Shown one piece after another: positions 1 through 64,000 of a stretch of DNA of 64,000 nucleotides; the stretch's first letter is position 1; every line of letters begins with the position of its first letter. The notes under the pieces were generated by a model. It ran no database searches. It was not told the origin of the DNA and saw only the letters and a program-made list of their open reading frames with translations. A program made the position numbers and the translations under genes. The DNA is taken from positions 1,054,001-1,118,000 of the forward strand of contig NZ_JACCFO010000001.1 in the NCBI RefSeq assembly GCF_013410565.1, written 5' to 3'. The stretch is from Streptomonospora nanhaiensis. GTDB lineage: Bacteria; Actinomycetota; Actinomycetes; Streptosporangiales; Streptosporangiaceae.

Positions 1-235
1 ACCCAAGACAGTGAGGGTCGCGTGACCAAGTGCCTCGGGACCGAGGACGCCAGGGACCACAGCCGGTTCGCCTGGAGAGGTTTCGGCGCTTCGCATCGGA
101 TCGTCCCGGCGACGGCGCGACCCACAGCCGACGGACGGCCTCAAGGCGACGGACGCTTCCGCGGCCCCGGCGGCCGGCCGCGCGCTCGGGACCGGGCGGC
201 AGCCCGCAGCCCGAGCGGCGGGCGGCACGCCGGGA

Positions 236-258
236 GCGACGGCGCGAAGCGCCGTCGC
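236..258 (-). terminator. Hairpin downstream of the ATPase gene
   Basis: A perfect 10-bp inverted repeat (gcgacggcgc / gcgccgtcgc) with a 3-base loop lies about 30 bases past the stop of the leftward ATP-binding protein gene. There is no T-run, which is normal for actinobacterial terminators. A role as a structured plasmid-type site cannot be excluded. Confidence 0.5.
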
Positions 259-289
259 CTTGATCCCATACAGCCCAATTCGGCAATGC

Positions 290-706
290 CTAGTGGCAGC
301 GCACGACTCCCCATGTCATCCGTTCGGCCGGGCCGCCTTGGCTTCCCCAGCTCTCGGTGAGACGGTCGACCAAGTGCAGGCCGCGCCCCCTCTCCGTGTC
401 GAGTGGTGGCGTGGCGATGTAAGGCACGTGGGAGGCGCTGCCCGCGTCATGGACGGTGATGAGCGCGCCCTCGGCGGTGTGCTCCAGCATGACGAGGAAG
501 CCGGTTGTCCAGTTGCCGGACTCGGTGTGCTGGAGGGCGTTGCTGGCAAGCTCGCTCGCAACGAGGATGGCCGCGTCCGGCTCGGCGCAGTACTGGAGGC
601 GGTTGGCGATGAACCGGCGGACATCGCCGACGGACGAAGGGTGACCGGGGAACCAGCGGAGGGCCGCCACCTGTCCTCGGTTAGGGCCGTTCGGGTGCAG
701 AGACAT
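290..706 (-). CDS. ATP-binding regulatory protein (HATPase_c, RsbW-like anti-sigma kinase family)
   Basis: A 138-residue soluble protein of the single-domain GHKL ATPase family that in actinomycetes acts as serine-kinase anti-sigma or signalling protein. Visible family motifs are the N-box region (LVASELASNALQHT, about residues 50-63) and the G1/G2 boxes (VHDAG and ERGRGLHLVDRLTESWG). The ATG at 706 is preferred because GAGGTGAG sits 4 to 11 bases before it; a GTG nine bases upstream is possible. It runs opposite to the element's transfer genes and its promoter region shares the TAGTAC-rich interval. Such stand-alone ATPases are common in AICEs and near XRE regulators; the partner sigma factor is unknown. 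Confidence 0.8.
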   Translation of the reverse strand: MSLHPNGPNRGQVAALRWFPGHPSSVGDVRRFIANRLQYCAEPDAAILVASELASNALQHTESGNWTTGFLVMLEHTAEGALITVHDAGSASHVPYIATPPLDTERGRGLHLVDRLTESWGSQGGPAERMTWGVVRCH

Positions 707-756
707 AGGGCTCACCTCGGTGAGATCAACAGCTCACGAGACACTGAGCTGCATGT

Positions 757-800
757 CTAGTACTATTAGTACGGCTACCGTACATTAGGTGCCTGGTACT
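757..800. promoter_or_regulatory. TAGTAC-type repeat cluster, candidate operator
   Basis: Two YTAGTAC direct repeats (757-763 and 766-772) are followed by related half-sites ccgtac (778-783) and ggtact (795-800) in the divergent region between the ATPase gene and the ABM/XRE pair. Similar TAGTAC elements recur just after the XRE gene. I infer binding by the XRE regulator encoded next door. Confidence 0.45.
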
Positions 801-862
801 TGCACTACGTTCGCAAGACAATTAGTGCGACAAGTGATGTCGAAGTGAGTTGAGGAGTCCCC

Positions 863-1171
863 ATGTTCGGACTTGCCGTGCGATTCACGCTCAAGGACGA
901 GGACAGCGCTTCGGGCTTTGATGCCCTGGTGGGGGAGACGCTGCCCCACATCCGCGAGAGTGAGCCGGGCACGCTCGTCTACGCCGTTCACCAGGTCGAA
1001 GGCAAGCCGCTGGAGCGGTACTTCTACGAGCTGTACCGCGACCGCGCCGCGTTCGACGCGCACGAGGAACAGCCCCACGTCAAGCGGTTCCTTGAGGCGC
1101 GCGGTGCGTTCCTCGACTCCGTAGAGGTCGACTTCCTTTCGCTCCAGGGAGCAAAGGGGGTCGCAGGATGA
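863..1171 (+). CDS. ABM-superfamily small protein (putative quinol monooxygenase-like)
   Basis: A 102-residue protein with the ferredoxin-like alpha/beta pattern of the antibiotic biosynthesis monooxygenase superfamily: an N-terminal strand (MFGLAVRFTL), a central EPGTLVYAVHQ strand, the FYELYRDRAAFDAHEEQPHVKRF helix region and a C-terminal strand. A clear GAGGAG ribosome site precedes the ATG. Its stop overlaps the start of the XRE regulator by four bases, so both are co-translated. Members are often dimeric heme- or quinone-related enzymes, but no catalytic residue is diagnostic here; the substrate is unknown. The pairing with the regulator suggests a metabolite-sensing or housekeeping role in the element. 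Confidence 0.7.
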   Translation: MFGLAVRFTLKDEDSASGFDALVGETLPHIRESEPGTLVYAVHQVEGKPLERYFYELYRDRAAFDAHEEQPHVKRFLEARGAFLDSVEVDFLSLQGAKGVAG

Positions 1172-2376
1172 GCAATGACTACCAAAAGGCGCTAGGCCGA
1201 AAAATCGCGCAGCACAGAAAGCGGCGCGGCCTCTCACAGCGCGAATTCGCCCGCCTGGTCGAGCGCTCGGAAGCCTGGGTCTCGCAGGTGGAGCGTGGCG
1301 TCCGCCGGATTGATCGCATGTCGGTCCTGGAGACTGTCGCCGATGCGCTGGAGGTCCCGCTTTCGGAGCTGGCCGCCGAAGCGCCCGTTGTCGCCTCGGC
1401 CGCCGAGGAGGCGCCCGGCAGCAGTCGCCTTCGGTTGGTCCTGAGTCGGGCGCATGCACTGAGGGCGATGCTCAGCGCCGGGGGCGAACCGCCGGATGTC
1501 GACGCGCTGGGCCGCAAGGTCGATCACGTGTGGGAGTTGACCCATACCAGCCGCTACCTGGACCTGACGGAAGCGCTCGAACCGCTGATTCCCGAGTTGG
1601 AGGCGGCGGCGCGCTCGGTGCCCAACGGACAGCGGGTTCCGCTGTTCCGCCTGCTCAACAGCGCCTATCAGGCGTGCTCTTCGGCGTTGACCAAGCTCGG
1701 GGAGTACGAGGCCGCCTGGATCGCGGCCGATCGGTCGATCACGGCGGCCGAACGCGCCGATGATCCGCTGTTGATGGCCGCCGGTGAGTTCCGGTTGTGC
1801 CTGACGTTCCAGGGTGCGGGCTACTACGAACAGGTCGAGGCGACCGCTGGGACCTCCTGTGAGGCGCTGTCGCGTCTGGCCGACAAGGGCGACCCCGAAG
1901 CCATGTCCTTGTTTGGCGCCCTCACTCTGCAACGGGCGGTTGCCGCAGCTCGGCGCAACGACGCCACGGCCGCCTATCGCAACGTGGCCCATGCGCGCTC
2001 GGTGGCGGACCGCCTGGGCGGTGACCGCAACGACTACAACACCGAGTTCGGGCCGACCAACGTCTCCCTCCACGAGGTCGCCGTGGCCGTGGAACTGGGA
2101 GATGCCGGGGTGGCACTGCGGGCGGCCGAAGGTGTCGACGCGTCCGGCCTTTCGCCTGAGCGGCAGGGGCGCTTCCTCATCGATGTCGCGCGGGCTCACC
2201 TTCAGCGGCGCAACGCCGACAGGGCGGTCTCGACGCTGGAGAAGGCGGAGGCGATCACGCCTGAGCAGGTGCGTACTCACCCGCTGGTGCGCCAGGCGCT
2301 CGGAGACCTTCTGACCATTCAGGACCCTGCCGGACCGGCTCTCCAGGGGCTTGCGAGGAGGGCGGGCGTACTTTGA
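1168..2376 (+). CDS. XRE-family transcriptional regulator with TPR-like C-terminal domain
   Basis: 402 residues. An N-terminal helix-turn-helix (about residues 8-62, including RRGLSQREFARLVERSEAWV) of the lambda-repressor type is followed by a long Ala/Leu/Arg-rich helical region with repeating helix pairs, typical of actinobacterial XRE-TPR regulators. No enzymatic motif is visible. It starts inside the stop of the ABM-type gene (ATGA). TAGTAC-type repeats lie both upstream of the pair and immediately downstream of this gene, which suggests autoregulation and control of the transfer/replication genes that follow. Functionally it may be the element's KorSA/Pra-level switch, but that is inference. 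Confidence 0.8.
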   Translation: MSNDYQKALGRKIAQHRKRRGLSQREFARLVERSEAWVSQVERGVRRIDRMSVLETVADALEVPLSELAAEAPVVASAAEEAPGSSRLRLVLSRAHALRAMLSAGGEPPDVDALGRKVDHVWELTHTSRYLDLTEALEPLIPELEAAARSVPNGQRVPLFRLLNSAYQACSSALTKLGEYEAAWIAADRSITAAERADDPLLMAAGEFRLCLTFQGAGYYEQVEATAGTSCEALSRLADKGDPEAMSLFGALTLQRAVAAARRNDATAAYRNVAHARSVADRLGGDRNDYNTEFGPTNVSLHEVAVAVELGDAGVALRAAEGVDASGLSPERQGRFLIDVARAHLQRRNADRAVSTLEKAEAITPEQVRTHPLVRQALGDLLTIQDPAGPALQGLARRAGVL

Positions 2377-2384
2377 GTGCGGGA

Positions 2385-2420
2385 TAGTACTTCAACTACT
2401 AGACAGAATTAAAAGTACGG
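2385..2420. promoter_or_regulatory. TAGTA inverted repeat plus AGTACGG half-site upstream of the transfer operon
   Basis: TAGTA (2385-2389) and TACTA (2397-2401) form an inverted repeat with a 7-base spacer, followed by AGTACGG (2414-2420), a heptamer also present at 769-775. The local sequence is AT-rich for this genome. It sits between the XRE gene and the Pra-like gene, the natural promoter position for the transfer/replication operon. Confidence 0.45.
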
Positions 2421-2526
2421 GTTAGCGTGTGGGCTATCGCCGATGACCTTCCAACCCTGGAAGCGGCGACGGCCCACACGCTTTCGTATGTCCGGCCCGG
2501 TCACCGGGCCGTAGAGAGGTCCAACC

Positions 2527-2943
2527 ATGGCGATTCAGGGTGCGCTGCCGATCGAGTTCGGGACGGTGTTTCCCCACGGCGCGTTCGCGCTGGGGGTGGA
2601 GCCGGTGACCGACTTCGAGACCAAGCGCCCGCAGTTGGACAAGGCGACGGGGCTGCCGCTGTGGGCGGTGGACGTGATCGACGCCGATCCGGACGCGCGT
2701 GGCAAGGCCAAGTCGGTGAAGGTCAAGGTGGCCGCCGAGCACTGCCCGGTGCTGCCTGCGGAGGTGCCGGGTCTGCCGTTCCGCCCGATCGAGTTCGAGG
2801 CGATGTCGGTCATGCCCTATGTGGATGAGTCGGGGCGGCGTCCTCGGGTGGCGTACTCGCTGCGGGCGCGGGGCGTGAAGACCCCTAGTACTTCGGCCTC
2901 GCGCAAGTCCCCGGCGGCTGCGACCGCCAAGGACGCCGCCTAA
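2527..2943 (+). CDS. Pra-like plasmid replication, integration and excision activator family protein
   Basis: 138 residues, opening MAIQGALPIEFGTVFPHGAF, with the conserved central pattern of a valine-rich strand (KSVKVKVAA) and LPFRPIEFEAMSVMPYV. I recognise this as the small actinomycete-element family commonly annotated as replication/integration/excision activator; in pSAM2 the activator Pra controls rep-xis-int expression. No DNA-binding motif is obvious. The C-terminal 25 residues are a low-complexity Ser/Ala/Lys tail. Spaced from the next genes by a hairpin, so it may be transcribed alone from the TAGTAC-flanked promoter. Functional assignment rests on recalled family similarity only. 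Confidence 0.6.
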   Translation: MAIQGALPIEFGTVFPHGAFALGVEPVTDFETKRPQLDKATGLPLWAVDVIDADPDARGKAKSVKVKVAAEHCPVLPAEVPGLPFRPIEFEAMSVMPYVDESGRRPRVAYSLRARGVKTPSTSASRKSPAAATAKDAA

Positions 2944-2962
2944 CCAGCCGCTGAACCCAAGC

Positions 2963-2998
2963 GGGGCGGCCGTTGGTGTTGGCGCACCCGGCCGCCCC
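2963..2998 (+). terminator. Hairpin after the Pra-like gene
   Basis: GGGGCGGCCG and CGGCCGCCCC form a perfect 10-bp stem with a 16-base loop about 20 bases past the stop, ending in CTTC. It separates the activator gene from the transfer operon. Confidence 0.55.
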
Positions 2999-3057
2999 TT
3001 CAACCCCTCTGATCCGCGACTTCCCAATCACGTGATGGCAGAAGAGGTGTCTTCAGT

Positions 3058-3288
3058 ATGTCCGACCGAACCGCGCGGGTGAGTCCGCGTGAGATCGCCG
3101 ACTTCCTGGCCACGCTGCGGTCCCGCTCGACCGGTGACGGCGTGGCGCTGCTGGCCTGGAAGTCCTCCCTGCTCGACCGCATCGCCCAGTCCACGGCCGA
3201 TCCGGAGACCCACGCGGTGGCTGAGGCGGCGCGCGCCGAACTGGCCGCCGCCCGCTCCACCGAGCAGCACGAGGCGGGTGGTCTCTGA
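3058..3288 (+). CDS. Small hypothetical AICE protein
   Basis: 76 residues, charged and probably helical (SPREIADFLATLRS... AEAARAELAAARS). No signal peptide, membrane segment or known motif. The A of its TGA stop is the A of the translocase ATG, so expression is coupled to DNA transfer. Small proteins of this type and position are frequent in AICEs, possibly as accessory factors for the translocase or for replication. I do not recognise a function. Confidence 0.65.
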   Translation: MSDRTARVSPREIADFLATLRSRSTGDGVALLAWKSSLLDRIAQSTADPETHAVAEAARAELAAARSTEQHEAGGL

Positions 3289-4700
3289 TGCTGGGCCGTA
3301 AGAGCGCCGGCGCCACGCAGGTGCAGCCGACCGCGCCGGTTCCGGCGCAGACGATCCGCTTCACGACTCCGGTGGTCGAGACGCCGGGGGTGTTCATTCT
3401 GACCGGGTGGCTGTGGCGGTTCCTGCGCGCCCTGGTGCTGCTGCCCGCGCAGTTCCCGGTGTCGGTGGGCGCCGTGGTCGCCTCGGTGGCCGCTTACCAC
3501 GTCGGTGGCTGGGCGGGCCTGGCCGTGCTCTGGTCGGTGGTGGACCTGGTGCTGCTGGTGTGGTGGCGGCGCTGGCCGCGCTCGTTCCGTGACCGGGTGG
3601 CGCTGCGGGCGCTGGCCACTTGGCGCCGCCTGTGGGTCTACCGGCGGCACTGGCAACCCGTCCTCGTCGTGTCGGGCCTGGCCGAAAGCTACCTCGAACG
3701 CCAGTACCTCCCCCAGATCCGGGGCGTGACGTGCTCGGCGTGGGCCGACCGGGTCCGGGTGCGCCTGGTGGCCGGCACGTCCCCGGCCGACTTCGAAAAG
3801 CGCGTGGCGGAACTGGCGCACGGCTTCGGCGCCCCCTCCTGCCGCATCGAGGTGCGCGGACCCAGGGATGTGGTGCTGGAGTTCCCGCGCTATGACACCC
3901 TCGCCGACCCCATCGACGCCCTCCCGATCCCCGAGGAACCGGACCTGGCGGCCCTGCCCGTGGGGATCTGTGAGGACGGGGAACCCTGGCTGCTGCGTCT
4001 GCACGGCACCCACGTCCTCACGGTCGGGGTGACCGGTGCGGGCAAGGGGTCGGTGCTGTGGTCGGCCATCCGGGCGATGTCCTCGGCGATCGAGGCCGGT
4101 ATCGCTGAGGTGTGGGCGATCGACCCCAAGCGGATGGAGCTGTCTTACGGGCTTGCTCTGTTCGCGCACTACGCGGCCGACGCCGAATCCGCGGTGGCCC
4201 TGCTCGACCAGGCGGTGGCCGCGATGCAGGAGCGTGCGGAGCGCTACGCCGGACGCCAACGCGTGCACGTGCCGACCGTCCGCGACCCGTTCACGGTGGT
4301 GGTGCTGGACGAGGTGGCGTTCCTGACCGCCTACCACCCCGACCGCGACATCCGCCGCCGCGCCGAGAACGCCATCGCCACCCTGACCAGCCAGGGCCGG
4401 TCGGTGGGGTTCTGCGTCCTGGCCGCGCTCCAGGACCCCCGCAAAGAAGTCCTCAACCTGCGCAACCTCTTCCCCGACAAGATCGCCCTCCGCCTAGACG
4501 AAGCCTCCCAGGTGGACATGGTGCTCGGGGAGGGCGCCCGGGACCGGGGCGCCAACGCCCACCTCATCGACCCCGAACTACCGGGAGTGGGGTTTGTGAA
4601 GCTGGAGGGCTCCCCGGTCCCGGTCCGGGTCCGGGCGGCGTTCGTCTCCGATGCCGATATCGACGCCATGGCCGACGCTGCGGCGGGGGTGGAGGGCTGA
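3288..4700 (+). CDS. FtsK/SpoIIIE-family DNA translocase (TraB/TraSA-type conjugation protein)
   Basis: 470 residues. Two hydrophobic segments near residues 45-85 anchor the protein in the membrane; the cytoplasmic motor follows with Walker A GVTGAGKGS (about 247-255) and Walker B FTVVVLDEVAFL (about 335-345). Known: single FtsK-like TraB proteins move double-stranded plasmid or AICE DNA between mycelial cells, without a relaxase or type IV apparatus. Its overlaps with the upstream small gene and with the downstream initiator (TGATG at both junctions) indicate one translationally coupled operon. A C-terminal DNA-recognition helix of TraB type is expected; the last 60 residues are compatible but not diagnostic. 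Confidence 0.9.
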   Translation: MLGRKSAGATQVQPTAPVPAQTIRFTTPVVETPGVFILTGWLWRFLRALVLLPAQFPVSVGAVVASVAAYHVGGWAGLAVLWSVVDLVLLVWWRRWPRSFRDRVALRALATWRRLWVYRRHWQPVLVVSGLAESYLERQYLPQIRGVTCSAWADRVRVRLVAGTSPADFEKRVAELAHGFGAPSCRIEVRGPRDVVLEFPRYDTLADPIDALPIPEEPDLAALPVGICEDGEPWLLRLHGTHVLTVGVTGAGKGSVLWSAIRAMSSAIEAGIAEVWAIDPKRMELSYGLALFAHYAADAESAVALLDQAVAAMQERAERYAGRQRVHVPTVRDPFTVVVLDEVAFLTAYHPDRDIRRRAENAIATLTSQGRSVGFCVLAALQDPRKEVLNLRNLFPDKIALRLDEASQVDMVLGEGARDRGANAHLIDPELPGVGFVKLEGSPVPVRVRAAFVSDADIDAMADAAAGVEG

Positions 4701-6379
4701 TGCCCACCCCGACCGGCAAGAGCACCCGGGCTGAGCGCCTCGCACAGCCGCTCGCGCGTGAGGTGGCCGAGACCATGGCGGCCGAGAAGGGGGTGTGCGT
4801 CCGGCCGGTGGCGCTGCGCCGCACCGACATCGCCACCGGCCGGACCGAGATCATCGACGTGCCGTGCAACTCCACGCTGGAATCCCGCTGTCCGGCGTGT
4901 GCGCGGCGCAAGCGCTCGATCCGCCGCACCCAGTGCGAAGAGGGCTGGCACCTCGACCAGGACCCGACCGTCGTTCCCGATCCCGCGAGCGAGGTGCAAC
5001 GGGCCTGGGTCGAGCGCCGGGCGATGGTCACGGCCGAGCGGGACCGCCTGGTGGCGGCCGGCCAAGCGTCTCCGGAGGAGGTGGCCGCGCTGGATGCGGC
5101 TATCGCCGATCTGGATGCCGAGATCACCGCCTCCGGCCTGCGCGGCTCGGTCTCCCGGAACACCTCGGCCTCGGGGCGGTCGCGGCGGGTGCGCTCCACC
5201 AGGCGCCGCCAGGACGCCCCCGACTTGCCTCGTCGGCAGAAGGCACCCACCACCCTCGGGCGGACCTTTGAGGACCCGGAGACGGGGCGGGTGTTCCGAC
5301 CGTCGCTGTTCATCACGCTCACCTGCGACACCTACGGGCGGGTCAAGGCTGATGGGACGCCTGTCGATCCCTCGACGTATGACTACCGGCGTGCGGCGCG
5401 GGATGCGCTGCACTTCTCCAAGCTCATCGACCGCTTCGTGCAGAACCTCCGCCGCGTCGCGGGTTTTGATGTGCAGTACTTCGCCACCGTCGAACCGCAA
5501 CGGCGGCTGGCCCCGCACCTGCACATGGCCACACGCGGAACCATTCCGCGCGCCGAGCTGCGCCAGATCGCGGCGGCCACCTACCACCAGGTCTGGTGGC
5601 CCCCGGCCGACACCGTGGTTTACGACGGCGCCACCCTGCCCGTCTGGGACGAAGCGGTAGGGACCTACGTTGATCCCTCCACGGGTGAGGTGCTGCCCAC
5701 GTGGGATGAGGCGCTGGACGCCCTGGACGCCGACCCCGACGCCGAGCCGATGCACGTGGTCCGCTTCGGGCCGCAGGTGGACGCCAAAGGGGTCCTGGCC
5801 GGGTCGCCGGACGCTGACCGGTGCGTTCGCTATCTGGCGAAGTACTTGACCAAGGACATCGCCGAATGCCACCAAGTGGAGACCGACACCCAAGCCCACC
5901 ACGTCGAACGCCTCGTTGAGGCCCTGCGGTTCGAGCCCTGCTCGCCCCGCTGCGCCAACTGGCTCCGCTACGGCATCCAACCCGACAACCCCAAGCCGGG
6001 CATGGTGCCGGGCTACTGCCGGTCCAAGGCCCACCGCCGCGAACACCTCGGCTACGCCGGACGCCGAGTCCTGGTCTCCCGCAAATGGTCGGGCAAGACC
6101 ATGGCCGACCACAAAGCCGACCGCCTCACATGGGTCCTCAACGCCCTCGGCGTCCGTCCCGGCGAGAAGGGCCAGGACCACGACGCCCAACAACCCCCGG
6201 CGCTCGCGTCGGTGGCCTCGGGCGATCACGCCTGGGAGCTGGCGCGCCCCACCGACCCCGACGTCCCGCCCCGCGAACACCGCCTACTGCGCGCGGTCGG
6301 CGAAGCCCTCAAACGCCGCGCCCAACTCGACGCAGCACGCCAGACCAGTTTCTCGGCAACTCCGGAAAGGGCCGCATGA
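4700..6379 (+). CDS. RepSA-like rolling-circle replication initiator (HUH endonuclease)
   Basis: 559 residues. A cysteine pattern near residues 54-77 (C-x8-CPAC-x10-C) resembles a zinc-binding site; the HUH nuclease motif PHLHM lies near residue 272 and a candidate catalytic tyrosine in RYLAKYLTKD near residue 380. Known: RepSA-type proteins nick the AICE origin and start rolling-circle replication after excision. The start at the ATG sharing the A of the translocase stop is preferred over long upstream extensions, because those would overlap the translocase in another frame. Highly charged Arg/Ser stretch around residues 150-175. The excisionase start overlaps its stop. Confidence 0.88.
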   Translation: MPTPTGKSTRAERLAQPLAREVAETMAAEKGVCVRPVALRRTDIATGRTEIIDVPCNSTLESRCPACARRKRSIRRTQCEEGWHLDQDPTVVPDPASEVQRAWVERRAMVTAERDRLVAAGQASPEEVAALDAAIADLDAEITASGLRGSVSRNTSASGRSRRVRSTRRRQDAPDLPRRQKAPTTLGRTFEDPETGRVFRPSLFITLTCDTYGRVKADGTPVDPSTYDYRRAARDALHFSKLIDRFVQNLRRVAGFDVQYFATVEPQRRLAPHLHMATRGTIPRAELRQIAAATYHQVWWPPADTVVYDGATLPVWDEAVGTYVDPSTGEVLPTWDEALDALDADPDAEPMHVVRFGPQVDAKGVLAGSPDADRCVRYLAKYLTKDIAECHQVETDTQAHHVERLVEALRFEPCSPRCANWLRYGIQPDNPKPGMVPGYCRSKAHRREHLGYAGRRVLVSRKWSGKTMADHKADRLTWVLNALGVRPGEKGQDHDAQQPPALASVASGDHAWELARPTDPDVPPREHRLLRAVGEALKRRAQLDAARQTSFSATPERAA

Positions 6380-6576
6380 CCACCGCCACCGCCGACCCCG
6401 CATCCACCGTTCCGCAGCAACTCTGGTCGGTGAAGGAAACCGCACGCTTCCTCGGGGTTCCCGCCAAAACCCTCTACGAGTGGCGCTACAAGGGAGACGG
6501 ACCGCCCTCCCACCGCATCGGGCGGCACCTGCGGTACGTGCCGGCCGAGGTGCACGCCTGGGTTCGCACGCAGTAG
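6376..6576 (+). CDS. xis: Excisionase / MerR-like helix-turn-helix protein (Xis)
   Basis: 66 residues containing a winged-helix signature of the AlpA/MerR-like excisionase family: LWSVKETARFLGVPAKTLYEW then the basic GRHLRYVPAEVHAWV wing. Its ATG overlaps the initiator stop (ATGA), and the integrase begins 29 bases downstream. Known: Xis directs the integrase to excise rather than integrate. Length, fold and position fit pSAM2-type Xis. Confidence 0.88.
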   Translation: MTTATADPASTVPQQLWSVKETARFLGVPAKTLYEWRYKGDGPPSHRIGRHLRYVPAEVHAWVRTQ

Positions 6577-6605
6577 ACACGGCGATCAACAGAGACGAGG
6601 AAACC

Positions 6606-7844
6606 ATGGCTCGGGTGTGGATCTACGACCGCACACGCGACAAGAACTATCGGGAAGCGGTGGCCGCCGCCAAGGCCGCCAAGCGCACGCCTCCGGCCCG
6701 CTGGCAGGTGCGCTACTACGATCCTTCCGGGAAACCCAAGAGCGGCGGCACCTACACCAAGAAGCCGGACGCCGAGAATCGGCAGACGGAGCTACAGGCC
6801 AGCCTGAACACGGGCACCTACCGCGATCCCGCCGCCTCCAAGGTCACCTTCGGCGCCATGGCGGAAAAGTGGCTTCCCGTCCGCACCGACATCAAGAAGT
6901 CGACGTGGTGGAAGTACCGAGGGCTCCTCGACGCGCACATTCTGCCCCGCTGGGGAGACCTGCCGCTCGACGCGATCCACACTGAGGACATCGCCGTGTG
7001 GGTCGCCGAACTTCAGAAGCCGAGGGACGAAGGCGGCAGCAACCTCGGGGCCTCCCAGACCCGCCACTGCTACACGGTGCTGTCGATGGTTCTCGGCTGG
7101 TGCGTGCCTCGCCGCCTGGCCTTCAACCCGGCAAAGGGCGTGCCTCTGCCCAAGCCCAGTGAGGTGGAACATGTCTACCTCACTTATGACCAGGTGGAGG
7201 CGCTCGCCAACGCCGCATCGGAGCTGCGCACGAAGTACAACCAGACCTCGGCGACCTCATCCGTCAATCGGCCGCTGATCCTGCTGCTCGCCTACACCGG
7301 CCTGCGCTGGAGTGAGGCGGCGGCGCTGCGCGTGGGCCGGGTGGATCTGGAACGGCGGCGTATCCGCGTGGCATCGACCTTCGCCGAGGTCAAAGGCAAG
7401 CTCATCGAGCACGCGCCCAAGACCGGTGAGCGAAGGACGGTGCCCATCCCGGCCTCGCTGGCTCCGGAGCTGAAGCCGCTGGTCCACGGCCGGGACGAGG
7501 ACGCCTTCCTCTTCACCACCAAGCGGGGTATGCCGCTGCGCGCCCACAACTGGCGCGATCGGGAGTTCAACCGGGCGCGGGCGGCGGTGGGACTCGACGG
7601 TATGGGACTGACTCCGCACAAGTTGCGGCACACCGCCGCGTCGCTCGCCATCGCCGCCGGGGCCGATGTGAAGGTGGTGCAACAGATGCTCGGCCATGCC
7701 ACGGCGACGATGACGCTCGATACCTACGGGCACCTGTTCCCCGATCGCCTGGACGAGATCGCCGACGCGATGGACAGGGGCCGGATGAAGGCGGCGGCGC
7801 GGGCCGCGCAATCCCAGCTCAGCGACGGGAGCCATGTGCACTGA
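6606..7844 (+). CDS. int: Tyrosine site-specific integrase (phage-type recombinase)
   Basis: 412 residues. An N-terminal Arm-binding-like region (ARWQVRYYDPSGK), a SAM-like core-binding domain (about 80-180) and a catalytic domain with Arg in YTGLRWSEAAALR (about 230), HKLRH (about 340), LGH (about 363) and the nucleophile in DTYGH (about 372). All the catalytic residues expected of the family can be seen. The ATG follows GAGGAAACC. It ends near the 3' end of tRNA-Pro, consistent with site-specific integration there. It is the last element gene and is probably coexpressed with xis and rep. Confidence 0.95.
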   Translation: MARVWIYDRTRDKNYREAVAAAKAAKRTPPARWQVRYYDPSGKPKSGGTYTKKPDAENRQTELQASLNTGTYRDPAASKVTFGAMAEKWLPVRTDIKKSTWWKYRGLLDAHILPRWGDLPLDAIHTEDIAVWVAELQKPRDEGGSNLGASQTRHCYTVLSMVLGWCVPRRLAFNPAKGVPLPKPSEVEHVYLTYDQVEALANAASELRTKYNQTSATSSVNRPLILLLAYTGLRWSEAAALRVGRVDLERRRIRVASTFAEVKGKLIEHAPKTGERRTVPIPASLAPELKPLVHGRDEDAFLFTTKRGMPLRAHNWRDREFNRARAAVGLDGMGLTPHKLRHTAASLAIAAGADVKVVQQMLGHATATMTLDTYGHLFPDRLDEIADAMDRGRMKAAARAAQSQLSDGSHVH

Positions 7845-7886
7845 ATGTGCATCGGCGGCCCTCAGCCACCGGACCCCGGAAACGAC

Positions 7887-7918
7887 GAACGGGCGCTCAC
7901 CTGCGTGAACGCCCGTTC
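7887..7918. terminator. Hairpin between integrase and tRNA-Pro
   Basis: GAACGGGCG and CGCCCGTTC form a 9-bp stem, and inner TCAC/GTGA can extend it. It lies between convergent int and tRNA genes and can stop transcription from either side. It is also inside the likely attachment-site neighbourhood. Confidence 0.7.
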
Positions 7919-7923
7919 CTATG

Positions 7924-7997
7924 TCGGGACGGCGGGATTTGAACCCACGACCCCTTGACCCCCAGTCAAGTGCGCTGCCAAACTGCGCTACGTCCCG
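7924..7997 (-). tRNA. tRNA-Pro (anticodon GGG)
   Basis: Leftward 74-base tRNA: acceptor strands CGGGACG (7991-7997) and its complement (7925-7931), anticodon arm CTTGA-CTGGGGG-TCAAG giving anticodon GGG, T-arm with GGGTTCAAATCCC. CCA is not encoded. Known: tRNA 3' ends serve as attB for AICEs; pSAM2 uses a tRNA-Pro. The integrase gene lies immediately beyond the 3' end, so the intact gene seen here probably carries element-derived 3' sequence. Confidence 0.95.
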
Positions 7998-8084
7998 GTG
8001 TCCTGCGGGTTTCCCCTTCGGACGAGTAAGACTCTATCGCATCTTGAGGGCTGCTTGGGACGGGATTTCCGGCCGCCGCGGACC

Positions 8085-8105
8085 GGCCGCCGCGGACCGG
8101 CGGCC
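8085..8105 (-). terminator. Hairpin after the MBL hydrolase gene, in a tandem 14-mer repeat
   Basis: GGCCGCCG/CGGCGGCC form an 8-bp stem with loop CGGAC just beyond the stop. The left arm is part of a 14-base unit (GGCCGCCGCGGACC) present twice in tandem at 8071-8098. Confidence 0.45.
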
Positions 8106-8109
8106 GCCT

Positions 8110-8745
8110 TCACAGGTCCACGCTCTGCCCGGGGCGGAGGCGGCGGATGTCGGCGCCGGACCGGGCCGCCTCCATCGCGAGGACGTCGTCCAGGACCTTG
8201 AGGCCCCAGTCGTTGAGGAGGCCGTCGTGCACCGCGTAGGCGCGGCGCGGCCGGGTCCGGCGCAGGTAGTCGACCAGCGCGGGGACGGTGAGCCAGGGCG
8301 CCTGGCCGGGGACCAGCAGGGTCGACGCGTCCGCCACCTCGGTCAGCGCGTCGCCGGGGTGCAGGACGGCCCCGTCGACCAGGAAGCCGACGTTGTCGAC
8401 CGGAGGCGCGTCCGGGTGGCTGAAGTGGTGCTTGTCGCCCACCACGGCCACCTCGAAGCCGGCCGCCGTGAACTGGTCGCCGCCGCGCACCGTGTGCACG
8501 CGCCCCCCGAGCGCGCCCAGGCGGCGGGCGGTGCCGGCGCAGGTGTAGACGTCGACCGGGGCCGCGCGCAGCCGCTCGGGGTCGAGGTGGTCGAAGTGCT
8601 CGTGGGTGACGAGGACGGCCTCGACGCCGTCCAGCACGTCGGGCTCGGGGGTCAGGGCTCCGGGGTCGATGGCGATCGCCCGGCCGTCCTTTTCCAGCCG
8701 TACGCACGCGTGCCCGAACTTGGTGATTCTCGTGGTGCCGCTCAC
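8110..8745 (-). CDS. MBL-fold metallo-hydrolase (UlaG-like)
   Basis: 211 residues. The metallo-beta-lactamase fold is shown by an N-terminal GHACVRLE strand, the zinc-binding THEHFDH motif (about residue 47), a later GDKHHF histidine and the HPGD metal ligand loop. Size and pattern fit the compact UlaG-like hydrolases of unknown substrate. I place the start at a GTG with AGGGTGGG just upstream; an upstream start would add 12 residues lacking family similarity. No operon partner: the tRNA lies downstream and a 218-base gap upstream. Cytoplasmic. Confidence 0.85.
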   Translation of the reverse strand: MSGTTRITKFGHACVRLEKDGRAIAIDPGALTPEPDVLDGVEAVLVTHEHFDHLDPERLRAAPVDVYTCAGTARRLGALGGRVHTVRGGDQFTAAGFEVAVVGDKHHFSHPDAPPVDNVGFLVDGAVLHPGDALTEVADASTLLVPGQAPWLTVPALVDYLRRTRPRRAYAVHDGLLNDWGLKVLDDVLAMEAARSGADIRRLRPGQSVDL

Positions 8746-8890
8746 GGGCCCACCCTGCCAGGTGCCCCGGTCCGCCCGCACCGGCGTTCGCGACCGGCCG
8801 AAACGGGGGCACGTGAGCGGCGGGGAAAGCGTGAAAGGCCGGCGGCGGCCGGCCCTTCACGACGCGGAGGGTGAGGAGAGGGGCGAAGCT

Positions 8891-8950
8891 ATGCCATTAG
8901 AAGTGGTTGAGAAGGAAGCTCCACCATGGCCTCACCGCCTCGGAGTCTAG
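8891..8950 (+). CDS. Possible 19-residue peptide gene with a TTA codon
   Basis: A 20-codon frame (begins MPLEVVEKEA, ends RLGV) lies alone in the gap between two leftward genes. A purine-rich GAGAGGGG stretch lies about 7 bases before the ATG. Codon use is unusually AT-rich for this genome (CCA, TTA, GAA, GTT, AAG) and includes TTA, which in actinomycetes needs the bldA tRNA. It could be a real small protein or leader peptide, or chance. No family is recognised. Confidence 0.35.
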   Translation: MPLEVVEKEAPPWPHRLGV

Positions 8951-8963
8951 GCCACGGGGGCCC

Positions 8964-11177
8964 TCAGCCTCCAACGATTTCCGGGAAGCGGTCGGGGGTG
9001 AACACCTCCCCCTCCTGCCCCAGGCCCTCGGGACGCTCCAGGCCCAGGTAGAGGTCGCCGGGCCGCAGCGGGCCGGGGGCGGTGCCGTGCTCCACCGCCG
9101 CGCCGCGCCGGCGCATCATTTCCACCAGGTCGCCGATGGTCAGGTACCGGCGTTCGAGGATGCCGCGCGCCAGCGTCCCGGCGCCGACCCGGTTGTCCTC
9201 GACGCGGTTGAACGAGATCCCTCCCGACAGGCACAGGTGCATCCAGCGCGCCCGCCAGCGGCCGGTCCCGGGGTGGCGGGCGAACACCAGCGGCAGCGCG
9301 ACGCGGCCCGTTCCGGTCAGGTCGGACTTGGTGCGGACCGTGCGGGCCTCGAACGGCATGCCCTCCTGCCCGGTGTCGCGGGTCATGTAGCCGAAGAACG
9401 CCTCGGCGAGCTCGGTGAAGCCCTCCCCGTGGTAGACGTTGACCTGCGGCACGACGTAGGCGGCGGTCACCCGGGCCAGGTCGAGGTCGATCATCTCGGT
9501 GGCGCCCTCGGGCGCCTCGACGATGTCGCCGGAGTGCGCGCCGCCGTAGCCCGACAGCGACGTCCAGGACAGCTGGCCGTGGAAGCCGAAGTCGGCGTCG
9601 AGCAGCAGCACCGACAGGTCGAGGTCGGTCGTGCGCCGGGCCTCGCGCCAGTGCACGAAGAACCGCAGGCGCTCGCCGTCCACGTCGGTGGTGGATCCAC
9701 GGGGCAGCACCCCCAGCCCGCCGTCGGGGGCGCGGCCGGTGGGCACGGCCACCTCCAGCACCGCGGGGTCGACCAGGACGCGTTCGGGGGCGGGCAGGCG
9801 GGCGGCGATCTCGGCGTCCAGGACCTCCACGGCCCGCGCGACCGCGCCCGCGTCGAGGGGCGCGCGGTCGTCGGGCGCCGCCCAGGCGCGGGCGGCCCGG
9901 TTGGCGAAGAACCGCGCGCCGCCGGGGGCGGTGCGGGCGGCCAGGTGCTCGCGGGCGCCGACCAGCACCCGCCCGGCGACGTGCGGCGCGGCCTCGGCCA
10001 GGGCGCCGGTGACCAGACCGGCCTGGTCGGGGCCCGCCGTGCGCAGCAGCCGGTCGAGGCCGCGCACGAGCCGGCCGGGGGACGCCGCGAGCAGCCGCAC
10101 CGCCTCGGCGGTGTCGCCGGCGGCGAACGCCGCCTCGATGCGCCCGGCCAGCGAGACGGCGCGCCGGTCGCCGCGCGCGACGGCGAACACGTCCTGGGCG
10201 TGCGGGTGCCCGGGGTGCTCGTGGGGGTGCAGCCGCTCGCCGAGCCGCTTCCAGCGGCCCGCGTGGCGGTTGACGTCGCCGAGCTTGGCGGGCTGGTCGG
10301 CGACCACCCGGTCGAGGGCGGCCATGAGCGCGCGCCGGTCGGCGCGGGGCAGCGAGGTGAAGCGGGTGGGGGCGGTGAGGGTGACGTCGCCGCCGGACAG
10401 GGCGCAGGCCAGGCGCAGCACGTCGGTGACGGTGTCCACGAGCAGCGGGCGGCCGTGCGCGAACCGCACCCGGTTGACCAGCGCGCGGTTCTCGCGCACG
10501 CCGATGTCCTCGGGCTGGGGGTCGTCGAGGCAGTAGGCGGCCAGCAGGCCCAGCAGGTCGCGGTCGTCCTCGCCCAGCGGGACGGGCGAGGCGGCCAGCC
10601 GCAGGTAGAGGCGGTGCGCCTCCTGGGGCAGGGGCCCGCCCAGGTGCAGCACGGTAACGCGGTCCTTGGCGGAGGCCACGAGGTCGTCGTGGCGCCGGAG
10701 CAGGTCGGCGTAGGAGTGCTGGTAGCGGCCGTAGGCGGGCAGGTCCAGCAGGTTCACGGTGTCCAGGCGGGGCAGCGGACCGCCCTCGTCGCTCTCATCG
10801 CGCTCCTCGCCCTCGCCGTCGGCGCCGACGAGCGCCTGGGCCAGGCAGTCGGCCCAGAACTCCAGGGTGTCGGGCACGCTGGCGGGGAAGTCGGCGAAGT
10901 AGACGTTGTGTTCGACGTGGTCCCCCGCCAGGCGCCGCACGGCGGCCAGGACGCCCATCGCGGTGTCGACGGCGGCGCCGGTGCCGAGCCCGGCGACGTG
11001 CTCCAGCAGTTCGCGGGAGCCGGCGAACCCCACCGTGAGCAGGGCGGCGTCCAGCTGCCGCGCGACCCCCTCCGCCCGTCCGGAGCCCCCGGAGGAAGCC
11101 CTCTCGCGGGCGGGCACCCGCAGGGTCGCCTGGATGAGACGGGCCTCCAGCCCGCCGCGGTCGATCACGTCGTCCAT
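8964..11177 (-). CDS. MXAN_6230/SCO0854-type large protein with TerD-like segment, RING absent
   Basis: 737 residues, cytoplasmic. I recognise the general build of the SCO0854-type family: an N-terminal region with NVYFADFPASVPDT, a helical middle with VAVARGDRRAVSLAGRIEAAF, and a C-terminal TerD-like beta part (TTDLDLSVLLLDADF... GYGGAHSGDIVEAPEGATEMIDLDL). Named family members carry a RING zinc finger after the VPDT segment; here an acidic linker (GADGEGEERDESDEGG) occupies that place and the whole protein has only four scattered cysteines. The ATG has a strong AGGAGG site; longer starts are not needed. TerD-like domains link to stress and calcium/tellurite responses. Function unknown. Confidence 0.6.
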   Translation of the reverse strand: MDDVIDRGGLEARLIQATLRVPARERASSGGSGRAEGVARQLDAALLTVGFAGSRELLEHVAGLGTGAAVDTAMGVLAAVRRLAGDHVEHNVYFADFPASVPDTLEFWADCLAQALVGADGEGEERDESDEGGPLPRLDTVNLLDLPAYGRYQHSYADLLRRHDDLVASAKDRVTVLHLGGPLPQEAHRLYLRLAASPVPLGEDDRDLLGLLAAYCLDDPQPEDIGVRENRALVNRVRFAHGRPLLVDTVTDVLRLACALSGGDVTLTAPTRFTSLPRADRRALMAALDRVVADQPAKLGDVNRHAGRWKRLGERLHPHEHPGHPHAQDVFAVARGDRRAVSLAGRIEAAFAAGDTAEAVRLLAASPGRLVRGLDRLLRTAGPDQAGLVTGALAEAAPHVAGRVLVGAREHLAARTAPGGARFFANRAARAWAAPDDRAPLDAGAVARAVEVLDAEIAARLPAPERVLVDPAVLEVAVPTGRAPDGGLGVLPRGSTTDVDGERLRFFVHWREARRTTDLDLSVLLLDADFGFHGQLSWTSLSGYGGAHSGDIVEAPEGATEMIDLDLARVTAAYVVPQVNVYHGEGFTELAEAFFGYMTRDTGQEGMPFEARTVRTKSDLTGTGRVALPLVFARHPGTGRWRARWMHLCLSGGISFNRVEDNRVGAGTLARGILERRYLTIGDLVEMMRRRGAAVEHGTAPGPLRPGDLYLGLERPEGLGQEGEVFTPDRFPEIVGG

Positions 11178-11348
11178 GTGCGCCTCCTGATCCGCCCCCA
11201 ACCATCCCGGACGAACCCGGTCGGGGTCACCCTGTTTTCGCCCCATACCGACCACAGCGCCGGGCGGGGGTGGAGCGGGGCGGCGGTCACGTGCCCGACG
11301 GAAAAGCGCGTGCGGGGCCATGCCGAGCACTCCCCCATCGGGACGCGC

Positions 11349-13232
11349 CTACTGCGCCGCCTTCCGGGACCATGCCTCCCAGAGGGTGGCGTAGGTGCCG
11401 CCTCGGGCGCGGAGGCCGTCGTGGGTGCCCTCTTCGATGATGCGGCCGGACTCGATGACCAGGATGCGGTCGCAGGCCTTCGCCTGGTCGAGGCGGTGGG
11501 CCACCACGAGGCCCGCTCTGCCGGACAGGGCGGCCGCGGTGGCGCTGTCGAGGGCGCCCGCGTGGGCGGAGCCCGCCTCCGCTGTGGCCTCGTCGAGGAT
11601 CGCCACGGCCGGGTCGGCGAGGACCATCCTGGCCAGGGCCAGCAGCTGCGCCTCGGCCGGTGTGAGGCTGTGGCCCTCCGTGCCGACCACGGTGTCGAGG
11701 CCCTCGGGCAGGCGGGCAAGGAGGGTGTCGGCGCCGACCGTGGTGAGGGCGGCCCTGACCTGATCGTCGTCGGCCGACGGCGCCGCCAGGGTGAGGTTCT
11801 CGCGCAGGGTGGCGGCGAAGACGTGGACCTCCTGGGTGATGAGGACGAGGTCGCGGTCCCGCTGCGGCGTCGCCGGCGGGCGGCGGACCGTTCCCGCCGT
11901 CGGCTCGTGGACCCCGGCCGCAAGCGCCGCGACGGTGCTCTTGCCCGCGCCGGAGGCGCCGACGAGCGCCACCGTCTCGGTGCGGCCGATCTCCAGGCTG
12001 ACCCCGCTCAGGACCGGGCGTGCGGGGTCGTAGTGGAACTCGACGTCCTTGAGGGCCAGGACGGGGCCGTTGCCTCCCGTGTCCGCAGAGGGGACGGCCG
12101 GGCCCGCCGCCGGGGCGGCCGCGAAGCCGGCTTCCCCGGCGCCCTCCCCCGCCGCGTCGGCGGGTCCGGTACGGGAGGGGTCGCAGGGGTCTCGGGGGTC
12201 GGGCAGGGCGTCGATGACCCCGACGATCCGCGCCAGTGAGGCCAGGGCCGACTGCAGGTCGTCGATGACGATGAGCAGGTTGTTGATCGGGTTGAACAGC
12301 CGGATGAAGAACATGATCGCGGTCGTCGCGCCGCCCAGGGTCCCCAGGTCGTTGGTCACCAGCAGGTAGCCGACGACGAGCAGCCCCGTCATGCCGAGGA
12401 GCTCCGCGGCGTTCAGCCGCCCGAAGAACCGGTTCTGCACGACGCGGGCGCGCAGCTCCCATCCCACGACCTCCCACGACGCGCGCGCGATGCGGCCGTT
12501 GTGGCGGTCCTGCAGCCGGTAGGCGTGCACCGTCTCGATCCCGTGGAGCGAGGTCAGCAGGTGGTGGGCGCGCTCGGCCATGGCGGCGCGCTGGGCCGCG
12601 TACACCTGGGGGGCGTTGCGCAGGTACCAGCGCACGGCGAACACGTGGACGGGCACGATCACCGCGACCGCCAGCGCGTAGCGGTAGTCCACGACGGCGA
12701 TGCCCACCACGGTCACGGCGATGGTGAACAGGGAGCCGGTCAGGGCGGGCACGATGCGCGGCGCGGCCTGGGAGATCTCGGCGACGTCGTCCGTCGCGCG
12801 CGAGACCAGGTCGCCGCTGCCCGCCTCCTCGACCATGCCCTGCGGCAGCTCGAACGCGCGGGCGACCATCTGCTCGCGCAGCCGGGCGATGACCGTCTCG
12901 TACAGGCGCGAGGCCGTCACCACCCCGGCGGCCGTCAGGACCGCGCCGACGAGGGCGCCGACGACCATGGCCGCCCCCAGCCGCCACAGCCAGGCGGTCC
13001 CCGACTCCCCCGACTGCACGGCGTCGACCAGCCCGCCCAGCGCGGCCGGCGCGATGAGGTCGGCCGCCGCCCCCGCCGTGAGGATGGCGGCCACCCCGGC
13101 CAGCGCCCACCACCGGCCGCCCAGCGCCGCGCGCACCGCGCGGGCGACCTGGCGGGCGTCGGCGACCGGCAGCCGCCGCCCGGCGCGGGCCGCTTCCGGG
13201 GCCGGCGCGGTGTCCTGCTCGCGCGCGGTCAT
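11349..13232 (-). CDS. ABC transporter permease/ATPase, subunit B of a heterodimeric exporter-type pair
   Basis: 627 residues: about six transmembrane helices (residues 40-330) followed by an ATPase. Walker A VGASGAGKST (about 427) and Walker B VAILDEATAE with catalytic Glu are intact, but the signature is degenerate (LTPAEAQ in place of LSGGQ). A long Ala/Gly/Pro linker separates the domains. Its ATG overlaps the stop of the partner gene (ATGA). Paired with a partner of reciprocal degeneracy, it should form one working ATP site. The iron box upstream of the operon suggests ferric-siderophore import (IrtAB/YbtPQ type) or siderophore export. Confidence 0.85.
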   Translation of the reverse strand: MTAREQDTAPAPEAARAGRRLPVADARQVARAVRAALGGRWWALAGVAAILTAGAAADLIAPAALGGLVDAVQSGESGTAWLWRLGAAMVVGALVGAVLTAAGVVTASRLYETVIARLREQMVARAFELPQGMVEEAGSGDLVSRATDDVAEISQAAPRIVPALTGSLFTIAVTVVGIAVVDYRYALAVAVIVPVHVFAVRWYLRNAPQVYAAQRAAMAERAHHLLTSLHGIETVHAYRLQDRHNGRIARASWEVVGWELRARVVQNRFFGRLNAAELLGMTGLLVVGYLLVTNDLGTLGGATTAIMFFIRLFNPINNLLIVIDDLQSALASLARIVGVIDALPDPRDPCDPSRTGPADAAGEGAGEAGFAAAPAAGPAVPSADTGGNGPVLALKDVEFHYDPARPVLSGVSLEIGRTETVALVGASGAGKSTVAALAAGVHEPTAGTVRRPPATPQRDRDLVLITQEVHVFAATLRENLTLAAPSADDDQVRAALTTVGADTLLARLPEGLDTVVGTEGHSLTPAEAQLLALARMVLADPAVAILDEATAEAGSAHAGALDSATAAALSGRAGLVVAHRLDQAKACDRILVIESGRIIEEGTHDGLRARGGTYATLWEAWSRKAAQ

Positions 13233-15037
13233 CGGGTGCCTCCCTGGGCGGTCGTCGGGGCGGTCACCGCGGAGCCGGGCGCCCCGGCGTAGGAGTCCAC
13301 ACCGCCGGACTCGTCGCCGCCGTCGGCGTCGGTGTGTGCGTCGACCAGGTCGAGGACCCGGTCGGCGGCGGCCAGCAGCGCGGGCGAGCGGGTGAGCAGG
13401 AGGGTCGTGCGGCCCTGACGGCAGTCCCGCAGCCGTGCGGCCACGGCCTGCTCGGTCACCGAGTCCACCGCCGTGGTGGGGTCGTGCAGCACGAGGACGG
13501 GCGCGTCCTGGGCGAGCGCGCGGGCCAGCGCCACCCGCTGCCGCTGCCCGCCCGACAGCCGGCGCCCGCTTTCGCCGACGGCGGTGTGCACGCCGTCGGG
13601 CATGGCCTGGAGGAACTCGGCGCACCCCGCGTCATCGAGCGCCGCACGGGCGCGGTCGGTGCCCGCGTCGCCGATCGCGACGTTCTCCAGGACGGTCCCG
13701 TCGAAGAGGTCGGCGGCGTGCGGGGCCACGAGGAGGGTGCCGGGCGGCGCGTCGGCGAGGGGGCGGCCCGCCAGGTGCACCCGCCCGGTGCCGGGCTCGG
13801 CGCGGCCGGACAGCACCGCCACGAGTTCGGCCGCCTGCGCCCCGTCCACGGGCACCGCCACGCACTCACCGGGCCCGACGCGGCCGTGCAGGGCCGCCGA
13901 GCCGAGGGTGAGGTCGAGGTCGAGTTCGCAGTCGAGGCCGTGCTCCGGAGGGTCGCCGGTGTCGGCGCCCTCGGCGGGCGCGGTGCCGGTGCCGCGCTCG
14001 TGGGGCCGCGGGGAGCGCAGGACGTCCAGGACGCGCTCGGCGGACGCGGTCGCGGCCGCCCAGATGGTGCCGAAGTTGGTCGCGACCATGGTCATCGGCC
14101 CGACGAGGAACTGGGCCAGGCCCACGACGGTGATCAGTGCTCCGACGCTGAGGGAGCCGGAGAGCGCCTGCCAGCCGGCCGTCAGTGTGATGGCGGCGAG
14201 GAAGACGCCGGTGGCGGCGTTCATCGAGCCGAGCAGGACGCCCTGGGCGGACTTCGCGTGCAGGGTGGCCTGAAGGGCATCGCGCGAGGACCGCCGGTAG
14301 CGCGCCGCGGCCTCGGGCCCGGCGCCCAGGCCCGTGACGATCCGGTAGCCCGCCATGAGGTCGGCGGCCTTGCCCGCCGCCGACGCGGCCAGCGCCTGCT
14401 CCCGGCCCGAGCGCCGGCGCAGGGTCCCGCCCGCCCGGTCGATGAGCAGGATCATGGCGGGGGCGCCGACGAACACGGCCAGGCCCAGGGGCCAGGACAG
14501 CGTGAAGAGGACGGCGCCGCCGAAGATGATCGCCGCGAACTCGCCGAGCGGGTAGACGGCGATCGCCACGGCCGTGGCCAGCCGCGAGACGTCGGACGAG
14601 GCGACCGAGAGCCCGACGCCGGGCAGCCGCGCGGCGCCCTGGAGGCCGCCGGGGTCGAGCAGCCGCTCGGAGACGGCCGTGCGCAGCCGGTGCTGGACGG
14701 ACTGCATGCCGAGCAGCCCGATGCGGGAGCCGAGCTGGAACGACACCATGAAGACGAGGTAGTTCACGACGAGCACGCCGACCCACAGGACCAGCTCAAC
14801 GGGGTCGGCGCCGCCGATGGCGCGGTCGATCGCCACGCCCATGAGGACGGGCACCAGCGCCTCGCCCAGCTGCCACAGGACGATCAGCCCGGCGGCGGGC
14901 AGGGTGTAGCGCTTCGCCGAGAGGATGACCCCGATGGTGAAGCGCCGAGGCGTCTGCTCCGGCCCGGTCGGCGGCAGCTCCACGGGGACCGGATCCTCCG
15001 GCACCCGCAGCCAGGGCCGCCTCGTCCCACGTGCCAT
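13229..15037 (-). CDS. ABC transporter permease/ATPase, subunit A with degenerate nucleotide site
   Basis: 602 residues with six predicted membrane helices (about 50-340) and a C-terminal ATPase domain. Walker A is replaced by VPVDGAQAAEL without the lysine, the Walker B/Glu region reads LVLHDPTTAVD, and the Q-loop glutamine is absent (APHAADLF), while LSGGQRQRVALARAL is perfect. Thus this subunit supplies the signature but probably not catalysis. Start chosen at ATG after AAAGGGA. An IdeR/DmdR-type iron box lies 105 bases upstream, so both subunits are probably derepressed in iron starvation. No siderophore-interacting (SIP) domain is fused, unlike IrtA. Confidence 0.85.
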   Translation of the reverse strand: MARGTRRPWLRVPEDPVPVELPPTGPEQTPRRFTIGVILSAKRYTLPAAGLIVLWQLGEALVPVLMGVAIDRAIGGADPVELVLWVGVLVVNYLVFMVSFQLGSRIGLLGMQSVQHRLRTAVSERLLDPGGLQGAARLPGVGLSVASSDVSRLATAVAIAVYPLGEFAAIIFGGAVLFTLSWPLGLAVFVGAPAMILLIDRAGGTLRRRSGREQALAASAAGKAADLMAGYRIVTGLGAGPEAAARYRRSSRDALQATLHAKSAQGVLLGSMNAATGVFLAAITLTAGWQALSGSLSVGALITVVGLAQFLVGPMTMVATNFGTIWAAATASAERVLDVLRSPRPHERGTGTAPAEGADTGDPPEHGLDCELDLDLTLGSAALHGRVGPGECVAVPVDGAQAAELVAVLSGRAEPGTGRVHLAGRPLADAPPGTLLVAPHAADLFDGTVLENVAIGDAGTDRARAALDDAGCAEFLQAMPDGVHTAVGESGRRLSGGQRQRVALARALAQDAPVLVLHDPTTAVDSVTEQAVAARLRDCRQGRTTLLLTRSPALLAAADRVLDLVDAHTDADGGDESGGVDSYAGAPGSAVTAPTTAQGGTR

Positions 15038-15141
15038 CGCGTCCCTTTCCGTACTCGCCGCCTCCCACCGGGTACCCGGCCACGGCGCGGCACCCGCCAC
15101 GCGAGATGGGCGGCGGGATTCCACCTGTCCGATACAGGAAG

Positions 15142-15160
15142 TTAGTGCAGGCTAATCTAA
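15142..15160 (-). promoter_or_regulatory. Iron box (IdeR/DmdR1-type operator)
   Basis: TTAGTGCAGGCTAATCTAA matches 15 of 19 positions of the actinobacterial iron-box consensus TTAGGTTAGGCTAACCTAA. It lies upstream of the ABC pair, where an iron-loaded repressor would block the promoter. Confidence 0.75.
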
Positions 15161-16226
15161 CCAGCTGCACATGAGCGAGAGCGGGGCGGGAGTGCGCTAG
15201 AAGCGCCACAGTGCCCTCGTCTTGTCGGGAGCACGCCACGGCGGGGGTGGCGTCGGGGCCGCGAGAGCGGCGGGCAGTTCGGGCGGGTCGCGGCACCCGG
15301 GGGCACGTGCGCGAGGGCCGAGGGCGGAAACCGTCATGTCGCCGCATTCCACCTGATCGCCATGGGAGCGATTGCCCGGTTTGCTCTTTCATTCGACTGT
15401 CGCACGGAGACCCCCAAGTCCGCCGGAAGCACGCGGCATCCACATGATGAGACACCCGGGACCACCAGACCGTCGCTTCGTCCTGTATGTCGGCTATTGA
15501 AGGCCACGAGTCCGGCCTCTCGGCCATCGGGGCGGCCGTGCATGCTAAATCGTCGCGAAAGGCCCCGATTTCGTCTCGCCATGCGAGATACGCGGCGCTG
15601 GATGACTGGTTTGCCCGGAATTGCACCCGGAAGGGCCGACACAGAGCGGAGATGGGCGCCGTAGGCGAGCGAAGAGCCCGAACCGGCAGCCCTCACCGGC
15701 CGAGCCACCCATCGCCGCCATCCAGTCCGGTCGGCGTGCCTCGGCCCACCTCTGCCCTCGGCGCCCCGACGCCCCACCCCGACCACGGGCAACCGGGACC
15801 GATGACCGCACACCCCCATCACCCCCGACCTCGCGCACCCGGCGGCGACTGAAGGCCGAGCATCGGACGCGGCAAGCCGGGCCCGACCCAGCCGTAAGCT
15901 CGCATGCCCTCGGGGCCCATTCCCACCCACGACGACCCGACGTGCCCGCCCGTGGCTTTGTGAAGTGGTGAAGCCCATCCCCGCGTGCGCGGGGAGCACT
16001 CTTCGTGAACTGCGGTGGCGGCGCTCGGGCGTGGCGTTTTCAGCACGTGTACTGCACTTGGCGGGTTGGCGGTAGAGGTCCCCGGGCCGGGAATCGGCGT
16101 CTTGTGGACGGATGACCGAAATGCGTGACCCGGGCGTTGAGGCCTTGGGGCCGAGCGGGAGGATGGCGCTGATCGCGAACGGCGGGGGTCCTGCTCGTCG
16201 GCGGTCTCCCGGGAAAGGCCCTTCAC
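15161..16226. other. Gene-poor interval of about 1 kb
   Basis: Several short frames exist in all directions but none has a ribosome site, consistent third-position bias or recognisable family features. GC content dips around 15440-15660. A single CRISPR-type repeat lies near its right end. It may be a decayed locus. I see no RNA gene. Confidence 0.6.
15972..15999 (-). repeat. Orphan type I-E CRISPR-like repeat
   Basis: Reading leftward, the 28 bases begin GTGCTCCCCGCGCACGCGGG and continue GATGGGCT, the form of actinobacterial type I-E repeats, with the 7-bp CCCCGCG/CGCGGGG stem and the typical GTG start. No second copy occurs one spacer length away on either side and no cas gene lies in the window. 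Confidence 0.6.
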
Positions 16227-17489
16227 ATGTCCTCGTCGACCGCCGCCACCTCCACCCCTCACCCCGCGCAGCGGCGCGTTCTTGCCGTGCTGGTGGCCGC
16301 GCAGGTGCTCAGCGGCGCCGGGCTGGCGGCGGGCATTACCGTCGGGGCGCTGCTCGCCGAGGACATTCTCGGCGGCGCGGGGTGGGCCGGTGTGCCCATT
16401 GCCCTGCTCACCGTCGGCTCGGCCGCTGCCGCCGCCCTGGTCGGGCGCGTCTCCCAGTGGGCCGGGCGGCGGGGCGGGCTCGCGGCGGGGTACGCGGCCG
16501 GTGCGGCGGGCGCCGTGGGAGTGGTGGCCGCCGCCGCGTCCGGCAGCGTGGCGCTGCTCCTCGCGTCGCTGCTCGTCTACGGCGCGGGCAGCGCCACCAA
16601 CCTCCAGGCCCGTTACGCCGGAGCCGACCTGGCCGCCCCGCACCGGCGCTCGCGCGCGGTGAGCACCGTGCTGGTCGCCACCACCCTCGGCGCCGTCGCC
16701 GGACCCAACCTGGTGGCGCCGCTGGGCCGCCTGGCCACCGCGCTGGGCATCCCGCCGCTGGCCGGGCCCTTCCTGCTGGCGGGCGCCGCCTACGCCGCAG
16801 CCGCGCTGGTGCTGGGCCTGCTGCTGCGCCCCGACCCCCTCATCACCGCGCGCGCCCTGGCCGCCGTCCGGGCGGCCGACGCCCCGGCGGGGACCGCGGT
16901 CGGCGGCACCGCGCCGCCGCGCACCCGCGCGCTGCTGGGCGGGGCGGCGGTCATGGTGTCGGCCCAGCTCGTCATGGTCGCGCTGATGACCATGACCCCC
17001 GTCCACATGGCCGCGCACGGCCACTCGGTGGGGGCGGCGGGCCTCGTCATCGCCGTGCACGTGGGCGCGATGTACCTGCCCTCACCGCTCAGCGGCCTCC
17101 TGGTCGACCGCTTCGGGCCGGGGGCGGTGGCCGCGGCCTCGGGCCTGACGCTGCCGGCCGCCGGCCTTCTCGCCGCGCTGGCCCCGCCGCACTCGGTGGG
17201 GTTGCTCGCGCTCGCGCTGGCCCTGCTCGGCCTGGGCTGGAGCCTCGGACTGGTCGCGGGGACCGCCATCGTCACCGACAGCACCCCGCTGGCCGTACGC
17301 GCCCGGACCCAGGGGCTGGTGGACGTGGCCGTCGCCGTGGCGGGCGCGGGCGGCGGCCTGGTCTCCGGCCTGGTGGTGGCGGCGGCCGACTACGCCGTGC
17401 TGGCGGCGGGCGGCGGCGTCCTGGCCCTGGCGGTGCTCCCGCTCATCGCGCTCTCGGTCCGCCGGGGCAGCGGGTCGCCCACCGGCTGA
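16227..17489 (+). CDS. MFS transporter
   Basis: 420 residues with about twelve hydrophobic segments in two halves separated by a short charged loop near residue 205. Between helices 2 and 3 the sequence reads GRVSQWAGRRGG, the usual MFS loop-2/3 motif in weak form. No ATPase or binding domain. GGAAAGGCCC precedes the ATG. It faces the sugar operon convergently across a strong terminator and has no same-strand partner. Substrate unknown; a drug/metabolite:proton antiporter is the default family expectation. Confidence 0.8.
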   Translation: MSSSTAATSTPHPAQRRVLAVLVAAQVLSGAGLAAGITVGALLAEDILGGAGWAGVPIALLTVGSAAAAALVGRVSQWAGRRGGLAAGYAAGAAGAVGVVAAAASGSVALLLASLLVYGAGSATNLQARYAGADLAAPHRRSRAVSTVLVATTLGAVAGPNLVAPLGRLATALGIPPLAGPFLLAGAAYAAAALVLGLLLRPDPLITARALAAVRAADAPAGTAVGGTAPPRTRALLGGAAVMVSAQLVMVALMTMTPVHMAAHGHSVGAAGLVIAVHVGAMYLPSPLSGLLVDRFGPGAVAAASGLTLPAAGLLAALAPPHSVGLLALALALLGLGWSLGLVAGTAIVTDSTPLAVRARTQGLVDVAVAVAGAGGGLVSGLVVAAADYAVLAAGGGVLALAVLPLIALSVRRGSGSPTG

Positions 17490-17544
17490 CGCCGATCCCC
17501 CACCGCCCCTCCCCGGCCGCCGCCCCCTCCGGCCCGGCGCCCCG

Positions 17545-17581
17545 CCACGGCCCCCGGACGCGGAGCGTCCGGGGGCCGTGG
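17545..17581. terminator. Bidirectional terminator between MFS gene and sugar operon
   Basis: A perfect 17-bp stem (CCACGGCCCCCGGACGC and complement) with loop GGA, lying between two convergent stop codons. It ends the eleven-gene operon on the minus strand. Confidence 0.85.
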
Positions 17582-17584
17582 GGC

Positions 17585-18178
17585 CTACAGCCGCCTCAAG
17601 GCCGGGATCTGGTCCGGGTCGGACAGCGCCGAGCCCACCGCCACCAGCGCCGCGCCCGCCTTCAGGAAGTCCGGGGCGTTGCGGGCGTCCACGCCGCCGG
17701 TGGCCACCACGCGCACGTCGGGGAACGGCCCGTGCAGGGCCCGGATCCACTCGGGTCCCAGGACCGACGCGGGGAACGCCTTCACCCAGCGCCCGCCCGC
17801 GCGCAGCACGGCCTGCACCTCCGACGGCGTGGCGGCCCCGGGCAGGTGCGGCATCCCGGCCGCCTCCGAGGCCGCCATGACCTCCGGGTCGAACCCGGGC
17901 GCCACCGTGAACGCCGCCCCCGCCGCCGCCACCGCGCGGACCTGCTCGGTGTCCACGACGGTGCCCGCGCCCACGGCCAGGCCCCGCTCCGCGCCCGCCC
18001 GCACGGTCGCGCGCATCGCCTCCAGCCCCTGGGGATCGCGGGCGGGCACCTCCACCACCGTGATGCCCAGGTCCCACGCCCGGGTGGCCACGGCCACCGT
18101 CTCCTGCGGGGACAGCCCCCGCAGGATGGCCATCACCCGGTGGCCCTCGAACATCCGCTCCAGGTCGTCGCCGCTCAT
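17585..18178 (-). CDS. KDPG/KDPGal aldolase (2-dehydro-3-deoxyphosphogluconate aldolase family)
   Basis: 197 residues, the normal size of trimeric class I KDPG aldolases. The Schiff-base lysine lies in WVKAFPAS (about 131) and the general base in VVEVPARDP (about 43); GAGTV and TGGVDARN phosphate loops are present. It cleaves 2-dehydro-3-deoxy-6-phospho-sugar acid to pyruvate and glyceraldehyde 3-phosphate, the last step of the pathway encoded upstream. Its ATG overlaps the kinase stop. In galactonate context the substrate would be KDPGal (DgoA activity). Last gene of the operon. Confidence 0.9.
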   Translation of the reverse strand: MSGDDLERMFEGHRVMAILRGLSPQETVAVATRAWDLGITVVEVPARDPQGLEAMRATVRAGAERGLAVGAGTVVDTEQVRAVAAAGAAFTVAPGFDPEVMAASEAAGMPHLPGAATPSEVQAVLRAGGRWVKAFPASVLGPEWIRALHGPFPDVRVVATGGVDARNAPDFLKAGAALVAVGSALSDPDQIPALRRL

Positions 18179-19164
18179 GCCGTGCTCCCTCTCTCGCTCA
18201 CTCGCCCGCCCGCCAGCACCGCCGAGGCCGCCTCGACCCAGCGCTCCCGGGGCGCCCGCAGCGCCTCGTCCCACTCCCCCGCCTCCGGCGGCGCGGCCAG
18301 GTCGCCCAGCTCGCGCAGGACCCGACCGGCGCACAGGTGCCCCAGGCGCAGCCGGCCCGCCGCGTCGAGCCCGCGCAACCCGCCCGCCAGGTACCCGGCG
18401 GCGAAGGCGTCGCCCGCGCCGACCGGCTCCACCACCTCGACGCGCGGCGAGGGCACGTGCGTGCGCCCGTGCGCGCCGAACTCGGTGGCGCCGTGCTCGG
18501 CGTCCTTCACCACCAGCCGCGGCACCGTGGGCAGCAGCGCGCGGACCTGCTCGGCTGTCGCGGTGCCCCACAGGGCCTCGGCCTCGTCCCGGCCGACCAG
18601 GACCACGTCGGCCAGCCGCGCCAGCTCCAGCAGGCGCGCCGCCGCCCCGCCCCGCGGCCACAGCCGGGGCCGGTGGTTGACGTCGAAGCTCACCGTCAGC
18701 GCGGGGTCGGCGAGCAGCCGCTCGGTGAGCGCGGCGCACTCCGGCGACAGCGCCGGGGTGATCCCCGACACGTGCACCACCGCCGCCCCGCGCACGAGCG
18801 GGTGGTCGGCGGCCTCGGGCCCCAGTGCCGAGGCCGCCGAGCCGGCCCGGTAGTAGTGCACCGTGCTGCCCGACGGCGCGGGGTCCTTGGCGAACAGCCC
18901 GGTGGGGCGGGCGGGGTCGGTCCGCACCGCCGACACGTCCACGCCGCGCCCGGCCACCGCGCGCACCACCACCCGCCCGAAGGGGTCGTCGCCCACCGCG
19001 CTCAACCAGGCCGCCCGGTGCCCGAGCCCGGCCAGGGCGCAGGCGACGTTGGACTCCGCTCCGGCCGCCGTGAGGGCCAGGCGCGGCGCCGCGTCCAGCG
19101 GCAGCGGATCGGCCGGCACCAGCAGCGCCATGGTCTCGCCGACGCACACCACCGGCGCGCTCAC
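18175..19164 (-). CDS. PfkB-family sugar-acid kinase (2-keto-3-deoxygluconate/galactonate kinase)
   Basis: 329 residues of the ribokinase/PfkB fold: CVGETMALLVP at the N-terminus, the AGAESNVACALAGLGH sugar-binding motif, and the C-terminal signature GAGDAFAAGYLAGG with catalytic Asp near residue 250. It phosphorylates KDG or KDGal at O6 with ATP. The GTG start shares bases with the lactonase stop (GTGA), and the aldolase follows by overlap, so product is handed to the next enzyme. It is not of the DgoK type used by enteric bacteria; assignment to galactonate rather than gluconate rests on the dehydratase. Confidence 0.88.
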   Translation of the reverse strand: MSAPVVCVGETMALLVPADPLPLDAAPRLALTAAGAESNVACALAGLGHRAAWLSAVGDDPFGRVVVRAVAGRGVDVSAVRTDPARPTGLFAKDPAPSGSTVHYYRAGSAASALGPEAADHPLVRGAAVVHVSGITPALSPECAALTERLLADPALTVSFDVNHRPRLWPRGGAAARLLELARLADVVLVGRDEAEALWGTATAEQVRALLPTVPRLVVKDAEHGATEFGAHGRTHVPSPRVEVVEPVGAGDAFAAGYLAGGLRGLDAAGRLRLGHLCAGRVLRELGDLAAPPEAGEWDEALRAPRERWVEAASAVLAGGRVSERGSTA

Positions 19165-20039
19165 AACGCGTCCCCGAACTCCGCGGCGGGCCGGGCGGGC
19201 ACGTCGGCGGGTACGCGAAACACCGCGCCGTCGGCGTCGGCGGCCTCCTCCAGGCCGATCCGGGCGGTGGCCGCGAACAGGTGCGGCCGGTCCGCGCCCA
19301 CCACGCACACGCTCGCGGGCTGGGCGGCGGGCAGGCGCACCACGCGCTCCAGGGCGCCCTCGGGGGTGTAGCGGTGGACGCGCCCGGTGCCCCAGACCGC
19401 CGTCCACAGGTGACCGGCGTCGTCGACCTGCATGCCGTCGGGGCTGCCCTCGGTCAGGCGGGCGAACACGCGGGGCGGCCCCGGCTCGCCGTCGCCGTCG
19501 AGCGCGAACACGTCGATCCGGCCCTCGGCGCTGTCGGCCAGGTACATCAGCCGCCCGTCGGGGGAGAACGCCGGGCCGTTGGGGATGGTGTAGCCCTCCA
19601 GCACCCGGTGCACGGCGCCGCCGGGGTCGGCCCGGTACAGCGCGCCCGCCCCGGGGGTGCCGTCGTAGGCCATCGACCCGGCCCAGAAGCGCCCGGCGGG
19701 GTCGCAGCAGCCGTCGTTCATGCGCATGGCGGTGGGGGCGCCGTCCTCGGGGCGCGCCAGCCACTCCACGCCGGGGGCACGGCCCTCGCGCACGGTCAGC
19801 AGCGCCACCCCGGTGCCGGCGGCGGCGACGTAGACCTCGCCGGAACCGCGCACGGGCGCGACCGCGCCCAGGGGGACGTCCACCTCGGCCAGGAGCCGGG
19901 CGGGCCCCGGGTGCTCGGGGTCCAGGGCGAACAGCCGGCCCGCGAGGATGTCCACCCCCAGCAGGCCCGCGGCGGTCCACCGCAGCCCCTCGCCCAGTTC
20001 GAACCGGTCCGGTGCCCAGGCGCGCACCGCTGCCTCCAC
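19161..20039 (-). CDS. SMP-30/gluconolactonase-family sugar lactonase
   Basis: 292 residues, six-bladed propeller. Metal-ligand positions typical of the family can be seen: Glu in ELGEGLRW, Asn in MNDGCCDPAGRFWAGSM, Asn in IPNGPAFSPDG and Asp in SPDGMQVDDAGHLW. It opens the aldono-lactone produced by the sugar dehydrogenase to the free acid. I choose a GTG with GGGGAGGA five bases upstream; an ATG 18 bases earlier would overlap the dehydratase gene and lacks a ribosome site. It sits between dehydratase and kinase in the operon. Confidence 0.87.
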   Translation of the reverse strand: MEAAVRAWAPDRFELGEGLRWTAAGLLGVDILAGRLFALDPEHPGPARLLAEVDVPLGAVAPVRGSGEVYVAAAGTGVALLTVREGRAPGVEWLARPEDGAPTAMRMNDGCCDPAGRFWAGSMAYDGTPGAGALYRADPGGAVHRVLEGYTIPNGPAFSPDGRLMYLADSAEGRIDVFALDGDGEPGPPRVFARLTEGSPDGMQVDDAGHLWTAVWGTGRVHRYTPEGALERVVRLPAAQPASVCVVGADRPHLFAATARIGLEEAADADGAVFRVPADVPARPAAEFGDAL

Positions 20040-20050
20040 CGCTTCCTCCC

Positions 20051-21196
20051 CTACCATTCGGCGAACGATCCGTCGTCGTGGCTCCACACCGGCGGGCGCC
20101 AGCGGTGCCCCACCCGGTCGGCCGCGCGCACCGCGTCCTCGTCGACCGCCACGCCCAGGCCCGGCGCCTCGGTGCGGCGCATGTGGCCGTCGGGGAAGGC
20201 GAACACCCCGGTGTCCAGGACGTAGTCGAGCAGTTCGGCCTCCCGGTTGTAGTGGATGCCGATGCCCTGCTCCTGGATGAGGAAGTTGGGCGTGGCGAAC
20301 GCGACCTGGAGGCTGGCCGCCAGCGCCACCGGCCCCAGCGGGCAGTGCGGGGCCAGCAGGGCGTCGTAGGTCTCGGCCAGCGCCGCGATCCGCCGCACCT
20401 CGGAGATGCCGCCCGCGTGGGACAGGTCGGGCTGGGCGACCGCGATCCCGGCCTGCAGCGCGGGCAGGAAGTCGCCGCGGGAGTACAGGCGCTCGCCGGT
20501 GGCGATGGGCACCGGGCTGGCACCCACGACGTCGGCGAGCCGGTGCCCGTACTCCGGCAGCACCGGCTCCTCCACGAACATGGGGCGCAGCGGCTCCAGC
20601 AGCGGCAGCACCCGGCGCGCGGCGGCGGCGTTGAACCGGCCGTGGAAGTCCACGGCCACGTCCCGGTCGTCGCCCAGCACCGCGCGGACCTGGGCCAGCC
20701 GCTCCACCACGGCGTCGATCTCGCGGACGGTGGGCGAGCGGCCCACCACCCCGGCGGCGTTCATCTTCACCGCCGTGAGCCCGGACTCCACGCGCGCGGC
20801 GACGGCCTCGCCCAGCTGCGCGGGGTCGTCGCCGCCGACCCAGCCGTAGACGCGCACCCGGTCGCGGACCGGTCCGCCCAGCAGCCGGTACACCGGAACG
20901 CCCAGCCGCTTGCCGGCGATGTCCCACAGCGCCTGGTCGAGCCCTGCCACGGCGCTGGAGAGCACCGGGCCGCCCCGGTAGAAGGCGGCCTTGGTCAGGC
21001 GCTGCCAGTGGTGCTCGATCGCCGTGGGGTCCTCGCCCAGGAGCAGGTCGGACAGCTCCTCGACGGCGGCGCGCACCGTCGCGGCGCGGCCCTCCACCAC
21101 CGGTTCGCCCCACCCGACGACGCCCTCGTCGGTCTCCACGCAGCACAGCAGCCACCGCGGGGCGACCAGGAACGTCTCGATGCGGGTGATCCTCAT
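20051..21196 (-). CDS. dgoD: D-galactonate dehydratase (enolase superfamily, DgoD-type)
   Basis: 381 residues, almost identical in length to the enteric enzyme. Active-site elements are in register: metal ligands in VAVDFHGR (Asp about 180, His about 182), FVEEPVLPE (about 208) and ATGERLYS (about 232), catalytic His in LAPHCPLGP (about 282) and Glu in QEQGIGIHYN. It dehydrates galactonate to 2-keto-3-deoxygalactonate. Other mandelate-racemase-subgroup acids remain possible, but the His-to-Glu arrangement and length favour galactonate. Its ATG overlaps the regulator's stop. Confidence 0.85.
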   Translation of the reverse strand: MRITRIETFLVAPRWLLCCVETDEGVVGWGEPVVEGRAATVRAAVEELSDLLLGEDPTAIEHHWQRLTKAAFYRGGPVLSSAVAGLDQALWDIAGKRLGVPVYRLLGGPVRDRVRVYGWVGGDDPAQLGEAVAARVESGLTAVKMNAAGVVGRSPTVREIDAVVERLAQVRAVLGDDRDVAVDFHGRFNAAAARRVLPLLEPLRPMFVEEPVLPEYGHRLADVVGASPVPIATGERLYSRGDFLPALQAGIAVAQPDLSHAGGISEVRRIAALAETYDALLAPHCPLGPVALAASLQVAFATPNFLIQEQGIGIHYNREAELLDYVLDTGVFAFPDGHMRRTEAPGLGVAVDEDAVRAADRVGHRWRPPVWSHDDGSFAEW

Positions 21197-21924
21197 GCGG
21201 GTCTCTCCAGTTCGTCGTCGGCGCCGTCGCCGGTGGCGCCGAACAGGTCCTCGTCGGCCTGCTCCAGCAGCGAGCGCATCGCGGTCTCGGCGGCGGCCGG
21301 GTCGCCCGCGGCGACGGCCTCGGTGACCGAGGTGTGGCTGGGCACGGGGTCCTTGTGGGCGCCCGCGTGCACCAGGCGGTCGCGTTCGACCAGGCCCGCG
21401 GCCAGGAAGATGTCGGTGCGGGTGTACAGCTCGTTGTGGGTGGCCGCCAGCAGCGCGCGGTGCCAGCGCAGGTCGCTGGCCGCGGCCTCCTCGGGCGAGG
21501 ACCCGTGGCTGTCGGCCATCGCCCGCACCGCCGCGCGCAGCTCGGCCACGTCGGCGTCGGTGCGGCGCAGCGCCGCCAGCCGGGCGGCGGTGGGCTCCAG
21601 GGCGCCGCGCAGCTCGGCCAAGTCGCGGAAGAACAGGTCGCCGGCTCCGGTGGCGACCTGCCACTTGACGACGTCGGGGTCGAGCAGGTTCCAGTCGGCC
21701 CGGGGCCGCACGAACGTCCCCTTGCGCTGCCGCGACCCGACCAGCCCTTTGGCGGCCAGGACCTTGATCGCCTCCCGGATGGCCGTGAGGCTCAGGCCCA
21801 GGTCGGCGCTGAGCGCGGCCAGGTCGATGGTCTCCCCCTCGGCGATCTCGCCGGAGAGCACGCGTTCGCCCAGCAGCTGCACGATCTGCCCGTGGACCCC
21901 GCGTTCGGAGTAGGCCGCCATCAT
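21193..21924 (-). CDS. GntR/FadR-subfamily regulator (FCD domain), DgoR-like
   Basis: 243 residues: winged helix (about 1-75, with LSLTAIREAIKVLAAKGLV and basic GSRQRKGTFVRP wing) and an all-helical FCD effector domain with the expected metal-ligand histidines (LRWHRALLAATHN). Translationally coupled to the dehydratase gene within the operon. Known: DgoR, a FadR-type repressor, senses galactonate. Likely represses the operon promoter near 28.65 kb, whose AT-rich palindrome is the candidate site. Confidence 0.87.
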   Translation of the reverse strand: MMAAYSERGVHGQIVQLLGERVLSGEIAEGETIDLAALSADLGLSLTAIREAIKVLAAKGLVGSRQRKGTFVRPRADWNLLDPDVVKWQVATGAGDLFFRDLAELRGALEPTAARLAALRRTDADVAELRAAVRAMADSHGSSPEEAAASDLRWHRALLAATHNELYTRTDIFLAAGLVERDRLVHAGAHKDPVPSHTSVTEAVAAGDPAAAETAMRSLLEQADEDLFGATGDGADDELERPA

Positions 21925-21943
21925 GTCCTTCCTCTCACGCGCC

Positions 21944-22699
21944 TCACGACGACGCCTTGTAGATACTCCATCCTCCGTCGACCGGAAGGCTCACCCCGGT
22001 GACGTAGGAGGCGTCGGCGGAGGCGAGGAACGACACCGCGGCGGCGACCTCGTCGGGCTCGCCCATGCGCCCCGCGGCGGTCTGGGCGGCGCTGTCGCGG
22101 CGGTCGTCCTCGCCGATCTCCTCCCAGGCGGCGGTGAGGATGGGTCCGGGCAGCACGCAGTTGACCCGCACCCGCGGCCCGTACTCCACGGCCAGCTGCC
22201 GGGCCAGCGCGGTGAGCCCGCCCTTGGTGGCGGCGTAGGCGGGCCGGCCCGGCAGCCCGAACCAGGCGTGCACGGAGGACACCAGCACGACGGAGCCGCC
22301 GGTGGCGGTCAGGTCCGCCAGGCAGGCCCGCACCCCCAGGAAGGCCCCGGTGAGGTTGACGGCGAGCTGGCGCTCCCAGGAGGCGGGCGAGGTCTCGTGG
22401 GCGGGCGCGACCTGGACGGTGTAGGCGTTGGAGACGAGCACGCCGACCGGGCCGAACGCGGTGCGGGCGGTGTCCACGACGCGCGCCCAGTCCGCCTCGT
22501 CGGCGGCGTCGGCGCGCACCGCCACGGCGCGGCCGCCCTCGGCGCGCACGCGCGCGGCCGCCTCCTCCACCTCCGGGGACAGGTCGGTCAGGACCACCCC
22601 GGCACCCTCGGCGGCCAGGCGGCGGGCGGCGGCCGCGCCGATCCCCCGGGCCGCGCCGGTGACCACCGCGGTGGCCCCCTCGTGTCTGCTGTGTGCCAT
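21944..22699 (-). CDS. SDR-family oxidoreductase (candidate aldose 1-dehydrogenase)
   Basis: 251 residues with the classical short-chain dehydrogenase layout: TGAARGIG nucleotide loop (15-22), catalytic Ser in LVSSVHAW (about 138), YAATK (about 153-157) and a terminal VDGGWSIY segment. A GGAGA site precedes the ATG. In this operon it is a candidate for oxidising galactose (or fucose/arabinose) to the lactone with NAD(P), feeding the lactonase. The substrate cannot be read from sequence. Confidence 0.85.
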   Translation of the reverse strand: MAHSRHEGATAVVTGAARGIGAAAARRLAAEGAGVVLTDLSPEVEEAAARVRAEGGRAVAVRADAADEADWARVVDTARTAFGPVGVLVSNAYTVQVAPAHETSPASWERQLAVNLTGAFLGVRACLADLTATGGSVVLVSSVHAWFGLPGRPAYAATKGGLTALARQLAVEYGPRVRVNCVLPGPILTAAWEEIGEDDRRDSAAQTAAGRMGEPDEVAAAVSFLASADASYVTGVSLPVDGGWSIYKASS

Positions 22700-22719
22700 G
22701 TCTCTCCTGCGACTGTGTC

Positions 22720-23682
22720 CTAGGCCCCGGCGGGCGCCAGGTCGAACGCGATGCTCAGCGAGGCCTCCTCGCCGGGGGCGAGCTCGGTGAGCGGCCCCAG
22801 CACCTCGCACTCCACCACCCGGTCTTGGGGCCGCAGCCCGCCCAAGTGCGCCAAGGGGTGCTCCAGCGGGTACTCCAGCCACACCTCGACCCGCGACCCC
22901 TGGTCGGGGTAGGCGCCCGGCGCCGGGGTGAAAGTCTGGGTCAGAGCGCCGGCGGCGCCCACGTGGCGGATCCAGCCCGCGGCGGTGGGGAACCCGACCT
23001 TGCCGACCACGTCCTGGGCGGGCACCCGCAGCACGCCGGGCGCGTGCTCGACCACGCGGGGGGTGGCGTCACCGGCGACCAGGGGCACGGTGTGCGGCCC
23101 CTCGCCGGCCACGCCGACGTAGACGCCGCCGTCGTCGGCGCGCGCGGCGCCGTCGAGCTGGGTGACGTTCCACAGCGCCCAGGTGCGCGGGGCGTCGGCG
23201 GTGTTGCGCGCGGTCAGGTCCAGCCGGTACCCGGAAGCGCCGGGCTCCAGGGTGATCCGGCGGCGCAGGCGCAGGCCGGTGCGCGGGTCGTCGCCGCTGG
23301 TCATGGTGAGCACGGCGGCGCCGCCGCCGAGGGCGCCGACCTCGGCGGCGTAGGCCCCGGAGTCCAGCACGGGGTCGGGCGGGCCGGCCCACTCTCCGGG
23401 GCCCGACCAGCCCTGCGGGGCCGGCCAGGTCTTGTCGCCGCCGACGTTGTTCCAGGCGCTCATCGGCCCCTCGACGGGGTCGAGGCGCACGCCCTCGCGG
23501 CGCCGCAGGCCGGCGTCGAGCAGGCGCGGGTTGCGGTACAGGAACTCCCGGCCGGCCAGGCGCAGCGACAGCACGCGCCCGCCCAGGCCGGGTGCGGCGG
23601 TCAGCCGCAGCACGCCGTTGTCCAGGACCACGCGCTCGTCGGGCCCGGCGCCCTCGCGCGCGGCGCGCACCGGCCCGCTCAC
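22720..23682 (-). CDS. DUF4380-type aldose-epimerase-like beta-sandwich protein
   Basis: 320 residues beginning with a GTG coupled to the dehydrogenase stop (GTGA). The repeated beta-strand pattern (RVVLDNGVLRLTAAPGLGGRVLSL... MSAWNNVGGDKTWPAPQGW) resembles galactose-mutarotase-like proteins, especially the DUF4380 group with its GGDKTWPAPQ element. Mutarotases supply the anomer used by aldose dehydrogenases, so a helper role in the pathway is plausible. The catalytic histidine pair of true GalM enzymes is not evident, so I do not call it an epimerase. Confidence 0.65.
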   Translation of the reverse strand: MSGPVRAAREGAGPDERVVLDNGVLRLTAAPGLGGRVLSLRLAGREFLYRNPRLLDAGLRRREGVRLDPVEGPMSAWNNVGGDKTWPAPQGWSGPGEWAGPPDPVLDSGAYAAEVGALGGGAAVLTMTSGDDPRTGLRLRRRITLEPGASGYRLDLTARNTADAPRTWALWNVTQLDGAARADDGGVYVGVAGEGPHTVPLVAGDATPRVVEHAPGVLRVPAQDVVGKVGFPTAAGWIRHVGAAGALTQTFTPAPGAYPDQGSRVEVWLEYPLEHPLAHLGGLRPQDRVVECEVLGPLTELAPGEEASLSIAFDLAPAGA

Positions 23683-24770
23683 CGCTGCCCCGCCCCGGCG
23701 GTCAGCACGACCTTGCCGCGGCTCTCCCCCGCCGCCAGCCGGTAGGCGGCGTCGGCGTCGGCGAGGTCGAAGCGGTCGGAGACCACCCGCTCGGGCGACA
23801 GCCCCCAGCGCACCAGGTTGCGGGCCAGCTCGGCCATGGCCGGCAGGGAGGTCACCCAGGACGCGTACAGCGTGAGCTGCTTGTGCAGGAGGGTGTCGGA
23901 GACCTCGGTCTCCAGGGTGCCGCCCTCCCCCACCAGCGACACCCGCCCCCACTCGGCGGCCTGCTCCAGGGCCAGCGAGCGGCCCGGCCGCGAACCCGAG
24001 CAGTCGATCACCGTGGCGGCGCCGCGCCCGGCGGTTGCGGCGGCGACCGTGTCGGCCGCCTCCTCGGGCGCGGCCACGGCGTCGAAGACGTCGAGGCCGG
24101 CCGCCCAGTCGCGGCGCCGCCGGGAGGGCTCCACGCCGATGACGCGGGCGGCGCCCATGCCCCGGCCGACCATCCCGGCCGCCAGCCCGACGGGGCCCAG
24201 GCCGACGACGAGCAGGTCGCCGTCGCCGTTGACCCCGATGCGCCGCAGGCCCTCGTAGGCGGTGCCGAACCCGCAGGCGATGAGGGCGCCGTCCACGAAC
24301 GACAGCTCGTCGGGCAGCGGGACGCAGGTGGACTCCTCGGCCAGCAGGTACTGGGCGTGGCCGCCGTCGCGCTGCCAGCCGTAGGCGGCCCGCGCCGGGG
24401 CGGTGCAGCTGATCATGAACCCGCGGCGGCAGTTGTCGCACAGCCCGCACCCGGCGATGTGGTAGACGATCACCCGGTCGCCGGGGCCGAACCGGCGGCA
24501 GCCGGCCCCGGCCCGCACGACCGTGCCCGAGGGCTCGTGCCCGGCGACGACCCCGCGGTAGGCGGGGCCGTCGATGCCCCGGTGGGTCTTGTGCTCGTGG
24601 TAGATGAACCCGATGTCGCTGCCGCAGATGCCCGACGCGCCGATGCGCAGCAGCACCTGGCCGGGGCCGGGCTCGGGCACGGGCAGGGTGTCGACCACGG
24701 CGGTGGAGTCGCCCGGCAGCCGGACCCCGCGCATGGTCGCGGGCGTCGGCGCGGTGGTGGTCGTGTTCAA
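23679..24770 (-). CDS. Zinc-dependent medium-chain alcohol/polyol dehydrogenase
   Basis: 363 residues. Catalytic zinc ligands in GICGSD and GHEPSG, four-cysteine structural zinc lobe (CGLCDNCRRGFMISC) and a Rossmann VVGLGPVGLAA motif identify a sorbitol/threonine-dehydrogenase-like MDR enzyme. The start is a TTG with AGGAAGGA upstream; the first ATG would remove 12 residues and lacks a ribosome site. It may oxidise the imported sugar or a related polyol; which of the two dehydrogenases makes the lactone is unresolved. Confidence 0.85.
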   Translation of the reverse strand: MNTTTTAPTPATMRGVRLPGDSTAVVDTLPVPEPGPGQVLLRIGASGICGSDIGFIYHEHKTHRGIDGPAYRGVVAGHEPSGTVVRAGAGCRRFGPGDRVIVYHIAGCGLCDNCRRGFMISCTAPARAAYGWQRDGGHAQYLLAEESTCVPLPDELSFVDGALIACGFGTAYEGLRRIGVNGDGDLLVVGLGPVGLAAGMVGRGMGAARVIGVEPSRRRRDWAAGLDVFDAVAAPEEAADTVAAATAGRGAATVIDCSGSRPGRSLALEQAAEWGRVSLVGEGGTLETEVSDTLLHKQLTLYASWVTSLPAMAELARNLVRWGLSPERVVSDRFDLADADAAYRLAAGESRGKVVLTAGAGQR

Positions 24771-24806
24771 CGCGGTTCCTTCCTCTCTCGCAGCCCGCCG
24801 CGGCCC

Positions 24807-25817
24807 TCAAGTGAGGCGGTTGGCGGCCGAGCGGCTGTTGACCAGGACGTTCACCAGGACGGCGGCGACGATGATGAGGCCGCGCACGACGTCCTGGAAG
24901 AAGGGGTTGACGCCCAGCAGCACCAGGCCGTTGGCGATGACGCTGATGAACACCACGCCCAGGAACGTGCCCAGCAGGGACCCGCGCCCGCCGGCCAGCG
25001 CGGTGCCGCCGATGACCACGGCCGCGATGACGTCGAACTCCAGTCCGGCGGCCGCGCCGCCGTTGCCCGATCCCAGCCGGGCGGCCAGCAGGATCCCGGT
25101 GATGGCGGCGAGCAGGCCGGTGGTGGCGAACAGCAGCACCCGCACCCGGGTGACGTTCAGCCCGGCCAGGCGGGCGGCGGCGGCGTTGCCGCCGATGGCG
25201 TAGACCGAGCGCCCGTAGGCGGTGTAGCGGGCCACGTAGGCGAACACCGCGAACAGGGCGAGCATGACCAGGGCGGAGGTGGGGACGCCCAGGACCGATC
25301 CGCCCAGGACGTCGAAGACGGCGCTCTCGGGCAGCGGCACGGGCAGCGCGTCGGTCATGTACAGCGCGAGCCCGCCCAGGACGCTCCACAGGCCCAGCGT
25401 GGTGATGAAGGAGGGGACGTTGAACCGGGCGCGCAGCCACCCGGCCAGGGCGCCCCAGGCCACACCCAGCAGCAGGGTGAGGGCGATCGCCCCGGCCACG
25501 CCGAGGTTCCACTCGGCGGCGCCCTTGGCGACCAGGACCGAGGCGAAGGCCACGGCCGGGCCGATGCTGATGTCGATCTCGCCCGCCACGATCACCAGCG
25601 TCACGCCCCAGGCGGCGATGCCGATGGTCGCGGCGTTGCGCAGCAGGCCGAGCTGGTTGTCCAGGCTCAGGAAGCCGCTGGCGGAGGCGCCGAGCACGAC
25701 GTAGAGGAGCACGATGGCGGCCAGCAGGCCGATCTCGTTGAGCCTGCGGCCGTAGCGGCCGACGAGGTCGCGCCGCGCGGGGGCGGCGGCGCCGGGGACT
25801 GGGGTGGTGGTGGTCAT
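24807..25817 (-). CDS. Sugar ABC transporter permease (RbsC-like)
   Basis: 336 residues with eight to ten hydrophobic segments and family patterns LVIVAGEIDISIGPAVAFAS, AAARLAGLNVTRVRVLLF and VVIGGTALAGGRGSLLGTFLG of ribose/galactose-type permeases (BPD_transp_2). A single permease gene suggests a homodimeric channel as in RbsC. It lies between the ATPase and dehydrogenase genes with small gaps, in the same operon. Confidence 0.92.
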   Translation of the reverse strand: MTTTTPVPGAAAPARRDLVGRYGRRLNEIGLLAAIVLLYVVLGASASGFLSLDNQLGLLRNAATIGIAAWGVTLVIVAGEIDISIGPAVAFASVLVAKGAAEWNLGVAGAIALTLLLGVAWGALAGWLRARFNVPSFITTLGLWSVLGGLALYMTDALPVPLPESAVFDVLGGSVLGVPTSALVMLALFAVFAYVARYTAYGRSVYAIGGNAAAARLAGLNVTRVRVLLFATTGLLAAITGILLAARLGSGNGGAAAGLEFDVIAAVVIGGTALAGGRGSLLGTFLGVVFISVIANGLVLLGVNPFFQDVVRGLIIVAAVLVNVLVNSRSAANRLT

Positions 25818-25829
25818 TGCTACCTCGCC

Positions 25830-27461
25830 TCAGGCCGCCATCGCGGCGGTCATGATGTTGTCCAGGGTGATGTCGTCGCCGGTGAGCTCCCGCTCCAGCC
25901 GGCCCGCGCGCAGGGTGAGCACCCGGTCGCACACCAGGGGCAGCTCCTCCAGCTCGCTGGAGACGAAGAGGACCGCCGCGCCGTGGTCGGCCAGCTCGCG
26001 CACGATCCGGTAGATCTGCGCCTTGGCCTCCACGTCGACGCCGCGCGTGGGCTCGTCCAGCAGCAGGATCCGGCTCCTGGCGTGCAGCCAGCGGCCGATG
26101 ACGGCCTTCTGCTGGTTGCCGCCGCTGAGGTTGACGATCGGGGTGTCGGGCCGGGCGGTCTTGATGGAGAGGCGCTCGACCAGGCCGCGGCCGATGGCCG
26201 ACACCCGCGAGGGCCGCACGGTGCCGGCGGTGGAGGCGCCGCCGAACCAGGTCAGCACCATGTTCTCCGAGACCCCCAGCAGGGGGACGACGCCCTCGCC
26301 CTTGCGGTCCTCGGGGGTGATGCCCACGCCCAGGCGCTTCATGGCGCGGGGCGTGCGGCGGGCCACGGTGTCGCCCTCCACCGCGACGGTGCCCGTGGAG
26401 GGGGCGAAACCGGCCAGGGCGCGCAGGACCTCGGTGCGGCCCGAGCCCATGAGCCCGGCCAGCCCCAGCACCTCGCCGGGGTAGAGGTCGAAGGAGACCG
26501 CGTCCACCTTGGGCGGCACGGCCAGGTCGCGCACCGACAGCAGCGGGGTGCCCGAGCGGTCGACCGCCCCGGCGGGGCGGCGCACCGGCTCCTCCTCCTC
26601 GCGGCCCAGCATGAGCGACACGATGCGGGCGGTGGTGGCCCCGCGCACCGGGGTGGTCTCCACGACCGCGCCGTCGCGCATGACGGTGACGGTGTCGGCG
26701 ACCCGGCGGATCTCGTCCAGGCGGTGGCTGACGTAGACGACGCCGACACCGCGCCCGGCGACGCGGGTGACCGCGGCCAGCACGATCTCGGCCTCGCCGG
26801 CGGCCAGGGCGCTGGTGGGCTCGTCGAGGATGAGCAGCCGGGGGCGCGAGCGCAGCGCCCGCGCGATCTCCACGAGCTGCTGCTGGGCCAGGGGCAGCTC
26901 GCCGACGGGGGTGTCGGGGTCGATGTCGACGCCCAGTTCCGCGAACGCCTCGCGGGCGCCGGCCCGGATGGCGGTGTGGTCGATCCGGCCGCCGGCGGTG
27001 GGCCAGGCGCCCAGGCAGAGGTTCTCGGCCGCCGAGAGCTGGGGCACCAGGCTCAGCTCCTGGTGGACGGTGCCGACGCCGAGTTCGGCGGCCCGGCGGA
27101 CGCCGCCGTCGGCCAGGGGCGTGCCGCCGATCTCGACGGTGCCCTCATCCGGGGTCTCCACCCCGCACAGCAGGCGGATGAGGGTGGACTTGCCGGCGCC
27201 GTTGCGGCCCAGCAGCGCGCGGACCTCGCCGGCGCGGACCTCGAAGTCGACGCCGTCCAGAGCCCGGACTCCCGGGTAGGACTTGGCCACGGCGCGCGTG
27301 GCGGCCACGACGGCGCCGGGGGCGGAGGCGGGGGCGCCGGTGCCGGGGGCGGTGCCGGGAACACTGCCGGGGACACTGCCGGGGGCGGTGTTGGAGGCGG
27401 GGCCGTTCGGGGCGGCCCGACCGGGGCCGGGTGCCGCCGAGGACGGGGTGTCGCTGCTCAT
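25830..27461 (-). CDS. Sugar ABC transporter ATPase, tandem domains (RbsA-like)
   Basis: 543 residues with two ABC domains. Domain 1 has Walker A GRNGAGKST and LSLVPQLS; its signature lies in LPLAQQQLVEIARAL. Domain 2 shows the family's usual altered P-loop (GLMGSGRTEVL) and an intact LSGGNQQKAVIGRWL with LLLDEPTRGVDV. A 45-residue Ala/Pro/Gly N-terminal extension with PGSVPGSVPGTAPG repeats is unusual. It energises uptake for the downstream permease and upstream binding protein. Confidence 0.93.
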   Translation of the reverse strand: MSSDTPSSAAPGPGRAAPNGPASNTAPGSVPGSVPGTAPGTGAPASAPGAVVAATRAVAKSYPGVRALDGVDFEVRAGEVRALLGRNGAGKSTLIRLLCGVETPDEGTVEIGGTPLADGGVRRAAELGVGTVHQELSLVPQLSAAENLCLGAWPTAGGRIDHTAIRAGAREAFAELGVDIDPDTPVGELPLAQQQLVEIARALRSRPRLLILDEPTSALAAGEAEIVLAAVTRVAGRGVGVVYVSHRLDEIRRVADTVTVMRDGAVVETTPVRGATTARIVSLMLGREEEEPVRRPAGAVDRSGTPLLSVRDLAVPPKVDAVSFDLYPGEVLGLAGLMGSGRTEVLRALAGFAPSTGTVAVEGDTVARRTPRAMKRLGVGITPEDRKGEGVVPLLGVSENMVLTWFGGASTAGTVRPSRVSAIGRGLVERLSIKTARPDTPIVNLSGGNQQKAVIGRWLHARSRILLLDEPTRGVDVEAKAQIYRIVRELADHGAAVLFVSSELEELPLVCDRVLTLRAGRLERELTGDDITLDNIMTAAMAA

Positions 27462-27523
27462 GGGTGTCTCCACTCCTGGGCGTGAGCGTGGGTGCGGGCG
27501 GGAGAAGCGGGCGCGGCCACGGG

Positions 27524-28561
27524 TCAGGGGATCCCGTCCGGGTGCTCCTCCAGCCACCGGGCGCCGTCCTCGGGCGTGGTGTAGAGGTCGATGGGCGCGT
27601 CCGTGATGAACTCCTCGGGCGCGTCGCCCGCGATGATCTCCTCGACCGTCTCCCCGGCCATGCGGCCCACGACCAGGCCGGAGATGTCGACGTTGGCCTT
27701 GAGCACGGTGTGGTCGGCCAGGGCGCGGGCCGCGTCGGTGGACATGTCGCTGCCGAAGACCACCACCTCGCCCGCGCGTCCGCCGGCGTTGACCGCGCGC
27801 ACCGCGCCCATGGTGGCGCCGCCCGCCTCGCCGTAGAAGGCGTCGACGTCGGGGTGGGCGGTCAGCACGCGCTCGCCCACCTCGACGGCCTCGTCGATCG
27901 TGGCGCCCTGCTGGTTGGCGACGATCTCGGCATCGGGCAGGCGGGCGAACAGCGCCTCCTCGAAGCCCTCGCGCCGCTGGACGCAGACCTCGACGAACTC
28001 GCAGTTGAGGACGGCGATGTCGGGGTCGGTGACGCCCTCGCTCTCGAAGTGGTCGGCGGCGGCCTCGCCGAGAAGGCGGCCGAACTCGTGGGGGTCGCCC
28101 AGGATGTAGGAGGTGACGTACTTGCGGGCCGCCTCGTCGTTGATGCAGGTGTTGTAGCAGACGACGGGGATGCCGCTCTCGTGGGCCAGCCGCACCGCCG
28201 GGACGGAGGCGGTCGCCGAGACCGGGGAGAGCACGAGGGCGTCGACCCCGGCCGAGGCCGTGACGTCCACGAACGTGCTCTCCTCGGACGCGTCGCCCTG
28301 GGCGTTCAGCTCCAGCAGCTGGAACCCGCGCCCCTGCTCCTCGGCGTGGTCGCGCAGCCCCTCGCGCACCCCGGCGTAGTAGCCCTGCGCGTCCATGTAG
28401 ACGATGCCGACGCGCCCGTTCTCACCGAGCCTGCCCCCGGCGCACCCCGCGAGGGAGACCAGGCACAGCACCGCCGCCGCGGCGGCGAAGGCACGGGTGC
28501 CGAGGCGGGCGCGGCCGCCGGCGCGGTCACGCCCGGGCGGGCGCTGCGGCCATCGAGACAT
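27524..28561 (-). CDS. Sugar-binding lipoprotein of the ABC importer (RbsB-like)
   Basis: 345 residues. A basic N-terminus, hydrophobic segment and lipobox LAGC (about residue 39) give a membrane-anchored extracellular lipoprotein; the rest is a type I periplasmic-binding fold (VGIVYMDAQGYYAGVREGL, VDALVLSPVSATASV, DVDAFYGEAGG). AGGGAGG precedes the ATG. First gene of the eleven-gene operon, directly behind the putative regulated promoter. Four extra cysteines in the mature part (CYNTC, CEFVEVC) are uncommon for the family and may form disulfides. Confidence 0.9.
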   Translation of the reverse strand: MSRWPQRPPGRDRAGGRARLGTRAFAAAAAVLCLVSLAGCAGGRLGENGRVGIVYMDAQGYYAGVREGLRDHAEEQGRGFQLLELNAQGDASEESTFVDVTASAGVDALVLSPVSATASVPAVRLAHESGIPVVCYNTCINDEAARKYVTSYILGDPHEFGRLLGEAAADHFESEGVTDPDIAVLNCEFVEVCVQRREGFEEALFARLPDAEIVANQQGATIDEAVEVGERVLTAHPDVDAFYGEAGGATMGAVRAVNAGGRAGEVVVFGSDMSTDAARALADHTVLKANVDISGLVVGRMAGETVEEIIAGDAPEEFITDAPIDLYTTPEDGARWLEEHPDGIP

Positions 28562-28649
28562 GGGGGACCTCCCTGGGGTACAGGCACCCGCCTCACCTGG
28601 GAGGATGCCGTCCTGACTGGCTGAGAGCATGCCACTGTGCGCTAGGTCT

Positions 28650-28685
28650 CGTCAATGATAAATACTAATTAATTATTTTTTCCGG
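28650..28685 (-). promoter_or_regulatory. AT-rich palindrome and -35-like element upstream of the sugar operon
   Basis: TAATTAATTA (28666-28675) is a perfect palindrome within an AT tract exceptional for this genome, and a leftward TTGACG (28655-28650) lies beside it, with CATGCT 18 bases on as a weak -10. A natural target for the operon's FadR-type regulator; no experimental support. Confidence 0.4.
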
Positions 28686-28689
28686 ACAG

Positions 28690-29640
28690 GTGGTGCGAGA
28701 GCGAGGAGACGGCGCCGGGCGCCGGAGCGGACGCGGACGTGAGAGCGGACGCAGGGGGAGGGCGGACACAGGCGGGGAGGGGGACGCGAACTCGGATACC
28801 GGCACAGGAGGGCGACCACCGCTTCTCCGAGCGGATCGCCGGGCTGCGACGGGGCAGCGAGGACGGCGAGGGGCCGGGCAGGCGACCACCGGCCCCGGCT
28901 CGCGCTCTGCACCGGCGACGGTGGTTCCCAACGGCGGCCGCGCACCCGGGGCGCGGGAATCACGCCCAAGGGGTGAGGGCGGTCCACGCTCGGACACCGC
29001 GGTCGGCGGGACCGGAGCGACAAGGCACGAAGCTCTGAAGGCGGTTCAGCGCCGCCCCTTCTTCAAGGGAGAGGCTCCAGCCGCCGAGTCGCGGCCCATC
29101 CTCGGTCGCCGTCGACCCGCGTGCCGCCGAACCCGACAAGCCGGCAGCGCGCATGTCTCATGGAGCGAGACGATTGGGGCTGCTTTCACGACGGTCTACG
29201 CGCCACGGCAGCCCGTGTGAACGCGAGCGCATACCCGTCACATCAAGAAGCGGGCATAAGGGGCAAATCGACACGCCCCAGCGCATGACGTCTCACCATG
29301 TGGCCATCCAGCCACCGGAGAGTCCGCATCCTCCGTGAGCGACAGTCATCGGAAAGAGCGGGCAATACTCCCAAACCACCGGGCCTCTGCGCGACGACTT
29401 AGCGGCTCTCGCACCCGGCGCCCCTCCCGCGGGTCCTCAGACGCGCGGCCGCCCCCGGCTCCGGCACTCATCCCTCGGCAAACGCGCCCAGCCGCCGCCC
29501 CGCCTCAACCCGGCCGCCGACAGGCGAACCAATGGCCGCATGCCGAACACCCGTCACCTCGTCACGGCCCCGGCCCTCCGCCCCGTGTACCGACGGCCGC
29601 ACGCGAACCGCCCGCCGCCCTCCCCGCCGCCTCTCGGGCC
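28690..29640. other. Interval of about 950 bases without a supportable gene
   Basis: Frames here are short, lack ribosome sites and look like low-complexity GC-rich shadow coding. It separates the divergently placed... in fact same-direction sugar and sigma-factor operons. No RNA gene, repeat array or transposase remnant was recognised. Confidence 0.55.
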
Positions 29641-30948
29641 TTACAGCGTCGCGATGCGCTCCAACAGCACGGCGCGCTGGCGCTCGTTGCCCGCGAGGTC
29701 GGCCGCGCGCCGCAGTTCCTCGCGGGCCTCGTCGGTGCGGCCGAGGCGGGCGAGGAGCTCACCGCGCGCGCTGGGCAGCAGGTGGGAGCCGGCGAGCCGC
29801 TTGGCGTCGAGTTCCTCGTCGAGGATGCGCAGCGCCGTGGCCGGGTCGGCCGCCATCGACACCGCCACGGCGCGGTTCAGGGTCACCACCGGGTTCTTGG
29901 TGAGCTGCTCCAGCGCCGTGTAGAGGGTGACGATCTGCTCCCAGTCGGTGTCCGCGACGTCGGCCGCGCGGGCGTGGCAGGCGGCGATCGCGGCCTGCAG
30001 CCCGTAGGGCCCGCGCCCCCGCGCGAAGGCGTCGGCGCGCGCCAGGGCCGCGAGGCCGCGCGTGATCTGCCCCCGGTCCCAGCGGCTGCGGTCCTGGTCG
30101 GCCAGCAGGACCGGGCTGCCGTCGGGGCCCACCCGGGCGGCGAATCGCGACGCCTGGATCTCCATCAGCGCGACCAGCGCGTGCGCCTCGGGTTCGCGCG
30201 GGGCCAGCGCCGCCACCATGCGCCCGAGCCGCAGCGCCTCGCCGGCGAGGTCGGCCCGGATGACGCGATCGCCCGAGGTCGCCGCGTACCCCTCGGTGAA
30301 GACGAGGTAGACCACGGCGAGCACCGCCGACAGCCGCTTGCCCCACTCGTGGGGCTCGGGCACCGCGAAGGGCACCCGGGCCGCCGAGAGCGTCTTCTTG
30401 GCCCGCACGATGCGCTGCTGCATCGTCGGGACCGGTACGAGGAACATCCGCGCGATCTCCTCGGTGGTGAGACCGCTGACCACGCGCAGGGTGAGCGCCA
30501 CCTGCGCCTCCCGGCTCAGCACCGGGTGGCAGGCCGCGAAGACGAGCTTGAGCACGTCGTCCTCGATCGGCTCCCACTCCTGCTCGGCCGCCGTGCCCAG
30601 GTCGTGGGCCATGGTCCGGTACCGCTCGTCGAGGCGCTCGCTGCGGCGCCACGCGTCGATCGCCCGGCGCTTGGCCACGGCGGTGAGCCAGGCGCCCGCG
30701 TTGCGCGGGACGCCCGACTCAGGCCACTGGGCGAGGGCGTCGGCGAGCGCGTCCTGGGCGAGGTCCTCGGCCAGGCCGACGTCGCCGACCATGCGCGCGA
30801 CCGTGGCCACGACACGCGCTCCCTCGATGCGCCACACCGCCTCGACGGTGCGGCGGACGTCGTCGGTCACCGCGCCCCCGTCCGTTCGCCGCTCACTGCC
30901 GTCCTCGTTCCGCGTTCCGTCCGTGCCCGCCGCCGCCGTCGTCGTCAC
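29641..30948 (-). CDS. ECF42-group RNA polymerase sigma factor with C-terminal TPR-like domain
   Basis: 435 residues. Sigma region 2 (about 35-100, AEDLAQDALADALAQWP and NAGAWLTAVAKRRAIDAWRR) and region 4 (about 150-200, VVSGLTTEEIARMFLVPVPTMQQRI) are followed by about 230 residues of helical repeat sequence, the mark of ECF42 factors. The GTG start is weakly supported by GGAG. It lies 30 bases after the DGPF-family gene; this pairing is the known signature of the group. No anti-sigma factor is present; the C-terminal domain is thought to control activity. Confidence 0.92.
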   Translation of the reverse strand: MTTTAAAGTDGTRNEDGSERRTDGGAVTDDVRRTVEAVWRIEGARVVATVARMVGDVGLAEDLAQDALADALAQWPESGVPRNAGAWLTAVAKRRAIDAWRRSERLDERYRTMAHDLGTAAEQEWEPIEDDVLKLVFAACHPVLSREAQVALTLRVVSGLTTEEIARMFLVPVPTMQQRIVRAKKTLSAARVPFAVPEPHEWGKRLSAVLAVVYLVFTEGYAATSGDRVIRADLAGEALRLGRMVAALAPREPEAHALVALMEIQASRFAARVGPDGSPVLLADQDRSRWDRGQITRGLAALARADAFARGRGPYGLQAAIAACHARAADVADTDWEQIVTLYTALEQLTKNPVVTLNRAVAVSMAADPATALRILDEELDAKRLAGSHLLPSARGELLARLGRTDEAREELRRAADLAGNERQRAVLLERIATL

Positions 30949-30978
30949 CGGGACTCCGCTCCGTGTCCGGTGGCGCCG

Positions 30979-31401
30979 TCACTCGGTGCCGAGGTCCTTG
31001 CGCCAGCCCTTCTCCTTCTCCAGGTACTCGTTGCCGGAGAAGTCCTCGAAGTCGCTCTCGTCGGTCACGCGGCGCACCTCAAGCTTGGACCCCGCGCCGA
31101 GGGGGGCGCGCTTGGCCCACTCCACGGCCTCCTCCTTGTTGGCGACCTGGATGATCCAGAAGCCGTTGAACAACTCGTGGATCTCGCCGTAGGGGCCGTC
31201 GGTGACGATGGGCTCCTCGGCGGCGAAGTCCACGACCGCCCCCTCCTCGGCGTCGCTCAGGCCCTCGCCCGACAGCAGGACGCCCGCCTTCATCATCGAC
31301 TCGTTGTAGGCGCCCATCGCGTTGATCATCTCCTCGATGGGCATGTTCTTGGCGGCTTCGACGGCGGCGGCGTTAGCGCGCATGATGAGCATGTACTTCA
31401 T
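30979..31401 (-). CDS. YCII-related DGPF-domain protein
   Basis: 140 residues of the DGPF/YCII family: MKYMLIMRAN at the start, the TDGPYGEIHELFNGFWIIQV core (motif at about 67) and a helical C-terminal end. AGGAGA precedes the ATG. Known: DGPF proteins are the main conserved targets and partners of ECF42 sigma factors, in one autoregulated operon. Biochemical function remains unknown. Confidence 0.92.
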   Translation of the reverse strand: MKYMLIMRANAAAVEAAKNMPIEEMINAMGAYNESMMKAGVLLSGEGLSDAEEGAVVDFAAEEPIVTDGPYGEIHELFNGFWIIQVANKEEAVEWAKRAPLGAGSKLEVRRVTDESDFEDFSGNEYLEKEKGWRKDLGTE

Positions 31402-31456
31402 GGTGGTTCTCCTCTGTTGTGCGAGCGGCGCCGTGATCCGCGCCTCTGACTAAGAC

Positions 31457-31483
31457 GTCGAACGGCGCGGGCCCCGATCGACA
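31457..31483 (-). promoter_or_regulatory. ECF42-type promoter of the DGPF-sigma operon
   Basis: Leftward TGTCGA (31483-31478), 17 bases, then CGAC (31460-31457). This fits the ECF42 promoter pattern as I recall it (TGTCGA at -35 and CGA/TC at -10). It lies 56 bases before the DGPF start and implies autoregulation. Confidence 0.72.
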
Positions 31484-31685
31484 CAGTGGTGGATTTTTTC
31501 TCAGGAATTTCCGGCGGGGTCCGGGACAGCCCGCCGCCGGACATTCCCTACGCCTTCGCCGCGCCGGTGACCTGCGATTCCGGGAGCCGCAGAGCCCCGG
31601 GGCCGCCCGCCGCCCCACCGGTACCCGGCCCCCGTGCCGCCGCCGTCCTCCGCACCCGACCGCCCTGCCGGGCCCCGGACGTCCC

Positions 31686-32417
31686 CTACAGCCGCCTTTC
31701 CACCACCGGCCGCAGACCCTCAACGAAGTCGGAGTTGCGCGGGGGGACGAGCCACGTGCGCGGCCCCTCGGTGTCGTCGACGACGCTGGGCGGGCAGTAC
31801 TCGGTGTCCAGGAAGGCGGTGTTGGCGCCCTCCACCTTGGCGGGGTCGCTGCGCAGCGGGAAGCCGCCGACGGTGCGGCCGGTGGCGGCCTCGCGCACCA
31901 CCACCGTCATGCGGACCGCCGCGATCGCGAACGTGCCGTCCTGCATCCGGTAGGAGCAGTGCTCCAGGGGCTTTCCGACCGCGTCGTAGTACACGCACGC
32001 CACGACCTGCGCCGCAGTGCGCTCCTCGCCGCCCTCCTCGCCCTCGCCCCCATCGCCGCTATCGCCGTTCCCGGCCGGCCGCCACTCCTCGGGCAGTTCG
32101 TAGGCCCGCCCCGGCGGGTCGTCGCCGACGGCCATCTCGGCCTCCAGCGGCGCGCCGTCGCGCGTCCGCCGCGCGAAGTCCAGGGTGTCGACCACGGCGG
32201 CCGGATGCGGCGGGGCGCCCGCGTAGCCGGGGCTGTCGGGGTTGTAGGGGCGCGGGCGCGCGGCGGGCTCGCCGGGGGCGGGGGCGACCGGGCAGGCGGC
32301 GCTCGGACCGCCCGGCGGGTCGCCGCCGAGCCGGGGCGGGTTGAGGGCCAGTGCGACCGCCACACCGGCCGCGGCCGCGACGGCGGCGACCCACAGGGCC
32401 GGATGCCGCGCCGTCAC
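31686..32417 (-). CDS. Hypothetical membrane-anchored or secreted protein
   Basis: 243 residues: one N-terminal hydrophobic helix (PALWVAAVAAAAGVAVALAL) without lipobox, a Pro/Gly-rich linker, an acidic run (GDSGDGGEGEEGGEE, about 118-132) and a mixed alpha/beta C-terminal half with five cysteines. Starts at GTG with AGGG upstream. No family recognised. An extracytoplasmic role is inferred from topology. Alone between the sigma operon and an acetyltransferase gene. Confidence 0.6.
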   Translation of the reverse strand: MTARHPALWVAAVAAAAGVAVALALNPPRLGGDPPGGPSAACPVAPAPGEPAARPRPYNPDSPGYAGAPPHPAAVVDTLDFARRTRDGAPLEAEMAVGDDPPGRAYELPEEWRPAGNGDSGDGGEGEEGGEERTAAQVVACVYYDAVGKPLEHCSYRMQDGTFAIAAVRMTVVVREAATGRTVGGFPLRSDPAKVEGANTAFLDTEYCPPSVVDDTEGPRTWLVPPRNSDFVEGLRPVVERRL

Positions 32418-32603
32418 CGGGTGGCCCTCGCTGCCGTGTCGGTCACCGCTGCCGTCTCCGTCCGTCGCCGTGCCCCCCGATCCTCCCGGCGGCGCACGGC
32501 GGCCCGCAAGGGGAGCCGCACGGGATCGGCGCGGATGTCGGGGCGGTGGCCGGATGCGGCCGCCGCGTGCCCGTGCCGCCGCAGGAGCGCCGCCCGTGCC
32601 GCC

Positions 32604-33197
32604 CTACTCCTCCTCGTGCAGGGTGCGCACCGGGCGGGCCGGGTTGCCCACGGCGACGACGTTGGCGGGCACGTCCCGGGTGACGACCGCCCCGGCGCCG
32701 ATCACGCTGTTGTCGCCGATGGTGACCCCGGGCAGCACGATCGCGCCGCCGCCCAGCCACACGTTGTCGCCGATGGTGATCGGCCGGGCGGCCTCCAGCT
32801 TGTCGCGCCGGGGGCGCGGATCCAGGGGGTGGGTGGGGGTGAGCAGTTGGACGTTGGGGCCGAACTGGCAGTCCGCGCCGATGGTGATCGCGGCGACGTC
32901 CAGCGCGGTCAGGTTGTAGTTGACGAAGGTCCGGGCGCCGATGGCGATGTTGCTCCCGTAGTCGACGTGGAGCGGCGGCCGCACGTGCGCGCCCTCCCCC
33001 ACCGACCCCAGCAGCTCCCGCAGCACCGCCTGGGCCGCCTCGGCGTCCTCCGCGAAGGCGGCCTGGAACCGCGCGGCCAGCCGCACGGCGCGCTGCTGGC
33101 GCCGGGCGATCTCGGGATCGTCGGCGATGTAGAGGTCTCCGGCGAGCATCCGCTCCAGGTTCGTACGGGGGTCGTCCGCGAAGTAGTCCGTCGCCAT
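32604..33197 (-). CDS. Maltose/galactoside O-acetyltransferase-like hexapeptide protein
   Basis: 197 residues. N-terminal Mac domain (ATDYFADDPRTNLERMLAGDLYIADDPE) and left-handed beta-helix turns (GSNIAIGARTFVNYN, ITIGDNVWLGGGAIVLPGVTIGDNSVIGAGAVVTRDV) with the catalytic His in LLTPTHPLDP. Known family: trimeric, acetyl-CoA dependent acetylation of maltose or other sugars in the cytoplasm. Length normal; the ATG is chosen where homology begins. Confidence 0.9.
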   Translation of the reverse strand: MATDYFADDPRTNLERMLAGDLYIADDPEIARRQQRAVRLAARFQAAFAEDAEAAQAVLRELLGSVGEGAHVRPPLHVDYGSNIAIGARTFVNYNLTALDVAAITIGADCQFGPNVQLLTPTHPLDPRPRRDKLEAARPITIGDNVWLGGGAIVLPGVTIGDNSVIGAGAVVTRDVPANVVAVGNPARPVRTLHEEE

Positions 33198-33397
33198 GGG
33201 ATCCGACCGTACCGTCCGCGGCCGCCGCGGGGGCGGGTTACCGGCGGGCGCACCGCGCCGAGGCCGGAGGCTTCCCGCGCCGCGCTCCCCCGTCCGGGGG
33301 CCGTGTTCCCCCGCGCGGGTGAGGACCGCGGCCCGCTCCCCTTGCCACCGTTGACGCGGGCCGGACCGCCGGCCCCGACGCGGAAGAGGGGACACCC

Positions 33398-33979
33398 ATG
33401 ACAACCACGACGCCACCCCCGGCCCCCGCGGCCGCGGCCCGGATCCGGGCCGCGTGGCGGGCCGCGCACGAACCCGTGCCCGGCGTCCCCCGCTGGGCCC
33501 GCTACGCCGCCTACGCCGTTCCCCTCACCGTGCTGCCCTCCGGCCTGTGGCGGCTTCCGGTGGCCTTCCTCGAAGAGGTCGGCTTCGGCGAGCGGGTGTA
33601 CATCGTGCTGCTGTCGGTGGTGTCGGAGCTGCTGGCCTTCACCGCCGTCGGTCTGGTCGCCGGGTGGGGCGAGCGGTTCCCGCGCTGGATCCCGTGGCTG
33701 CGCGGCCGCCGGGTGCCGACCCCCGCCGCGGTCGTCCCGGCCGCCGCCGGCGCCGTGCTCCTGACGGCCCTGTGGACCTGGACCTTCGCCACCCACTTCG
33801 CGGGGCTGACCGTGCGCGGCGACCCGATCCCCGCCGAGTTCCCCACCCAGGCGGGCGGCTGGCAGGCCGTCGTGCTCTACGCCTGCTACCTCCCCCTCGT
33901 CCTGTGGGGTCCGCTCCTGGCCGCCGTCACCTGGGCCTACTGGCGGCGCCGGCGGCGGTCGCCCCACGGCGGGGCCTGA
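33398..33979 (+). CDS. Hypothetical four-helix membrane protein
   Basis: 193 residues with four hydrophobic segments (about 45-60, 68-90, 115-135 and 155-180), connected by short loops and ending in an Arg-rich tail ([12 protein letters not shown]). Found on its own strand between leftward genes. No motif or family function is recognised; integral membrane localisation is clear. Confidence 0.7.
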
Positions 33980-33992
33980 GCCCCTCGCGGTG

Positions 33993-35435
33993 TCAGACCG
34001 CCAGCGCCCGCGACGGCGGTGTGTCCCGGTCGGGCTCCCCGCCCTCGTAGGCGCGCCAGGCCCGGGCCAGGCGCTCGGCCGCCGTGGTGAGGGTGGCGTG
34101 GTCGGCGAGGAAGTGGATGCGGACGAACTCCCGGCTGCCGCCGGAGGCGTCCAGGCCGCTGCCCGGCAGGACGGCGACACCGTGGCGCAGGGCCGTCTGG
34201 GCGAAGGAGTCGCCGTCGCCGTGCGGGAGGCGGACCCACAGGGTCTGGCCGCCGGGGACCGGCGGGGCCTGCCAGTCCGGCAGCCGCCGCGCGAGTTCGG
34301 TGCGCAGGTGGTCGTGGCGGGCGCGGCGGTCGGCCGCCCCGTCCGCGCACAGGGACTCCACGCGCGGCAGCAGCTCGGCGGCGGCGAGCTGCGCGGCGAC
34401 GTTGCCGCCCAGGTCGTGGACGGCGCGCAGCCGGCCGAGGCGGTCGACGACCGGGCGCGGTGCGCGGATCCAGCCCACGCGCAGGCCGCCCCAGACGCTC
34501 TTGCTCAGGGAGCCCACCGAGATCACCGTCCGGCCGTAGGCGGCCAGCGGCGGCGGGGTGTCCCGGCCGGGGAAGGCGAGGTGGGCCAGGACCTCGTCGT
34601 CCACGAGCGGCACCCCGGCCGCCTCCGCCGCCGCCGCGAGCCGCCGGCGGACCAGCGGCGGCAGGACCGCCCCGGTGGGGTTGTGGTGGGTGGCGGCGAC
34701 GTAGGCGAGGTCGGGGCGGCGGCCCCGGTCGCGCACGGCGCGCCCGAACCCGTCCAGGCCCACGGGCAGGGTCCGCACGGCGGCCGCCTGCTCGCGGAAC
34801 GCCTCCAGGGCGCCGGGGTAGGTGGGCGCCTCGACCAGTGCCGTGCCGCCGGGCCCCACGAAGGCGCGGGCCAGCAGCGCCAGCGCCTGCTGGCCGCCGT
34901 TGGTGACGAGCACCTGGTCGGGCTCGGTGGGCACCCCGCGCCGCGCGTAGTGCTCGGCCACCGCGCGGCGCAGCCGGACGTGGCCCAGCGGGTGGTAGCC
35001 GATGTCGCCGGTCACCTCGCGCAGCCGCGCCAGCGCCCGCTCGTAGGCGGCCGGCAGGGCGGGCGGCGGCGCGTCGGGCGCGGCGCACGCCAGCAGGACG
35101 ACGTCGTCGCGGGGCTCCAGCAGGTGGAGGAAGACCGGCGCGCCCGTGCTCTCGCGGGGGCCGGGCCGCACGGGTCCGGCCACCCGGGTGCCGCTGCCCT
35201 GCCGCCGCCGGATGCGGCCCTCACGGCGCAGCTCCTCGTAGGCGGCCACGACGGTCCCGCGCGCCACGGTGAGCGCGGCGGCCAGCGTGCGGTCGGGCGG
35301 CAGCGCGGTGCCGGGGGCAAGCTCGCCCTCGTCGATGAGGCGGCGCAGCCGCGCGGCGAGCAGGAGGTACAGCGGTCCGCGGCCGGCCGACCAGCGGCCC
35401 AGGCGGTCGGCCAGCGCGGCCGGGTCCATCGACAT
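33993..35435 (-). CDS. MocR/PdxR-family regulator: GntR winged helix fused to class I aminotransferase fold
   Basis: 480 residues. GntR winged helix (about 15-80, [24 protein letters not shown]) joined to an aminotransferase-like domain with the PLP lysine in [17 protein letters not shown] (about 310), NPTGAVLP and ATHHNPTG. Known: MocR regulators sense PLP or amino compounds and usually control an adjacent gene. Here a cupin gene is divergent, with an ATTGGT/ACCAAT inverted repeat between. The ATG at the outer of two close Met codons is used. Confidence 0.9.
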
Positions 35436-35478
35436 GAGCGCGCTCTTTCGAGGGGGTGTTCGGGGGGAGGGGTGGGGG

Positions 35479-35501
35479 ATTGGTTCGTTCGGTGGACCAA
35501 T
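35479..35501. promoter_or_regulatory. Inverted repeat in MocR-cupin divergent promoter
   Basis: ATTGGT (35479-35484) and ACCAAT (35496-35501) are exact inverted arms separated by 11 bases, and an extra ATTGG lies at 35510-35514. Position 44 bases from the MocR start and 52 from the cupin start suits an operator for both. Confidence 0.6.
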
Positions 35502-35552
35502 TGTCGCGCATTGGCCCTGTGCGGCGAACGCGTCGGCGGCCAGGATCGTGCC

Positions 35553-35906
35553 ATGACCACAGCACACGACGAACCGCGCCGCGGCGGGGCGGTCTCCATC
35601 CCCCGCGCGGCCGCGGCCCTGCCGGGCCCCTTCCAGCAGCACACCCTGGCGGCGGTCAACGACACCACGGTCGTCCGCCTGGCCCGCCTGGAGGGCGGGT
35701 TCCCCTGGCACCACCACGACGAGGACGAGCTCTTCCTCTGCTGGGACGGCGCGTTCCGCATCGAACTGGCCGACCGCGCGCCGGTCGCGCTGGGCCCCGG
35801 CGACCTCTTCGTCGTCCCCCGCGGCGTCCGCCACCGCCCGGTGGCCGACGAACCCGCCCACGTCCTCCTCATCGAGCACCCCGACACCCGGCAGTACGGC
35901 AGCTGA
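35553..35906 (+). CDS. Cupin-domain protein
   Basis: 117 residues forming one cupin barrel: motif 1 [19 protein letters not shown] (metal-binding His cluster and Glu) and motif 2 [23 protein letters not shown] lies before the ATG. Divergent from the MocR regulator, hence its probable target. Small cupins may be isomerases, dioxygenases or ligand binders; the chemistry cannot be told here. Confidence 0.85.
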
Positions 35907-36099
35907 GGCCCCGCCCCGCGCGGCCGGGGCGCTCCCCGCCTGGCCGGTGCCCGAAAAAGCGGATGCCGGGCGCTTTGGGCGCGCGCTACCGTTACATGTC
36001 GCGCCCTGCACGTCCAGCGCCTTTCTAACGAAAGCCCGGCGGGCCGCAACGCACCCCCCACCCACGTCGTCGCACCACCGCCGAGCAAGGGAGAAACCC

Positions 36100-36318
36100 G
36101 TGGCCAAACGCCATAACAGCCTTCTGGGCATCGGAGGGCAGCGCAAGCACATGTCCGCCGAGCAGCCCGGCTCCGCCCCCGGCCGCGCCGGCGCCCGCTC
36201 CGGCGCCGCCGCGCAGAAGGAGGAGCTGCTGCGCAAGATGCGCGAGCGCGCCCAGGCCGACCGGGCCGCCAAGGACGACGAGGCCGAGCGCCCCGCCGAG
36301 GACGACACCCGCGCCTGA
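36100..36318 (+). CDS. DUF6243-type small conserved actinobacterial protein
   Basis: 72 residues from a GTG with GGGAGA upstream. The opening VAKRHNSLLGIGGQRKHMS and a helical KEELLRKMRERAQ segment match a small, widespread actinobacterial family (DUF6243 as I recall it). Strongly basic N-terminus and charged tail suggest nucleic-acid or protein binding; function unknown. A longer in-frame upstream start lacks a ribosome site. Confidence 0.7.
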   Translation: MAKRHNSLLGIGGQRKHMSAEQPGSAPGRAGARSGAAAQKEELLRKMRERAQADRAAKDDEAERPAEDDTRA

Positions 36319-36465
36319 GCGATGGCGCGGTGCGGGCCGCTCCGCCGACCGCGCCGCGCCATCGGCTCCCCGTGCGCGACCGCGCACCCGCGCCTCCGCG
36401 GCCCGCACCGGCCGCGGAGGCGTTCCTTCCTCTCCCGGGTGCCCGGCGCTCGCGCCGGGCCGCGC

Positions 36466-37445
36466 TCAGCCCCGCCCGGACGGGGCCGCGTCCCCGACCC
36501 GCTCCCCCGCCGGATCGGCCCGCCGACGGCGGTCGCCGACCCGCTTGGCGACGAGCGCGCCCGCCACCACCAGCAGCACCGCGTAGATGCCGACGGCGAT
36601 CCCGCTGTCCACCAGGATCGCCGGGTCGCCCTGGCTCGCCGCCATCGCACGGCGCAGCTCCCCCTCGGCCAGCGGCCCCAGGATGACGCCGATCAGCACG
36701 GGCGCCACGGGGATGCCGTAGCGGCGCATCAGCAGCCCCAGCGCCCCGACCACGTACAGCGGCCCGACCTCGAAGACCGAGCCCTTGCCCGCGTAGACGC
36801 CGACCGAGGCGAAGACGACCAGGCCCGCGTACAGGTGCCGCCGGGGCAGCCGCAGCAGGCGCGCCCACAGCGGCGCGAACGGCAGGTTGATCACCAGCAG
36901 CAGCACCGTGCCCACGAACATGCTGGCCGGCAGCGCCCACACCAGGTCGCCCTCGCTCTCGAACAGCAGCGGGCCGGGCTGCATCCTGTACTGCTGGAAC
37001 GCCGCGAGCATGACCGCCGCGGTCGCCGAGGTGGGCAGGCCCGGGCCCAGCAGCGGGATCATGGCGGTGGCGGTGGTGGCGTTGTTGGCCGCCTCGGGCC
37101 CGGCCACCCCCTCGATCGCCCCGCGGCCGAACTCGCTGCCGCCGCGCCGGCGGGCCAGTGCCTTCTCGGCCCCGTAGGACAGGAAGGTGGGGATCTCGGC
37201 GCCTCCGGCGGGCACCACGCCGAAGGGCAGCCCCAGCGCCGTGCCGCGCAGCCACGGCAGCCAGGACCGGCGCAGGTCGGCGCGGCTGAGCCACGGCGTG
37301 CCGCTGGCCAGGACGCGGTCGGCGGCCGCGCCGCCGGGGCGGAACCCGCCTCGCCGGCGCGCACCTCCAGCACGCCGCCGCCGAGCGCGACGGCGCCGAT
37401 CGTCCCGGCGAGCATCTCGCGGCGGCTTGGGGCGGTCATCCTCAT
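36466..37445 (-). pseudogene. Decayed tripartite tricarboxylate transporter (5' fragment joined to C-terminal half of TctA)
   Basis: A good ribosome site (GGGAGAG) and ATG begin a short frame ([17 protein letters not shown]..., about 35 meaningful residues) resembling the start of a TctB/TctC-type component. Near 37.33 kb sequence in another frame takes over and encodes the second half of the TctA permease: [18 protein letters not shown], the diagnostic [13 protein letters not shown] and [16 protein letters not shown], then several membrane helices. About the first 240 residues of TctA are missing. This looks like a deletion that fused the front of the operon to mid-tctA. The remnant could at best make a nonfunctional fragment. 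Confidence 0.75.
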
Positions 37446-37554
37446 CGCTCTCCCGGGGGTCGGTGCGGGCAGGTGTCGCGGTGGCGGGGAAGCGCGCCCC
37501 GGCGGGGCGCGGGCGCACCGTGGCCTGCGTCCCGGTGCGCTGTGACGGGAGCCT

Positions 37555-37582
37555 ATTGTACGAAAACGCATGTAAGTGCAAT
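37555..37582. promoter_or_regulatory. 28-bp operator-like element, copy 1
   Basis: ATTGTACG-N5-GCAT-N7-CAAT, with imperfect inverted arms ATTGTAC/GTGCAAT 21 bases apart centre to centre. It lies upstream of the decayed transporter gene and shares all fixed positions with copy 2. Confidence 0.6.
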
Positions 37583-37720
37583 CCCTGTTCACGGGCAACG
37601 GAAGCCGCCGACGCGACGACCCGATCCCGCACGCACCTCCTTGAGCACACCGGAATGCTTCTGCTCGCCACCCGCCCCAAGGCGGGGCGAGGGCCTTCGG
37701 CACCCCTACGATGGGGCGTG

Positions 37721-37748
37721 ATTGTACGTACCTGCATCATTGAACAAT
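37721..37748. promoter_or_regulatory. 28-bp operator-like element, copy 2
   Basis: Same pattern ATTGTACG-N5-GCAT-N7-CAAT, same orientation, 28 bases before the aconitase start. Shared with copy 1 in front of the divergent transporter remnant, so a common regulator is likely; the double-winged-helix GntR gene beyond acn is the candidate. Confidence 0.6.
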
Positions 37749-37775
37749 CAGCTGCCGAACCACCCTGGGGGGACG

Positions 37776-40550
<2,775 letters not shown>

Positions 40551-40556
40551 CCTCCC

Positions 40557-40582
40557 GGTCCGGCGGCACCCGCCGCCGGACC
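40557..40582. terminator. Hairpin between acn and GntR genes
   Basis: GGTCCGGCGG/CCGCCGGACC, a perfect 10-bp stem with a 6-base loop, lies between two convergent stop codons. Confidence 0.7.
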
Positions 40583-40601
40583 GCCGGGCCGGCGGCGCCC
40601 T

Positions 40602-41606
40602 CTAGGGTTCCAGGGCCGGGGGGCGCGGCTCGGGGCCGATCCCGGTCTTCAGCCAGCGCACCCGGTCCAGGTGCGCCCGCAGCAGCGCGGCGGCCGCCTC
40701 GCGCTCGCCGCGCTCCAGCAGCTCCAGCAGCCGCAGGTGCTCGCGGGCCTGGCCCACCAGCCGCGAGCGGTCGAACTGGTGGCGGTACTCGATCAGCCGG
40801 CGGACCCGGTTCTGCCGCCGCAGCGCGTCCAGCAGGAAGGCGTTGCGCGAGCAGGCCACCACCATTTCGTGGAACTCCGCCCCGGTACGGAACAGCTCGG
40901 TGCGCGAGGACGTGAGGATGCCCCCGCGCAGCAACGCCTCCTGGCGCGCGCGGTGCTCGGCGAAGGCGTCGGGGTCCACGGCGAACCCGGGTTCCAGCAC
41001 CGCCCCCGGCTCCACGATCATCCGGAACCGGTAGCTCTGGTCGTGGCCCTCGACGGTGGTGAGCACCCGCTGGAACTCCCAGCCGCGCCCGGCGCGGCGC
41101 CGCACCAGGTCCTCGCCCTCCAGGCGGGCCAGCAGCCGCTGGGCCTGGCGGGCGGTGAGGCCGTAGCGGCGGGCGACGTCGGCTGCCGTGAACTCGGTGC
41201 CGAACCGCCCGCCGAGCTGGTCGTCGACGAAGTGGAAGTAGCCGGCCTCCTCGGCCTCGGAGGCGGCGTCGAGGTCGACCCGCCCCAGGTCGGCGGCGGG
41301 CCTGCTCAGGAAGAAACCGCGGTTGGGGATCCGCTCGACGATCCCCAGCTCGGCGAGGAACAGCAGGGCCTTGCGCGCGGGCGAGCGCGACACCCCCAGC
41401 TCGTCGGCGACCCACTGCTCGGTGACGTGGGCGCCCTCGGCGAGGTCGTGGCGCACCGCCAGGTCGACGACCCGCATGGCCAGTGCCGTCGCCCCCGAGG
41501 CGCGGGGCGCCCCGCGCCCCCCAACGGCTCCTTCGCCCACCCGCACCCGCTCCTCACGGCTGTGCACCCGCCCGGCCTTCGCGCGCCGGGGCTCCCCGCC
41601 CGGCAC
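40602..41606 (-). CDS. GntR-family regulator with two winged helices and FCD-like domain
   Basis: 334 residues, about 100 longer than usual FCD regulators. First winged helix about 38-105 (VTEQWVADELGVSRSPARKA); second about 137-185 (FTAADVARRYGLTARQAQRLLARL); then an FCD-like helical effector domain (IVEPGAVLEPGF, FHEMVVACSRNAFLLDALRR). Likely binds citrate-like or related acids. GTG start is uncertain; internal GTG codons near 41568 are alternatives. Convergent with acn; proposed regulator of the 28-bp elements at 37555 and 37721. Confidence 0.78.
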   Translation of the reverse strand: MPGGEPRRAKAGRVHSREERVRVGEGAVGGRGAPRASGATALAMRVVDLAVRHDLAEGAHVTEQWVADELGVSRSPARKALLFLAELGIVERIPNRGFFLSRPAADLGRVDLDAASEAEEAGYFHFVDDQLGGRFGTEFTAADVARRYGLTARQAQRLLARLEGEDLVRRRAGRGWEFQRVLTTVEGHDQSYRFRMIVEPGAVLEPGFAVDPDAFAEHRARQEALLRGGILTSSRTELFRTGAEFHEMVVACSRNAFLLDALRRQNRVRRLIEYRHQFDRSRLVGQAREHLRLLELLERGEREAAAALLRAHLDRVRWLKTGIGPEPRPPALEP

Positions 41607-41678
41607 GGCCGCGATTCACGCGGACCAGCTTAGGGCCCAGACGGAGCGGAGAGCGGGCCCCGGCGCTCCGGCCCGGAC

Positions 41679-41711
41679 GGGTCCTGCCGGGGCGCGACCC
41701 CGGCAGGACCC
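41679..41711 (-). terminator. Terminator of the siderophore-binding protein gene
   Basis: GGGTCCTGCCGGGG and its complement form a perfect 14-bp stem with a 5-base loop 11 bases beyond the stop. Confidence 0.8.
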
Positions 41712-41722
41712 GGTATGCGCGC

Positions 41723-42700
41723 TCACTCCCGCGCGGACCGCGACGCCTCCTCCAGGTGGGGGCGCATGGCGTCAAGAGCGTGCTCGACGGACAGCGGCGT
41801 GGGGGTGTTGAGGCCGGCCACGGTGGCGTAGTCCAGGACGGCGACGGTGCCGGGGAGGTCGTCGAACCCGGGGATGTCGGACAGGTCGTCCTCGTCGCCG
41901 CCGTTGACCAGGAAGGCCACGAAGTCGGCGCGCAGCAGGTCCGACCGCTCGGTGCTGACCTCGATGCGGGGCAGGCCGGTCTCCTGGCCCCGCTCGCGCA
42001 CGGGGCCGTACATCGTCATGCCCAACCGCTGGAAGAAGACGCTGGAGCCGTCCTCCTCGTCGGCGACGATGATCATGCCGTCCCCGACGATGTACTGGGC
42101 CAGCGCGAACGTCCCGCCCTCCAGCCCGGGCAGGTCCGCCGCCGCGTCGTCCACCCGGCCGTGGACGGAGTCGACGACCTCGTCGGCGGTCTCGGCGTCC
42201 TGGAGGATGCGCCCGGCGAGTTCGACCAGCTCCTCCCACGGCGTGACCTGGCGCTCGTCCAGGGTGGCCACGGTGGGGGCGATCTCGGAGAGCCGGTCGT
42301 AGGTGTTCTGGTCGGCGATCGAGTAGGTGCCCAGGATGAGGTCGGGTTCGAGCAGGGCGATCTGCTCGACGGGGACGCCGTCGTCCGCCCGCAGCGCCTC
42401 GGCGGAGGCCGGGAGGTCCTGCCACGGCGGTCCGCCCTCGGGCATGCCGGGGTCGACCGTGTAGCCCACGGGGTCGACGCCCATGGACTGCAGGACGTCG
42501 GTCCACTGCAGGTCGATGGTGACGATCCGCTCGGGCACGGTGTCGATCTCGGTGGTGCCGAACTGATGCTCGACGCGGACGGGCTCCGCCAGCGGGCGGG
42601 CGTCGTCCTCCGGTTGGGTCTCCGGGGGGCTGCACGCGGCGAGGGCGAGCGCGAGCACGGCGGCGGGGGCGGTCCGGCGGAGGAGGCGGCCAGGTTTCAT
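41723..42700 (-). CDS. Iron-siderophore ABC transporter substrate-binding lipoprotein (FecB/FepB-type)
   Basis: 325 residues. Signal peptide with lipobox LAAC (about residue 23), then the type III binding fold: VPERIVTIDLQWTDVLQSMGVDPVGY and QIALLEPDLILGTYS, a long central helix and EVSTERSDLLRADFVAFLVNG. Binds ferric siderophore outside the membrane. No permease or ATPase gene is adjacent, so the importer core is elsewhere. An iron box overlaps the start codon and no ribosome site is visible, which suggests an iron-repressed leaderless transcript. Confidence 0.9.
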   Translation of the reverse strand: MKPGRLLRRTAPAAVLALALAACSPPETQPEDDARPLAEPVRVEHQFGTTEIDTVPERIVTIDLQWTDVLQSMGVDPVGYTVDPGMPEGGPPWQDLPASAEALRADDGVPVEQIALLEPDLILGTYSIADQNTYDRLSEIAPTVATLDERQVTPWEELVELAGRILQDAETADEVVDSVHGRVDDAAADLPGLEGGTFALAQYIVGDGMIIVADEEDGSSVFFQRLGMTMYGPVRERGQETGLPRIEVSTERSDLLRADFVAFLVNGGDEDDLSDIPGFDDLPGTVAVLDYATVAGLNTPTPLSVEHALDAMRPHLEEASRSARE

Positions 42701-42718
42701 GAGGTAAGGCTAGCCTTA
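42700..42718 (-). promoter_or_regulatory. Iron box overlapping the start of the siderophore-binding gene
   Basis: TGAGGTAAGGCTAGCCTTA matches 15 of 19 positions of the iron-box consensus and contains the palindrome TAAGGCTAGCCTTA. Leftward TTGCGC and TAGCCT with an 18-base spacer place the transcription start at or near the ATG, inside the operator. Confidence 0.75.
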
Positions 42719-42874
42719 GTAATTCATCAGGCGCAACGCCCGCGTCCACGGCACCGCCCGGCGCGCACGCCGCACACCACCCCCTCCCACCCCTCCTCCG
42801 CGCACCCCCGGCGCCCGCCCGACCTCCTGCCGCCTTTCGCCACGGCCCGGTGTGCCGCCCCTCTCGTCCGCATT

Positions 42875-42913
42875 TAGTTGAACGAACGTACTAGTTGTAT
42901 TAGCGTCCAACTA
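42875..42913 (+). promoter_or_regulatory. Promoter with three TAGTTG half-sites before the MFS efflux gene
   Basis: TAGTTG at 42875-42880 and 42892-42897 and inverted CAACTA at 42908-42913. A TAGTTG-17-TATTAG promoter can be drawn through the first two sites. Likely operator of the TetR regulator encoded after the MFS gene. Confidence 0.5.
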
Positions 42914-42937
42914 CATTGCCTATGCGAGGGGGACCAC

Positions 42938-44452
42938 GTGGTCGGAACGGATACGCGAAGGCGCGCCGGCGCGCGCGAGTGGGCGGGGCTGGCGCTGCTG
43001 GCCCTGCCCACGGTGCTGCTCGGCCTGGACGTCACCGTGCTGTACCTGGTGATGCCGAGCCTGGCGGCGGACCTGGCGCCCACCGCCACCGAGACGCTGT
43101 GGATCATGGACGCCTACGGGTTCCTGATCGCCGGCCTGCTGATCACGATGGGCACCCTGGGCGACCGGATCGGCCGCCGCCGGCTGCTGATGATCGGGGC
43201 CGCGGCGTTCGCGGTGGTGTCCGTGGCGGCGGCGTTCGCGCCCACCGCGCCGGCGCTGATCGCGGCCCGCGCGCTGCTGGGCGTCGCCGGCGCCACGCTG
43301 ATGCCCTCCACGCTGGCCCTGGTCAGCACGATGTTCCCCGCGCCGCGGGAGCGGGCGCTGGCCATCGGGGTGTGGGCCACCATGTTCGCCCTGGGGATGG
43401 CGGCCGGGCCGGTCCTGGGCGGCGCGCTGCTCGCGCACTTCTGGTGGGGGTCGGCGTTCCTGGCCGCCGTTCCGGTGGCCGCGGTGGTGCTGGCCGCGGG
43501 GCCGGTGCTGCTGCCGGAGTACCGGGCGCCCGCGCGGGGCCGGTTCGACCTGCCCAGCGTCGCGCTGTCGGTGGCCGCGATCGTCTCGGTCGTCTACGCG
43601 GTCAAGCACACCGCCGCCGAGGACCCCGACACCGCGGCGGCCGCGGCGGCGGCCGCCGGGCTGGGGCTGGGCGCGGTGTTCGTCCGCCGCCAGCTCCGCC
43701 TGCCCGAGCCGCTGCTGGACATGACGCTGTTCACCGGGCGCGCCTTCACCAGCGCGCTGGTCATCCTGCTGGTCGGCCTCACCGGTGTCGGCGGGGTGAT
43801 GTTCCTGGTGACCCAGTACCTCCAACTGGTCGAGGGGCTGTCGGCGGCGGCCGCCGGGGTGCTGCTGGGGCTGCCCGCGCTGGCGATGCTGGCCGCCGCC
43901 ATCGGCGCGCCGCTGGTCGCCCGGCGCGTGCGCCCCGGCACGGTGATGGCCGCATCGCTGGTCCTGGCCGTGGTGGGCTACGGGCTGCTGGCCACCGCCG
44001 GCTCCGGCGCGCGCGTCGCCGTGGTCGGCGGGTTCGCCCTGGTCTACCTGGGCCTGGGCGCGATCAGCGCGCTGGGCACCGACCTGGTCGTGGGCGCGGC
44101 CCCGCGCGAGAAGGCGGGGTCGGCCGCGGCGATGTCGGAGACCGTGCAGGAACTGGGGCTGGCCGTGGGGGTGGCCGTGCTGGGCAGCCTGGCCACGGCG
44201 GTCTACCGCGCGACCGTGGCCGTCCCGCCGGGCGCGCCCGCGGGCGCCGCCGCGCGCGTCGGCGACAGCCTGCCGGGGGCGCTGTCGGTCGCCGACCGCG
44301 TCCCGGCCGAGGCGGTCGTCCAGGCCCAGGCGGCCTTCACCGCCGGGTTCAACGCCGCCGCCGGTGTCGCCGGGCTGGCCACGGTCGCCGCCGCCGTACT
44401 GTGCGCGGTCGCGCTGCGCGGCATCGGGCCCATCACCGGGTCGGAGCCGTGA
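42938..44452 (+). CDS. DHA2-family MFS multidrug efflux transporter
   Basis: 504 residues with about fourteen hydrophobic segments. Family marks are LDVTVLYLVMPSLAADL in helix 1, GTLGDRIGRRRLLMIG (motif A) and GVAGATLMPSTLALVSTMF (motif C-like). Proton-driven export of drugs or quaternary compounds is the family function. GTG start follows GAGGGGGACC; a longer frame begins within the operator and is less likely. A TetR gene follows 32 bases downstream, the usual regulator arrangement. Confidence 0.9.
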   Translation: MVGTDTRRRAGAREWAGLALLALPTVLLGLDVTVLYLVMPSLAADLAPTATETLWIMDAYGFLIAGLLITMGTLGDRIGRRRLLMIGAAAFAVVSVAAAFAPTAPALIAARALLGVAGATLMPSTLALVSTMFPAPRERALAIGVWATMFALGMAAGPVLGGALLAHFWWGSAFLAAVPVAAVVLAAGPVLLPEYRAPARGRFDLPSVALSVAAIVSVVYAVKHTAAEDPDTAAAAAAAAGLGLGAVFVRRQLRLPEPLLDMTLFTGRAFTSALVILLVGLTGVGGVMFLVTQYLQLVEGLSAAAAGVLLGLPALAMLAAAIGAPLVARRVRPGTVMAASLVLAVVGYGLLATAGSGARVAVVGGFALVYLGLGAISALGTDLVVGAAPREKAGSAAAMSETVQELGLAVGVAVLGSLATAVYRATVAVPPGAPAGAAARVGDSLPGALSVADRVPAEAVVQAQAAFTAGFNAAAGVAGLATVAAAVLCAVALRGIGPITGSEP

Positions 44453-44484
44453 CGACCGGCTAGCCTGGGCGGCGAGGAGGCACC

Positions 44485-45063
44485 ATGGGTGAAGACGCGC
44501 CCGTCACCGACGGCCGCCGGCTGCGGGGGCGCCGCCGCCGCGCGGAGATCATCGAGGCCACGCTGCGGGTGGTGCGGCGCGACGGCGCGGCGGGGGTCAC
44601 CCACCGCACCGTGGCGCGGGAGGCCGGCATCCCCACCAGCCTGACCACCTACTACTTCGCCACCCTCGACGACCTCCTCGTGGCCGCGCTGTCCAGTGTC
44701 GCCGACGTCTACACCGCGCGGATCCGGGCCATCGCCGACGCCGGAGGGGACACCCTGCGCGGGCTGGCGGAGCTGATCGCGGAATCGGCGGGGACGGGCC
44801 GCGAGCGCGCCCTCGCCGAGCGCGAGCTGTCCACGCTGGCGGCGCGCCGCCCGGCGCTGCGGCCGGTGGCCCGCCGCTGGCGCGACAACGTCGCCGAACT
44901 CGGCCGCGCCCACACCGCCGACCCCGAGGGGGTCGCCGCGCTCGTGGCCGCGGCCGACGGCCTGTGCGCGGGTGTGCTGCTGGACCCCGACCGGGCCGAT
45001 GTCGACCACATCCACGCCGTGCTCAGCCGGGCCCTGGCCGCCGACACCGCCCCCGCGCCCTGA
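44485..45063 (+). CDS. TetR/AcrR-family repressor
   Basis: 192 residues. Basic N-terminus and the TetR helix-turn-helix (about 18-65: AEIIEATLRVVRRDGAAGVTHR, IPTSLTTYYFATLDDLL), followed by a helical ligand-binding part. GAGGAGG precedes the ATG. Cotranscribed with the efflux gene, it probably represses the shared promoter through TAGTTG half-sites and is released by a transported compound. Confidence 0.88.
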   Translation: MGEDAPVTDGRRLRGRRRRAEIIEATLRVVRRDGAAGVTHRTVAREAGIPTSLTTYYFATLDDLLVAALSSVADVYTARIRAIADAGGDTLRGLAELIAESAGTGRERALAERELSTLAARRPALRPVARRWRDNVAELGRAHTADPEGVAALVAAADGLCAGVLLDPDRADVDHIHAVLSRALAADTAPAP

Positions 45064-45090
45064 TCCGGACGCGGCGCCGGGGCACCGGGG

Positions 45091-45978
45091 TCAGCCGTCC
45101 AGGGCCGACAGGTCCAGCCGGGCGAGCCGCTCGGGGTCGGCCAGCGCGTCGATGTAGGCGATCCGGCCGTCCACCACGGTGTAGGCCAGCAGGGAGTACA
45201 GCCGCCCGTCCTCGGTGCGGCTGAGCACGCCGATCCCGCCGTTGACCACCACCGTGCGCACCAGTTCGGGCGGCCGGGCGTAGAGCGCCGCCTGGCGCGC
45301 CACCTCCTCGGCGCCGCGCACCGCCGGCGCCGCGCCGGGCCGCAGCGCGCCCCAGTCGACCCGGGTGGTGGCGTCGGGGTGGAGCAGTTCCACCAGCGCC
45401 GCGAGGTCGCCGCCGCGCGCGGCCGCCAGGAACGCCTCCACCACCCGGCGCTGGCGGGCGAGGTCGGGGTCGGGTGCCGGGGCGGCCCCGCGCACCCGGC
45501 GGCGGGCGCGGCTGGCCAGCTGGCGCGCGGCGGCGGGCGAGCGCTCCACGATCGGCGCGATGTCGTCGAACGGCACGCCGAACAGGTCGTGCAGGACGAA
45601 CGCCAGGCGCTCGGCGGGCGGCAGGGTGTCCAGCACCACCAGCAGCGCCAGGCCCACGGAGTCGGCCATCAGCGCCTGCTGCTCGGGGCCCTCGGCCGCC
45701 TCCAGCGGCGCGACCACCGGGTCGGGTAGGCGGGCGCCGGCCGGCTCCTCGCGGCGGGCGCGGCGCGACCGGAGCATGTCCAGGCACACGCGGCCGACAA
45801 CGGTGGTCAGCCAGCCGCCGAGGTTGTCGATCTCCGCGGCGTCCGCGCGGTTCAGGCGCAGCCACGCCTCCTGCACCGCGTCCTCGGCCTCGGCCTGGGA
45901 GCCGAGCATCCGGTAGGCCACCGCCCTCAGCCGATCGCGGTGCTCCTGGAACCGGTCTCCCAGAAAAAAGTTCTCCAT
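45091..45978 (-). CDS. ECF41-group sigma factor with SnoaL-like C-terminal domain
   Basis: 295 residues. Region 2 (about 8-75, YRMLGSQAEAEDAVQEAWLRLNR) and region 4 (about 120-170, LVVLDTLPPAERLAFVLHDLFGVPFDDIAPIV) are joined to a SnoaL-like domain (about 180-290) that in ECF41 replaces an anti-sigma factor. The two conserved ECF41 tail motifs appear in modified form: VNGGIG for DGGGK and ADPERL for NPDKL. Divergent from a flavin oxidoreductase, the typical target partner, through a double ECF41 promoter. Confidence 0.92.
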   Translation of the reverse strand: MENFFLGDRFQEHRDRLRAVAYRMLGSQAEAEDAVQEAWLRLNRADAAEIDNLGGWLTTVVGRVCLDMLRSRRARREEPAGARLPDPVVAPLEAAEGPEQQALMADSVGLALLVVLDTLPPAERLAFVLHDLFGVPFDDIAPIVERSPAAARQLASRARRRVRGAAPAPDPDLARQRRVVEAFLAAARGGDLAALVELLHPDATTRVDWGALRPGAAPAVRGAEEVARQAALYARPPELVRTVVVNGGIGVLSRTEDGRLYSLLAYTVVDGRIAYIDALADPERLARLDLSALDG

Positions 45979-45982
45979 AACC

Positions 45983-46044
45983 GGTCACATCTCCTCTCCG
46001 AGGTCCGTCATGGGAGTGACGGACCGAACGAGGCTGATGTGACC
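45983..46044. promoter_or_regulatory. Symmetric pair of ECF41 promoters
   Basis: Rightward GGTCACA (45983-45989)-N16-CGTC (46006-46009); leftward GGTCACA (46044-46038)-N16-CGTC (46021-46018). Both match the ECF41 consensus TGTCACA-N16-CGTC at all but one base. The two sites form an imperfect palindrome centred near 46013. They drive the oxidoreductase and the sigma gene respectively. Confidence 0.85.
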
Positions 46045-46082
46045 GGCCCCTGCGGACACTCTGCGAGATACGGGGATTGAAC

Positions 46083-47396
46083 GTGAACGCTGCTGTGGAG
46101 AACCTTCGCACACAGGTGCGCGGCCGCGTCCTGCTGCCCTCCGACGACGGGTTCGCCCAGGCCCGCTCGCCCTGGAACCGCGCGGTGGAGCAGCCCGTGG
46201 CCGCGGTCGTGGAGGCCGCCGACGCCGACGACGCCGCGGCCGTGGTGCGCCACGCCCGCGCCGCGGGGCTGACGGTGGCGGCCCAGCCCAACGGCCACGG
46301 CGCCTCCGGCAACACCGCCGGCGTGGTGCTGCTGCGCACCGGCGCGCTGGACGGGCTGGCGGTCGACCCGGCCGCGCGCACCGCCCGTGCGGAGGCGGGC
46401 GTGACCTGGGGGCGGGTGCAGGCCGAGGCCGGCCCGCACGGGCTCACGGGCATGGCGGGCAGCTCGCCGATCGTGAGCGTGGTGGGCTACACCCTCGGCG
46501 GGGGGCTGAGCTGGTTCGGCCGGTCCCACGGGTGGGCGGCCGACAGCGTGACCGCCTTCGAGGTGGTCGACGCCGAGGGCGAGCGCGGCCGGGTGACCGC
46601 CGCCTCCGATCCCGACCTGTTCTGGGCGCTGCGCGGGGGCGGGGGCGACTTCGCGCTGGTGACGGCGGTGGAGTTCGACCTGCACCCGGCGCCGGAGCTG
46701 TACGGCGGTCGGATGCTGTTCCCCGGCGCGCTGGCCGCCCGCGCGTTCGACGCCTTCCGCGCGATCACCGAGAAGGCCCCCGACGCGCTGTCGACGTGGT
46801 ACACCCGCCTGCACCCGCCCGGCGGCGACCCGCTGGTCGCGGTGGACGTTGCCTTCCTGGGCGGCGAGGCCGAGGCCAAGGAGCTGCTGCGCCCGCTGGA
46901 GGCGGTGGGCGCGGCGATCGCCGACACCCGCCGGCCGATGTCCCCCGCCGAACTCGGCGCGATCACCGCCGACCCCACCGACCCGGGCCCCGGGTTCAGC
47001 CGGGCCCGCTCGCTCGCCGACCTCGACGGAGACGCCGGCGCGGTGCTGGCGGAGGAGGACGCGGCGCCGCTGCTCATGGTGCAGGTGCGCCACCTCGGGG
47101 GCGCGCTGGCCCGCCCGTCGGACTCCGCCACCGGCGCCCTGGCGGCGCCCTACCTGGTCTACACGCTGGGGCTGCCGCTGTCGGCGGACCTGGCGGCGGG
47201 GCTGCGGGAGCGGTGCGCGCGGCTGTGGGAGTCCCTGGGCGGGCGGGTGGGCGGGCGGCGGCCCTACAGCCTGCTGGCGCCGGGCGAGTCGGCGGCCGAC
47301 GCCTTCACCCCCGAAGCGGTGGCGCGGCTGCGGGAGGTCAAGCGCGCCCGCGACCCGCACGGCGTCTTCCGCGCCAACTTCCCGGTGCTGGACTGA
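46083..47396 (+). CDS. FAD-binding oxidoreductase (PCMH/BBE-like)
   Basis: 437 residues. PCMH-type FAD domain (about 15-210) with QPNGHGASGNTAGVVLL, SPIVSVVGYTLGGGLSWFGR and WALRGGGGDFALVTAVEF; C-terminal substrate domain ends with a BBE-like RDPHGVFRANFPV. Flavin may be attached to the histidine of NGHG. GTG start chosen; a TTG six bases earlier and a GTG twelve bases later are alternatives. It stands behind its own ECF41 promoter and matches the usual ECF41 partner class of oxidoreductases. Substrate unknown. Confidence 0.85.
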   Translation: MNAAVENLRTQVRGRVLLPSDDGFAQARSPWNRAVEQPVAAVVEAADADDAAAVVRHARAAGLTVAAQPNGHGASGNTAGVVLLRTGALDGLAVDPAARTARAEAGVTWGRVQAEAGPHGLTGMAGSSPIVSVVGYTLGGGLSWFGRSHGWAADSVTAFEVVDAEGERGRVTAASDPDLFWALRGGGGDFALVTAVEFDLHPAPELYGGRMLFPGALAARAFDAFRAITEKAPDALSTWYTRLHPPGGDPLVAVDVAFLGGEAEAKELLRPLEAVGAAIADTRRPMSPAELGAITADPTDPGPGFSRARSLADLDGDAGAVLAEEDAAPLLMVQVRHLGGALARPSDSATGALAAPYLVYTLGLPLSADLAAGLRERCARLWESLGGRVGGRRPYSLLAPGESAADAFTPEAVARLREVKRARDPHGVFRANFPVLD

Positions 47397-47461
47397 CCGG
47401 CTCCGCGCACCGACGGGGGCGCGGGGCGGGGCGCGGCGCCGTGGTCGGCTCCGCGCGCCGC

Positions 47462-47504
47462 GCGCCCGCCGACCGCCCGCGGGTGCCGGGCGGTCGGCGG
47501 GCGC
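47462..47504. terminator. Bidirectional terminator
   Basis: GCGCCCGCCGACCGCCCG and its complement make a perfect 18-bp stem with a 7-base loop between convergent oxidoreductase and amidohydrolase genes. Confidence 0.85.
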
Positions 47505-47511
47505 GGCCGGA

Positions 47512-50500
47512 TCAGCAGCGGTGCGGGGCGGTCCGCTCGGACTCGCCGTGCCACCACGGGGCGTCGCCCCCGGTGCCCGCCGAGGGCAGGGGGTCGCCGC
47601 GCCTGGTCGCGGGGGGCGCCGAGCGGGTCTGCGGGCGGGTGGCGTCCTCGGCGAAGGGCTCCATCAGCTCCTCGACGCGGTGCACCACGCCGTTGACGAT
47701 CGTCATGCGGACCGCGGCGGCGGCCGTGATGTCCTCCAGGGGGTTGCCCTCGACCACGGCGAGGTCGGCCAGCCGGCCCGGTTCGACCGCGCCGAGGTCG
47801 CGGCCCAGGCCCAGCCAGCGGGCGGTGGTGGAGGTCGTGACGGTCAGCGCCGCGCGGGGGGTGAACCCGTGGGCCACCATGGCCCGCAGGTTCAGGTGCA
47901 GGCTGACGGCCATGTTGTCCAGCGGGGCGTCGGTGCCGCCGATGATGAGCCCGCCCTTCTTGTGGACGGTGCGCAGGGTGGCGACGTTGTCGGGCAGCGC
48001 CGCGCGGGCCCGCCGGGCGTCGGGGCCGCCCGCCGCCGCGTCGTCGGCCTTGGTCTCCAGCGCCCGGTACTCCCAGGCGGGGAAGAGGCGGCGGGTGCGC
48101 TCGTCCTCGACCAGGGAGCGGTCCTCGGCGTAGAGCGCGGAGGCGTTGAACAGGGTGGGCGTGATGGCGATCCCCGACGCCGCGAACATCGCCGTGACGT
48201 CGCCGTAGGCGCGGCCGAGCTGGCTGGCGGTGTGGGAGTAGCCCAGCCGGTTGGTGGCGCCCATGTGCTCCATGCCGTCCATGCCCAGGTGGGCGGCCGG
48301 GTAGAGGTAGTGCGAGGTCAGGGGCAGGCCGGCGCGGTGGGCGCGGTGCACGGCGGTGCGCTGGAGGCGCACCGGCAGCCGCACGTAGGTCTTGACGAGG
48401 TCGTAGTCCAGTTCGAAGGCGCGCTCCAGTTCGCGCTCCAGGGCCTCCTCGTCGTGGGTGGGGCGCATGAAGTTGTAGTAGATGCGCGTTCCGTCGACGG
48501 CCTCGCCGGTGGCGAGGTAGCGGGGGCCGGTGATCTTGCCGGACTCCAGCGCCTCGCGGGTCTCCAGCATCTGGTAGACGGGGTCGCCGGGCGAGCGGGT
48601 GGCGGTGATGCCGTAGGCCAGCCACAGCGGCCCCTGCCGGGCGCCCCAGTGGCGGCCGCGCAGGTGCCAGTGGTTGTGGGCGTCCATGAGGCCGGGCAGC
48701 ACGGTGAGGTCGGCGGCGTCCACCACCCGGGCGCCGCCGGCGCCTCGCGTGCGCGGGCGCACCTCGGTGATGCGGTTGCGGTCGATGACGATGTCCACGT
48801 CGTGGCGCAGCCGGTCGGAGGTGCCGTCCCAGACGGCCCCGGCCCGCACCAGGGTGCGGCCCGAGGGGCGGGCGCGGCGCCGGCGCAGCGGCATGGCCAC
48901 CCCGGCGGAGCGCCCGCCGGTGCGCGCGACGGTGCGCAGCCGGCCGCTGCTGAGGTACAGCAGGGTCTGGGAGTCCCCGCTCCAACTGGGGGCGTCGGTG
49001 GGCTCGGTGGTCAACTGGCGGGGTTCGGTGCGGAAGCCGCCGTCGGCGTCGACCTCGACGGTCCACAGCACGCTGTCCATGACGAACGCCATGTGGCGGC
49101 CGTCGGGCGACCAGACCGGGCCGTCGTCGCCGCGCGTGGACAGCGACCGGTAGGGCGCGGGCTCGATATAGCGGGTGGTGCCGGTCTCCAGGTCGACGGT
49201 GAGGATCTGGCTGGTGCCCTCGCGGAACCGCCGCGAGCGCGGCCGCACCGCGGCCAGCGCCAGCACACGGCCGTCGCGCGACCAGGTGGGGCGGCCCGGC
49301 TGGAAGAGGGCGGGCAGGACCTGGCGGGTGGTGTTGGCGGCGACGTCGTAGACCCAGGTGGCGCCGTCCTGGTCCTGGTAGGCGATCCGCTCGCCGTCGG
49401 GCGACCAGCGGGGCGTGACCTGGGCGCCGTCCAGGTGGGTGAGCCGGGTGGTCTCGCCGGAGTCGAGGTCGTAGCGCCACAGGGCGGGCGCGCCCGAGCG
49501 GTCGCCGGAGTACACCAGGGAGGTGCCGTCGGGGTGCCAGTCGGGGTCGGAGTTGAAGTAGCCGTCGTCCACGATGGCGCGGGGCTTCTTGCCGATCGGC
49601 ATGACCCACAGCGCGCCCAGCGCCCGGAAGGCCACGCGGGTGCCGTCGGGCGACAGGACCGGCCCGGCGATCCCGCGCACGGGGTGCTCGTCGTGGTCGT
49701 CGATGTCGCGCCGGGCGGGGCGGGATTGGCGGCGCAGGTAGGGGACGGTGGCGCGGAAGTCGACGTCGGTGGCGCCGGAGCCGAGCGTGCGGTGGCGGAT
49801 GGCGCCGTCGGCGGTGTAGAGCAGCCGGTCCTCGCCGGTCCAGGTGAGGGTGCCGACGAAGACGTCCTCGTCGCCGCTGACGGCCTCGCCGTCGACCACC
49901 AGGCGGCAGGTGTCGGCGTGGAAGCGCACGTGGGCCAGCCGTCCGCCCGGGCCCGGGGCCGGGGAGAAGACGGTGGTGTGGTCGGCGGCGGGGACGAGTT
50001 CCTCGCTGTTGCCGTCGAGGTCGGTGGCGCGGACGCCGGCGCGGTCGGCGGTGTAGACGATCCGCTCGCCGTCGGGTGTCCAGGCGGGCTCGCCCGCGTC
50101 GGAGGCGTCGCCGGTGATCCGGGTCAGCTCGCCGGATGCGACGTCGTAAACCCAGATGTCGTAGCCGTCCTCGCGGTCGGAGGCGAGGGCGATGCGGGTG
50201 CCGTCGGGCGAGAACGCGGGTTCGCGGTGGTCGTGGGGCCCCTCGGTGATGCGGCGCGGCCGGCCGTCGGGCAGGTCGAGCAGGTAGACGTGGTAGTTGC
50301 CGTCGCGGTAGGCCTGGAAGACCAGTTGGGAGGAGTCGGGGCTGAAGCGCGGGCGGGTGGCGTCGACGATGTCGCCGGTGAGGCGGCGGGCGGTGCCGCC
50401 GGCGGCGGGGACCAGCCAGATGGCGGTGTAGAGGTCGAAGGCGATCCACTCGCCGTCGGGCGAGGCGGCGGCCGAGATGTTGGTGCCCTGGGTGACCGTG

Positions 50501-50787
50501 ACCGAGCCGCCGGAGGAGTCGGCGTCGGCGGTGTCGTCGGCGGCCGCGGGCGCTCCGGGGGCCAGCAGCCAGGCGGCGCCGCCGGCGAGCGAGGCCTTGC
50601 CGCCGGTCTCGAACAGGTCGCGCCGGGTGAGGGCGCCGCCCGGCTCGGCGGGCTGCTCGGGTGCGGGGCGCGGCGGGGGTGCGGAGAGGGGGGAGCCGGC
50701 GGTGGGGGCCGCGGCCGGGGCGCCGGGAGCGGCGGGGGTGTCGGGGGCGGATGAGGCGGGGGGCTGGGACGGGCGGGGATGCGCCAT
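47512..50787 (-). CDS. Tat-exported TolB-like propeller fused to amidohydrolase
   Basis: 1091 residues. After a 50-residue Pro/Ala-rich lead comes a twin-arginine motif (TRRDLFETGG) and hydrophobic stretch ending APAAAD, then two stretches of PD40/TolB repeats (many SPDG and WSPDG units, about 90-640) and an amidohydrolase barrel (about 680-1040) with metal-site motifs DAHNHWH, SHYLYP and GTDAPLDN, and PGRLADLAVVEGNP near the end. Known relatives are secreted imidazolonepropionase-like amidohydrolases of unresolved substrate. Being folded before Tat export suits a metalloenzyme. Monocistronic between a terminator and its own promoter. Confidence 0.87.
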   Translation of the reverse strand: MAHPRPSQPPASSAPDTPAAPGAPAAAPTAGSPLSAPPPRPAPEQPAEPGGALTRRDLFETGGKASLAGGAAWLLAPGAPAAADDTADADSSGGSVTVTQGTNISAAASPDGEWIAFDLYTAIWLVPAAGGTARRLTGDIVDATRPRFSPDSSQLVFQAYRDGNYHVYLLDLPDGRPRRITEGPHDHREPAFSPDGTRIALASDREDGYDIWVYDVASGELTRITGDASDAGEPAWTPDGERIVYTADRAGVRATDLDGNSEELVPAADHTTVFSPAPGPGGRLAHVRFHADTCRLVVDGEAVSGDEDVFVGTLTWTGEDRLLYTADGAIRHRTLGSGATDVDFRATVPYLRRQSRPARRDIDDHDEHPVRGIAGPVLSPDGTRVAFRALGALWVMPIGKKPRAIVDDGYFNSDPDWHPDGTSLVYSGDRSGAPALWRYDLDSGETTRLTHLDGAQVTPRWSPDGERIAYQDQDGATWVYDVAANTTRQVLPALFQPGRPTWSRDGRVLALAAVRPRSRRFREGTSQILTVDLETGTTRYIEPAPYRSLSTRGDDGPVWSPDGRHMAFVMDSVLWTVEVDADGGFRTEPRQLTTEPTDAPSWSGDSQTLLYLSSGRLRTVARTGGRSAGVAMPLRRRRARPSGRTLVRAGAVWDGTSDRLRHDVDIVIDRNRITEVRPRTRGAGGARVVDAADLTVLPGLMDAHNHWHLRGRHWGARQGPLWLAYGITATRSPGDPVYQMLETREALESGKITGPRYLATGEAVDGTRIYYNFMRPTHDEEALERELERAFELDYDLVKTYVRLPVRLQRTAVHRAHRAGLPLTSHYLYPAAHLGMDGMEHMGATNRLGYSHTASQLGRAYGDVTAMFAASGIAITPTLFNASALYAEDRSLVEDERTRRLFPAWEYRALETKADDAAAGGPDARRARAALPDNVATLRTVHKKGGLIIGGTDAPLDNMAVSLHLNLRAMVAHGFTPRAALTVTTSTTARWLGLGRDLGAVEPGRLADLAVVEGNPLEDITAAAAVRMTIVNGVVHRVEELMEPFAEDATRPQTRSAPPATRRGDPLPSAGTGGDAPWWHGESERTAPHRC

Positions 50788-51110
50788 ACGGCCTCGCTCA
50801 ATAGGCGGAGAGTGCCGGACGCACTACGCCCGGCACACCGACCGGTACGTTGTATACCGTGCGACGCGTGCGGCGCAAGGAGGGCGGACGCGCCACCTGG
50901 GCCGGACCGCGCCCCGCGCACCCCGCCGGCCCCGCACCGCGGCACGGACCGCCGCGTACCGGGACGCTCCAGCGGGCCGGGGAGGCGCCCTCGCCTCGCG
51001 CTGCGCACCCGGGCCGCGCCGCCCCCCGGCGGCGGTGCGCCCCGCCCGAGGCGGGGGCAGGCTCCGGCCCGCGCCGCGCCCGGGTTGGGCCCCCAGTGTC
51101 AGGGCCAGTG
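50788..51110. other. Gap with candidate operator CGGTA-N7-TACCG
   Basis: The only feature seen is an inverted repeat, CGGTA (50843-50847) and TACCG (50855-50859), 56 bases upstream of the amidohydrolase start and overlapping a leftward TATACA -10-like element. The rest is GC-rich sequence without a supportable gene. Confidence 0.35.
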
Positions 51111-51926
51111 TCAGGGCTTGCGGCCCACCCCGGCGAGCGAGGGCGGGTTGGACCATCCGGCCCCGGCCTCCAGGCCGCTGGGACGCCACCGCGGGCAGGG
51201 CACCAGGCCCGGCTCGACGATCTCCAGCCCGTCGAACAGGGCGGCGATCCACTCCGGGGCCCGGTGCCGGTAGGGCAGCGGCGCGCTCTGGTTGTACTCC
51301 TCCAGCGCCGCGAGCACGTCGGCGTCGGTGTCGGTGCCGTCCCACAGCGCGAGGTGGCTGCCGCTGGGCAGGGCGTCGACGAGCGTGCGCACGATGCCGG
51401 GCACCCGGTCGGCCGCCACGTGGCCGAGCACGCCCATCAGGATGAGGGCGATCGGCCGCTCGAAGTCGAGGCGCTCGCGGGCCATGGCGATGACGGCCTC
51501 GGGCTCGCGGATGTCGGCGTGGATGTAGTCGGTCCTGCCCTCGGGCGTGCCCACGAGCAGCGCGTGGGCGTGCGCCAGCACCAGGGGGTCGTTGTCGACG
51601 TAGACGATCCGGGCGTCGGGCGCGTGGGCCTGGGCGACCTCGTGGGTGTTTTCGGCGGTGGGCATGCCGGTGCCGAGGTCGAGGAACTGGCGGATACCGG
51701 CCTCGGTGGCGAGGTAGGTGACCGCCCGCTTGAGGAAGCCGCGCCCCTGCCGGGCGAAAGTGGCCACCTGCGGCCAGGTCTCGCGGAACTGCTCGCCGGC
51801 CTCCCGGTCGGCGGCGTAGTTGTCCTTGCCGCCCAGCCAGTAGTTCCAGACCCGGGCCGAGTGCGGCACGGAGGTGTCGATCGATGCGGGGAGGCCGCCG
51901 GCGGCGGCGGTGTCGTTGTCGGTCAT
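51111..51926 (-). CDS. DUF574-type SAM-dependent methyltransferase
   Basis: 271 residues of the actinomycete-specific DUF574 (Methyltransf_19) family: SIDTSVPHSARVWNYWLGGKDNYAADREA, the SAM-binding QFLDLGTGMPTAENTHEVA, YVDNDPLVLAHA and a GVLGHV segment. GAAAGACCCG precedes the ATG. The family is massively expanded in filamentous actinomycetes, often next to XRE/ATPase regulatory genes; substrates are unknown. Solitary here. Confidence 0.9.
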   Translation of the reverse strand: MTDNDTAAAGGLPASIDTSVPHSARVWNYWLGGKDNYAADREAGEQFRETWPQVATFARQGRGFLKRAVTYLATEAGIRQFLDLGTGMPTAENTHEVAQAHAPDARIVYVDNDPLVLAHAHALLVGTPEGRTDYIHADIREPEAVIAMARERLDFERPIALILMGVLGHVAADRVPGIVRTLVDALPSGSHLALWDGTDTDADVLAALEEYNQSAPLPYRHRAPEWIAALFDGLEIVEPGLVPCPRWRPSGLEAGAGWSNPPSLAGVGRKP

Positions 51927-52307
51927 CGGGTCTTTCCTGGAAGGGGGCGGTGCGGCGGCAGCGGCGGGCGCGCGTTACCGCGGAAAAACCACCACGCGCC
52001 GCATGTGTCGGCAACTCATCGTAAAAGCCCGAAACGGTTGCGCGCACACTCCAGGCGACTTTCCCCCATCCGCCCCACGCTTTTCGTGGCCGACCGGCTA
52101 CGACACGTGTGCCCCGTGGCGGCAGGCGATCCCGCACGCGCGGGAGCCGAAGGGCCACGATCAAAATTCACAATTATTGCAATGTCTACCAAGTCACTAT
52201 CAATGGCGACTTCTACCGTTTTCGCCCCATCAGGAATATGTTGCTCTGCATCGCACCGCCCACCCCATCCAGACCGGGCGGTCCTGATGCCGAAAGCAGG
52301 TACCCCC
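51927..52307. other. Divergent promoter region of methyltransferase and carbonic anhydrase
   Basis: About 380 bases; AT-rich around 52160-52250, unlike the surroundings, which fits a promoter zone. No gene or clear operator was identified. Confidence 0.5.
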
Positions 52308-53012
52308 ATGGCGATCTCCCGCCGTGGCGCGCTCGCCGCGAAAGCGGCCGGCGGCGCCGGATTGCTCGTCGGCGGGCTCGGCGCCCTCCCCGCGTTAGCC
52401 GACGAGGACGCCCCCGCCCCCCGACGCCTCACCCCTGACGAGGCCCTCGACCGCCTCAAGGCCGGCAACCGCCGCTGGCGCCGCCTGGACCAGCGCCACC
52501 CCCGCGAAGGCCAGGCGACCCGCGACCGCCTCGTGGCGGGCCAGCACCCCTTCGCCCTCGTGGTCGGCTGCGCCGACTCCCGCGTCCCCCCGGAACTCGT
52601 GTTCGACCAGGGCCTGGGCGACATCTTCGACGTCCGCTCCGCCGGCCAGGTCCTCGACGAGTCGGTCCTGGGCAGCGTCGTCTACGGCGTCGAGCACGTC
52701 CACATCCCGCTGATCGTCGTCCTGGGCCACTCCTCGTGCGGCGCGGTCACCGCCGCCGTCGACGTCCACCGGGGCGCCCCCCTGCCCGAGGGCCACATCG
52801 GCTACCTCGTGGAGCACATCCTCCCCGTCGTGGAGTCCACCCCCGACACCGGCGGCGACTACGTCAAGACCTGCGTCACCGCCAACGCCCGCCACATCGC
52901 CGCCGAACTCGCCGCCGACCCTGAGCTCACCGACGCCGTCCAGTCCGGCACCGTCCACATCGTCGCGGCCCGCTACGACCTCGACACCTCCCGCGTCCAC
53001 TTCTTGGACTAA
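52308..53012 (+). CDS. Beta-carbonic anhydrase with Tat signal peptide
   Basis: 234 residues. N-terminal ISRRGALAAKAAGGAGLLVG is a twin-arginine signal ending ALAD; the mature part has beta-CA zinc ligands Cys and Asp-Arg dyad in GCADSRVPPE (about 87-91) and His-x2-Cys in GHSSCGAV (about 140-143), with VRSAGQV. It interconverts CO2 and bicarbonate outside the membrane, probably exported folded with zinc. AGCAGG lies before the ATG. Most beta-CAs are cytoplasmic, so export is notable. Followed by a very strong hairpin. Confidence 0.9.
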   Translation: MAISRRGALAAKAAGGAGLLVGGLGALPALADEDAPAPRRLTPDEALDRLKAGNRRWRRLDQRHPREGQATRDRLVAGQHPFALVVGCADSRVPPELVFDQGLGDIFDVRSAGQVLDESVLGSVVYGVEHVHIPLIVVLGHSSCGAVTAAVDVHRGAPLPEGHIGYLVEHILPVVESTPDTGGDYVKTCVTANARHIAAELAADPELTDAVQSGTVHIVAARYDLDTSRVHFLD

Positions 53013-53024
53013 ATGAGCAGTAGA

Positions 53025-53068
53025 AAATAAGTGAACCCCAGGGGCCCTCCCCTGGGGTTCACTTATTT
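53025..53068. terminator. Strong bidirectional terminator with 20-bp stem
   Basis: A perfect 20-bp inverted repeat (starting AAATAAGTGAACCCC) with loop CCCT, with A-rich left and T-rich right flank. It lies between the carbonic anhydrase and convergent nuclease genes and looks like a classical rho-independent terminator on both strands. Confidence 0.92.
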
Positions 53069-53122
53069 AAGACCGCATATATTAAGCCCAATATTAAACT
53101 AGCATTCATATCATATTTGACA

Positions 53123-54046
53123 TCATTCCTTTGTCCAAGACTCATGGTGATAATTAATGTACTCCACTCCGATTTTATGTTCCGACTGCACCCAAAGATC
53201 CCCAATTACCTCACCTGTTAAATTGTCAACAATTTTGAAATCAGAGGTGATATAGAGGGCCCCATTGTCAAACCGAAGGTGATCATTTGGACAGAGGCAC
53301 AAGACGTTGGATTCATGATCCGGACCATTGTGCGGGACACCCAGAGGGCGAATATGCGCCGCCTCACTACTGGGCCCACTCGGCAAGTCTACTGACTTCC
53401 TGCAGATCTGACACTGGTTCTTATACCAAGACTTCACATTGCGAACAACGTCAGCTCTTCGCTGGACCTTGTTGATAACATGCTTGGTGCGGCCAACGGG
53501 GCCCACTTCAGCAGTGTCGCCTTCATCACCTGCCTGCACAGGGAGCTCGATCCCCGCAGGGAGCTGGGGATCCTCGACGTCAGCGACACTCCCCCACTTG
53601 ACCATTAGAAACTGGCAGACCTTGAAACCGTCAGCGCGAGTTTTGAACCAGTGCCTTACCACTCTATACAAGCCACCATACTGATAACCGCTTGCGGGCG
53701 CAAATTCGGAGTCTTCTTCCGAACCGCGAATCACTCGCACCGGCAGTTTGTCAAGTTGACTCTTGACCAAGCCAGCATTTCCATTATCATCGAGCGTTTG
53801 ATCTGCAATCTGTTTTTTGTTGGCGTCCTGGCCACCATGCCCGGTGTAAACAATGATATCGCCGTAGTCTTGGTCGTCAGGATAACCACCGCTCAGCACG
53901 ATCGCGTCCGCGCCTTGCTTCTTAGTTCCTGAAATACCTGCCTGGTTATGCGCATGAAGCCCATGCTTGCGCATTTCTGCCCGTGTGGCGTAGGTCGACC
54001 CTTCAGGGTGCCCAGGGATCTCGCCGAACGTTCGCTGATACGCCAT
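53123..54046 (-). CDS. SRA(YDG)-HNH modification-dependent restriction endonuclease (type IV-like)
   Basis: 307 residues. The N-terminal SRA domain (about 5-160) opens FGEIPGHPEGSTYATRAEMRKHGLHAH and has GGYPDDQDYGDIIVYTGHGG; the C-terminal HNH nuclease (about 208-270) shows CQICRK, SSEAAHIRPLG, LCLCPNDHLRFDNG. SRA domains flip out 5-methyl- or hydroxymethylcytosine, so the enzyme should cut modified foreign DNA. The gene and flanks are far lower in GC than neighbours and use A/T-ending codons, a mark of recent acquisition. No methylase or other restriction gene is adjacent, as expected of type IV. A start 14 codons earlier is possible. Confidence 0.9.
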   Translation of the reverse strand: MAYQRTFGEIPGHPEGSTYATRAEMRKHGLHAHNQAGISGTKKQGADAIVLSGGYPDDQDYGDIIVYTGHGGQDANKKQIADQTLDDNGNAGLVKSQLDKLPVRVIRGSEEDSEFAPASGYQYGGLYRVVRHWFKTRADGFKVCQFLMVKWGSVADVEDPQLPAGIELPVQAGDEGDTAEVGPVGRTKHVINKVQRRADVVRNVKSWYKNQCQICRKSVDLPSGPSSEAAHIRPLGVPHNGPDHESNVLCLCPNDHLRFDNGALYITSDFKIVDNLTGEVIGDLWVQSEHKIGVEYINYHHESWTKE

Positions 54047-54191
54047 GACCCTATCTTGACCGAAACGCCCCGATGAGCACCAGCCCATTCTCCCCGGCCA
54101 CTTCGCGGGAGAACGAAAGTGTGGTACCGCAGTCGCGACATGGGGCCGCCCGCCCCGGGTCGGTTCGGGGCGGGCGGGGGCGTGTGCCGGG

Positions 54192-55715
54192 TCAGTAGGC
54201 GGCGGGGAGGACGAGGCGGCCGTCGATGCGGCGGGGGATGGACGGCTGGTCGTCGCGGAGTTCGGGAGGAAGAACGGGCTCGGGGGCGTCCTGCCAGGTG
54301 AACGGGCGGAGGAAGCGGCGGATGGCGGTGGCGCCGACCGACGTGTGGACGGTGGAGGTCGACGGCCACGGGCCGCCGTGGTTCTGGGCCCACGACACGC
54401 GCACGCCCGTGGGGAAGCCGCCGAACACCACGCGGCCCGATCCCGCGCGCAGGACGGACGTCAGCGCGGCGACCTCGGCGGCGTCCTCGCCCTCCTCGGC
54501 GGTGCCGGTGTGCAGGGCAGCCGACAGCGACGGCGGAAGGCGGCGCAGGGCCGCGCGCAGCTCCTCCTCCCCCGTGTAGCGGACCAGGACGGCCAGCGGG
54601 CCGAAGCACTCCTCGGCGGCGTCCGCCGTCAGGTCGGCGGCGGCGACGCCGAGCAGGCGCGGGGCCGCCCAGTAGCCCTCGGCGGGCGCGGCCGCGCCCT
54701 CGGCGAGCACCGCGACGCCGGGCAGGCCGGCCAGCCGCGCGCCGATCGACCCGTAGGCGGTGTGCACGCGCTCGTTGAGCAGCACCGCCGCCGGCGCGGC
54801 GGCGAACCCGGCGCGCACCTCCTCGGCCAGGGCGTCGCCCTCGGCGCCCGCCGGGACGAACACCAGGCCGGGCTTGGTGCACAGCTGGCCGCCGCTGCCG
54901 GTCACCGAGGCGAGGACCCCGGCCGCGATCCGCGCCGCGCGGTGCCGCGCCGCCGCGCGGGTGACCACGACGGGGTTGATGCCGGACAGCTCGCCGTAGA
55001 AGGGGATGGGCTCCGGGCGCGCGGCCGCGATGTCCATCAGCGCCCGCCCTCCGGCGGCCGACCCGGTGAACCCGACGGCCTTGATCCGGGGGTCGGCGAC
55101 CAGCGCGCCGCCGGCCTCGCGGCCGCGGACCAGGCCCAGCACGCCCTCGGGCGCCCCGGCCTGCCGTGCGGCGTCGGCCATGACGCGGAAGACCAGCTCG
55201 CTGGTCGCCGGGTGCGACTCGTGGGCCTTGACGACGACCGGGCAGCCGGCGGCCAGGGCCGACACCGTGTCGCCGCCGGGCACGGAGAAGGCCAGCGGGA
55301 AGTTGCTCGCCCCGAACACCGCCACCGGGCCGAGCGGCACGAGCATCCGGCGCAGGTCGGGCTGTCCGGGCCCGGCGGCGTGGTCGATGGCGGCCTCCAG
55401 GTAGGAGCCCTCCTCCAGCACCTCGGCGAAGTGCTCGGCCTGGGCCACGGTCCGGGTCAGCTCGCCGTTGAGGCGGTCGGGCCCCAGGGCGGTCTCCCGG
55501 TCGGCGACGGCGGTGATGCGCTCGCGGCCGTTCTCCAGGGCGGCGCCGAGGGCGCGCAGCAGTGCCGCGCGCCCCGACCGGCCCATGGCCTCGACAGCGG
55601 GCGCGGCGCGCTCGGCCGCCAGCGCCGCGGCGGCGACCTCTTCGGGCCGCGAGGTGGCGGCCACCTCCTCGACCTGGCGTCCGGTACGCGGGTCGATGCT
55701 GGCTTCGACGGACAC
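54192..55715 (-). CDS. Alpha-ketoglutaric semialdehyde dehydrogenase (aldehyde dehydrogenase family)
   Basis: 507 residues. ALDH features: FGASNFPLAFSVPGGDTVSALAAGCPVVVKAHESHP, NAD(P) loop GFTGSAAGGRALMD, catalytic Glu in YGELSGINPVVV and catalytic Cys in GSGGQLCTKPGLVFV. This sub-pattern (ASNFPLAFS, GQLCTKPG) is that of KGSA dehydrogenases, which finish hydroxyproline breakdown by forming 2-oxoglutarate. Last gene of the cluster, separated from the transporter gene by a hairpin and so probably transcribed from its own promoter too. Confidence 0.88.
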   Translation of the reverse strand: MSVEASIDPRTGRQVEEVAATSRPEEVAAAALAAERAAPAVEAMGRSGRAALLRALGAALENGRERITAVADRETALGPDRLNGELTRTVAQAEHFAEVLEEGSYLEAAIDHAAGPGQPDLRRMLVPLGPVAVFGASNFPLAFSVPGGDTVSALAAGCPVVVKAHESHPATSELVFRVMADAARQAGAPEGVLGLVRGREAGGALVADPRIKAVGFTGSAAGGRALMDIAAARPEPIPFYGELSGINPVVVTRAAARHRAARIAAGVLASVTGSGGQLCTKPGLVFVPAGAEGDALAEEVRAGFAAAPAAVLLNERVHTAYGSIGARLAGLPGVAVLAEGAAAPAEGYWAAPRLLGVAAADLTADAAEECFGPLAVLVRYTGEEELRAALRRLPPSLSAALHTGTAEEGEDAAEVAALTSVLRAGSGRVVFGGFPTGVRVSWAQNHGGPWPSTSTVHTSVGATAIRRFLRPFTWQDAPEPVLPPELRDDQPSIPRRIDGRLVLPAAY

Positions 55716-55957
55716 GGGTGGTTTCGTCCTTTCGCTTCACGTGGTGGTGTGCGGGCGCGCCGGCCCGCGGGCCCCTCAGCCCCGCGGGCCGGCGCTTCAG
55801 CGCGGTGGTGCGGGCGCGGCGGCCCGGGCGGCCCCTGCGCCGCGCCGCACGGCCGCGGCCGGCGCCGTCCCGGTCCCCCGTTCCGGGCGGCGCCGCGCGG
55901 ACGCCCCGCGCCCCGCGCCGCTCCCCCGGTCGCGGCGCGGGCGCGGGAACGCCCACG

Positions 55958-55991
55958 GCCCCGGCCGCCCGTGCGGGAGGGCGGCCGGGGC
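55958..55991 (-). terminator. Terminator after the AGCS transporter gene
   Basis: GCCCCGGCCGCCC and its complement form a 13-bp stem with 8-base loop ten bases past the transporter stop. Confidence 0.7.
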
Positions 55992-56000
55992 GCGGGCGGG

Positions 56001-57452
56001 TCAGCGGCGCGCCGGGGCGTCGTCGCCGATCCAGTAGTCGGCGCCGGGGATGCCGGCCTTCTCGGGGTCGAACGTCGGGTCGAGCCCCGCCTTGCGCTGC
56101 GTGTCGTAGTCGCGCAGGGCGCGCAGCGCGGGCTTGGCCAAGAACAGCAGGCACAGCATGTTGACCCAGGCCAGCGACGCGTATCCCACGTCGCCGATCG
56201 CCCAGATGAGGTCCGCCGACTGCACGGACGCGTACATCGTCACCGCGATCATGACCAGGCGCAGGGCGAGCACCCAGCCGCCGCGGACGCCGGTGCGCGA
56301 CAGGTAGGTCAGCGCGGTCTCGGAGATGTAGTAGAACGCCACCAGGGTGGTGAAGGCGAACAGGGTGATCGCGACGGCGACGAACACCGGGCCCACGCCC
56401 GGCGCCACCGAACTGACCGCCGCCTGGGTGTAGGCGGCCCCGGCCTCCACGCCCGGCAGGTTGTCGGCCAGCTGCTGCCCGTCCTCGGTGACGACGTTGT
56501 AGTTGCCGGTCACCACGATCATCAGGCCGGTCGCCATGCAGACGAACAGGGTGTCGATGTAGATCGAGAACGCCTGCACCAGCCCCTGCTTGACCGGGTG
56601 CGAGACGTCGGCGGCCGCCGACCCGTAGGTGCCCTCGCCCACGCCGGCGACGTTGGAGAACATGGCGCGGCGCACGCCCCACGCGACCGCCGCGCCGACG
56701 ATGCCGCCGAAGACCGAGTCGACGCCGAACGCGCTGCCCAGGATCAGGGCGACGGCGCCCGGGATCTCGGTGGCGTGCACGGCGAGCACGACCACCGCGG
56801 CCAGGATGTAGCCGGCCGCCATGACCGGCACCAGGATGTCGGCCACCCCCACGACCCGCTTGCGCCCGCCGAACACGACGAAGGCGAAGACGGCGGTGAG
56901 GGCCACCCCGCTGATCCAGGGGCTCACCCCGGTCGCGGTGTCGATCGCGGCGGTGATGTTGTTGGCCTGCACGCCGGGCGCCAGCACCGCGTACAGCGCG
57001 ATGGTGGTGACGGCGGCGACCACGGCCAGCCACTTCAGGCCCAGGCCGCGTTCGATGTAGTAGGGGATGCCGCCCCAGAACCGGCCGTCGATCTTGCGCT
57101 TGTAGATCTGGGCGACGGTCGACTCGACGAACGCCAGGGCGCTGCCCAGCAGCGCCATGACGCCCATCCAGAACAGGGCGCCGGGCCCGCCCGCGGCGAT
57201 GGCGGTGGCGACGCCGGCGATGTTGCCCACGCCGACACGGCTGGACAGCGTCAGGGCCAGGGCCTGGAACGGGGAGATGCCCTCGGTGGCGTCCTTGCCG
57301 CCGCTCTTTCCTGCGCGGATCTGGCGGAGCATGTCGGGCAGCAGCCGGAACTGCACGCCGCGGGTGAGCACGGTCAGGGTCAGGCCCAGTCCCAGGGCCA
57401 GCACGACCAGCGGGTTCCACAGCCAGTCGTTGATGGTGACGAGGATTTCCAT
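56001..57452 (-). CDS. Sodium:amino acid symporter, AGCS (alanine/glycine:cation) family
   Basis: 483 residues, about eleven membrane helices. AGCS signatures include GVQFRLLPDMLRQI, SSRVGVGNIAGVATAIAAGGPGALFWM, the AFVESTVAQIYK loop and FSNVAGVGEGTYGSAA. Imports small neutral amino acids with sodium; within this cluster hydroxyproline or proline is the probable substrate. The ATG is placed where homology begins although no strong ribosome site is seen. It lies downstream of the epimerase gene after a palindrome-containing gap. Confidence 0.9.
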   Translation of the reverse strand: MEILVTINDWLWNPLVVLALGLGLTLTVLTRGVQFRLLPDMLRQIRAGKSGGKDATEGISPFQALALTLSSRVGVGNIAGVATAIAAGGPGALFWMGVMALLGSALAFVESTVAQIYKRKIDGRFWGGIPYYIERGLGLKWLAVVAAVTTIALYAVLAPGVQANNITAAIDTATGVSPWISGVALTAVFAFVVFGGRKRVVGVADILVPVMAAGYILAAVVVLAVHATEIPGAVALILGSAFGVDSVFGGIVGAAVAWGVRRAMFSNVAGVGEGTYGSAAADVSHPVKQGLVQAFSIYIDTLFVCMATGLMIVVTGNYNVVTEDGQQLADNLPGVEAGAAYTQAAVSSVAPGVGPVFVAVAITLFAFTTLVAFYYISETALTYLSRTGVRGGWVLALRLVMIAVTMYASVQSADLIWAIGDVGYASLAWVNMLCLLFLAKPALRALRDYDTQRKAGLDPTFDPEKAGIPGADYWIGDDAPARR

Positions 57453-57620
57453 GGCGGACCAACTCTCGGTCGTCCGGGGGATCGGCGGCGCGCGCACGCG
57501 GAGCCGATGGGAGGGAAGGGGGGATGGGGGGATGAGCGGGGTGCGCGGGAACCCGCGGGGTGTGCGGGTTGCGCCGGCAGGCGGTGCGGGGCGGCGGGAC
57601 CGCCCCGCACCGCGGTACCC

Positions 57621-57650
57621 GACCGGCCGCGGCCGCGGCCGCGGCCGGTC
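57621..57650 (-). repeat. 30-bp perfect GGCCGC palindrome at the epimerase stop
   Basis: GACCGGCCGCGGCCG followed by its exact complement, built of GGCCGC units and touching the stop codon. It can fold as a terminator or attenuator between epimerase and transporter genes. Confidence 0.7.
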
Positions 57651-58650
57651 AGAGCGTGAAGCCCCGGGGGAAGGGGTCGCTCGGGTCCAGCAGGTACTGG
57701 CCCATGCCGGTGATCCAGGCGCTGCCGGTCACCGTGGGCACCGCGGCCGGCAGCCCGCCGACCTCGGTGGCCTCGACCAGGCGCCCGGTGAACCGGGTGC
57801 CCAGCAGCGACTCGTTGACGAAGTCGCTGTTCAGCGCCAGCTCGCCGCGGGCGTGCAGCTGGGCCATGCGGGCGCTGGTGCCGGTGCCGCAGGGCGACCG
57901 GTCGAACCAGCCGGGGTGGATGACCATGGCGTTGCGCGCGTGGGAACCGTCGCGGCCGGGCGCGACGATCTGCACGTGCTTGCAGCCGGAGATCAGCGGG
58001 TCGGCCGGGTGGACGGGCCGGTTCCGCTCGTTGATCGCCGCCATGATCGCCAGGCCGGTGTCCATCATCCGGTCCTTGGCGGCCTTCTCGAAGGGGATTC
58101 CGAGGTCGGCCGCCGGGACGATCGCGTAGAAGTTGCCGCCGTAGGCCATGTCGTAGGTGACCGTGCCCACGCCGGGCACCTCGACCACGGCGTCCAGGTC
58201 CAGCGAGAACGACGGGACGTTGCGGATGGTGACCGCCGCCGCCCGGCCGTCCTCGACCGCGACCTCGGCGGTGACCAGGCCGGCCGGGGTGTCCAGCCGG
58301 ACCGTGGTCACCGGCTCGGTGACCTCCACCATGCCGGTCTCCACCAGGACGGTGGCCACCCCGATGGTGCCGTGCCCGCACATCGGCAGGCAGCCGGAGA
58401 CCTCGATGTAGAGGACCCCCCAGTCGGCCTCGGGGTGCAGGGGCGGCTGCAGGATGGCCCCGCTCATGGCGGCGTGCCCCCGCGGCTCGTTGACCAGCAG
58501 TTCGCGGATGTGGTCGAGGTGCTCGACGAAGTACTGGCGCCGCTCGGCCATGGTGGCGCCCGGGATCGGCGCCACCCCGCCGGTGATCACCCGGGTCGGC
58601 ATCCCCTCGGTGTGGGAGTCGACCGCGGAGAAGTAGCGTGCGGCGCGCAT
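57649..58650 (-). CDS. 4-hydroxyproline 2-epimerase (proline racemase family)
   Basis: 333 residues. The two catalytic cysteines are in LPMCGHGTIG (about 89) and DRSPCGTGTSARMA (about 254), with the N-terminal AVDSHTEGMPTRV motif. Both cysteines present argues for an epimerase/racemase and against a hydroxyproline dehydratase, which has Thr in the second site. It converts trans-4-hydroxy-L-proline to cis-4-hydroxy-D-proline (LhpA activity). The ATG is one base from the deaminase stop. Confidence 0.9.
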   Translation of the reverse strand: MRAARYFSAVDSHTEGMPTRVITGGVAPIPGATMAERRQYFVEHLDHIRELLVNEPRGHAAMSGAILQPPLHPEADWGVLYIEVSGCLPMCGHGTIGVATVLVETGMVEVTEPVTTVRLDTPAGLVTAEVAVEDGRAAAVTIRNVPSFSLDLDAVVEVPGVGTVTYDMAYGGNFYAIVPAADLGIPFEKAAKDRMMDTGLAIMAAINERNRPVHPADPLISGCKHVQIVAPGRDGSHARNAMVIHPGWFDRSPCGTGTSARMAQLHARGELALNSDFVNESLLGTRFTGRLVEATEVGGLPAAVPTVTGSAWITGMGQYLLDPSDPFPRGFTL

Positions 58651-58651
58651 G

Positions 58652-59575
58652 TCAGGCCACCGGCTGCGCGGAGGCGAGGTGGTCCAGGGCGCGGCGCACG
58701 TCGGCCTCCAGCTCCGCGAGCTTCTCGCCGGTGATGGGGCCGCGCGGGGGCCGGCACGGGCCGCCGTAGCGGCCGACCTGCTCCATGGCGTACTTGATGG
58801 CCTGCACGAACTCGGTGCGGGAGTCCCAGCGGAACGCCGCGACCAGCGGCTCGTAGAGGGCGCGGGCCTCCTCCAGGCGGCCGGCGGTGGCCAGCTCGAA
58901 CAGGCGGGCGGACTCGGCGGGGAACACGTTGGGGAACCCGGCGAACCAGCCGGTGGCGCCCATGAGCAGCGCCTCCAGGGCGACGTCGTCGGCGCCGGCG
59001 ACCACGGTGAGGTCGGGCACCAGCTCGCGCAGCTCCAGCACGCGGCGCACGTCGCCGGTGAACTCCTTGATCGCCACGACGTTGTCGATGGCGGCGATCT
59101 CGGCCACGAGGCGGGGGGTGAGGTCGACCTTGGTGTCGAACGGGTTGTTGTAGACCATCACCGGCAGGCCGGCGGCGGCCACCTGCTCGAAGTGGTGGAT
59201 GATCTCCGACTCGTTGGCGCGGTACATGGTCGGCGGCAGGCACAGCACGCCGTCGGCGCCGTCCTCGGCGGCCTTCTCGGCCCAGGCGCGGGCCTGGTGG
59301 GCGCCGACCCCGTGCACGCCCACCACCACGACGCCGTCGTCGCCCACGGCCTCGATGGCGGTGCGCGCGACCGCGCGGCGCTCGTCGTCGGTCAGGGAGG
59401 AGTACTCGCCCAGCGAGCCGTTGGGGCCCACGCCGCGGCAGCCGCTGTCGACCAGCCAGCGGCAGTGCTCGGCGTAGCGGTCGAGGTCGACGCGCAGGCC
59501 GGCGGGGGCGGCGGGGTCCTCCTGGTAGGGCAGCGCCGTGGCGACGATGACCCCGTCAAGCTTCTCTTGCGTCAT
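58652..59575 (-). CDS. Pyrroline-4-hydroxy-2-carboxylate deaminase (DHDPS/NAL-family, LhpC-type)
   Basis: 307 residues with the class I aldolase-type TIM barrel: GPNGSLGEYSSL replaces the GTTGE loop of DHDPS, MVYNNP carries the catalytic Tyr (about 142) and VAIKEFTGD the Schiff-base Lys (about 166). Family members of this branch convert the product of D-hydroxyproline oxidation to 2-oxoglutarate semialdehyde with loss of ammonia. GGAG before the ATG. Dihydrodipicolinate synthase activity is unlikely in this context. Confidence 0.85.
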   Translation of the reverse strand: MTQEKLDGVIVATALPYQEDPAAPAGLRVDLDRYAEHCRWLVDSGCRGVGPNGSLGEYSSLTDDERRAVARTAIEAVGDDGVVVVGVHGVGAHQARAWAEKAAEDGADGVLCLPPTMYRANESEIIHHFEQVAAAGLPVMVYNNPFDTKVDLTPRLVAEIAAIDNVVAIKEFTGDVRRVLELRELVPDLTVVAGADDVALEALLMGATGWFAGFPNVFPAESARLFELATAGRLEEARALYEPLVAAFRWDSRTEFVQAIKYAMEQVGRYGGPCRPPRGPITGEKLAELEADVRRALDHLASAQPVA

Positions 59576-59641
59576 GGCTCCTGTTTCCGGTTCCTCGGGA
59601 TGGGGTGGTACGGGGGGCGGGGCGGCGGGCCGGGCGGCGGT

Positions 59642-61048
59642 TCACCGGCGGCCCGCGGGTGTGTCGGCGCCGTCGGCGGTGTCGCCGGCGGCCAGCTCGC
59701 CGAGCCGCACGGGGGCGGCGATGGGCCGGCGGGCGAACCCGTCGGCGAGTCGCGGGTCGCCGAGCAGCTCGGCGACGTTGCGGCCGCAGACGCGGCCCTG
59801 GCAGGGGCCGAGTCCGGCCCGGGTGACCAGCTTGAGGGGGCGCGCCGCCGAGGCGCCGCGCTCGCGGGCGGCCGCGCGCAGCTCCCCGGCGCGGACCTCC
59901 TCGCAGCGGCAGACCAGGGTGTCCTCGGCGAGCCAGGTGGACCAGCCGGGGCGCACGGGGTGGGCCGCGGCCAGCGCGGCGGCGAACCGGCGCCCGCGCC
60001 GGACCCGGCGCAGCGCGGCCAGCGGGGGGCGGGGGTCGCGGCCCACCAGGCGGGCGGCGGCGGCTCCGGCGACCTCGCCCTCGGCGGCCGAGAGCGCGGC
60101 ACCGCCGATCCCGGTCAGCTCGCCGGCGGCGAACACCCCGGGCACCGAGGTGGCCTGGGCGGCGTCGACCCGCACGAAGCCCTCGGCCATGGCGCACCCG
60201 GCGGCGACGGCCAGCTCGGTCTGCGGGGTGAACCCGAAGCCGACGCAGACCGCGTCGGCCTCGACGCGCCGCTCGGTGCCGGGCACCGGGTTCCAGTCGC
60301 GGTCCAGCCGCACGGTGGTGGCGGCCTCGACCGCGTCGGTGCCGTGGGCGGCCACGACCGTGGTGCGCGGCCGGTAGGGCACCCGGTGGCGGGCGAGCGC
60401 GGCGAGGTGGCCGGCGAGTTCGCCGAGCTTGCCGCTGCCGGCCAGGACCCCGCCGGGGTGGCGCAGCCAGCCGGTGACGGGCTCGCCCGCCTCCAGGACG
60501 GCGGTGATGCGCGCGCCGGCGTCGAGCAGTGAGCGGGCGACGGGCAGCAGGAACGGACCGGTGCCGGCGAGCAGGACCCGCTCGCCGACGGCCAGGCGCT
60601 GGGCCTTGGCCAGCGCCTGGGCGGCTCCGGCGGTGTACACGCCGGGCAGGTCCCACCCGGGGAAGGGCAGGGCGCGGTCGTGCGCTCCGGTGGCCAGCAC
60701 CAGGGCGCGGGTGTCGACGGTGGCACCGGTGCGGCCGGGGTCGTCGGCGGGGCCGGTGCGCAGGTGCAGGCGGTGGCCGCCGGGCACGGGCTCGATCGCC
60801 CACACCACGGTGTCGGGGCGGTGCTCGACACCGGGCGGCAGCGCGGTGGCGGGGTCGCGGTCATCGGCGCCGGCGAGGGCGTCGCGGCGCAGGTACTGGC
60901 CGCCGGGCGCGGGCTCGGCGTCGATCACCAGGACGGCGGCGCCCGCGGCGGCGGCGCTGCGCGCGGCGGCCAGGCCGGCGGGGCCGGCGCCGACCACGAC
61001 GACGCGGTCCGTGCGGGCGGCCGGGGCGGCCGGGGTCGTCTGGGTCAT
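59642..61048 (-). CDS. FAD/NAD(P)-dependent subunit of D-hydroxyproline dehydrogenase (HcnB/LhpE-like)
   Basis: 468 residues. N-terminal dinucleotide motif VVVGAGPAGLAAARSAAAAG, LATGAHDRALPFPGW, GVFAAGELTGIGGAA, and a C-terminal BFD-like [2Fe-2S] region with CRCEEV (about 379) and GPCQGRVCGR (about 415). Known: such subunits join a DadA-like flavoprotein and a small ferredoxin in heteromeric amine dehydrogenases. Overlaps the 2Fe-2S gene (ATGA). It passes electrons to the respiratory chain. Confidence 0.87.
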   Translation of the reverse strand: MTQTTPAAPAARTDRVVVVGAGPAGLAAARSAAAAGAAVLVIDAEPAPGGQYLRRDALAGADDRDPATALPPGVEHRPDTVVWAIEPVPGGHRLHLRTGPADDPGRTGATVDTRALVLATGAHDRALPFPGWDLPGVYTAGAAQALAKAQRLAVGERVLLAGTGPFLLPVARSLLDAGARITAVLEAGEPVTGWLRHPGGVLAGSGKLGELAGHLAALARHRVPYRPRTTVVAAHGTDAVEAATTVRLDRDWNPVPGTERRVEADAVCVGFGFTPQTELAVAAGCAMAEGFVRVDAAQATSVPGVFAAGELTGIGGAALSAAEGEVAGAAAARLVGRDPRPPLAALRRVRRGRRFAAALAAAHPVRPGWSTWLAEDTLVCRCEEVRAGELRAAARERGASAARPLKLVTRAGLGPCQGRVCGRNVAELLGDPRLADGFARRPIAAPVRLGELAAGDTADGADTPAGRR

Positions 61049-61314
61049 CGGGGCAGCTCCGCTCCGTGCTGCACGCGGATGTCGTCGCCGTCGGCGACCC
61101 GGCGGCGGCAGGCGCGCACGTCGGGCACGCCGTTGACGACCACCAGGCAGTCGAAGCAGACGCCGATGCCGCAGAAGACGCCGCGCGGGCGGCCGGCGCC
61201 CCGGGTGGTGCGCCAGGAGCGGCGCCCCTGGCGCAGCAGCACCGCGGCCACGGTCTCTCCGGGCGTGACGGCGACCTCGCGGCCGTCGATCCGCGCGGTC
61301 AGGCGCTCGCTCAC
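61045..61314 (-). CDS. (2Fe-2S)-binding subunit of D-hydroxyproline dehydrogenase (HcnA/LhpF-like)
   Basis: 89 residues of HcnA-type ferredoxin: TARIDGREVAVTPGETVAAVLL followed by cysteines in FCGIGVCFDCLVVVNG and RACRRRVADGD. A strong AGGAGG precedes the GTG, making this start secure although longer readings exist. Lies between the DadA-like and FAD/NAD genes, the usual order of the three subunits. Confidence 0.87.
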   Translation of the reverse strand: MSERLTARIDGREVAVTPGETVAAVLLRQGRRSWRTTRGAGRPRGVFCGIGVCFDCLVVVNGVPDVRACRRRVADGDDIRVQHGAELPR

Positions 61315-61391
61315 GGGCGCACCTCCTTGGGCGGGGTCGGGGCGGGGGCCGCCGGGGGCGGCGGCCGGGGGACGGTGGTCGGCGGGGGCGC

Positions 61392-62579
61392 TCACGCGGG
61401 GGCTCCCGCCAGGAGCGCGGGGCGGTCCACGCGGAAGGGCGCGGGGTCGAGCACGGGGTCGGCGCCGGTGAGCAGGTCGGCCAGCAGCCGGCCGGTGCCG
61501 GCGGCCAGGCCGATCCCGGCGCCCTCGTGGCCGGTGGCGTGCCACAGGCCGGGCAGGCGGGGGTCGGGCCCGATGACCGGCAGGTGGTCGGGGGCGTAGG
61601 GGCGGAACCCGCCGTAGGCCCGCATGACGGGCACCCGCTCCAGCACGGGGAACAGGGCGGCGGCCTTGCGGGCGATGGCGCGCAGCACGTGGACGCGCAT
61701 GGTGTCGTCGAATCCGACGCGCTCGCGGCTGGAGCCGATGAGCACGGTCCCGGCGGCGGTGGACTCCACCACGGTGGAGGTCTGCAGGTCGGCGTCGTCG
61801 CTGCCGACGGCGCCCACGTAGTCGGCGTCGTAGACCTTGCGGCGCACGGTGCCCGGCGGCAGCGGGGCGGTGACCAGGACGACGCCGCGCCGGGGGCGGA
61901 TGTCCAGCGGGGCCCCGGCGGTCTCGGCGAAGGCGCCGGCCCAGGGGCCGCAGGCGTTGACCACGGCGCCGCAGGGGATGTCGCCGCCGCTGGTGGCCAG
62001 GGCGGCGACGGCGCCGGAGCGGTCGCGGCGCACGCCCAGCGCGCTGGTGCGGCCGCGGACCTCGCCGCCGCGGGCGCGCACGGCCGCCAGGAGCGCGGTG
62101 GCGGCGAGCACCGGCTGGAGCTGGGCGTCGTCGGGGTAGAGGACGGCGCCGGAGACGCGCGGGGTGAGGTGGGGCTCCAGCTCGCGGGCGTGCTCGGGGG
62201 TGATGTCCTCGGCGCGCACGCCCTGGTCGCGCTGGGTGGCGGCGAAGGCGGCCAGGGCCTCGGCGTCGGTGTCGCCGAGGGCGGCGACCAGGCCGCCCTT
62301 GGGGTCCCACTCGGCCTCGGCGGCGCGCGGGCCCAGCTCCTCGCGCAGGCCGGCCAGCAGGTCGGGCCACAGGCGGCGGGACAGCTTGGCCAGTTCCAGT
62401 TCGGGGCCGGGCTCCTTGTCGGAGACCAGGACGTTGCCCTCGCCCGCTCCGGTGGTGCCCGACGCGGGGGCGCCGCGGTCGACCACCACGACGCGGCGGC
62501 CGGCCGCGCTCAGCGCCTCGGCGCACGCGGCGCCCACGACGCCCGCGCCGACCACGACGACGTCGGGACTCCCCGGCAT
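61392..62579 (-). CDS. FAD-dependent D-hydroxyproline dehydrogenase catalytic subunit (DadA-like)
   Basis: 395 residues of the D-amino-acid-oxidase/DadA fold: PDVVVVGAGVVGAACAEALSAAGR FAD motif at the start, GASGTTGAGEGNVLVSDKE-like segment, and a C-terminal GLWHATGHEGAGIGLAAGTGRLLADLL motif. Oxidises cis-4-hydroxy-D-proline to the pyrroline. First gene of the catabolic operon; GAGAGG lies before the ATG, and a CGTTC/GAACG inverted repeat lies about 25 bases upstream. Confidence 0.87.
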   Translation of the reverse strand: MPGSPDVVVVGAGVVGAACAEALSAAGRRVVVVDRGAPASGTTGAGEGNVLVSDKEPGPELELAKLSRRLWPDLLAGLREELGPRAAEAEWDPKGGLVAALGDTDAEALAAFAATQRDQGVRAEDITPEHARELEPHLTPRVSGAVLYPDDAQLQPVLAATALLAAVRARGGEVRGRTSALGVRRDRSGAVAALATSGGDIPCGAVVNACGPWAGAFAETAGAPLDIRPRRGVVLVTAPLPPGTVRRKVYDADYVGAVGSDDADLQTSTVVESTAAGTVLIGSSRERVGFDDTMRVHVLRAIARKAAALFPVLERVPVMRAYGGFRPYAPDHLPVIGPDPRLPGLWHATGHEGAGIGLAAGTGRLLADLLTGADPVLDPAPFRVDRPALLAGAPA

Positions 62580-62604
62580 GGCGCACCACCTCTCACCCGA
62601 AGGC

Positions 62605-62622
62605 CGTTCATTAAAGCGAACG
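62605..62622. promoter_or_regulatory. CGTTC-N8-GAACG operator candidate
   Basis: Exact inverted arms CGTTC (62605-62609) and GAACG (62618-62622) around an AT-rich centre, just upstream of the catabolic operon and behind the XRE-cupin gene. Candidate binding site of that regulator. Confidence 0.5.
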
Positions 62623-62815
62623 ATGAGAGGCTAATCATGCGGCGTGGCTCACGTCAATGCCCGGTTGGCGACAAGTTTTCCCTGGTGTTCAGGTTTTACT
62701 TGCCCGGAACACAACCGGAATCCGCCCCGGTCGTTCGTCGGGGTGAACGGCCGGTGGCCGCGAACGCGTCGGGCGCGGCGACCGGAGGCTCCGGTCGCCG
62801 CGCCCGGCAGGGGTT

Positions 62816-63502
62816 TCAGCCGCGGCGCCGGCGGCCGTGCACCGAGCACGCGCGCGCCGCGGGCGAGGGGGCGTCGTCGGAGTACTGAAGGAGCAGGGTG
62901 GAGGCCACCGGGTCGGGGCCCACCGCCTCGTAGAAGTGCGGGTGCTCGGCGGAGAAGCACACGTAGTCGCCCGGGCCCAGCTCGAAGGGGTCGTCGGGCG
63001 GGCCCAGCCGCAGGACGCCGGAGGTGACGATGTGGTGCTCGCGGCCGGGGTGGCCGTCGGAGTACTGCGGCCGCCCGGGGCGGAAGCGCTGGTCGTAGAG
63101 TTCGATCGTGCCCTCGGTGAGGTCGAGGCGGCGCAGCATGCGCAGGTCCACGGCGTCGCCGCTGAAGACCTCGACGTCCTCGGCCCGCACGAGCACCACG
63201 TCGGGGTCGCGGCGCTCGGTCAGCAGCGAGGACACCGGGACACCCAGGGCGTTCGACAGACTGAACACGGTCTCCAGGGTGGGGTTGCCCGCGCCCGATT
63301 CCAGCTGCGACAGGGTGCCCTTGGCGATCCCCGACCCGCGCGCCAGCTCCGAGAGCGAGATCCCCGCCATTTCGCGCAGGACACGCAGATTGGCCGCCAA
63401 CACCTGTCCGCCGCGTGCGCGCACCGTGGACCCCTCCCCCGGCTCGGCCCCGGGCCCCGGCGCGCGGACGGCGCGGCGGGAGGGGGCGCTGGAATCGTTC
63501 AC
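62816..63502 (-). CDS. XRE-family regulator with C-terminal cupin sensor
   Basis: 228 residues: helix-turn-helix (about 33-90, GISLSELARGSGIAKGTLSQLESGAGNPTLETVF), then a cupin domain (about 120-205, HPGREHHIVTSG, LGPGDYVCFSAEHPHFYEAV). This regulator class usually senses small amino-acid-related ligands in the cupin pocket. Located directly upstream of the hydroxyproline operon in the same direction, it is its likely regulator. The N-terminal 30 residues are a charged low-complexity tail; a later start is possible. Confidence 0.87.
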   Translation of the reverse strand: MNDSSAPSRRAVRAPGPGAEPGEGSTVRARGGQVLAANLRVLREMAGISLSELARGSGIAKGTLSQLESGAGNPTLETVFSLSNALGVPVSSLLTERRDPDVVLVRAEDVEVFSGDAVDLRMLRRLDLTEGTIELYDQRFRPGRPQYSDGHPGREHHIVTSGVLRLGPPDDPFELGPGDYVCFSAEHPHFYEAVGPDPVASTLLLQYSDDAPSPAARACSVHGRRRRG

Positions 63503-63575
63503 TGGAATGTACCGGCCCCGTCTCGCGGAGGCGAGCCCCGGGCCCGGTTCGGGGACGCGGGGGCCGCTCCCGGGG

Positions 63576-64000
63576 TCAGCCCCGCGGGCGCACCCGGGGC
63601 CGCCTCCGCAGGGCGCACTCGGCGGCGGTCAGGGCCATGGGCGCCACCGGGGCGCGCAGGCCGATCGCGAGTTCGCGCAGCGGGTGGGAGGGGCCGTCGA
63701 GGAAGTCCAGCACCGCGGGCAGCGGCGTGCGGTCGAACAGCCGGGTGAAGAACGCCGCCCCGTCGACCCGGCCGGTGTCCAGGGCGCGCAGCAGCACCGC
63801 GTCCATGGCCAGGTGGCGGCGCCGGTGCGGCGTCGGCGGCACGGGCTCGGCGCCGCGCTCCAGGGCCCGCGCCACGGCCGCCGTCTGGCGCTGGATCCCG
63901 CTGAAGGTGTAGCCGGTGGAGGGCCGCGTGGCGCCCCCGGCCGCGCCGATGCGGAAGACGCGGCGCCCGGCGCGGGTGGGAAAGCGCGCGTCGGTCATCG
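63576..64000 (-). CDS. crtY: Lycopene cyclase (CrtY-type), C-terminal part, cut by the window edge
   Basis: About 140 residues are visible; the frame is open to the right border. The segment VFRIGAAGGATRPSTGYTFSG followed by IQRQTAAVARAL is the conserved C-terminal FAD/substrate loop of lycopene beta-cyclases, and the helical end (MDAVLLRAL, FFTRLFDRTPL) also fits. The enzyme closes beta-ionone rings in carotenoid synthesis. Other crt genes would lie beyond the window. Whether the gene is intact cannot be judged. Confidence 0.8.
   Translation of the reverse strand, partial: MTDARFPTRAGRRVFRIGAAGGATRPSTGYTFSGIQRQTAAVARALERGAEPVPPTPHRRRHLAMDAVLLRALDTGRVDGAAFFTRLFDRTPLPAVLDFLDGPSHPLRELAIGLRAPVAPMALTAAECALRRRPRVRPRG

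Follow-up and report, generated by a model that had tools for sequence, protein, structure and literature searches.

In Escherichia coli, bioA and bioB are transcribed from overlapping divergent promoters that are controlled by a regulator. On the conjugation plasmid pLS20, divergent promoters also overlap, and initiation at them can compete (PMC4207663). At the bidirectional promoters of E. coli described by Warman et al. (2026, PMC12825309), a pseudo-symmetric segment binds RNA polymerase either way, one at a time, with transcripts starting beside or within a shared -10 element and common start distances of 18, 10 and 23 bp. Basal activity was too low for polymerase competition at the five such promoters tested; a promoter activated in one direction could be repressed in the other, and interference reduced noise (PMC12825309).

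ECF41 sigma factors, as described by Wecke et al. (2012, PMC3426412), consist of the sigma2 and sigma4 regions and a C-terminal SnoaL/NTF2-type extension of about 100 amino acids, with a WLPEP motif in the linker; the C-terminal domain controls sigma activity, with no anti-sigma factor. A C-terminal NPDKL motif has been reported as well (PMC7730460). The adjacent gene encodes a carboxymuconolactone decarboxylase, an oxidoreductase or an epimerase (PMC3426412). The promoters have a -35 element xGTCACA, a 16-bp spacer and a -10 element CGTC, and TGTCACA-N16-CGTC is present before the COE gene, the sigma gene or both: among 55 divergent ECF41 loci, 36 have the motif ahead of the sigma gene and 41 have it ahead of the COE gene (PMC3426412).

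We analyzed a 64-kb stretch of Streptomonospora nanhaiensis DNA (the window) in which a SigJ-like sigma gene and an FAD-dependent oxidoreductase gene diverge. The site between them agrees with the ECF41 description in promoter motif and gene neighborhood. It differs in that the window sigma lacks WLPEP and NPDKL, and in that the passages of Wecke et al. on these promoters mention no fixed spacing between the two; the words 'palindrom-', 'inverted' and 'overlapping' are absent from the main text of that paper (PMC3426412). Like the promoters of Warman et al., the site appears to place the promoter elements of both directions in one symmetric segment. However, the E. coli promoters share one -10 element and regulators bias their direction, whereas the window site has two complete -35/-10 ECF promoters, the predicted starts are 9 bp apart and one of the products is the sigma itself. 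In the window, a single sigma would switch on the two directions together. The relevant passages of PMC12825309 contain no such case, and the word 'extracytoplasmic' is missing from its main text. In contrast to pLS20 (PMC4207663) and bioA/bioB, which are run by a DNA-binding regulator, the symmetry in the window is that of the promoters themselves. The literature we searched, which covered few subscription papers, gave no account of interlocked ECF promoters with a fixed spacing. What we rate as new here is the interlocked ECF form of an already known bidirectional promoter.

A symmetric promoter pair between a sigma gene and an oxidoreductase gene

The original prediction placed GGTCACA-N16-CGTC on both strands, equally spaced and around one center. 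This is borne out by exact matches at 45983-46009 on the forward strand and 46018-46044 on the reverse strand, which are the only exact matches in the window when spacers of 14-18 bp are allowed (0.25 expected by chance). The joint 62-bp pattern, with CGTC-N8-GACG in its middle, matches once in the window and in none of 100 dinucleotide shuffles, with three mismatches allowed. Two perfect inverted repeats share the center at 46013.5, one with 11-bp arms (45981-45991/46036-46046) and one with 9-bp arms (46002-46010/46017-46025). Throughout the 6.28-Mb genome, KGTCACA-N16-CGTC has nine sites versus none for a reversed-pattern control, and the window site is the only exact pair of promoters facing each other ('face-in') with a gap of 0-30 bp.

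Table 1. Features of the site and its flanking genes (window coordinates)
Feature	Position	Strand	Remarks
TetR-family regulator gene	44485..45063	+	convergent with sigma gene
ECF sigma factor gene, SigJ family, SnoaL_2/NTF2-like C-terminal domain, 295 aa	45091..45978	-	
Outer inverted repeat, 11-bp arms bearing both -35 elements	45981..46046	.	
-35 GGTCACA, FAD oxidoreductase promoter	45983..45989	+	sequence match; kept in L112 and L101
Shine-Dalgarno-like GGAGAGGAG, sigma gene	45991..45999	-	read from sequence; within oxidoreductase promoter spacer
Inner palindrome GGTCCGTCA-N6-TGACGGACC	46002..46025	.	two -10 elements face to face across 8 bp
-10 CGTC, oxidoreductase promoter	46006..46009	+	sequence match
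Predicted sigma mRNA start	46009	-	from start rule; 5' UTR 31 nt to ATG at 45978
Predicted oxidoreductase mRNA start, G, ninth nt after CGTC	46018	+	from start rule
-10 CGTC, sigma promoter	46018..46021	-	sequence match
-35 GGTCACA, sigma gene's own promoter	46038..46044	-	sequence match; GGTCCCA in L112, GGTCACA in L101
FAD-dependent oxidoreductase gene (FAD_binding_4), 437 aa, putative target	46083..47396	+	divergent from sigma gene

With the predicted starts, each -10 element would also encode the first four transcribed bases (GACG) of the opposite mRNA, 46006-46009 those of the sigma mRNA and 46018-46021 those of the oxidoreductase mRNA. The 5' UTR of the oxidoreductase mRNA would be 65 nt to the GTG at 46083, which is best taken as the start codon because a 437-aa same-genus homologue aligns from the same residue. 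The claim that each -35 element lies within the leader of the other transcript holds provided that transcription starts at 46018 (+) and 46009 (-). The complement of the oxidoreductase -35 element falls between the Shine-Dalgarno-like stretch and the start codon of the sigma gene, and the region matching that stretch is mostly purine in 43 related sites (alignment columns 49-55). A start-stop AUG-UGA in the sigma leader was set aside: ATGTGA is the complement of the conserved -35 element and directly adjoins the Shine-Dalgarno-like stretch. The gene at 47512-50787, which converges with that of the oxidoreductase, encodes a 1091-aa protein in which TolB-like propeller repeats precede an amidohydrolase domain.

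The window sigma contains Sigma70_r2 and Sigma70_r4_2 and a SnoaL_2 match under the Pfam cut-off (E 8e-5), which is the sigma2 and sigma4 architecture with a SnoaL/NTF2-type extension that characterizes ECF41. It scores 282.7 bits against the SigJ subfamily NF007214 (NCBIfam), above the curated cut-off of 271. The nearest PDB structure is Mycobacterium tuberculosis SigJ (5xe7), both by sequence over residues 9-286 (E 2e-48) and by fold (E 8e-18), the latter from a structure model with a mean pLDDT of 77.7 and a pTM of 0.53. The promoters follow the ECF41 form on both strands, though their first base is G where ECF41 has T, and the divergent FAD_binding_4 oxidoreductase is a neighbor of the ECF41 kind. 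The linker between sigma2 and sigma4 reads RLPDP in place of WLPEP, and the C terminus reads ADPERL in place of NPDKL. The label 'ECF41' given in the original prediction therefore stands in part: the SigJ-like fold, the SnoaL_2-like tail and the promoter type agree with it, the two missing motifs do not, and we name the protein an ECF41-like, SnoaL_2-tailed sigma rather than a proven ECF41 member.

The same motifs are missing from other sigmas with interlocked promoters. WLPEP occurs in 10 of the 154 sigmas of our whole set versus 0 of the 48 with 8-bp interlocked pairs, NPDK or NPEK is found in none of these 48, and neither WLPEP nor NPDK is found in the 59 sigmas with interlocked pairs at 7-12 bp (the window's own included in each count). 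The promoters of the WLPEP sigmas are single, back-to-back or, once, a 20-bp pair; none is interlocked at 7-12 bp, a count over 10 proteins only. No anti-sigma domain was detected in the five neighboring proteins scanned besides the window sigma. Seven proteins of the genome, the window sigma included, exceed the SigJ family cut-off, so cross-talk at the site is possible.

Two further loci of the same genome carry GGTCACA-N16-CGTC. At L189 (G000:C1:3148355-3148462), a second SigJ-like sigma gene lies back-to-back with a carboxymuconolactone decarboxylase gene; both genes have the motif, with 54 bp between the -35 elements, and the same genome therefore uses both layouts. At L185 (G000:C1:5721515 and 5724281), the motif precedes a carboxymuconolactone decarboxylase gene and a beta-lactamase-family gene, and no SigJ-family match is present within 75 kb. 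A sigma gene in L001 (Streptomonospora mangrovi) is preceded by near-identical promoters, so the L185 sigma may have been lost and its targets orphaned.

Recurrence and spacing of the pair

To determine how often the arrangement recurs, we picked 80 loci solely by similarity of their sigma proteins (the best 80 of 99 relatives found) and scored 300 bp upstream, allowing for each promoter at most one mismatch or a one-base spacer change. This is the only unbiased count of the frequency of the pair. Among these best 80 of 99 relatives, the motif was found on the sigma strand in 53, on the opposite strand in 32 and on both in 29, while 24 loci had neither at this stringency. The 29 two-strand pairs split into 18 face-in (interlocked) and 11 back-to-back pairs. 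The gap between the -10 elements was exactly 8 bp in 15 of the 18 face-in pairs, with 9, 11 and 44 bp occurring once each; the 11 back-to-back pairs had seven spacings (10 and 12 bp three times each; 23, 29, 31, 34 and 61 bp once each). The symmetry that the original prediction proposed to look for at other loci is thus a recurrent one. In the locus with the 44-bp gap (L009, Streptantibioticus ferralitis, upstream of 3001), the gap holds repeated CGTCACTGCA units, as if a 36-bp tandem insertion had split an 8-bp pair.

Seven of the 15 loci with an 8-bp gap are actinobacterial (Aeromicrobium, four Kribbella, a Streptomyces and an actinobacterial bin). The others are from two Aminobacter, three Rhizobium, a Shinella, a Rhodospirillales bin and Terriglobus. 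Terriglobus belongs to the Acidobacteriota and Aminobacter to the Alphaproteobacteria; the remaining loci we take to belong to the Actinomycetota or the Alphaproteobacteria. On these assignments, the 8-bp form is shared by Actinomycetota, Alphaproteobacteria and an acidobacterium, and the genes that face the sigma belong to several enzyme families. Among 19 divergent or neighboring frames scanned, one is itself a sigma (L081) and one has no Pfam match (L035); the partner at L084, where the gap is 9 bp, is an ABC ATPase, and the others are carboxymuconolactone decarboxylase, NmrA/NAD-binding or epimerase, FAD_binding_4 and polyketide cyclase-like proteins. A recognizable divergent target was present at 23 of the 32 loci with an opposite-strand promoter versus 5 of the 48 without one (best 80 of 99 relatives; Fisher P 2e-8), an association that is biased in its favor by query proteins taken from promoter-bearing loci and tested as if related loci were independent, which they are not. 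At five of the 15 eight-bp loci of the same 80 (L024 and the four Kribbella, with L035 among these five), no known target family was found divergently.

Whole genomes were searched for face-in pairs with gaps of 0-30 bp, the center genome being counted among the matches; the reversed-pattern control gave none in each search. In the order of the window, 22 of 249 genomes match, with a gap of 8 bp in 15, 24 bp in five, and 20 and 21 bp once each. The order of an Aminobacter genome gave 8 matching genomes out of 249, all eight at 8 bp, and a sample of the window's phylum gave 9 out of 396, with gaps of 8 bp in three, 9 bp in two and 11 bp in four. Ten genomes chosen partly for loci already showing the pair gave seven matches, all at 8 bp, and are excluded as evidence. 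Back-to-back pairs in the order of the window number 29, in 25 of 249 genomes, at distances of 4-30 bp, of which 12 bp is the commonest (7 of 29). The spacing is therefore much tighter in the interlocked form, but not absolute: gaps of 9, 11, 12, 20, 21, 24 and 44 bp also occur, and 8 bp is preferred rather than obligatory.

Two groups with other gaps deserve description. The 24-bp gap, 16 bp more than usual, is found in five genomes of one genus of the window's order (L095-L099), each of which also has an internal CGTC/GACG set 8 bp apart; these look like face-in pairs moved 16 bp further apart. The 11-bp gap is found in four genomes of one family in the phylum sample (L086-L089), a spacing outside the start-site rule described below. 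Three of them have the core CGTCATTGTAGTAGTGACG on one strand in common, and the fourth differs at one base.

The distribution of the 8-bp state was followed on a 'quick' tree of 154 sigmas with relaxed motif scoring, from which fragments below 180 aa and duplicate proteins were dropped; its rows include loci fetched for carrying the searched promoter-pair pattern. The state is present in 48 rows and requires 19 changes, at least eight of them forced by starred branches, and it is clustered, with none of 500 shuffles as low. The window sigma groups with those of L112, its nearest orthologue, from the same genus, and the more distant L101. Both loci have an 8-bp pair and a divergent FAD oxidoreductase, and when the three intergenic regions are aligned, similarity is highest in the promoter elements. 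The inner palindrome is preserved in L112 and has a single arm mismatch in L101, so symmetry is present in both orthologous sigma/FAD-oxidoreductase loci found, where its absence had been named as grounds for rejecting the original prediction. Both promoters are intact in L101. L112 shows a natural one-sided change about 66 to 40 bp ahead of the sigma match, with GGTCCCA as the sigma-side -35 element next to an unaltered oxidoreductase-side promoter; autoregulation may therefore be weak or lost there.

The start-site preference and the 8-bp gap

A preferred start position was derived from back-to-back promoters, which have no opposing -10 element just downstream. Of 57 such promoters, 29 have a GA whose G is the ninth nucleotide after CGTC, whereas at each of 21 other positions GA begins in at most 10 of 57 (P about 8e-15 versus the mean of the other positions). 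GACG is present at the ninth-nucleotide position in only 4 of the 57. An ECF41-type start mapped in Sinorhizobium meliloti has TGTCACA-N16-CGTC '9 nt upstream' (PMC3616915), which we take to mean that the start is base nine after the motif; if nine bases separated the two, the start would lie one further. Wecke et al. give G as the transcription start in two organisms (PMC3426412).

This preference rationalizes the 8-bp gap. When the -10 elements are 8 bp apart, the ninth base after each CGTC opens the GACG of the opposite element, so that the favored start of either promoter is contained in the -10 element of its partner. With gaps of 9 and 11 bp, initiation would have to occur elsewhere, so the ninth-nucleotide rule is a preference. 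GACG is also present at the start position of 14 of 47 promoter matches that have no opposing promoter (repeated-sequence and locus-end-cut matches were dropped from this set and from the 57). Part of the symmetry may consequently reflect an initiation preference alone. Such promoters may also point to the origin of the two-way form, to which only the opposite -35 element would have to be added.

A two-way promoter and its alternatives

We propose, with a probability of about 0.7, that the site is a bidirectional ECF-type promoter: two interlocked promoters of the same specificity, the start of each coinciding with the -10 element of the other, at which one polymerase at a time, directed by the adjacent SigJ-like sigma, produces either the sigma's own mRNA or that of the oxidoreductase. 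The geometry of the pair, its rarity, its conservation and the lack of symmetry beyond the promoter elements can be read directly from the DNA. From these features we infer the start points, the use of the site by the adjacent sigma and its occupation by a single polymerase. Two complete GGTCACA-N16-CGTC promoters oppose one another, their -10 elements 8 bp apart; each would initiate at the ninth nucleotide after its own CGTC, where a GA begins, and one melted segment would be common to both. The sigma holoenzyme would bind in one orientation at a time, one orientation giving the sigma mRNA (positive autoregulation) and the other the FAD oxidoreductase mRNA. Because the 16 bp from CGTC to GACG belong to both promoters, structural considerations suggest that two polymerases could not initiate simultaneously.

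The main competitor, which we consider plausible though somewhat short of even odds, is that two independent ECF promoters overlap merely because the intergenic region is short, so that the symmetry has no regulatory meaning and polymerases rarely meet at natural sigma levels. Many divergent loci of Wecke et al. have the motif before both genes (PMC3426412), back-to-back solutions exist too, a gap of 8 bp may simply be what accommodates both start sites at no extra cost, and E. coli bidirectional promoters showed no competition at basal activity (PMC12825309). Yet compactness favors no one spacing, whereas the gap is exactly 8 bp in 15 of the 18 face-in pairs among the best 80 of 99 relatives and in 8 of 8 in the alphaproteobacterial order, and the target genes opposite the sigma are unrelated. 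Overlapping divergent promoters for the sigma and the oxidoreductase, as originally predicted, are strongly supported by this exact geometry, conserved in sequence across phyla. It is unlikely that the oxidoreductase promoter alone functions, with the sigma-side half being vestigial or a side effect of the start-site sequence. The GGTCCCA of L112 fits that idea, as does the COE gene or operon being the sole detected target in Bacillus licheniformis and Rhodobacter sphaeroides (Wecke et al. 2012, PMC3426412), but both -35 elements are perfect in the window, L101 is intact on both sides, and the sigma-strand motif is the commoner one (53 versus 32 of the best 80 of 99 relatives).

The symmetry itself could have other causes. 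A repressor that binds as a dimer, such as the product of the TetR gene at 44485-45063, might use the palindrome as its operator, with the ECF promoter match being secondary; the 24-bp inner palindrome is of operator-like size, the TetR gene is one gene away, and L112 retains the 9-bp arms, as L101 nearly does. We regard this as very unlikely. In 43 eight-bp sites, aligned by sigma orientation with GTCAC, GTC, GAC and GTGAC required at fixed places (and thus invariant there by construction), 6.14 of the 18 position pairs outside the promoter elements are complementary, versus 6.16 when halves of different loci are combined; the window itself has 6 of 18. With this symmetry at chance level, no extra operator is needed. 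Moreover, the half-sites also occur singly and back-to-back as promoter-like motifs, and the GGTC before CGTC partly follows the general consensus, which on the sigma side is GGT followed by T or C, and so need not mark an operator; for this one clade taken alone, an operator retains a slight probability. The perfect 9-bp arms and 6-nt loop would suit an RNA hairpin or a terminator, but this reading is extremely improbable: no T-run follows, the most conserved columns are promoter positions while other pairs are complementary only at the expected rate, and with the predicted starts neither mRNA would contain both arms, which is evidence against a hairpin.

If the site is indeed a two-way ECF promoter, the ratio of the two transcripts is predicted to be fixed at any sigma level and sigma self-amplification to be capped, unlike with two separate promoters. 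In an occupancy model with an autoregulated sigma and a shared site, the target-to-sigma ratio equals the ratio of promoter strengths at all sigma levels, and sharing lowers maximal sigma, which is halved when the strengths are equal; with two separate promoters, firing becomes equal as saturation is approached. Both the fixed ratio and the cap are outcomes of the model. A broader and more tentative proposal, which we think has the odds against it, is that selection keeps the two-way unit in one large branch of SnoaL_2-tailed sigmas, where either/or firing would lock the enzyme-to-sigma ratio and cap self-activation, a limiter that works without an anti-sigma gene.

The two-way reading would add an ECF version to the recently described bacterial bidirectional promoters and provide a simple, testable spacing rule, in which the -10 element of one strand is the +1 of the other. 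The conserved 62-bp unit, symmetric in its elements, would give studies of competing polymerases a clean natural substrate with a single shared bubble. For the sigma family, it suggests a way in which a sigma that activates its own gene, and has no anti-sigma gene, could keep its amplification in check.
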